IMG/VR virus record: IMGVR_UViG_3300028592_000075
Location: 1 to 27,148 of that record
DNA from: a virus
Reading direction: 5' to 3' (one strand)
Length of the DNA: 27,148 bases
The notes below the pieces were generated by a model. The model was not told the origin of the DNA and did no database searches. It saw nothing but the letters and a program-made list of their open reading frames with translations. Made by a program: the position numbers and the translations under genes. Of the stretch, positions 1 through 27,148 are shown piece by piece (the stretch's first letter is position 1; each line of letters opens with the position of its first letter).

Positions 1-15
1 ATTTAAGGAAATGTA

Positions 16-483
16 ATGACTAAAAATGAATTCATTGAGTCGTATTACAAGGAGAGATACAAAGAACTACTGAAGTTTGCTCGTAAGCGTGTAGGAAATT
101 ACAATCTAGCATTAGCAGAAGAAGCTCTTCAAGAGGCTTTCTATCGTGCTCTTAAATACTTTAAGGCGTATCAAAAGGAAGAAGAATTCGACAGTTGGTT
201 TGGTAAAATCCTTGTCAACTGTATCAATGATACGAAGAATATGGAAAGGGATAGAGGTGTATCGTCACATAAGGAATATGATAATGATTACGTCACCACC
301 ATTCCTTTCACTAAGGCTGTGATTGATCAGCTCCATAAGGAGAAACCTCGTAATTTACAAATCCTTAACATGTATTTCTTCTACGGATATAAGTCACGAG
401 AAGTAGCTGAGTTTATGAACATGAGTCACGATGTAGTACGAGATGTCATTAGAACATTCCGTAAGCGTGTGCGTAATGTTTAA
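16..483 (+). CDS. ECF-like RNA polymerase sigma factor (sigma-70 family)
   Basis: This 155-aa protein has the two-domain layout of extracytoplasmic-function sigma factors. A sigma-2-like region spans about residues 14-81, with the helix pattern LLKFARKRVG, then EEALQEAFYRAL, then FDSWFGKILVN. A short linker leads to a sigma-4-like helix-turn-helix at about 108-153, with YGYKSREVAEFMNMS followed by a basic recognition helix. Such proteins bind core RNA polymerase and direct it to specific promoters. In a phage it would plausibly redirect host polymerase to phage promoters, perhaps those of the late arm; that role is inference. The ATG at 16 follows AAGGAA at 5-10. A TAA at 14-16 overlaps the start codon, so an upstream gene may end here in TAATG style. 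An alternative is a host-derived regulator that no longer binds core. Confidence 0.8.
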   Translation: MTKNEFIESYYKERYKELLKFARKRVGNYNLALAEEALQEAFYRALKYFKAYQKEEEFDSWFGKILVNCINDTKNMERDRGVSSHKEYDNDYVTTIPFTKAVIDQLHKEKPRNLQILNMYFFYGYKSREVAEFMNMSHDVVRDVIRTFRKRVRNV

Positions 484-583
484 GTATTATTCTCAGTATG
501 TATGGCAGCCTTTGAAATATCTTGCTCCTTATATTCTCGTAGCTATTATTCTATTTGGATTGAAAGGGAGCTCAATTGAATGA
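476..583 (+). CDS. Small single-pass membrane protein (35 aa)
   Basis: A 35-codon frame fills the gap between the sigma-factor gene and the DNA polymerase gene, overlapping both by 8 bp. The middle of the predicted peptide is a hydrophobic stretch (YLAPYILVAIILFGL, about residues 18-32) long enough for one membrane helix. It is preceded by an aromatic and basic N-terminus and followed by a short polar tail. The ATG at 476 lies inside the end of the sigma gene without a good Shine-Dalgarno, so it would depend on translational coupling. The exact fit to the gap and the coherent membrane helix favour a real gene. No family was recognised and the function is unknown. Confidence 0.45.
   Translation: MFKYYSQYVWQPLKYLAPYILVAIILFGLKGSSIE
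563..570 (+). promoter_or_regulatory. Shine-Dalgarno that sets a TTG start for DNA polymerase
   Basis: AAAGGGAG lies 5 nt upstream of TTG at 576. The nearby ATG at 580 is in another frame and closes after three codons. The first in-frame ATG comes about 39 residues later, after the DIE exonuclease motif. The TTG is therefore the only start that keeps the catalytic N-terminus. Confidence 0.75.
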
Positions 584-2450
584 AGACATAAATGTATTCG
601 ATATTGAAGCTGACAGTCTAACCCCTACTAAAATTCATTGCCTAGCTATTAAGAACGACAAGGGTAGTAAAGCTACTACCGATTATGAAAACATGAGAAA
701 GTTCTTTACGAAAGCTAAGGTATTAGTAGGCCATAACATCGTTAGATACGATATCCCAGCAGTAGAAAGATTGTTAGGGATTAAGGTGAATGCTCTGCTA
801 GTAGATACTTTAGCGTTGTCTTGGTATCTATATCCAGAGCGTATCAAACATGGCTTAGAAGAATGGGGTGAAGAGTTTGGTGTACCCAAGCCTCAAATTG
901 ACGATTGGGAAAATCAATCTATTGAAGACTATCTTCATCGTTGTAAGGAAGACGTAAAGATTAATGTCCTTCTATGGAATAAGATGTGGTCTTATCTCAA
1001 GAAGATTTATGACAGTGAAGAAGAGATATGGAACTTCATCCGTTACATCTCTGAGAAGATGGATTGTGCTAGAGAACAGGAGAGAAGTAGATGGAAACTA
1101 GACGTTGAACGATGCTCTACAGAACTTGAGAAACTACTACTCATTCAGACTGAAACTGTATCGAAGCTTAGAGCAGCAATGCCTAAGGTTAAAAAATATG
1201 CAACACGAACCAGACCAGCTAAACCGTTTAAGAAGGATGGAGGATATTCTACGTTGGGAGCAAGATGGTTTGCTCTTGTTAGACGAAGCCATCCATCTCT
1301 GTCAGAAGAAGCCGTCATTGAGTACAGTGGGGCTATTGAAGTAGAAATTGACGAAGAGGAAGGCAATCCCAATAGCCATATTCAAGTAAAGGATTGGCTC
1401 TACTCATTAGGTTGGAAACCGGAGACATTTAAATATGTTAGAGATAAAGAAACAGGCGATACTAAAGCTATTCCTCAAGTCAATTTGGAGCACGGTGCTG
1501 GCATTTGTCCTAGCGTGCTTAGGTTGGCTGCTATTGATAGCGGGGTTGAGTATCTCGAGGGCCTCGGTGTTGTCTCTCATCGGATTAGTTTGCTTCGCGG
1601 TTTCCTTGATTCTGCAGACGATGGGGGATTCTTACAAGCACAAGTCGCAGGACTAACAAACACCCTACGTTTCAAACATAAGACAATTGTCAACCTTCCA
1701 AAAGTTGGTAAGGCTTATGGTGATATCATTCGTGGTGTATTGATCGCTCCAGATGGCTATGAGCTATGCGGGAGCGATATGTCGTCTCTTGAAGATAGAC
1801 TCAAGCAACATTACATCTATCCGTATGATCCGGATTACGTAAATGAAATGAATAGGAGTGATTATGATCCGCATCTTAGCCTTGCTGTCCTCGCTAGAGC
1901 TATCTCAACCGAACAGATGCAAGCTTACATTAACGGAACTGATAAGTCCATCAAACCGATCAGAGATATTTTCAAGAATGGTAATTATGCCTGTCAATAT
2001 GGAGCGGGACCACCCCGCCTTGCTCTTACTTCTGATATATCGTTAGCTGAAGCTAAGAAGGTACACAAGGCTTACTGGGATAAGAACTGGGCGATCAAAA
2101 AGGTAGCTGAAGATCAACGTATCCGTAAGATTGGTGATCAGATGTGGCTTCAGAACCCTATCAATAAGTTCTGGTACAGTTTAAGGTTCGAGAAGGATAT
2201 CTTCTCCACACTAGTACAAGGGAGTGCATCGTATGTCTTTGATCTGTGGGTAGCTCGTTTCAGAGAAACTCGCAGTCAATTAACAGGTCAGTTCCATGAC
2301 GAAGTAGTTCTTTGTGTTCGTAAAGGATATAGGGAGCAATGTACCAAGCTGCTTAATGATAGTATCGCTTGGGTTAATGACAAACTAAAACTTAATAGGG
2401 AGCTTGGTATCGATGTCCAATTCGGAGCAAGATATTCAGAAATCCACTAA
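576..2450 (+). CDS. Family A DNA polymerase with 3'-5' exonuclease (T7 gp5-like)
   Basis: A replicative polymerase of 624 aa (T7 gp5 is about 704). The proofreading domain comes first: Exo I is DIE (D9, E11), Exo II is HNIVRYD (N54, D59), and Exo III ends in KEDV (D126). The polymerase domain carries motif A at about 399-406 (GSDMSSLE, D401), motif B as RDIFKNGNYACQYG (R463, K467, Y471, Y475-G476) and motif C as QFHDEV (H574-D575-E576). Tyr471 aligns with T7 Tyr526, the position that sets dideoxynucleotide tolerance. A basic, flexible stretch at about 202-265 sits before NPNSHIQVKDWL, the place where T7 pol carries its thioredoxin-binding insertion. The start is TTG with a good Shine-Dalgarno. 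It lies directly upstream of the ssDNA-binding gene, as expected for a replication module. Confidence 0.95.
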   Translation: MNEDINVFDIEADSLTPTKIHCLAIKNDKGSKATTDYENMRKFFTKAKVLVGHNIVRYDIPAVERLLGIKVNALLVDTLALSWYLYPERIKHGLEEWGEEFGVPKPQIDDWENQSIEDYLHRCKEDVKINVLLWNKMWSYLKKIYDSEEEIWNFIRYISEKMDCAREQERSRWKLDVERCSTELEKLLLIQTETVSKLRAAMPKVKKYATRTRPAKPFKKDGGYSTLGARWFALVRRSHPSLSEEAVIEYSGAIEVEIDEEEGNPNSHIQVKDWLYSLGWKPETFKYVRDKETGDTKAIPQVNLEHGAGICPSVLRLAAIDSGVEYLEGLGVVSHRISLLRGFLDSADDGGFLQAQVAGLTNTLRFKHKTIVNLPKVGKAYGDIIRGVLIAPDGYELCGSDMSSLEDRLKQHYIYPYDPDYVNEMNRSDYDPHLSLAVLARAISTEQMQAYINGTDKSIKPIRDIFKNGNYACQYGAGPPRLALTSDISLAEAKKVHKAYWDKNWAIKKVAEDQRIRKIGDQMWLQNPINKFWYSLRFEKDIFSTLVQGSASYVFDLWVARFRETRSQLTGQFHDEVVLCVRKGYREQCTKLLNDSIAWVNDKLKLNRELGIDVQFGARYSEIH

Positions 2451-2550
2451 GGGGGTGTCTTGGGATGATATTAGAAAAGACCTTCCTAAAGAAATTCAAG
2501 ATCGTCTAGATAAAAAGAAAGGAATAATTAATGGCGTTGAACGCACGTAA
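2413..2550 (+). CDS. Small hydrophilic hypothetical protein (45 aa)
   Basis: A 45-codon frame begins with ATG at 2413 inside the end of the polymerase gene and stops at 2550, 20 bp into the ssDNA-binding gene. It bridges the 80-bp gap between them. AGGGAG at 2397-2402 lies 10 nt upstream and is a reasonable Shine-Dalgarno. The peptide is charged and probably helical (SWDDIRKDLPKEIQDRLDKK), with no membrane segment or cysteine motif. No family was recognised. The gap may alternatively be just a leader of the next gene. Confidence 0.4.
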   Translation: MSNSEQDIQKSTKGVSWDDIRKDLPKEIQDRLDKKKGIINGVERT

Positions 2551-3253
2551 AGTTAAGAGTAACTCTGGTCCTAAGGCTCCTGCAATTGACGAAGGTGCAT
2601 ATCCTGCTCGTCTCGTACAGGTAATTGATCTAGGTCTACAGAAACAGGAATTTGGTGGTGAAGTGAAGCCTCCAAAGAATGATATCTGGACTACATATGA
2701 ACTCGTTGATGAATTCATGACGGGTGAAGATGGTGAGCCTGATACTGAGAAGCCTCGTTGGCTCTCAGAACGTATCCCTCTGAACAATCTTGATAGTGAT
2801 TTGGCTAAATCTACTAAGCGTTACTATGCCCTCGATCCTAATGAGGAAGAAGATGGTGAATGGGCTAATCTTCTTGGTCGTCCAGCTCTCGTAGTTGTAA
2901 CGAAGAAGAAACGTGAAGATGGAGATCGTAACTACATTGGTGGTACGTCTGCTCCACGAGCCAAGGATGCTGCTAAGTATGCACCTCTGGTGAATGAACC
3001 TAAGGTGTTTATGTTGGATAATCCTGATCTGGAAGTGTTCAATTCTCTCCCCGACTTCCTCAAGGAAATCATTAAAGAAGGTCTTGAGTTCGAAGGCTCA
3101 CTTCTTGACAAGCTTCTTAAGGGGGATGTCCAACAGACTAAGATTAAAACGAAGAAGGAAGAGAAGATCATTGATGATGAAATTCCTTTTGAAAAGGAAG
3201 GGAGTGATCACGGTGTTCCAGAAAGTGTTTCCGATAGTGACGGGGACTGGTAA
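2531..3253 (+). CDS. Putative ssDNA-binding protein (T7 gp2.5-like role)
   Basis: A 240-aa protein with a basic N-terminus followed by a mixed alpha/beta core. From about residue 200 there is a flexible, charged tail that ends in acidic residues with a terminal aromatic (ESVSDSDGDW). Acidic tails with an aromatic or Phe tip are the hallmark of SSB-type proteins, including T7 gp2.5, and recruit polymerase and helicase partners. The internal EIPFEKE resembles the DDDIPF tip of bacterial SSB. Its place between the polymerase and the 5'-3' exonuclease fits the replication-recombination core. Translation starts at ATG 2531 after AAAGGAATAATTA. The assignment rests on tail chemistry and context; no OB-fold signature can be seen by eye. 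A phage DUF669-like replication accessory protein is the main alternative. Confidence 0.6.
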   Translation: MALNARKVKSNSGPKAPAIDEGAYPARLVQVIDLGLQKQEFGGEVKPPKNDIWTTYELVDEFMTGEDGEPDTEKPRWLSERIPLNNLDSDLAKSTKRYYALDPNEEEDGEWANLLGRPALVVVTKKKREDGDRNYIGGTSAPRAKDAAKYAPLVNEPKVFMLDNPDLEVFNSLPDFLKEIIKEGLEFEGSLLDKLLKGDVQQTKIKTKKEEKIIDDEIPFEKEGSDHGVPESVSDSDGDW

Positions 3254-3561
3254 TGGCTGATTTGATTAAGCCATTTACCTTCATGTCTATCAATCATAAT
3301 CGATTGGCAGAAGAACATGGATTGAAGGAAGGTGATGTTGTATTTATTGCAGCAGCTAAAGCCTTCCCCATGTCTGAAGAAGACCCCTATACTCAGCGTA
3401 TCTTCTTCTTCGTTCAGAAGACTGTTGACGATAAGATTGATGATGAGAGTGGTGTATTCATGTTAGATGCTAAGAGCCTCTCGTTCATCGATCCTGAAGA
3501 GCATAAGATTTACGTCAATGTTAATGAGATTGTCTATGACAAACCTGCAACCACTCATTGA
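3253..3561 (+). CDS. Hypothetical protein (102 aa)
   Basis: A 102-aa soluble protein not recognised as a known family. It is rich in alternating hydrophobic stretches that suggest beta strands (GDVVFIAAAKAF, RIFFFVQKTV, KIYVNVNEIV) and is acidic overall. It has no signal peptide, membrane helix or cysteine cluster. It starts at ATG 3253, which shares one base with the TAA of the ssDNA-binding gene, so it is probably translated by re-initiation. Its last 26 bp overlap the start of the exonuclease gene. The position between two recombination and replication genes suggests a replication-accessory role, but nothing in the sequence proves it. Confidence 0.8.
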   Translation: MADLIKPFTFMSINHNRLAEEHGLKEGDVVFIAAAKAFPMSEEDPYTQRIFFFVQKTVDDKIDDESGVFMLDAKSLSFIDPEEHKIYVNVNEIVYDKPATTH

Positions 3562-4402
3562 TGGAGACATTCTAGCATATGAGATAGGAGCAGTGGCTCA
3601 ATACATCAACGAGGAGACGGGGGAGCTTATTCCCCGTCCATGGGAATGGGTGGAAGAAACCATTGACAATCGTATCAATGATATCTGTAAGGCTGTAGGA
3701 GCCTCGTACAAGCCCATTGTATATTTGACTGGTGACCCTACCCTTCATGCTATGAAACGCCGTGTACGGCCTTCTCTGCCCATCTATGAGCCTAATTTCC
3801 GTATTGGACTTGCTAAGTCGCAACCCTACAAGAATGGACGGAAGGAAGAGAAGCCTCTTCATTACAATAATATCAGAGCTTACTTCGTAGGAGTGTATGA
3901 TGCTTATGTCGCCTTGGGCTGTGAAGCGGACGATGAGATGTCTATCGAACAAAGTAGGAGACCTACAGAGACGATTATATGCACTAGAGACAAAGACCTT
4001 AGACAAGTACCCGGATGGCATTACGGATGGGAGTCGGGACGACAGGGAGAATTCTCCCCCACGTTATATGACAGACTTGGAACTATTGAACTTGATAGAA
4101 CAAAGTCAAGTCCGAAGATCGTTGGTGGAGGGTTTAAGTTCTTTTGTGCACAACTCTTCACGGGTGATACTGTTGATACAGTCCCAGGACTTAGAGGATA
4201 TGGGCCAGTTAGCGTGTCAAGCCTTATCAGTCCTTGTCTTTCGACAGCCGAGTGTCTCAGTGTCGTACGACAAGAGTATGAATCAGTACACGGTGATTCT
4301 TGGAAAGAAATCCTCAGAGAACAAACCAACCTTCTCTGGATGATCCGTGAACGTAATGAAGATGGTAGTTTGAAGTTCTTTAATCCTAAGGAGTATATGT
4401 AA
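3536..4402 (+). CDS. 5'-3' exonuclease, FEN/PIN-like (T7 gp6-like)
   Basis: A nuclease of 288 aa, similar in size to T7 gp6 (about 300). The acidic metal-binding motifs of the 5'-nuclease superfamily appear in order: LIDGDILAYE at the N-terminus, CEADDE near residue 131, TRDKDLRQVPGWH near 149, and the helix-hairpin-helix-side motif TGDTVDTVPGL near 208. In T7 such an enzyme removes RNA primers and degrades host DNA. The start is taken as ATG 3536, just before the first catalytic motif, because the frame is open further upstream only as a shadow of the preceding gene. Earlier in-frame ATGs at 3518 and 3524 cannot be excluded. The gene overlaps the preceding gene by 26 bp and its TAA overlaps the next ATG. 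Confidence 0.88.
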   Translation: MTNLQPLIDGDILAYEIGAVAQYINEETGELIPRPWEWVEETIDNRINDICKAVGASYKPIVYLTGDPTLHAMKRRVRPSLPIYEPNFRIGLAKSQPYKNGRKEEKPLHYNNIRAYFVGVYDAYVALGCEADDEMSIEQSRRPTETIICTRDKDLRQVPGWHYGWESGRQGEFSPTLYDRLGTIELDRTKSSPKIVGGGFKFFCAQLFTGDTVDTVPGLRGYGPVSVSSLISPCLSTAECLSVVRQEYESVHGDSWKEILREQTNLLWMIRERNEDGSLKFFNPKEYM

Positions 4403-4557
4403 TGATGATTTTCTATAGGATTATTCCTGACCACTTATATTGGGCATTGGAAATGCGTAATGAAGGTGAGTCAGATTGGTATAGAATTCAGTTATATGAT
4501 AAATATCGTGATGCTTTAAAAGATAAAAGGACATATGAAGGAATTATTCGTGGCTGA
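4402..4557 (+). CDS. Hypothetical protein (51 aa)
   Basis: A 51-codon frame starts at ATG 4402, sharing a base with the TAA of the exonuclease gene, and ends at 4557, 23 bp into the next gene. The peptide has a hydrophobic N-terminus (MMIFYRIIPDHLYW) and then alternates charged and aromatic residues typical of a small helical soluble protein. The stop/start overlap on one side and the tight fit on the other match its neighbours and support it as real. No family was recognised. Confidence 0.6.
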   Translation: MMIFYRIIPDHLYWALEMRNEGESDWYRIQLYDKYRDALKDKRTYEGIIRG

Positions 4558-4723
4558 CTATACAGAATATAAGAAGAGACGATTCGATCTCCGTAAAGAA
4601 GCATCAACATGGGCTCAGAAAGAAAAGGATAGGGTGAATAGTGTCATGAAGATTAAGATTGATATCAACTACCATCCTAGTGAGCCTCTTCCATGGGAAG
4701 CAGTATTATTGGTTCGTAACTAA
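4535..4723 (+). CDS. Hypothetical protein (62 aa)
   Basis: A small, strongly basic and charged protein of 62 aa. The first two thirds look helical (EYKKRRFDLRKEASTW, then KEKDRVNSVM). The end looks like a strand (MKIKIDINYH, EAVLLVRN). ATG 4535 is preceded by AAAAGG at 4525-4530. The final TAA shares a base with the ATG of the HNH gene. No family was recognised. The charge pattern would permit nucleic-acid contact, but that is only a possibility. Confidence 0.65.
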   Translation: MKELFVADYTEYKKRRFDLRKEASTWAQKEKDRVNSVMKIKIDINYHPSEPLPWEAVLLVRN

Positions 4724-5133
4724 TGGCTAGACCATCAGGACCTAAGGTAAGATGTAACAATCAATGGACAGAAGCTAAATTCAAATCATTCATTCGTGGA
4801 AATCTTAGACGTGTGTCTCAGAAATGGGCACCAATCCAAACCGTATTAGGTAAGGCACGAGTGGAGAGAGGATTTTATCTTTGTGCATGTTGTAAAGAAG
4901 TGGTTCCCGCTACGATTAAAGTAGATGGTAAGCGTGTGAAGAATGTTCACGTGGACCATATTGATCCTGTCATTGATCCCAACGTTGGTTGGGTGAGCTG
5001 GGATAGTTTAATTGAACGTATGTTTGTTGAGGAAGTAGGGCTCCAAGTTCTATGCGATGCATGTCATACAATTAAAACTAATAACGAAAAAGCAATTGCT
5101 AAAGAACGAAGGATGGAAGAATACAATGAGTGA
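4723..5133 (+). CDS. HNH-family endonuclease with zinc-binding cysteines
   Basis: A 136-aa protein with the hallmarks of the HNH (beta-beta-alpha-metal) nucleases. A zinc knuckle pair is formed by C54/C57 (YLCACC) and C111/C114 (LCDACH). The catalytic-type VDHIDPV places D78-H79 between them, and H115 with N120/N121 (CHTIKTNN) closes the motif. The N-terminal 45 residues are basic and likely bind DNA. It sits inside a tightly packed replication operon with 1-nt and 8-bp overlaps, which argues against a recent homing insertion. T7 has its Holliday-junction resolvase (gp3) in a comparable replication block, so a junction-resolving or debranching role is plausible but unproven. A free-standing homing endonuclease is the alternative. 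Confidence 0.82.
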   Translation: MARPSGPKVRCNNQWTEAKFKSFIRGNLRRVSQKWAPIQTVLGKARVERGFYLCACCKEVVPATIKVDGKRVKNVHVDHIDPVIDPNVGWVSWDSLIERMFVEEVGLQVLCDACHTIKTNNEKAIAKERRMEEYNE

Positions 5134-5365
5134 ATTCCTAGGATACCCCCTGTTTAATAATGTACGAAACCCTGTCCTTCGTGCATATAATCGAGCTAAT
5201 ATCTATATCAATATTAAGGAACGTCATGGCAGTGTACCTGCTGAACGTTATCTAAAGAAGTTTGATCGTAACGGATTGTTGTCTCTCTTCACTATGATGA
5301 AGCGTATCAATACAGATGGTTACGAACAAACCCGTCGTAATGTTATGAGAGAGGAAATTGCATGA
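5126..5365 (+). CDS. Hypothetical protein (79 aa)
   Basis: A 79-aa basic protein not recognised as a family. The frame is open further upstream, but that part is a shadow of the HNH gene. ATG 5126 is chosen because it gives an 8-bp overlap like the neighbouring junctions and is preceded by AAGGATGGAAG. The peptide has no membrane segment. It contains a tyrosine-rich N-terminal half and a helix-like C-terminal half (GLLSLFTMMKRI). Its stop overlaps the next ATG by 4 bp (ATGA). Confidence 0.65.
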   Translation: MSEFLGYPLFNNVRNPVLRAYNRANIYINIKERHGSVPAERYLKKFDRNGLLSLFTMMKRINTDGYEQTRRNVMREEIA

Positions 5366-5751
5366 CTGTTAAGATTTATCTAGCTGCCAAGTATGCTCGA
5401 CGTGAAGAGATGGAAGAGATTGCCCTCCTCCTTATGAATGCTCATGGCTATGACATCACAGCACGATGGGTGTTTGGTGGTGAGGAAGGAAAGACTAATG
5501 AAGAGATTGCTGTCTTTGATTTGGAGGACGTAGATGAAGCAGATACAGTCATTAACTTCACCGAGCACCCCAATATGTACACTACCGGCGGGCGTCACGT
5601 TGAGTTCGGATACGCTATCGCAACTGGTAAACGCTTGGTGGTCATCGGACCAAGAGAAAATGTCTTCCATCATCACCCAACTGTCGAGCAGTTCGATACC
5701 CTCAACGACTGGCTACGTTCAGAAAGTGGAATCAAAATTGTCAGTGCTTAA
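5362..5751 (+). CDS. Nucleoside 2-deoxyribosyltransferase-like protein
   Basis: A 129-aa Rossmann-like protein. The N-terminus IYLAAKYARREEME resembles the nucleotide-binding start of the nucleoside 2-deoxyribosyltransferase/DUF4406 group. The key motif GGRHVEFGYAIATGK carries the glutamate (E81) that corresponds to the family nucleophile. VVIGPREN follows, as in many phage members. The family exchanges or hydrolyses the base of deoxynucleosides. In a phage it may salvage or edit the nucleotide pool. Its neighbours are a DUF5664-like pyrophosphohydrolase and, downstream, ThyX and RNR, so nucleotide metabolism is the consistent theme. It overlaps the preceding gene by 4 bp (ATGA). Substrate cannot be read from the sequence. 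Confidence 0.75.
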   Translation: MTVKIYLAAKYARREEMEEIALLLMNAHGYDITARWVFGGEEGKTNEEIAVFDLEDVDEADTVINFTEHPNMYTTGGRHVEFGYAIATGKRLVVIGPRENVFHHHPTVEQFDTLNDWLRSESGIKIVSA

Positions 5752-6067
5752 AACAACGAGTGAAGAACGAAAGAAGTATCCTATGGCAAGGGGTCTTCTG
5801 GACTATTTTCCTGATGCTCTAGCTGAAGTAGCTAAGGTGAGCTATCTTGGTAATGAGAAACATAATCCCGGAGAAGAACTTCATCATGCTAGAGGTAAGT
5901 CCATGGACCATGCAGACTGTATTGTCCGTCATCTTGTGGGTAGAGGTGGCTTCGATGGTGATACTCGTGAGTCTGCTGCTCTGGCTTGGAGGGCTTTGGC
6001 TCTTCTACAAGAAGAACTTGAAAAAGAATTAAATCTTCCACTACCTAGAGGTGCTAAGAATGGCTAA
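5738..6067 (+). CDS. MazG/DUF5664-like dNTP pyrophosphohydrolase
   Basis: A helical protein of about 109 aa with the pattern of the phage family once called DUF5664 and now described as a dATP/dGTP diphosphohydrolase domain: KYPMARGLLDYFPDALAEVA, then KHNPGEELHHARGKSMDHAD, then a helix ending AALAWRALALLQEELE. Members of this MazG-related group convert dNTP to dNMP plus PPi. In some phages they remove dATP or dGTP to support modified genomes. The start is uncertain. TTG 5738, 7 nt after AAGTGGA, is preferred because ATG 5783 would cut into the conserved N-terminus; GTG 5744 is also possible. It overlaps the deoxyribosyltransferase-like gene by 14 bp. Confidence 0.7.
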   Translation: MSVLKTTSEERKKYPMARGLLDYFPDALAEVAKVSYLGNEKHNPGEELHHARGKSMDHADCIVRHLVGRGGFDGDTRESAALAWRALALLQEELEKELNLPLPRGAKNG

Positions 6068-6251
6068 TAGATTTACCATCGTAGAACGACGGCAAGCAAC
6101 TATGTGGATGTATGCTGCTCCAATTCAATATGACCTATATTGGGATATTAAGCGTAACTCTGATGGTCTCGTAATCAAAAGCTTCACTGATTATTTAGAG
6201 TCCTTAAAGTATCACGAAGCATTGGAGGATCGCTCTTGGCTCGCATCTTAA
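6060..6251 (+). CDS. Hypothetical protein (63 aa)
   Basis: A 63-aa soluble protein not recognised. ATG 6060 follows AGAGGT by 8 nt and is preferred to an in-frame GTG at 6051. The sequence is rich in aromatic residues (TMWMYAAPIQYDLYWDI) and then becomes an acidic helix. It overlaps the preceding gene by 8 bp and the next gene by 16 bp. There is no membrane helix or metal motif. Confidence 0.6.
   Translation: MANRFTIVERRQATMWMYAAPIQYDLYWDIKRNSDGLVIKSFTDYLESLKYHEALEDRSWLAS
6224..6229 (+). promoter_or_regulatory. Shine-Dalgarno that sets a TTG start for the exonuclease
   Basis: GGAGGA lies 6 nt before TTG at 6236. The first catalytic motif (LILDIE) begins only five codons later, so a downstream start would remove it. 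This supports TTG as the true start. Confidence 0.7.
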
Positions 6252-7006
6252 TTCTCGACATCGAAACTGCTCCTAACATTGCTTACGTCTGGCGTTTCTT
6301 TAAAGAGAACGTTGGGGCTAAGCAGGTGTTAGAGCACACAGAGATTATGTCCTTCTCATTTAAATGGCTAGGTGATCCTACCATTTACTATTACGATAAG
6401 CAATATTGTACAGAGAAGGTATTGCTTGAACCACTGATGGAGGCGCTAGATGCTGCTGATATTGTCGTTGCCCATAATGGCGCTAAGTTCGATCTTCCTA
6501 CTATTCAAGGTCGTGCTCTGGTGGCAGGGTATCGTCCACCTAGCCCTTACAAGATCGTTGATACCGTACTGGTGGCTCGATATGAGTTTAACTTTCCTTC
6601 TAATAGTCTTGAATATCTTTCTGGTATTCTCGGTGTAGAGAAGAAGGATGACCATAAGAAGTTCCCCGGATTTGAACTGTGGTCTGAATGTCTGAAGGGT
6701 AATCCTGAAGCATGGGAAGAGATGAAGCTCTATAACATTCAGGATATTATTACACTTGAACAGGTATATCTGAAGATGCGTCCATGGATGCGACGTCATC
6801 CTAATGTTGGTGTATTCGAAGATCAGAAGGAAGTGGTTTGTCCCAAGTGTGGTGGTAATCATATTCACTGGCGTGGTTATGCACATACTAACACAGGACG
6901 TTATCATCGTTTTCAATGTAATGATTGTGGTGGTTGGGGTCGTACTCGCACTTCTATTTATCCGACAGAACTGAAGAAAAATCTAGTTGTTAACGTAGCT
7001 AATTAA
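6236..7006 (+). CDS. DnaQ-fold 3'-5' exonuclease with C-terminal zinc ribbon
   Basis: A 256-aa nuclease of the RNase H-like/DnaQ exonuclease fold. Exo I is LILDIET (D8, E10), Exo II is HNGAKFD (N81, D86), and Exo III is YNIQDIITLEQVY (D170). After residue 200 a zinc ribbon follows with C202/C205 (VCPKCGG) and C228/C231 (CNDCGG). The polymerase encoded at 576-2450 already has its own proofreading domain, so this is a second, independent exonuclease. It may act in recombination, in degrading host DNA, or on RNA-DNA hybrids. The zinc ribbon could bind ssDNA. It overlaps the preceding gene by 16 bp and is followed by a clear AAGGAGAG for the next small gene. Confidence 0.85.
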   Translation: MARILILDIETAPNIAYVWRFFKENVGAKQVLEHTEIMSFSFKWLGDPTIYYYDKQYCTEKVLLEPLMEALDAADIVVAHNGAKFDLPTIQGRALVAGYRPPSPYKIVDTVLVARYEFNFPSNSLEYLSGILGVEKKDDHKKFPGFELWSECLKGNPEAWEEMKLYNIQDIITLEQVYLKMRPWMRRHPNVGVFEDQKEVVCPKCGGNHIHWRGYAHTNTGRYHRFQCNDCGGWGRTRTSIYPTELKKNLVVNVAN

Positions 7007-7015
7007 GGAGAGATT

Positions 7016-7189
7016 ATGGAATTTGTTATTTTCTACTTCGTTGTGGGTCTTATTATCAATTGGGGTGTAGCACTGTGGGGTATGATCTTTGAATACGAAG
7101 ACATCGATCCTATGGGCTTTATTCTTACTATTCCAGTATGGCCTCTTACCGTATGGAATATCATCACTGCATTCACTAATGGAGAATAA
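7016..7189 (+). CDS. Small membrane protein, two helices (57 aa)
   Basis: A 57-codon frame with a strong Shine-Dalgarno (AAGGAG at 7005-7010). The product has two hydrophobic segments, about residues 3-23 (FVIFYFVVGLIINWGVAL) and 33-52 (MGFILTIPVWPLTVWNII). An acidic loop (EYEDIDP) separates them. This is a typical small inner-membrane protein. It is followed after 2 bp by a secreted protein gene, so the pair may act together at the envelope, for example in superinfection exclusion or lysis control. That role is speculative. Confidence 0.75.
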   Translation: MEFVIFYFVVGLIINWGVALWGMIFEYEDIDPMGFILTIPVWPLTVWNIITAFTNGE

Positions 7190-7191
7190 AT

Positions 7192-7500
7192 ATGTTTAAG
7201 TATATTGCTTCTGTATTAATCACTCTGGCACTTATTGTGCCAGCTAGTGCTAGTCAGTTCATCGAAGTTAAGACTGACCCCTGTCGTACGTTTGAAATCC
7301 AGAAGGCTGAAGTTAAGGCAGCTCGTCCTGATGTGACGATTGTATCTCCCTTGGATGACGAAGGAGTTGTTGTCTACAAGCAGGTAGATGGTGATATTAC
7401 TACTTACATCGCCTCTCATTTCAATGCAGACGGTTGTCTTGATGGTATTCTTGTCCTTAATCAGGATGAATATAACGAATATTTCGGTATTGTTTCCTGA
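7192..7500 (+). CDS. Exported small protein with signal peptide (102 aa)
   Basis: The N-terminus is a textbook Sec signal peptide: MFKYIA, a hydrophobic core SVLITLALIVP, and an ASA|S-type cleavage site near residue 20. The mature part (about 82 aa) looks beta-rich and contains two cysteines that could form a disulfide in the periplasm. No family was recognised. GGAGA lies 7 nt before ATG 7192. Its TGA shares a base with the ATG of thyX. An exported protein inside the nucleotide-metabolism block is unexpected. Possible roles are superinfection exclusion or periplasmic inhibition, neither shown by the sequence. Confidence 0.8.
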   Translation: MFKYIASVLITLALIVPASASQFIEVKTDPCRTFEIQKAEVKAARPDVTIVSPLDDEGVVVYKQVDGDITTYIASHFNADGCLDGILVLNQDEYNEYFGIVS

Positions 7501-8177
7501 TGAAGGCTGAACTTATCGACACGATGGGTAATGATCTCACCGTTGTAAATGCTGCTCGGGTTTCTTTTGATAAGGAATCCGAGTGGGAGTGGAGTTATGA
7601 TGGTAACGGAGATGAAGCACTTCTGGCCGAGAAAGATCAGAAGCTTATTAATTACCTAGCCAAGCATAACCATTGGACACCGTTCTCTCATGTTATGATC
7701 ACGATGAGAGAGACTGTCCCTATCTTCGTAGCTCGTCAACGCTTTAAACATATGGTAGGGTTTACGTACAATGAAGTAAGTCGGCGTTATGTAGATACGC
7801 CTCCTGAGTTCTTCATCCCTGAGTCGTGGCGTAAAGCTGCTGAGAATAAGAAGCAGGGTAGTAGTGATGAAAGTCTTATAGGACTGGATGCCGATTCGGC
7901 TGGGTTTCATTATGAAGAATTAATCCAGTATGCAAAAGAAATGTATACGATGTTGATTAATATGGGTGTAGCTCCGGAGCAAGCTCGTATGGTGTTGCCT
8001 CAGTCTATGTACACGTCCTACTACGTTACTGGATCGTTAGCAGCGTGGGCTAGAGCCTATAAGCTTCGTATTGACCCTCATGCTCAGAAAGAGATTCAAG
8101 ACCTCGCTGTACAGTGGGGAGATATCATTGGCGCTATTCCAGAATTGAAATACTCATGGGAGGCCCTCACTAAGTAA
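7500..8177 (+). CDS. thyX: Flavin-dependent thymidylate synthase ThyX
   Basis: A 225-aa ThyX that methylates dUMP to dTMP using FAD, NADPH and methylene-tetrahydrofolate. Family features are HWTPFSH (58-64), the ARQ-initiated signature helix (78-97) ending in NEVSRRY, and the C-terminal block QARMVLPQSMYTSYY with LRIDPHAQKEIQ. The usual RHRx7S signature is altered: the RHR position reads KHM (83-85), and there is one extra residue before S94. The rest of the active-site scaffold is intact, so an active phage-type variant is likely. It starts at ATG 7500, overlapping the TGA of the exported-protein gene by one base. It works upstream of the RNR genes in supplying dTTP. Confidence 0.93.
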   Translation: MKAELIDTMGNDLTVVNAARVSFDKESEWEWSYDGNGDEALLAEKDQKLINYLAKHNHWTPFSHVMITMRETVPIFVARQRFKHMVGFTYNEVSRRYVDTPPEFFIPESWRKAAENKKQGSSDESLIGLDADSAGFHYEELIQYAKEMYTMLINMGVAPEQARMVLPQSMYTSYYVTGSLAAWARAYKLRIDPHAQKEIQDLAVQWGDIIGAIPELKYSWEALTK

Positions 8178-8216
8178 GCTTAATTGAGGTATATACATAT
8201 ACACAACTAAAAGATT

Positions 8217-8222
8217 GGAGGA
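8217..8222 (+). promoter_or_regulatory. Strong Shine-Dalgarno with no AUG/GUG/UUG after it
   Basis: GGAGGA is followed 5 nt later by ATC (8228) and 2 nt later by ATT (8225), in frame with a 99-codon open frame. The whole 50-bp space after thyX otherwise holds an AT-rich run (8189-8200) and nothing recognisable. Confidence 0.6.
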
Positions 8223-8227
8223 TTATT

Positions 8228-8527
8228 ATCAGCCTCTACGAAGGAACAAGTATTAAAGAACTTATCTCAGGAGAATTCCAACTACGGATTGTAATACAGA
8301 AGCAAGAAGGTGGTATCTCTATCAAGAGAATAACTACTATCGTCCCTATTGGGGATTGTACTTATATCAGACACCTACCACTCACCACTACAATTAAACT
8401 TATGTTGATTAATTCTCCTGAAGTTTCTCCATTCCTTTCCTACTTCAGGAAAGATACTCGTGATAAGTTCGAGATTAAACTCGATGGAGACGATAAGTTA
8501 AGACGAATAATCATTAATTCTATTTAA
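8228..8527 (+). CDS. Hypothetical protein with apparent ATC (or ATT) start
   Basis: A frame of 99 codons fills almost all of the 362-bp stretch between thyX and nrdB. It is open from 8174 to the TAA at 8525-8527 but has no ATG, GTG or TTG until an internal ATG at 8401. A strong GGAGGA at 8217-8222 puts initiation at ATC 8228 (or ATT 8225). The predicted product looks like a real protein: beta-rich, basic, with FQLRIVIQKQEGGISIKRIT and KFEIKLDGDDKLRRIIINS, and no membrane helix. No family was recognised. Alternatives are an assembly error or mutation in an original ATG, or decay into a pseudogene that now starts at 8401. Confidence 0.6.
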   Translation: MSLYEGTSIKELISGEFQLRIVIQKQEGGISIKRITTIVPIGDCTYIRHLPLTTTIKLMLINSPEVSPFLSYFRKDTRDKFEIKLDGDDKLRRIIINSI

Positions 8528-8539
8528 GGAAGGAATACG

Positions 8540-9514
8540 ATGGGCCTCTTTGACGAGCAGATTAGTCGTAAGCCTGACCTCTATCCTAAAGCCAGTGATT
8601 TTATCTCTGCCATGTGGCATGGGTCATGGACACCCGATGAATTTAATTTCAAATCAGATTACTCTCAGTTCAAATCAGAACTGACGAAAGAAGAACAACA
8701 AATCATTACTCGTACTCTCTCTGCAATCGGACAGATTGAAGTGGCAGTGAAGAAGTTTTGGTCTAAGCTTGGCGATAACTTCCCTCATCCGTCTATTGCG
8801 GACCTTGGCTATGTCATGGCTGACATTGAGGTGAGACATAATAAGGCATACGAAAAGCTGTTAGATGTTCTTGGACTCGAACATGTATTCGAAGAAAACC
8901 TCAAAGAGCCTGTCGTTGCTGGACGTGTAAAGTATTTACGTAAGTATCTGGATAAGGTGTATAAGGACGATAAGAAACAATACATCTATGCTCTTATCCT
9001 CTTCACTCTATTCGTAGAGAACGTATCTCTCTTCAGCCAGTTCTATATCATCCTCTGGTTTAGACGTAATAAGAATGTATTGAACGATGCTGCACAGCAG
9101 GTAGAATATACTCGTAATGAGGAACATCTCCATGCTCAGGTAGGTATCTGGCTTGTCAATGAACTCCGTCAGGAATATCCTGAACTGTTTGATGAAGAAC
9201 TTATTCATCGAGTTGTATGGGAAGCTCAAGAGGCATTCCGAGCTGAACGAGATATCATCGATTGGATGATTGGTGATTATAATCAAGATGGATTGAATGC
9301 CAATATCCTTAAAGATTATGTGGATCATCGTATCAATATGAGCCTGTCTCAGATTGGATTTGAAGGATATAAGATTGATATCAAATCTCATGAAGAGTTT
9401 AAGTGGATGGATGAAGAGCTGCACGGATATAATATGAAAGACTTCTTCGCTGGTAAGGATAAGAACTACGGGAAGAATAACAAAACTTACAACGATGAAG
9501 AGGTGTTCGGTTGA
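8540..9514 (+). CDS. nrdB: Class I ribonucleotide reductase small subunit NrdB
   Basis: A 324-aa ferritin-like subunit that generates and stores the tyrosyl radical used by NrdA to reduce ribonucleotides. Candidate metal ligands are E67, E97 and H100 (IEVRHNKAY), E160 (FVENVSLF), and E195 and H198 (EEHLH). Y104, three residues after H100, matches the radical tyrosine spacing E-x2-H-x3-Y, so this is a tyrosyl-radical type and not a class Ic-like variant. The acidic C-terminal tail (NDEEVFG) is the expected docking peptide for NrdA. AAGGAAGGA precedes ATG 8540. The end overlaps nrdA by 4 bp, favouring equal expression. Confidence 0.95.
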   Translation: MGLFDEQISRKPDLYPKASDFISAMWHGSWTPDEFNFKSDYSQFKSELTKEEQQIITRTLSAIGQIEVAVKKFWSKLGDNFPHPSIADLGYVMADIEVRHNKAYEKLLDVLGLEHVFEENLKEPVVAGRVKYLRKYLDKVYKDDKKQYIYALILFTLFVENVSLFSQFYIILWFRRNKNVLNDAAQQVEYTRNEEHLHAQVGIWLVNELRQEYPELFDEELIHRVVWEAQEAFRAERDIIDWMIGDYNQDGLNANILKDYVDHRINMSLSQIGFEGYKIDIKSHEEFKWMDEELHGYNMKDFFAGKDKNYGKNNKTYNDEEVFG

Positions 9515-11133
9515 CTTGGTGGATTAATAAAGATACACGAACATTCATGTCCCGTGGTTATCTAGCAGAAGGACAAACAGTTGAAGAACGTATCCATCAG
9601 ATTGCACAAGCGGCTGAAAAGTATTTGGGATTCGAATTTGCTGAAGAATTTGAGGGACAGCTTCTTGCTGGTTGGATTAGTCTTGCTAGCCCTATTTGGA
9701 GTAACTACGGTTTGGATCGTGGCCTCCCTATTTCCTGTAACGGCTCTTATATTGATGATAGCATTGATGATATTCTATATAAGACGTTAGAGATTGGGGT
9801 ACAGACAAAGCATGGAGCAGGAACAAGTGCCTATCTCGGAGCGATTAGAGGTCGTGGAAATCAGATTTCTACAGGCGGTAGGGCTGATGGACCAGTCCAT
9901 TACGCCTCCCTTATCGAACAAACGACGAATATCATTTCTCAATCTAATGTTCGTAGGGGTAGCTGTGCTATCTATCTTCCTGTTGATCATCCTGACATTA
10001 ATGAATTCTTAGACATCAGGGAAGAAGGTAATTCTATTCAGCATGTATCTCTTGGTGTCACCATCACGGATAAGTGGATGGAAGAGATGCTAGCAGGGGA
10101 TAAGGACAAGCGTAAAATCTGGATGCGTATCATCCGTAAGAGATTTGAAACTGGTTATCCCTATATCTTCTGGACGGATACAGTTAATAACAATCGTCCT
10201 AAGGAGGTCGTAGACCATATCTATGCATCTAATCTGTGTAGTGAAATCGCTCTACCTTCAGACGTAGATAACACATTCGTATGTTGTCTATCGTCTCTTA
10301 ATCTATTGAAGTATGATGAATGGAAGGACTCTACAGTTGTTCGTAACTTGGTTTATTTCTTGGATACAGTCATTACAGAATACGTCAATAAGACAGAAGG
10401 AATTAGAGGCTTTGAGACAGCGAGAAACTTCTCGAAGAAGTACAGAGCAATTGGAGTTGGAACTCTAGGTTATCATTCATACCTCCAATCAAAGCTAATT
10501 CCCTTTGAAGGACTACGAGCACAGATGGAGAACGTAGAGATACATTCCCTCATCTCTAGAAGGGCTCTAGAAGCCTCTAGGGAGCTCGTACAGCGGGGTT
10601 TCGATGATGTCCTAGGCAGTGGTAGGCGAAACGCTACAACTATGGCTGTAGCCCCTACTACAAGCTCTAGTTTCATTCTCGGTCAGGTGAGTCCTAGTGT
10701 CGAACCTCTCAACTCGAATTATTTCGTTAAAGACTTGGCTAAGGGTAAGTTCACTTATCGTAATCCATTCCTTAAAGATGTACTGAAAGAGATTGATAAG
10801 GATAGCGATGAAGTATGGGACTCTATCCTCATGAGGGGTGGTAGTGTCCAGCATCTGGATTTCCTATCTGACGATCTGAAGAAGGTGTTTAAAACCTTTG
10901 GTGAAATCAGTCAGTATGAAATCATTACACAGGCTGCTGATCGTCAGAAATATATTGATCAATCTCAATCTATCAATCTTATGATCCATCCTAAGTCGTC
11001 TGCTAAGGACGTACATGAGCTTCTTGTAGAAGCATGGAAGCTTGGATTGAAGACGCTCTACTATCAACGTTCTACTAATCCAGCACAGGAATACGCTCGT
11101 AGCTTATACGAATGTGTGGCGTGTGGAGCCTAG
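9511..11133 (+). CDS. nrdA: Class I ribonucleotide reductase large subunit NrdA
   Basis: The catalytic RNR subunit, 540 aa, much shorter than E. coli NrdA (761). The protein opens directly with the barrel-domain sequence TRTFMSRGYLAEG, so the N-terminal ATP-cone that senses overall activity is missing. Catalytic residues are visible: C76 in PISCNGS and C258 in VCCLSSLNL as the redox pair, N241-C243-E245 in NLCSEIALP for the thiyl site, the radical-transfer tyrosines in LYYQRS, and a C-terminal CVACGA (C535/C538) for re-reduction. PTTSSS is the phosphate-binding loop. The start is TTG 9511 inside the nrdB stop (TTGA); the next ATG (9547) would remove conserved residues. Without the cone, dATP feedback is probably absent. 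Confidence 0.94.
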   Translation: MTWWINKDTRTFMSRGYLAEGQTVEERIHQIAQAAEKYLGFEFAEEFEGQLLAGWISLASPIWSNYGLDRGLPISCNGSYIDDSIDDILYKTLEIGVQTKHGAGTSAYLGAIRGRGNQISTGGRADGPVHYASLIEQTTNIISQSNVRRGSCAIYLPVDHPDINEFLDIREEGNSIQHVSLGVTITDKWMEEMLAGDKDKRKIWMRIIRKRFETGYPYIFWTDTVNNNRPKEVVDHIYASNLCSEIALPSDVDNTFVCCLSSLNLLKYDEWKDSTVVRNLVYFLDTVITEYVNKTEGIRGFETARNFSKKYRAIGVGTLGYHSYLQSKLIPFEGLRAQMENVEIHSLISRRALEASRELVQRGFDDVLGSGRRNATTMAVAPTTSSSFILGQVSPSVEPLNSNYFVKDLAKGKFTYRNPFLKDVLKEIDKDSDEVWDSILMRGGSVQHLDFLSDDLKKVFKTFGEISQYEIITQAADRQKYIDQSQSINLMIHPKSSAKDVHELLVEAWKLGLKTLYYQRSTNPAQEYARSLYECVACGA

Positions 11134-11249
11134 TGAAGTGGTGGTCACTATTAACGGAGGGGGTATTCTTCCTCCTATCAGGCGGTATCATTACTAACGT
11201 TATGATGAAAGCCTATATGAATAAGCATAAAGATAAAGACGATGAATGA
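11133..11249 (+). CDS. Small membrane protein, GTG start (38 aa)
   Basis: A 38-codon frame starts at GTG 11133, sharing one base with the TAG of nrdA, with TGGAG just upstream. The peptide has one hydrophobic stretch (SLLTEGVFFLLSGGIITNVM, about residues 5-24) followed by a basic and acidic tail (MNKHKDKDDE). It looks like a single-pass membrane protein with a charged cytoplasmic end. It is the last gene of the rightward arm, immediately before the terminator. The function is unknown. Confidence 0.55.
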   Translation: MKWWSLLTEGVFFLLSGGIITNVMMKAYMNKHKDKDDE

Positions 11250-11255
11250 ATAACA

Positions 11256-11299
11256 GAAAACCCGCCTCCGGCAATTAAGCTGGGGCGGGTTTCTTTTTG
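11256..11299. terminator. Bidirectional rho-independent terminator between the arms
   Basis: AAACCCGCC (11258-11266) pairs perfectly with GGCGGGTTT (11284-11292), with a further weak stem inside the 17-nt loop. On the + strand it is followed by CTTTTTG. On the - strand it is followed by TTTCTG after the A-rich side. It lies 7 bp after the last rightward gene and 2 bp beyond the last leftward gene, so it stops both convergent transcripts. Confidence 0.9.
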
Positions 11300-11300
11300 T

Positions 11301-11528
11301 CTAATTTCTCATTAATGATTTAATGTCGCTACGAATCTCAATTAATTGATTATGTATCGTAGCTGTTTGTTCTTTACGGTAATGTTCATATAAATCTAGA
11401 CGCTGTTTGAGTAGTTCAAGCTCTGCTTGATTAGTGAATACACGTCTTACTAGATAGATAATCCCACCTAACAACGTCATAGCAATACCGTAGAGCCATG
11501 TATTTACATTGCTCCAATCGATAGTCAT
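11301..11528 (-). CDS. Membrane protein with coiled coil (75 aa), possible lysis accessory
   Basis: A 75-aa protein with one membrane helix (about 11-28, WLYGIAMTLLGGIIYLV). Arg-Arg follows it, then a long heptad-like helix (AELELLKQRLDLYEHYRKEQ). The basic residues after the helix suggest that the coiled coil faces the cytoplasm, which argues against an i-spanin, whose coiled coil faces the periplasm. It could be a holin-like or anti-holin protein; the nearby endolysin and holin support a lysis link. ATG 11528 shares a base with the stop of the preceding gene. It is the last gene of the late arm, and its stop lies against the shared terminator. Confidence 0.75.
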   Translation of the reverse strand: MTIDWSNVNTWLYGIAMTLLGGIIYLVRRVFTNQAELELLKQRLDLYEHYRKEQTATIHNQLIEIRSDIKSLMRN

Positions 11529-11827
11529 TAATCAGCAGCCCAAGTACCACCGGTAACTACACCACCTGCAACAACAACGGTGAAATCACCACCAGTACCG
11601 GGGAGGACATCACCATTTTCAATGACAGTTTGAGTGGCTGGAAGAGGGGCTAGTTTATCACTAAGATGACTAGCGAACTTTCTCCAGAATTCATGCTCAT
11701 TATTAGCAGAACTGAAAGACCCATTCAATGCTGTAAGGACAGCAGTCCAATAAGTCTTCTCATTACTAATCTTACCAGTCCCGCCTACGGCGTCAAGCAT
11801 AAGCTTGCGAGCTTGCAACTCGTTCAT
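11528..11827 (-). CDS. Hypothetical protein (99 aa)
   Basis: A 99-aa soluble protein with AAGGAGA before ATG 11827. The N-terminal two thirds are helical and charged (MNELQARKLMLDAVGG, NNEHEFWRKFASHL). The C-terminal third is glycine- and valine-rich (GDFTVVVAGGVVTGGTW) and looks like beta strands. It lies between the holin and the 75-aa membrane protein, in the region where T7 keeps tail-fibre and late accessory genes. No family was recognised. A small structural or adhesion-associated protein is possible. Confidence 0.7.
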   Translation of the reverse strand: MNELQARKLMLDAVGGTGKISNEKTYWTAVLTALNGSFSSANNEHEFWRKFASHLSDKLAPLPATQTVIENGDVLPGTGGDFTVVVAGGVVTGGTWAAD

Positions 11828-11840
11828 ACCATTCTCCTTG

Positions 11841-12233
11841 TTATTTAGTGAAACGCCCTAACAGAGCTTTACCACCATCTACGATAAACAAAGCCCCGAC
11901 GATAGCAAGGAACACTTCCTCTGCAAATCCGGGCATACGTAACACAGTCCATCCTAAGAATGGAAACTGTGCAAAGATAAGAGCACTCCAATAAATACCG
12001 GCAGGTATAACAAAGAATAGTTGGAACCACCAAGTTCGACCAACCAATAGGCTAGTCTGAGCTTCAATCCACTTCTTTGTTACGTCAGCTTTGACTTGCT
12101 CTTTAGTCACTTCATCGTCCATCCCACTTTCGATGGTACGAAGAATACTTTCTAAATTACCTCCGGTGAACAATCCCCCAACAAATTTACCTACGTTGAG
12201 TAGAAGCCCACCTAATCCGAATAACCAGCCCAT
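11841..12233 (-). CDS. Holin, three-helix (GTA_holin_3TM-like)
   Basis: A 130-aa protein with a glycine-rich hydrophobic N-terminus (LFGLGGLLLNVGKFVGGLF). A charged amphipathic stretch follows (DDEVTKEQVKADVTKKWIE), then two clear membrane helices, about 68-89 (WWFQLFFVIPAGIYWSALIF) and 104-122 (FAEEVFLAIVGALFIVDGGK). The layout and the WWFQ...PAGIYW and GALFIVDGGK features match the three-TM holin family common in phages and gene-transfer agents of Alphaproteobacteria. Holins permeabilise the inner membrane to release endolysin at a set time. ATG 12233 overlaps the endolysin stop by one base, so the two are translationally coupled. Confidence 0.82.
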   Translation of the reverse strand: MGWLFGLGGLLLNVGKFVGGLFTGGNLESILRTIESGMDDEVTKEQVKADVTKKWIEAQTSLLVGRTWWFQLFFVIPAGIYWSALIFAQFPFLGWTVLRMPGFAEEVFLAIVGALFIVDGGKALLGRFTK

Positions 12234-12883
12234 TATTTACCTCCAGCCAATAACTTGATTAGAAGCCTCAGGAGGACGATAAAGATATTATCCCTACCAT
12301 CGGTAGCCTGATTGGCATTAGACCTGTCAGTGGGCTTCTCTAGCGATTTAACAGCCCTTTCAAATACAAGAGCATGTTCACCAATCTCCACTTGCTTATC
12401 GGTGCCATTAACGACTCGTCTAGCATTAGAAAATTCTCTTAAGTCTTCTTTATCATCCTCATCAACACCATCGAGATAATCATTCATTTTCTTAGTCGTA
12501 AACCAACCTTCTTCCATTCCATCAAATAAGATAGGAATAGCATAGTTAGGGTTCATAACGAGGTCAGGATTCTTTACAAAATCTACACCAAACTTATCGC
12601 TAGCTTTCTTATAATTGTAATCCCAAGTAAGTTGTACATATCCCCTACCATAGTAGGGCCAATACTTCTTAGAACGAAGATACTTTTCTCCACCGTATTC
12701 CTTGACAGGTTGCATAGTAAAAGCAGTTTCATGCCACACAGTGGCTAGAATATAAGCCAGATTATCCCATCGTGTATTACGTCTTTCAGCTTCATCAAGG
12801 ATAAGATTAAATCCATTTACTTGATTTTGTTTAAGGGGGCCATAATGCCCCCTAACGATGTTAAAGAAATTAGTCCTATCCAT
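12233..12883 (-). CDS. Endolysin, GH19 chitinase-like muramidase, with C-terminal hydrophobic tail
   Basis: A 216-aa peptidoglycan hydrolase of the glycoside hydrolase 19 (chitinase-like lysozyme) group. The catalytic acid is E52 in VWHETAF; a second glutamate lies in KEYGGEKYL (E62/E66). The family motif PYYGRGYVQLTW is at 76-87. Such enzymes cleave the glycan of the host wall. A linker near 180-197 leads to an unusual last segment (about 198-216, IFIVLLRLLIKLLAGGK) that is hydrophobic with spaced basic residues, so it may insert into or bind membranes. There is no N-terminal signal peptide, so release should depend on the adjacent holin. Start and stop both share one base with their neighbours. 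Confidence 0.9.
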   Translation of the reverse strand: MDRTNFFNIVRGHYGPLKQNQVNGFNLILDEAERRNTRWDNLAYILATVWHETAFTMQPVKEYGGEKYLRSKKYWPYYGRGYVQLTWDYNYKKASDKFGVDFVKNPDLVMNPNYAIPILFDGMEEGWFTTKKMNDYLDGVDEDDKEDLREFSNARRVVNGTDKQVEIGEHALVFERAVKSLEKPTDRSNANQATDGRDNIFIVLLRLLIKLLAGGK

Positions 12884-15168
12884 TAAGCATTACCTTTTCT
12901 ATTAGCCCAAGCTTTGAATTGAGCTACAGTCATTCCACGAAGGAAAGAGTTAGCACTAATAACTCGTGCAGGAACATAATCACTGACCAATCCATTCGTA
13001 GCATTCAATACCTTAACGGCATCACCAGCTCCAAGGAAATGGGCAGCATACAGTGTACCATTATTCAGAGGCACACCATTCGTTCTAAGCTGTCGAGCAT
13101 TCTCTGCCGTGAACAGTCTGATAGCTACTTCCTGTTGCTGTGGATTTAACCTACCATCGTAGGTTAGTCCAGTGTTGGGATAACGATTAACAAGATCATT
13201 CCACGTAGACTTCAGGAATTGGTATCTGCCAGTAGCTGTAGACGTAGGATTCTTAGCACTGTCATCACCAGCACTCTCAGAGGCTCTGATTGACGGGAGG
13301 TAATCATCATAGTTGATACCTGCTACGTCAGTATAAGCTGGATCGAGAGGGGGTAGTTCAGTGGTGAGGCTACTAGCCTGGGTGGTATATTCCTCAAGAG
13401 GTTCTAACGTATCAGGATTGAAGTCACCGATAGAGAATGATTGAGCATCAGCTTCAGTATCAGTCGCCTCATCGGCCCCCTCACCTACCCCACCAGTTAA
13501 AGGGGCGGCTGCCTCTCCCCCATCTGCACTAATGCCAAACAATCTATTAGCAAAATCTTCTTCGTAAATCTTAGAAGCATCAGTGCCAGTGACATTAGCA
13601 TAAGCATTGATCAGATTGTTAAGCGGGATGCCGATAGAGTTATCACCAGACGTTACATCGTTAGCAAGAGCAATCACTCTAGCGTTATTAACGTAAGCAG
13701 CCTTAGGAACAAACTCTACCGCATTACCATTCCAACGAGGCTCAAGGAGCTGGTTCATAGGAATGTTCTGCATCTCTACTCGTTCACCAGCAGTAGGGTT
13801 CTGAATAGGGACAGGGGCTGTCCATGCTCTATCGACTGCAGGGAGAAGTTCTTGTTCATAATTATTCTGAAGAACAGAAATAAACTGATCCTTATAACGA
13901 GCATCAATCTTACCATGAGTGCTGAGGAATGCTCCCACTTCATTACTACCAAGAAGCTCAACAATATCCTTGAACCCGATAGCACCTTCAGCAGAACGCT
14001 CATGAACATAAGCACTATTCACTGCATCATTAATCGCATCATTCAATTCAGTGATAAGTTCTGGACTACTAGTGTTAGTGATAGCACCAGCAGCCTGACG
14101 AATGTTGTCAGAGAATCTAGCACTACCCTCAGTATTGTCCGTGAGGTTCACAGTCTTGTTAGGATTACTAACTTCAGCCAACTTCTTCAACGCTTCAGGG
14201 GTCCAGATGTCTACACCGAAAGTGGTGTTAGCTAGGCCAAGATCATTGATAAGCTTAGACTGAGCAATCACTGGACCAAGGGTGGGATCATTAGCGTACA
14301 TCAACGAGTAAGTACTCTGTGTCTGCTTAAGAGCCCCTTCTAGTACAGCATTACTAACTTCACCATTCACCCACTTGTTGAACGTATCCATAGCCCCTTC
14401 AATAGGAGCAGTGATGTAAGCGTTGTCTTCTGAGTTACCAGTGAGATACTTAAGCTGGGCTACACTCTGTCCAATTACTGTATTGAGGTTAGTAGCAATC
14501 TCAGTCTTGTTATTAGGATTAGCGTTGATAGCAGCCATAGCTTCATTGATCTGACGTTGAGCAGAAGGGTATGCACTCTCTGCTAGACCAACAGTAGCCT
14601 GAGTATATTTAAGCCTCTGTGTCTCAGTAAGCTGTGCACCCCTACCTTTTAGAATATCTACTTCCGTATTAAGAGCAGCAAGCTCATTAGCTCTAGATTG
14701 AAACATACGATATTCGTCTACAGAATAACCCTTACTAAACGCTTCCTTAGCAAGAGCTTCATTAGCTTGCTGTTCAACCGTACCTTGAATAACAACATGA
14801 CCAAGGCCATTAGCTCCAGCGAAGTCTGTCCATACAGTATCGAAATCATCCTGCAATGCAGGGGCATTGGAGAGATATTGACGACGAATATTACGAGCCT
14901 TGATCATCGCTTCATTACGAGAGATAGAATTCTGATCAACAGCATCAGCTAGATCAAGTAGCTCATTCTCATATGCTGTAAGAATTTTAGCATTCTCATT
15001 CTCTATATTAGATTTGAAAACACCACCAGCTACTTGACCTAGGAATTCAGCAGCAGGGGCTAAAGCGTTAGCCAGCATAGCCCCACTATCGTCTTGTACA
15101 GGAGCTTGAACTTTGACCGTTGGTTCAATGCTACCTTCCATTAATGTATCACCGAAATTAACGGCCAT
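12883..15168 (-). CDS. Internal virion protein with C-terminal lytic transglycosylase domain
   Basis: A 761-aa structural protein, close in size to T7 gp15 (747). Residues 1-600 are helical, Ala/Asn/Gln-rich and low in cysteine, as in ejection proteins. From about residue 620 the sequence changes to a transglycosylase/lysozyme-like domain: SIRASESAGDDSAKNP with the likely catalytic glutamate E631, TGRYQFLKSTW, NPQQQEVAIRLF and LYAAHFLGAG. This would let the particle cut the peptidoglycan during DNA entry. In T7 the equivalent domain is at the N-terminus of gp16, so the location differs. AGGAGA precedes ATG 15168, and the start overlaps the 1664-aa gene by 11 bp. Confidence 0.82.
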   Translation of the reverse strand: MAVNFGDTLMEGSIEPTVKVQAPVQDDSGAMLANALAPAAEFLGQVAGGVFKSNIENENAKILTAYENELLDLADAVDQNSISRNEAMIKARNIRRQYLSNAPALQDDFDTVWTDFAGANGLGHVVIQGTVEQQANEALAKEAFSKGYSVDEYRMFQSRANELAALNTEVDILKGRGAQLTETQRLKYTQATVGLAESAYPSAQRQINEAMAAINANPNNKTEIATNLNTVIGQSVAQLKYLTGNSEDNAYITAPIEGAMDTFNKWVNGEVSNAVLEGALKQTQSTYSLMYANDPTLGPVIAQSKLINDLGLANTTFGVDIWTPEALKKLAEVSNPNKTVNLTDNTEGSARFSDNIRQAAGAITNTSSPELITELNDAINDAVNSAYVHERSAEGAIGFKDIVELLGSNEVGAFLSTHGKIDARYKDQFISVLQNNYEQELLPAVDRAWTAPVPIQNPTAGERVEMQNIPMNQLLEPRWNGNAVEFVPKAAYVNNARVIALANDVTSGDNSIGIPLNNLINAYANVTGTDASKIYEEDFANRLFGISADGGEAAAPLTGGVGEGADEATDTEADAQSFSIGDFNPDTLEPLEEYTTQASSLTTELPPLDPAYTDVAGINYDDYLPSIRASESAGDDSAKNPTSTATGRYQFLKSTWNDLVNRYPNTGLTYDGRLNPQQQEVAIRLFTAENARQLRTNGVPLNNGTLYAAHFLGAGDAVKVLNATNGLVSDYVPARVISANSFLRGMTVAQFKAWANRKGNA

Positions 15169-18100
15169 AAGATTCTCCTGTAATTTTATACATTTCCATT
15201 AGTGTCTTGATTTGATCCTCAGACAGATTACTATTATTGATGATACGAGGAATGTCTGCTGGATCGTATAACCCACTATTTCTAAAGAGCGTACGATACA
15301 GATCATCAGGATTACTTCTAATCTTCATCTTGTAGTAGTCAGCTACCTTATTCATAATGGCAACATTACCATTGAAGACACGAGATGCTTCAGCCATTAC
15401 GCTCTGATACTGCTTCATATCAGAAACCGAGAGATTCTCACGGGTATAAAGACCGAAGAGTCCATCCACCAGTTGTTTGATGTCATTATCCAACTGATCA
15501 GAAGCTTCCCAAGCTAACTTATTACCAGCCCAATACTGCACTTCATCCATCGTCTGGAAACCAGCAGCTTTCATAAGAGCTTCCATGTGGCTGATATCAT
15601 CATCCACTACCTGCCCCTTAGCCGTAACAATCTTACCACTCTCCAACATATACTGAGCTTTCATCGTATTAGAAAGACCAGTGAACAGTTGAAGGAACGT
15701 AAGACCAATCTGCTTATACTCATCTACATTCTCGTAGTTACCGGGAACGAAGGGAGCAGCTACAGCTTCAATGAAATTACGGATACGACCACCATCGCTA
15801 AGAAGCGAAGGGGCAGCAGAGCCAGCTAACATCTCAGGGATAGTACCAGTGATCAGTCCTCCAACGAACTCCGTAAGGGGTTCAGTAGAGAATGGCTGGA
15901 GACTACCAGAGAAGTCAACATTAGTATCTTCACCAGACAATGATGTAAGGAAACGATTGAGAAGAAGGTTAGCCATACCACCCTTGATCAGTTCTCTCTG
16001 TTCTACTTTCTCCGGAGGGAGGATACCATCAACGAATTGATCAACGAAGAAAACAGTGGGAACACCAAAGGTAACCGTATAACCAGCAATCAGTCTAGCT
16101 CGTTCACTTACCGTCAGATTACGATGACCTAAGATAAGGCCACTAGCAATCTTATGGGGGTTCTGAAGGAACTGCATGATGACAGAAAAGCTATTACTAT
16201 TATAAGGCATATCACCACCACGGTTCATATCACCAGTGATAGCTCTAACCTTAGCCGTAAGCTCTTCTCGTTCAGTAGCATCCAATGACTTCTTACCAAG
16301 ACGACGAAGCATTCTATCTCGTTCACTAATCCAGACCGTAGTCATAAGAGTTTGTTCACCAAGATCGAAGCCAGCCTTCTGAGCAACCTTCAATGGCGTA
16401 CCAGCAATCGTAGCAGCTCTCTGGACAACATTCCTGTCAGCCAGTCTAGCAAGATCGTCAGCTAGATACGAGTGAGCATTGACAGCAGCACTCATTCCAC
16501 TAAGTTCATAATCCTTTATCAGATCATTCATCTCATCAACACTAAGACCAGACATCTTACTGATCTTTAGCGTAGTAGCTGCATCAACACCACGATGCCA
16601 TGCACCGAGCACAGGAGCCTGTCTAAAGACCTTTACGAAGCCCTGTGGGTTGAGGGAAGCAATGATAGGAATAGCAGGTGCCATCTGAAGAGGAAGCTGC
16701 CTCAGCGGGTTCGCTGCAAGGAATAGACGGAATGCAGTGAGACGAGCAGCACTAGAGGGATTAGCCCTTGCAGCCGTTCTACCTACCTTCTCTACCCAAC
16801 CCCAGCCTTTAGAAGAAGCTACGTCAGCAGACCAATTGAAGAACATCTTCGATGCGTCATCAAGGAGGTTGGCATAACCATCCTGTAGTCCCTGAATATA
16901 TCTCCAAGCATGTCTAGCTTCATTAGCTCCCGGACCTGAACGAATAGCATCGATAGTTTCAGGGAACTTATAGCTTTCATTAGCAGGGAGAAGTCCCTTG
17001 AAGCTAGTAATCCACCGACGCTTGTCGGCTTCCAGAACATCACGGAATGCTACACGATTAGAGATAGAGGCAATAGAACGAACTAAGCTATCAATTGGAG
17101 ACTCCATACCTGCATCAGAGAGAGTTTTATCGTGGCCTACACGAGTTAATCTCTTACCACGCAGACGCTGAGACGACCTACCGGAATTGAACTGTACATC
17201 AAGCTCATCGTCAAAACGAGCATCCATACCAATGTTACGGTCATACTTCCAATCATATTCATTCCCATCCTTCAATGTACGTAGGCGCATAAGCTCAGCT
17301 TCTGCATCCTTACGTGTTTCAGCACGAGCAATAGTCTTCGTAGTACCATCAGGGGACTTGACAGTGATGTAGTACGGATCAGTATATCGAACATGGTAGT
17401 AGCCATCACGATAACCAAGCGTAGTGTCATCATCTCTAATACGTCTACCATAACCTTCAGTAGCATTGTTCTTAACTACTACATGCGTTACAGTTTCCCC
17501 ATTAAAATCCTCTGCCTTACGAAGAGAACCGATGTAACCACCACCTGCGTAGAGTTCATCCAGTTCTGTATTCGTCATCTTACCTACTTTACCGTCTGGC
17601 AGAAGGTAATCCCTCCCATAGACAGCACTACCACGAGCTTCCTGTTTAATCAGAAGCTGTGTATCAGTCGCCTTATTAACGAAGTATTCATAACCACGAT
17701 TACGAAGGGTCCGATTGACGTCTCTGTTCTCCAATACCCAAATAGTATCTTGAACCGTCTTCCAATCATTCAACACTTTCAATCCGTCTTCACTGATACC
17801 AGCAGCACGGATATTAGCAGCATTAAATACAATCTCTTCATCGTTAGCTATACGAATATACTGATCAACAAGAGACTGCTGTTGCTTACCAAGCTTCTTG
17901 AAACCGTCAGCTACACGCTTACCGTATTCAAGCATCTGCTTCTGAAGACCAGAAGCCTTATCAGCAGCACTAACACCAGCCGTATAAGCATTCTTATCAA
18001 TGTTAACACTCTTAGGAATAACCATCTGAGTGACACCACCCTCACGGGTGAGAGCTTTAACATCTGGAATTGGAATGAACTTCCACAGAGGGCTTACATC

Positions 18101-20152
18101 AAATCCATCGTAACCAATTTCACTTGGATCGTATTTGTAATCATGCTGTACCTGAACAACGAAATCACCATTACGTAAATCCTGTCCATCTCTTACTGGA
18201 CCATAGAGTCCATCAGGCTGACGAGACAAAACGGTGAGTTCACTATCCTTAATCCCATACTTACGTAGAGCAGCTTTAACATACTCCATACCAGCTAAGG
18301 CATCAGAGAAACCATTCTCCTTAGGGCCAAACACTTGGTTGAAACGGATACCGTTACCAAGCTCAGTAGCTTCAGGCTTAATGGTAGAGATAGTCTGCAT
18401 AGCTGAACGAGATGTTAAGCCATTAACATTCTTCCATTCGTTAATAACTGATTTCTTAGCAGCAGCCTTCTCTTTACGAGAAGCCCATACTGCACCATCA
18501 GCATCATCAATATGTTGAATGATATTCTTATCAGGTGTAGCAGCTACTTCATCGAACTCAGTCTTATGACGAATACGATTACCACCACCAACATCAGGAA
18601 GAATATCATTAGAGAGGGCAGAGGTACGATCAGTACCATACAACACTTCAGCCGCTCTATTATCCGTAGCTCTAACTACAATCTCATGAGCAGCTCTAGC
18701 CTTAGCGGGATTAGTATCCTTATAAATCTGAGAAACAGAAGTAGGCTGAGTGTTACCAGAGATATGTGCTCTCTGAACTTCAGGAAGATCACCCTGTCGA
18801 TCAGGGATAACTCCATTCAACTGATTACGTCTCTTGATCTGAATTGGAGCCATAGAAGCTCGAAGATCAAGCACCTGCTGACTAGTCATATTGTCAGTGA
18901 TAGAGAGACGATCAATAACATTGTCGATAGAGAATCCATCACCATTAGCAAGTTCATCGCTGATGACAGTACGGATTTGATTGATACTGGTCTGAGAAGG
19001 AAGTTGATTACGATTGAATATTTCAGACGGAATAGATTCGATAATACTATCTACGTCTGTTGCGTAGTCAGGAGCTGTAGGCTTCCACTCTAGAAGCCTC
19101 GTAGGATCGGTTATAGGGCCCGTGGAGGCCTGTTGAGCCTCTTGGGCTAGTGCACCCCTACGAAGAATCTCTGTGTCTAGCTGAGCCCCTGTAGCCGCTT
19201 TAAACACATCTCCAGTTGCAGAGAGGGTTTTACGAAGAGGTGAGAGAAGAACAGTAGCATCAAGAACGGAGAAGAAGTCATCAGCCCAACGATCAGTCTG
19301 ACTATAACCATTCACGCTAATCATTTGCTCAAGATTACGAATAGCACGTAGAGTGGTAGTGTTAGTCGTAATAGTCCCACTCATTGACTTAATCGTAGAG
19401 ATGAGAGCTTGAACAACAGGCTTACGTTCTTCAACAGGCACTCTATCCAAAGCTTCACGGATACGATTCTTACCTTCACCCATAATGAAGAGGGTCTGAA
19501 GAGAGTTGCCTACACCACCAGTACCCTCTACTCCTACGATGTTTTCAAACATAGCAGCATCAGCAGCATCAAGGAACGGAAGGAAAGATTCAGCTAAGAG
19601 CTTAACATTATCTTGGAATGCAGGAGTCTCTTCGCTATTAAGAGCATTGATCTGCTGCTGTGCCCAAGCATGATAACTATCTACTTCGTCATAACCAGCA
19701 GCAATGGCAGCTCTAAGTTCGGAGCCTTCAATCGTCTCACCTTCACTATCTGCTTCAGCAGCCGAGATAGCCACCTTAACACCGAGAGAAGGAGGGTTTT
19801 GATTAGTCTGGAAACCATAAAGGATATTCTGCTTCTCTTGGTCTGGAATATCAGGATTGACGAGAATAGTACGGAGCTGATCCATACTACCTTGTACGTC
19901 ATTTTGATCCCAAGATTGATTGATAGCATCGAGAGTGTTGCTAGACGTAGAGAAACTCAACTGATTAGTAATAGCTTTATAGGCACCATCTAAGTTACCA
20001 CTAGGGTCCAATGCAGCGCCTAAAGTAGCAATCGTATTGATCGTAGAAGCATTGGCAGCAGGAGAGGGTTTAGTACGGGGCTGAAAAGCCTCCATACGCA
20101 TTTCTTCCTTGCTACGATCCTTATTATTGAAGTCACTTAGATTCAGTGCCAT
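15158..20152 (-). CDS. Very large internal virion/ejection protein (1664 aa)
   Basis: At 1664 aa this is larger than T7 gp16 (1318), whose position and style it shares. It is mostly helical and charged, with few cysteines. Residues about 1-60 are polar and disordered. Two hydrophobic or amphipathic regions stand out: about 1130-1165 (LTAFRLFLAANPLRQLPLQM) and about 1355-1385 (AGYTVTFGVPTVFFVDQF). These are candidates for membrane contact in an ejection conduit. A more compact beta-rich part lies at about 600-720 and 850-1000. No transglycosylase motif was found, which fits with that domain being in the next gene. AAGGAA precedes ATG 20152. It may be a polyvalent injected protein carrying further activities, but none could be named. 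Confidence 0.78.
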   Translation of the reverse strand: MALNLSDFNNKDRSKEEMRMEAFQPRTKPSPAANASTINTIATLGAALDPSGNLDGAYKAITNQLSFSTSSNTLDAINQSWDQNDVQGSMDQLRTILVNPDIPDQEKQNILYGFQTNQNPPSLGVKVAISAAEADSEGETIEGSELRAAIAAGYDEVDSYHAWAQQQINALNSEETPAFQDNVKLLAESFLPFLDAADAAMFENIVGVEGTGGVGNSLQTLFIMGEGKNRIREALDRVPVEERKPVVQALISTIKSMSGTITTNTTTLRAIRNLEQMISVNGYSQTDRWADDFFSVLDATVLLSPLRKTLSATGDVFKAATGAQLDTEILRRGALAQEAQQASTGPITDPTRLLEWKPTAPDYATDVDSIIESIPSEIFNRNQLPSQTSINQIRTVISDELANGDGFSIDNVIDRLSITDNMTSQQVLDLRASMAPIQIKRRNQLNGVIPDRQGDLPEVQRAHISGNTQPTSVSQIYKDTNPAKARAAHEIVVRATDNRAAEVLYGTDRTSALSNDILPDVGGGNRIRHKTEFDEVAATPDKNIIQHIDDADGAVWASRKEKAAAKKSVINEWKNVNGLTSRSAMQTISTIKPEATELGNGIRFNQVFGPKENGFSDALAGMEYVKAALRKYGIKDSELTVLSRQPDGLYGPVRDGQDLRNGDFVVQVQHDYKYDPSEIGYDGFDVSPLWKFIPIPDVKALTREGGVTQMVIPKSVNIDKNAYTAGVSAADKASGLQKQMLEYGKRVADGFKKLGKQQQSLVDQYIRIANDEEIVFNAANIRAAGISEDGLKVLNDWKTVQDTIWVLENRDVNRTLRNRGYEYFVNKATDTQLLIKQEARGSAVYGRDYLLPDGKVGKMTNTELDELYAGGGYIGSLRKAEDFNGETVTHVVVKNNATEGYGRRIRDDDTTLGYRDGYYHVRYTDPYYITVKSPDGTTKTIARAETRKDAEAELMRLRTLKDGNEYDWKYDRNIGMDARFDDELDVQFNSGRSSQRLRGKRLTRVGHDKTLSDAGMESPIDSLVRSIASISNRVAFRDVLEADKRRWITSFKGLLPANESYKFPETIDAIRSGPGANEARHAWRYIQGLQDGYANLLDDASKMFFNWSADVASSKGWGWVEKVGRTAARANPSSAARLTAFRLFLAANPLRQLPLQMAPAIPIIASLNPQGFVKVFRQAPVLGAWHRGVDAATTLKISKMSGLSVDEMNDLIKDYELSGMSAAVNAHSYLADDLARLADRNVVQRAATIAGTPLKVAQKAGFDLGEQTLMTTVWISERDRMLRRLGKKSLDATEREELTAKVRAITGDMNRGGDMPYNSNSFSVIMQFLQNPHKIASGLILGHRNLTVSERARLIAGYTVTFGVPTVFFVDQFVDGILPPEKVEQRELIKGGMANLLLNRFLTSLSGEDTNVDFSGSLQPFSTEPLTEFVGGLITGTIPEMLAGSAAPSLLSDGGRIRNFIEAVAAPFVPGNYENVDEYKQIGLTFLQLFTGLSNTMKAQYMLESGKIVTAKGQVVDDDISHMEALMKAAGFQTMDEVQYWAGNKLAWEASDQLDNDIKQLVDGLFGLYTRENLSVSDMKQYQSVMAEASRVFNGNVAIMNKVADYYKMKIRSNPDDLYRTLFRNSGLYDPADIPRIINNSNLSEDQIKTLMEMYKITGESYGR

Positions 20153-20161
20153 TATTATTCC

Positions 20162-20608
20162 TTATCCTTTTTGATCGAAGACTGACGCAAAACCACCTAA
20201 ACCACTACGGATGGTATTAGTCCAAGCCCCGATAGTATTAGCTTGAGAAGTGAAGTCGGCTGCTGATTGTAGATTTTTATTAACAGCAGTATTGGCTTTA
20301 CTTTCTCCAAGGCTACCACTAACCAATCCAGCCAGATTACTAGACAATGCTCCTACAGCACCTACCTGACCACTAGAGCCAGACGTACCCTGATTTTCAC
20401 TGGAAGCGATAATCTGTGCTCTACGTATACGTTCTTCACGAATACGTTCTCGTCTAGATGTAGCTCCAGCAGTTTGCTGTTGAGCACTTTGGATATTTCT
20501 AGCCTCTCGCTCAGCGTTGGCGGCTGCACTTGCTGCACCAGCTTGTGCAATACCACCCACTACACCTACAAGGGCAGATAGGCCAGCAACAATTACTTCA
20601 ATTCCCAT
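20162..20608 (-). CDS. Internal virion core protein (T7 gp14-like)
   Basis: A 148-aa protein with a hydrophobic N-terminus (VIVAGLSALVGVVGGIAQAG). It continues as an Ala-rich helix (AASAAANAEREARN), then a basic arginine-rich stretch (RRERIREERIRRAQ), then a Gly/Ser-rich turn (GTSGSSGQVGAVG). This pattern is typical of T7 gp14-type core proteins, which leave the capsid and insert in the outer membrane during infection. GTG 20614 is in frame, but it directly abuts the GAGG Shine-Dalgarno, so ATG 20608, six nt after it, is preferred. It overlaps the preceding gene by 16 bp. Confidence 0.78.
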   Translation of the reverse strand: MGIEVIVAGLSALVGVVGGIAQAGAASAAANAEREARNIQSAQQQTAGATSRRERIREERIRRAQIIASSENQGTSGSSGQVGAVGALSSNLAGLVSGSLGESKANTAVNKNLQSAADFTSQANTIGAWTNTIRSGLGGFASVFDQKG

Positions 20609-20904
20609 TTCCACACCTCATAGTCTTCATGTTCACCAATCTTATTAGCACCACCAATAATTTTAATTATTCGATTATCTTTCGTATAAGCAAAAACATC
20701 TTCATAACCTTGGAAGTAGGCATCAATCATAAGCTCCGCCCACTTCTCTTTAATCTCATTGATGGTGTTTTTCGTTGTATTGTAAATAGCAACATGAATA
20801 AACAATTGTTCGTTAATATCTTCCAACCAGATACGATAGTCAGAAGTGGAATAATATGTTCGTCTATTTAGTTTTTTGACTATCTGACGGTCTGCATTAT
20901 TCAT
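20593..20904 (-). CDS. Hypothetical protein at the gp13 position (103 aa)
   Basis: A 103-aa protein lying between tail tubular B and the gp14-like gene, the place where T7 has gene 13. The central part (INEIKEKWAELMIDAYFQGY, then EDVFAYTKDNRIIKIIGG) has the helix-strand alternation seen in GNAT-like phage proteins of the T7 gp13 type. The conserved acetyl-CoA loop cannot be seen, so any enzymatic activity is doubtful. It ends with an aromatic strand (YEVWKWELK). ATG 20904 shares a base with the TAA of tail tubular B. The gp13-like assignment rests mainly on gene order. Confidence 0.55.
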   Translation of the reverse strand: MNNADRQIVKKLNRRTYYSTSDYRIWLEDINEQLFIHVAIYNTTKNTINEIKEKWAELMIDAYFQGYEDVFAYTKDNRIIKIIGGANKIGEHEDYEVWKWELK

Positions 20905-23210
20905 TATACTTGCTCCGCTACTGAGAATATCATTGACCAGCCATAAAGATGGAGATTACGATAAGGTTCAGTCCTAAATCTTAAACTTAATACCTTACCA
21001 TTCCCTCTAAGTTTATTACGAGTGACAATGGTAGAAAAACCATTATCGTAATTATCTTGATTATCAACTGGTATATATAATTTACGATAGCGATAAGCTT
21101 GGAATTCTCTACCCCATTTACCGGAACGATCACTATCAGACCAATCCCACCTAGCTTGTACTAAACAAGAAGACTGGTTGATAGGAGTCATATCCATATC
21201 AAAACCATTCTCAGTCCTACGGAGGTGGATAGTGATATAAGGTAGTTGTTTATCACGTTGGAAATCAGAACCAGACATATAATTGGTGATAAGATAAGCA
21301 GCGGCATCAACACCAATATTATCTTCACTATACCAATCTCTAAAATCTGTATTAGAATACTTGGCAAATGTGTAAGAGATACCACCAGCTATCGAATTGA
21401 TAATGATATAGCCTAATTCTCGTTGACTAACTCCAAGAAGTTCTTGTGCTGAAATAACAACTGGATCAGTATTAACTACTACTTGATCACCATTAACTAC
21501 AACATTATTTTCACTCAAGTCAATCTGGTAAGATAGGCCGATATACATAGCTACAGGTTTTGGATATACACCTTCTAATTTACCTATAGTATTCGTATAA
21601 AAAGCTTGTAGTTGTAGATCAAGAATCAACTCTCTTACGTTATTGGTAGATTGCGTATTATTATAATAGAGCCATCTAACTTTACGTTCATAACTATCGT
21701 AAGCACCATAAGCTAGTTGCTTATCACCAATATTAATCTCGTCATAAAATCTTTGAATTTTACCGAATGAAATATTATTGGATTGCCATGATCCAAATTG
21801 ATCTGGATTAATAAAATAGATAGCATCGTCTGACCAAAACATCAAACCATTATCAACAATAACGATAGAGTCTGGAGAAGTACAACCTTTATCGCTAATC
21901 TTTTCTACGATATAAGCTGTTGCAGTAAAGCCGTTATCACTACCGCCAACAACACGCCATACACCATTCTTAGCAACTACCATAAGTGAACTACCAAGAT
22001 TAACTAATTTCTGGATACCGTAAGCACCATTAACACGGATGAACCCGCCATCAGTTGCTACAATATCAGGAAAATCTTTGGAGGTTGGGTCACCTGCTTG
22101 GTAACAAGAAGTAATATCTGCAATACTGTCAACCACTCTACTAAACAAAATATACGAGGAGAGTTTAGGAGAATGACCATCACCATCAATAACTTCACCG
22201 GGGAAGCCGCCATAAAAAACTCTACCAGCGAATTCTGCAATGGAGGTAGCACCAGAAGGTGTTTCGTCTTGTGGAAGTGTTGGAACTGTTAGAATTAGAT
22301 TTGGATAACGAGCGTTGTTCTTATTGTTTTCAGAAATTCTACTAGCACCACGATCAAGAGCGTCTATAATAAAATAACCTTGCGCTGCTCTAGTTGTGCC
22401 GATAGGATTTTTATACAAATCATTAGGGAAGAATCGTTCAGTAATTCTATCGTCTGTGTCTTCTGCATCAGGATATAGAGAAGAGGTTACACTGTCAGCA
22501 TTTGAAGGATATTTATAGCCACTAGTTTCCAAGAATGCAGCAATAGGATCACTGATACCTTCATCATTAGCGAAGAGACGAGTAATACCCCAAGACTGAT
22601 TTCTTAGATTATAGATATGAGGTGGGTATTCCACTTCAATTCTATTACTAACTTCTGTACCACGAGTGACATCAACTCCACTGACAATATCATCTACGCC
22701 AAAGAAGTCTCTAATAAGAAGACGTTTAGTAGATCGAACAATTGTATCTGAGTCGACATATTCAAAAATGTAAACATCTTTATCACTATTGACAGCGACT
22801 AGGAGGCCATCCACACTAGCGAATGAGAACTTAACATTCAATGCAGAAGTAAGAAACTCTTCTCTATGAAAATATCCTTGTGACAAGGCAGCATTAGTCA
22901 TATGGAAAAAGTCTAATGTATTACCAATTTGTACAACTTGGATAAATCGGTCTGGATTACCACCAGCATTATTCCATTTAAACGATCGAACACCAATTGG
23001 GATAGCATCTGTATATTCTACGGTATTAGTGATCTCAGCATAGTTGGCTTCATAATCCATACCAAGCCTACGATTACGACTCCCATCAATATTTAAGACG
23101 AAGTTATCTTCATCTAGAGACGAATTATCAGGAGTCGTTAGAGGGCTTGCGTCGGTAATTAGTCCTGCGTTGAATTTGTTTACTTCCACTACGTTGTAAC
23201 TTCTCGCCAT
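20904..23210 (-). CDS. Tail tubular protein B (T7 gp12-like nozzle)
   Basis: A 768-aa protein, close to T7 gp12 (794). The N-terminal motif NKFNAGLITDASPLTTPDNS followed by NFVLNIDGSRNRRLG is the conserved opening of podoviral tail-nozzle proteins. The rest is beta-rich with repeated Asp/Asn/Gly turns, as expected for a propeller-like tail. It forms the distal tube through which DNA leaves. Start ATG 23210 is marked by AAAGGAGGT at 23216-23224, 5 nt away. It overlaps the preceding small gene by 83 bp in another frame and its stop overlaps the next start by one base. Confidence 0.88.
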   Translation of the reverse strand: MARSYNVVEVNKFNAGLITDASPLTTPDNSSLDEDNFVLNIDGSRNRRLGMDYEANYAEITNTVEYTDAIPIGVRSFKWNNAGGNPDRFIQVVQIGNTLDFFHMTNAALSQGYFHREEFLTSALNVKFSFASVDGLLVAVNSDKDVYIFEYVDSDTIVRSTKRLLIRDFFGVDDIVSGVDVTRGTEVSNRIEVEYPPHIYNLRNQSWGITRLFANDEGISDPIAAFLETSGYKYPSNADSVTSSLYPDAEDTDDRITERFFPNDLYKNPIGTTRAAQGYFIIDALDRGASRISENNKNNARYPNLILTVPTLPQDETPSGATSIAEFAGRVFYGGFPGEVIDGDGHSPKLSSYILFSRVVDSIADITSCYQAGDPTSKDFPDIVATDGGFIRVNGAYGIQKLVNLGSSLMVVAKNGVWRVVGGSDNGFTATAYIVEKISDKGCTSPDSIVIVDNGLMFWSDDAIYFINPDQFGSWQSNNISFGKIQRFYDEINIGDKQLAYGAYDSYERKVRWLYYNNTQSTNNVRELILDLQLQAFYTNTIGKLEGVYPKPVAMYIGLSYQIDLSENNVVVNGDQVVVNTDPVVISAQELLGVSQRELGYIIINSIAGGISYTFAKYSNTDFRDWYSEDNIGVDAAAYLITNYMSGSDFQRDKQLPYITIHLRRTENGFDMDMTPINQSSCLVQARWDWSDSDRSGKWGREFQAYRYRKLYIPVDNQDNYDNGFSTIVTRNKLRGNGKVLSLRFRTEPYRNLHLYGWSMIFSVAEQV

Positions 23211-23379
23211 CCTCTACCTCCTTTCTTGTCACATAAATGTCAATCATTTTTCGAGCAGTACGTCTATCAGTGAAGTAGCCCCTCAATGACATATGAGCAC
23301 TACCACGACCAATATACTCCACTTCGTAACCGATAATATTTGGAATAGGTTTAATTACATAGCCTTTATATTCTTCCAT
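23128..23379 (-). CDS. Small hypothetical protein overlapping tail tubular B (83 aa)
   Basis: An 83-aa frame starts at ATG 23379, sharing a base with the TGA of tail tubular A, and ends 83 bp inside tail tubular B. The first 55 residues look like a real compact domain: YKGYVIKPIPNIIGYEVEYI, a glycine-rich turn, and a helix TDRRTARKMIDIYV. The last 27 residues are polar and basic and are encoded by the same DNA as the start of tail tubular B. A TTG one codon upstream (23382) is in frame but less likely. GAGG lies about 7 nt upstream. No family name can be given with confidence. Confidence 0.7.
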   Translation of the reverse strand: MEEYKGYVIKPIPNIIGYEVEYIGRGSAHMSLRGYFTDRRTARKMIDIYVTRKEVEDGEKLQRSGSKQIQRRTNYRRKPSNDS

Positions 23380-24173
23380 CAATTACCTCGTCTAAAAGTG
23401 GGGTCTTTTCTCCGTCCCTTAGCATTCTTTCTACCATAACTATACGGATATAAATCTTTCTCATGTGTCTTCCAAGCTTTACGAGAAAGCCATCTCTGTT
23501 GTCTACCTGATTCTTGTTCAGCTTTAATATCCTGAACTTGCTTCAGCTTAAACATAGCCTTACTCTTAGCCTCTTCAATCAAAGCTGAGAAGGCTTCATC
23601 TGGAAGATCAGGAACAAAGTCATCCTCCATTTCAAATACAGGGATGATATAAGCTCTAATCTGAGTTTTATTAGCTTGTATAGTAGAATCAACATTTGAA
23701 TCAAACGAGTCAAATACCATAGTATCATCGTCAAATGACGTATAATATTCAGGGGCCTTGTTCTTCATAATTAAGAACTTGACACCCGTAGGATCAAGAA
23801 TGATATCGCAATTCACATCATCACTATTACGCTGATTAGTAAGACGAAGGAAATCATCTGGATCAAGATACTTCATCTGCTTATAATCAATACGAGTCTG
23901 ACCTTGTTTCTTCACATCATAATAAACAGAAATTAATTCTTTAACGTTATCAGGGAGACTAGTATGAGTGGGGAGGAGATTATTGGAAGAAGGGGTGATA
24001 TTCAGTACACGGGCAGTATGAGGCCAATTTCTATTAGAAATCATAGCCTGATATGCTGTCTTAACAATCTGAGCTACCTGCGTAGCTTCATCAGTATCGT
24101 TAATACTATCAACATAATCCCCATCCATATCTGAGAGAATATCACTAACGATTTCTAATAGATTATACTTCAT
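23379..24173 (-). CDS. Tail tubular protein A (T7 gp11-like adaptor)
   Basis: A 264-aa protein with the usual head-tail adaptor opening (LLEIVSDILSDMDGDYVDSI, then ATQVAQIVKTAYQAMISNRNW). The end has a helix and a basic tail (KAWKTHEKDLYPYSYGRKN). Gatekeeper proteins of this group connect the portal to the tail nozzle; T7 gp11 is 196 aa, so this is longer, mainly by a central insertion with an acidic loop (FDSFDSNVDSTIQ). It precedes tail tubular B, as in T7. ATG 24173 shares a base with the stop of the preceding gene. Confidence 0.82.
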   Translation of the reverse strand: MKYNLLEIVSDILSDMDGDYVDSINDTDEATQVAQIVKTAYQAMISNRNWPHTARVLNITPSSNNLLPTHTSLPDNVKELISVYYDVKKQGQTRIDYKQMKYLDPDDFLRLTNQRNSDDVNCDIILDPTGVKFLIMKNKAPEYYTSFDDDTMVFDSFDSNVDSTIQANKTQIRAYIIPVFEMEDDFVPDLPDEAFSALIEEAKSKAMFKLKQVQDIKAEQESGRQQRWLSRKAWKTHEKDLYPYSYGRKNAKGRRKDPTFRRGN

Positions 24174-24784
24174 TAGGTATAGTCCCCTTGTCTAATAACG
24201 GATATAAACCAACCATTAATTGCGACAGTTGCACCAGTCTTATCAGCCCTCATTTTTAAACGGGCTGGGTTATTTTTGATCAATGTGCTTCCAAGAAAGA
24301 ATGGAATATTAAATGTTAGCTGATAAGTACCCGCAGTTTTAATGTCTCGTTGTGCGACAACTGGCAATTCTACAGGAGTTCCACTACCTACAGCAAGTTC
24401 AAGAACTAGATCAACAGCAGTGTTAACGTTCGTAGTAGTTAAAACGATATCCATACGTAAATCTAAAACATCACCAATTACTAGACTGGTAAAATCAAAC
24501 CTATTCGTACCAGAATTCCAAATAGTAGTAGCACCGGGTATAGCAAAAGTGATATTGGTATTAACACCAGCAGTACTATTAATCAAATCATAATACGTAG
24601 ACGCAAGAGTTAAAGGTACAGTAGCGCCTGAATGGTTGTAATTATACCAACCAGCTATAGTAGGTTGTCTAAATGATGTAGTTCCATCACCATCAGCAGT
24701 TAATACTTGGTTATTCGTAGCTGTAGAAGCACCCTTAACTTCGTGTCTCTCAGCATCTGGAATTAGTCTATGCTCTGTTGGCAT
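24173..24784 (-). CDS. Putative head-fibre or tail-fibre-like structural protein (203 aa)
   Basis: A 203-aa protein with a short polar N-terminal part (LIPDAERHEVKGASTATNNQ, then a GDGTTSF turn) of the kind used by phage fibres to anchor on the particle. About 160 residues of Thr/Val/Asn-rich beta structure follow (VIGDVLDLRMDIVLTTTN, DLVLELAVGSG, LKMRADKTGATVAING), suggesting a trimeric jelly-roll head or receptor domain. It contains no cysteine. GGAGA precedes ATG 24784. It is the first gene after the post-capsid terminator. Head fibre and host-binding fibre are both possible; the domain level is inferred from composition only. Confidence 0.5.
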   Translation of the reverse strand: MPTEHRLIPDAERHEVKGASTATNNQVLTADGDGTTSFRQPTIAGWYNYNHSGATVPLTLASTYYDLINSTAGVNTNITFAIPGATTIWNSGTNRFDFTSLVIGDVLDLRMDIVLTTTNVNTAVDLVLELAVGSGTPVELPVVAQRDIKTAGTYQLTFNIPFFLGSTLIKNNPARLKMRADKTGATVAINGWFISVIRQGDYT

Positions 24785-24794
24785 TCTTTATCTC

Positions 24795-24834
24795 CATAAA
24801 AGAAAAGGGGCGATGGCCGAAACCACCACCCCTT
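24795..24834 (-). terminator. Strong rho-independent terminator after the capsid block
   Basis: Read on the - strand, AAGGGGTGGTGG pairs with CCATCGCCCCTT across a TTTCGG loop (12 base pairs, two G-T wobbles). The CCCCTT end runs straight into a T-rich stretch (TTCTTTT). It lies 10 bp after the decoration-like gene and 20 bp before the next gene. Since no promoter is evident between them, it probably works by partial read-through, lowering expression of the downstream tail genes. Confidence 0.88.
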
Positions 24835-24844
24835 GTTGTTAAAT

Positions 24845-25405
24845 TTACGGAAGAACCGGACCACCGGGCTTAGCCGGAGACGGAGCACGATTGATACGAT
24901 CAAAGAGGATCGTAACACGAGCCTTACCAGCCGCACCAACGGTGGGAAGAGTGCCAGAAGTAACGATGCCAATGGTCGTGTTAGCAGCCAGAGGGACTTC
25001 TGCATCCCACGTACCCGAAAGGGCAGCGGTAAGATTAACAGAGCCAGTGGCTTCAAGCTGGGCTTCGGTAATGGTAAAACCATTAGTCGCTTCAGTACCA
25101 GAAGTACCAATCTCAATAGCGGGCGTAGTGCCGCCAAGAGTGAATACATCTTCAACGTCCATATACACAGCAGTAATAACTGCACCAGCAGGAAGGACGA
25201 AGGGACGGAAAGGACCAACAGTTGCATTAACGAGGTCAGGAGTTAGATCGATAACGAGTTCTTCTTTTACACCCTCAACCTTGTTAACACCAACAGTGTT
25301 ACCAACATTACGAGGACCAAACTGATTGTGGACGTCTTCTACAACGTTACCACCAGAACCAACGAGAACGCCGTTACCGAAAGGAGTCTTATAGTACTGA
25401 GCCAT
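24845..25405 (-). CDS. Putative capsid decoration or minor structural protein (186 aa)
   Basis: A 186-aa protein with no cysteine and a polar, Gly/Asn-rich N-terminal arm (YYKTPFGNGVLVGSGG). A beta-rich body with many Thr, Val and Ala residues follows (VITAVYMDVEDVFTLGG, TNGFTITEAQLEATGSVNL), then a basic and proline-rich tail (RINRAPSPAKPGGPV). It comes directly after the capsid gene (11 bp gap) and before a strong terminator, so it is made at capsid-like levels, as expected of a decoration or cement protein. AAGGAGA precedes ATG 25405. The function is inferred from position and composition. Confidence 0.6.
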   Translation of the reverse strand: MAQYYKTPFGNGVLVGSGGNVVEDVHNQFGPRNVGNTVGVNKVEGVKEELVIDLTPDLVNATVGPFRPFVLPAGAVITAVYMDVEDVFTLGGTTPAIEIGTSGTEATNGFTITEAQLEATGSVNLTAALSGTWDAEVPLAANTTIGIVTSGTLPTVGAAGKARVTILFDRINRAPSPAKPGGPVLP

Positions 25406-25416
25406 ATTCTATCTCC

Positions 25417-26367
25417 TTACACGGCTGCGTCAATATTAGTGGGGTGCGTGATAAGCACAGCAGCAGTGTCAAGACGCTGAACACCAAGGCCATAGCGGCT
25501 ACGAGCCACATATTCATCACGAGCACGATCCTTGTTACGTTCACCTTCAACCTTCACAGGACGACGGAGAGCATACATAACCGGCTTGGTATTATCATCA
25601 GCAACGCTCATGAAGATATTCCACACACCATCAGTGATGGAAGTCGTACCATCAGTACCCGTACCGCGATAGAGGCGATTAGAGGTGATGATATTCCAAC
25701 CAAAGAGATTGGTGATGAAACGGTGATCACGTTCGAAGCCATTCTTCAGAATTTCCATCGGCCATGCCGTGATATCAGAAGTGATGGTGACAAGACCAGC
25801 CAGCGTAGCTGCAACAGTAGGATCGACGATAGCTACTCGGCCACCAGAGGGGACGTTAGCCTTATCGAAAGCAAGCTGCATACGACGGAAGTGATCCAGC
25901 GTAGCAACACCATTAGCATCTGCCGAAACAATCTTATGGGCAAAGCCATTAACTGCATATGGAGAAGCGGCCTGCATAGCCAGAGGGATCGTTTCAAGGA
26001 AACGGGTTTCAAAATATTCCTGAAAGGCACGAGTCTGCTCAACTGCACGAGCGGCAGTGAGACGTTCAACCTGTGCACCATCTTCACGAAGGTCATCAGT
26101 CACATACCAAGCATCACCAACATAGTCGGTAATCTTCATAGTGATTTCACCCGTTTCAATAGGGTTATAGATGAGCGGAGTATCTTCCGCAGCTTCCTGA
26201 AGGGTTACAGTACCGATAGTCTTAATATGGAGGGTTTCACCCGAACCAAAATCAGAGACATTACGATAAAAAGAACCGGGAAGCAGACCATCGTGCAGGT
26301 TCGTTAGAATGAAGTCAGAATACTGTTCTGCTTCAATGAACGCACGAGTATTAGTAGTAAGCTGCAT
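25417..26367 (-). CDS. Major capsid protein (HK97 fold)
   Basis: A 316-aa protein whose N-arm (MQLTTNTRAFIEAEQYSDFI), spine-like helix (EQTRAFQEYFETRFLETIP) and P-domain strands (SGGRVAIVDPTVAATLAG) fit a major capsid protein of the HK97 fold as found in marine T7-like podoviruses. It lies right after the scaffold gene, the standard arrangement. AAGGA precedes ATG 26367 by 8 nt. T7 makes a second capsid form by frameshifting, but no slippery site or extra frame was seen at the end of this gene, so a single form is expected. Confidence 0.87.
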   Translation of the reverse strand: MQLTTNTRAFIEAEQYSDFILTNLHDGLLPGSFYRNVSDFGSGETLHIKTIGTVTLQEAAEDTPLIYNPIETGEITMKITDYVGDAWYVTDDLREDGAQVERLTAARAVEQTRAFQEYFETRFLETIPLAMQAASPYAVNGFAHKIVSADANGVATLDHFRRMQLAFDKANVPSGGRVAIVDPTVAATLAGLVTITSDITAWPMEILKNGFERDHRFITNLFGWNIITSNRLYRGTGTDGTTSITDGVWNIFMSVADDNTKPVMYALRRPVKVEGERNKDRARDEYVARSRYGLGVQRLDTAAVLITHPTNIDAAV

Positions 26368-26377
26368 TTACAAATCC

Positions 26378-27118
26378 TTATGATTCGACATTAAGTCGTT
26401 TATTTACATTATCCTTAATCTTACGGAAAAACTCAAGTTGCTTATCGTGCGTAGCACCGGGCCCCGACAGTAGAGACTGATCAGGGGATTTAATTTCTTC
26501 AACTGGAGCCTTATAACCGCCAAGATTGACGGAACTGTTATTTAGAGAAGGTGTGGCAGTGGAGCCACCAAACAGCTCAAGAACCAAGTCAGGGTTCTGA
26601 GCAGAAAGCTGCTTCAACATTTCGGGAGTGGTTCCAAGGGCCTTGGCTCTAGCACGAGCTACTTCACCAGCCTTATCCCCATACTTACGGATCAATGCTT
26701 CATCAACCTTCTTAAGATTAGAAACAGCAGTATTCACCTGCTTATCTTCTTCGAGAGACTGCTTAACAATCTTACGAACAAGTTCTTCAGCCGCTTCTAC
26801 ACTACGTCCACCTTCATCCACGGTCTGAGGATTTGGTTTTTCGTTGTTATTATTATTCCCACTAAGACGCTTAATCGTTTCTTCAAGAGTTTCCACTTGC
26901 TTCACCTTTTCTTTGAACTGTGCATTCTCATTTTCAAGCGTGGAGATATACTCCTGAGACGCCTTCAACGCATCAAGTGCAGCGATAGGATCAGTGTACT
27001 TAGGGGTGCCATCAGGACGCTTAATTTCCATTAGTTTTGCAACAATAGCATTAACGCCTTCGGCAGCAGCTTCTTCATTCTTGGAAGTGGTCACTTCCGG
27101 TTCGTTAAAAATACTCAT
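26378..27118 (-). CDS. Capsid scaffolding protein
   Basis: A 246-aa acidic, helix-rich protein without cysteine or tryptophan. It has a disordered N-terminus and a coiled-coil stretch at about 55-85 (EYISTLENENAQFKEKVKQV). An asparagine run (NNNNN) and another charged helix (VEAAEELVRKIVKQSLEED) follow. The C-terminus has a basic helix (KQLEFFRKIKDNVNKRL), the part that binds coat protein in known scaffolds. It sits 10 bp before the capsid gene. The 30 bp upstream to the window edge hold AGGAAGGA, about 13 nt from the ATG, and an AT-rich TATATTATA; a promoter cannot be judged from so little sequence. Confidence 0.82.
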   Translation of the reverse strand: MSIFNEPEVTTSKNEEAAAEGVNAIVAKLMEIKRPDGTPKYTDPIAALDALKASQEYISTLENENAQFKEKVKQVETLEETIKRLSGNNNNNEKPNPQTVDEGGRSVEAAEELVRKIVKQSLEEDKQVNTAVSNLKKVDEALIRKYGDKAGEVARARAKALGTTPEMLKQLSAQNPDLVLELFGGSTATPSLNNSSVNLGGYKAPVEEIKSPDQSLLSGPGATHDKQLEFFRKIKDNVNKRLNVES

Positions 27119-27148
27119 GGTCTGAGTTATATCCTTCCTATAATATAC

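Follow-up and report, generated by a model that had tools for sequence, protein, structure and literature searches.

Starts of the AUU and AUC type are already known from infC, the gene of initiation factor 3 (IF3), which begins with AUU in E. coli and with ATC in Streptomyces (PMC5472188). In Streptomyces, the GTC start of sigR is repressed by IF3, a regulation shown by experiment (PMC5472188). As IF3 normally represses AUC-type starts (PMC5472188; PMC10158994), low synthesis is expected from such codons. Regarding the phages, the sioviruses contain both classes of ribonucleotide reductase (RNR) (PMC6775973), so the RNR class can differ among close relatives. The element that sequence comparison appears to add to this picture is the recurrence of AUU, AUC and AUA starts in Zobellviridae-like phages; no earlier description of a phage family with repeated starts of this type was found in the open-licence papers searched.

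The window, meaning the whole stretch of DNA analysed here, is a virus record of 27,148 bases whose genome map shows two opposed arms. Besides this arrangement, its homologous DNA polymerase, exonuclease subunit and tail appendage (PHROG 8094) identify it by comparison as a Zobellviridae-like phage, with polA at 53-75% and the exonuclease at 54-70% to its relatives, PA11 and O4 among them. In a tree built from four genes of its close relatives, the record L165 (IMGVR_UViG_3300022200_000061) is its sister (support 0.89). The locus under study, orfX, lies among the following features:

6236 to 7006, plus strand: DNA polymerase exonuclease subunit with a TTG start (PHROG 403; start alignment).
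7500 to 8177, plus strand: thyX, FAD-dependent thymidylate synthase, the upstream neighbour of orfX (homology).
8217 to 8221, plus strand: Shine-Dalgarno (SD) core GGAGG of orfX, 6 nt from the ATC at 8228, like that of the neighbouring genes (sequence).
8225 to 8227, plus strand: ATT, the alternative orfX start, one codon upstream of the ATC and only 3 nt from GGAGG.
8228 to 8230, plus strand: ATC, the likeliest orfX start codon, read as fMet (SD spacing; onset of the L165 similarity; ATC/ATT/ATA starts in relatives).
8228 to 8527, plus strand: orfX, a putative 99-codon gene (open frame; similarity to the +1 frame of L165 nrdJ).
8540 to 9514, plus strand: nrdB, class I RNR small subunit (homology).
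9511 to 11133, plus strand: nrdA, class I RNR large subunit with a TTG start (homology to the nrdA of relatives; sequence).

TTG is the apparent start of the DNA polymerase (576), the exonuclease subunit (6236) and nrdA (9511), and weak start codons are therefore common in that arm of the window. Judged from its place between thyX and nrdB, the product of orfX is probably an early one, expressed together with the nucleotide-metabolism genes.

The open frame is as the original prediction described it, closing with TAA at 8525-8527, counting 99 codons from the ATC and occupying the gap between thyX and nrdB. It is open from 8174, giving 117 codons; of mononucleotide shuffles of this gap, 0.06% contained 115 or more consecutive open codons. 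The first half indeed holds no ATG, GTG or TTG, as the first canonical codon is codon 59 counted from 8228, an ATG at 8402 and not at 8401 as first given; with 2.2 such codons expected over the first 58, this has a chance of about 11% and is not remarkable by itself. A protein-like content had also been claimed. The codon usage of orfX beats 98.8% of shadow frames but is poor for a real coding window (lowest 4%). One antisense frame has a slightly higher score, and the coding signal in codon usage is only weak. The AlphaFold model of the product is of low confidence (pLDDT 49). A real gene of only 40 codons from the ATG at 8402 is hardly credible, since this first canonical in-frame start has no preceding SD and the L165 similarity discussed below spans residues 1-97, including those upstream of 8402.

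The SD core was taken as GGAGG, the part able to pair with the standard anti-SD. The strong SD that had been noticed before ATC and ATT is present, although the distances counted from this core are 6 and 3 nt, instead of the 5 and 2 given for GGAGGA. Most genes of the window have an SD-to-start distance of 5-8 nt, and the ATC at 8228 fits the SD better than the ATT at 8225. Initiation at this AUU, one codon upstream, is an unlikely alternative: AUU is the better documented non-standard start and, with a CAU anticodon, still yielded product with IF3 in vitro (PMC10158994), but a distance of 3 nt is outside the usual spacing in this phage, and in isolates carrying ATT-ATC it is the second codon that would leave the required Cys at the N-terminus. 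On the other hand, IF3 in vitro strongly disfavours AUC with mismatched anticodons (PMC10158994), which counts against the AUC start of orfX. The start was assigned from the SD spacing, the precedent of the family and the onset of one distant match, as the L165 +1 frame, which is no orthologue of orfX, begins to align at the ATC. From these comparisons, the AUC start is likely to be real and part of a family-wide habit. Around 8178-8290, no promoter, terminator or RNA structure stood above shuffles, and an Rfam search of the window gave no match. A ThyX-orfX fusion by frameshifting was rejected, as a stop at 8171-8173 closes the orfX frame upstream and no slippery sequence occurs between that stop and the one of thyX.

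The family precedent comes from start alignments of the conserved genes of the window against their relatives, where some genes have no ATG, GTG or TTG near the N-terminus and carry ATC, ATT, ATA or CTG either at the position that matches the homologous start or beside it:

Polymerase exonuclease subunit (TTG in the window): ATC in L165; ATA in L004 and L168.
HNH genes: ATC in L287; CTG in L178.
5'-3' exonuclease-like genes: ATT in L177; ATC in L196.

A first survey of 219 records, where start support was required from at least two genomes, found 9 of 322 genes in the clade of the window without a canonical start, all with near-cognate codons, compared to one near-cognate start in 555 in other phages (Fisher 8e-4); in this and the following survey the rates are rough, as contigs were chosen by their relatedness to the window, and lower bounds, as only genes without a nearby canonical codon were counted. 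The second survey was restricted to the clade and isolates and comprised 497 ORFs whose start is fixed by homologues from two or more genomes; 12 of them lack ATG, GTG or TTG near the start; these are not 12 independent origins, as O4, IME180 and FBPa8 share one gene. Eleven of the 12 have ATT, ATC or ATA exactly at the homologous start, with a chance of about 3e-12 against a 7% background, and an SD precedes nearly all of them, while the counts of these codons at neighbouring offsets were 0 to 4. The twelfth, in G051, is two codons displaced from an ATC. Among thyX homologues, many apparent ATC/ATT alignments vanished once upstream canonical starts were allowed. In L309 (G050) and L383 (G047), one gene each apparently starts with ATA (IGNWVQTGQPCP and IGKWAKTAQPCP, respectively), each supported by only one other record. 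The original prediction had compared orfX with infC as a rare case; the AUU/AUC starts of infC stand, but an isolated rarity is too narrow a description, as such starts recur in Zobellviridae-like phages.

In isolates of the genus Paundecimvirus (Zobellviridae), such as Pseudomonas phages O4 (G010) and PA11 (G031), the enzyme itself points to the start. Class II amidotransferases require an N-terminal Cys after Met removal, and the codon directly before this catalytic Cys in P. aeruginosa phages is as follows:

ATC: O4, Ty, K4 and IME180.
ATT: FBPa8.
TTG: PA11, TC6, PSA11, PP21, HHBS10_2 and DMTU_1.
ATG: PPAT and PPAY.

Whichever the codon, GGAGG stands before the amidotransferase start in every isolate compared. 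As standard gene callers take only ATG, GTG and TTG, conserved phage enzymes with AUU, AUC or AUA starts are shortened or missed. The O4 amidotransferase (L384, NC_031274.1, 40940-42142 and 42251-42253, complement) is annotated from an internal ATG, with the ATC start 37 codons upstream, while the annotated start in Ty, K4, IME180 and FBPa8 is roughly 14 codons past the ATC or ATT; thus, the deposited proteins are without their catalytic Cys. Similarly, the exonuclease F490_gp45 of Salinivibrio phage CW02 (L400, NC_019540.1, approximately 13880 to 14674) has an ATT start behind AAGGAGG and appears 49 codons short in its record. The presence of the same codon class in records of separate depositors makes sequencing error inadequate for the whole class. 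For orfX itself, an ordinary ATG altered by a strain mutation or by an error of sequencing or assembly is rather improbable; ATC differs from ATG by a single base (8230), but no break was noticed in conserved genes elsewhere in the 27 kb, and the comparable codons in orthologous genes of these isolates make an error unnecessary as an explanation.

Regarding its own relatives, no database homologue of the 99-aa product beyond L165 came from tblastn against phage and plasmid collections, from scans of IMG/VR and GTDB or from Pfam and PHROGs. orfX is known from one metagenome-derived record, with no orthologue of known start. The comparison with homologues had been proposed in the original prediction, where an ATG aligned to the downstream codon or unconstrained substitution upstream of it would speak against the gene, and no such result was found. 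The sole similarity, obtained by searching whole contigs of related phages, is to the +1 frame of nrdJ (class II RNR) of L165, which lies downstream of thyX, in the same place as orfX in the window; thyX followed by nrdJ is also the arrangement of this locus in the closest relatives. When orfX was compared with 38,761 open segments by phmmer, the E-values were 2.4e-10 for the spliced L165 +1 frame and 6.7e-6 for its C-terminal piece taken unspliced. The two pieces are collinear with orfX and separated by a group I intron (Rfam RF00028 at E 2e-8, with a score under the gathering cutoff), and the stop codons of both frames coincide. The local alignment scores 140, whereas shuffles give 27 ± 4.5 and 3000 synonymous recodings of nrdJ at best 85, and the best unrelated segment in the reverse search scores 59; by these three comparisons, chance was ruled out as the origin of the similarity.

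By orfX codon position, the identity between both frames is 0.46, 0.54 and 0.28, as seen where amino acids are conserved and third positions are free to vary. When nrdJ DNA was left to drift neutrally to the same divergence in simulations, the score was 37 ± 15 and stop codons almost always appeared, and a model where L165 nrdJ drifts freely at synonymous sites reproduced the middle-position identity in 0-2% of runs. These results bear on whether orfX might be what is left, untranslated or in decay, of a class II RNR gene swapped for nrdB-nrdA, as could be supposed from the nrdJ following thyX in the closest relatives and from L165 nrdJ being its only similarity. Such a remnant is very unlikely, since orfX and nrdJ gave background scores only, whether compared as DNA or with the RNR frame translated, the frame is intact whereas drift leaves stops in nearly all runs, and it is the third positions, not the second, that are random.

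Descent of orfX from an overlapping +1 frame of nrdJ deserves serious consideration on the basis of the alignments, but is unproven. In L166, the next closest relative, two stops interrupt this frame, which scores at background in L003, L004, L042 and others and is not open and conserved in other close nrdJ genes, and no convincing SD was seen before the aligned TTG of the L165 +1 frame. A profile of orfX and the L165 frame also matched other nrdJ genes, with internal stops, as RNR conservation alone predicts, and was discarded. A fuller scenario, possible but doubtful, is that orfX was born in the nrdJ +1 frame and freed when nrdJ was exchanged for nrdB-nrdA, while the L165 +1 frame would still be selected; never having had an AUG under the RNR codon constraint, orfX would now start on AUC. 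Should the relation hold, it would document a rare case in which an overlapping gene was freed after its host gene was replaced.

Some other features of the RNR genes were observed. The nrdJ intron is at the same site in L165 (8568-9210) and L166 (7878-8614), and that of L165 holds an HNH-like ORF. At about 8245-8415, L165 nrdJ has an insertion of about 55 codons, absent from other nrdJ, directly upstream of the orfX-like stretch. Moreover, nrdB is apparently split by an inserted ORF in FBPa8 (L397, 24034-26797) and HHBS10_2 (L401, 21473-23256), annotated in the latter as a LAGLIDADG homing endonuclease.

As first proposed, orfX is best read as a genuine gene that begins at a non-standard codon, and related phages, independently sequenced isolates included, use AUU, AUC and AUA on conserved genes. 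With a probability of about 0.68, the 99 codons of orfX form a functional gene that this Zobellviridae-like phage translates from the AUC at 8228 under the GGAGG SD, and that is one case of a recurrent habit of the family. The SD would place the 30S subunit at the start, and the ordinary initiator fMet-tRNA would then initiate on AUC despite the third-base mismatch; no phage-encoded initiator-like tRNA that could cause AUH starts was found in the window or the contigs scanned. In the conserved nuclease, replication and amidotransferase genes, the start drifts among AUG, UUG and AUU/AUC/AUA with the SD kept, probably setting a low synthesis level. As orthologues exchange ATG, TTG, ATT and ATC, it is suggested that the expression level matters, and not the exact codon. 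The sequence comparisons demonstrate the open frame, its SD, the repeated use of such starts by relatives and the exchange of start codons among orthologues; for orfX, we infer translation from AUC, a low output and IF3 discrimination as the cause of the latter.

Compared to the described systems, the window resembles Zobellviridae and sioviruses (PMC6775973) in having a replication and nucleotide-metabolism arm facing a structural arm, with homologous DNA polymerase, exonuclease and thyX; it differs in that its DNA polymerase is only about 55% identical to the PA11 type and orfX was not found in those genomes. As in orfX, infC has an AUU or AUC start behind an SD that is usually misannotated; however, infC is autoregulated by its own product, IF3, whereas in the phages many unrelated genes are concerned and the codon varies among orthologues. 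sigR shares the non-canonical start, the low synthesis, which in the phages is deduced, and being missed by gene callers, but has another codon (GTC). The Paundecimvirus class II amidotransferase genes (O4, FBPa8 and PA11) encode a recognizable enzyme with an orthologue series, whereas the start of orfX rests on context; they are alike in having GGAGG followed by ATC or ATT in several members, within the same family-level group. This natural ATG/TTG/ATT/ATC series in P. aeruginosa isolates makes the effect of a weak start on the phage, and the action of IF3, directly testable.
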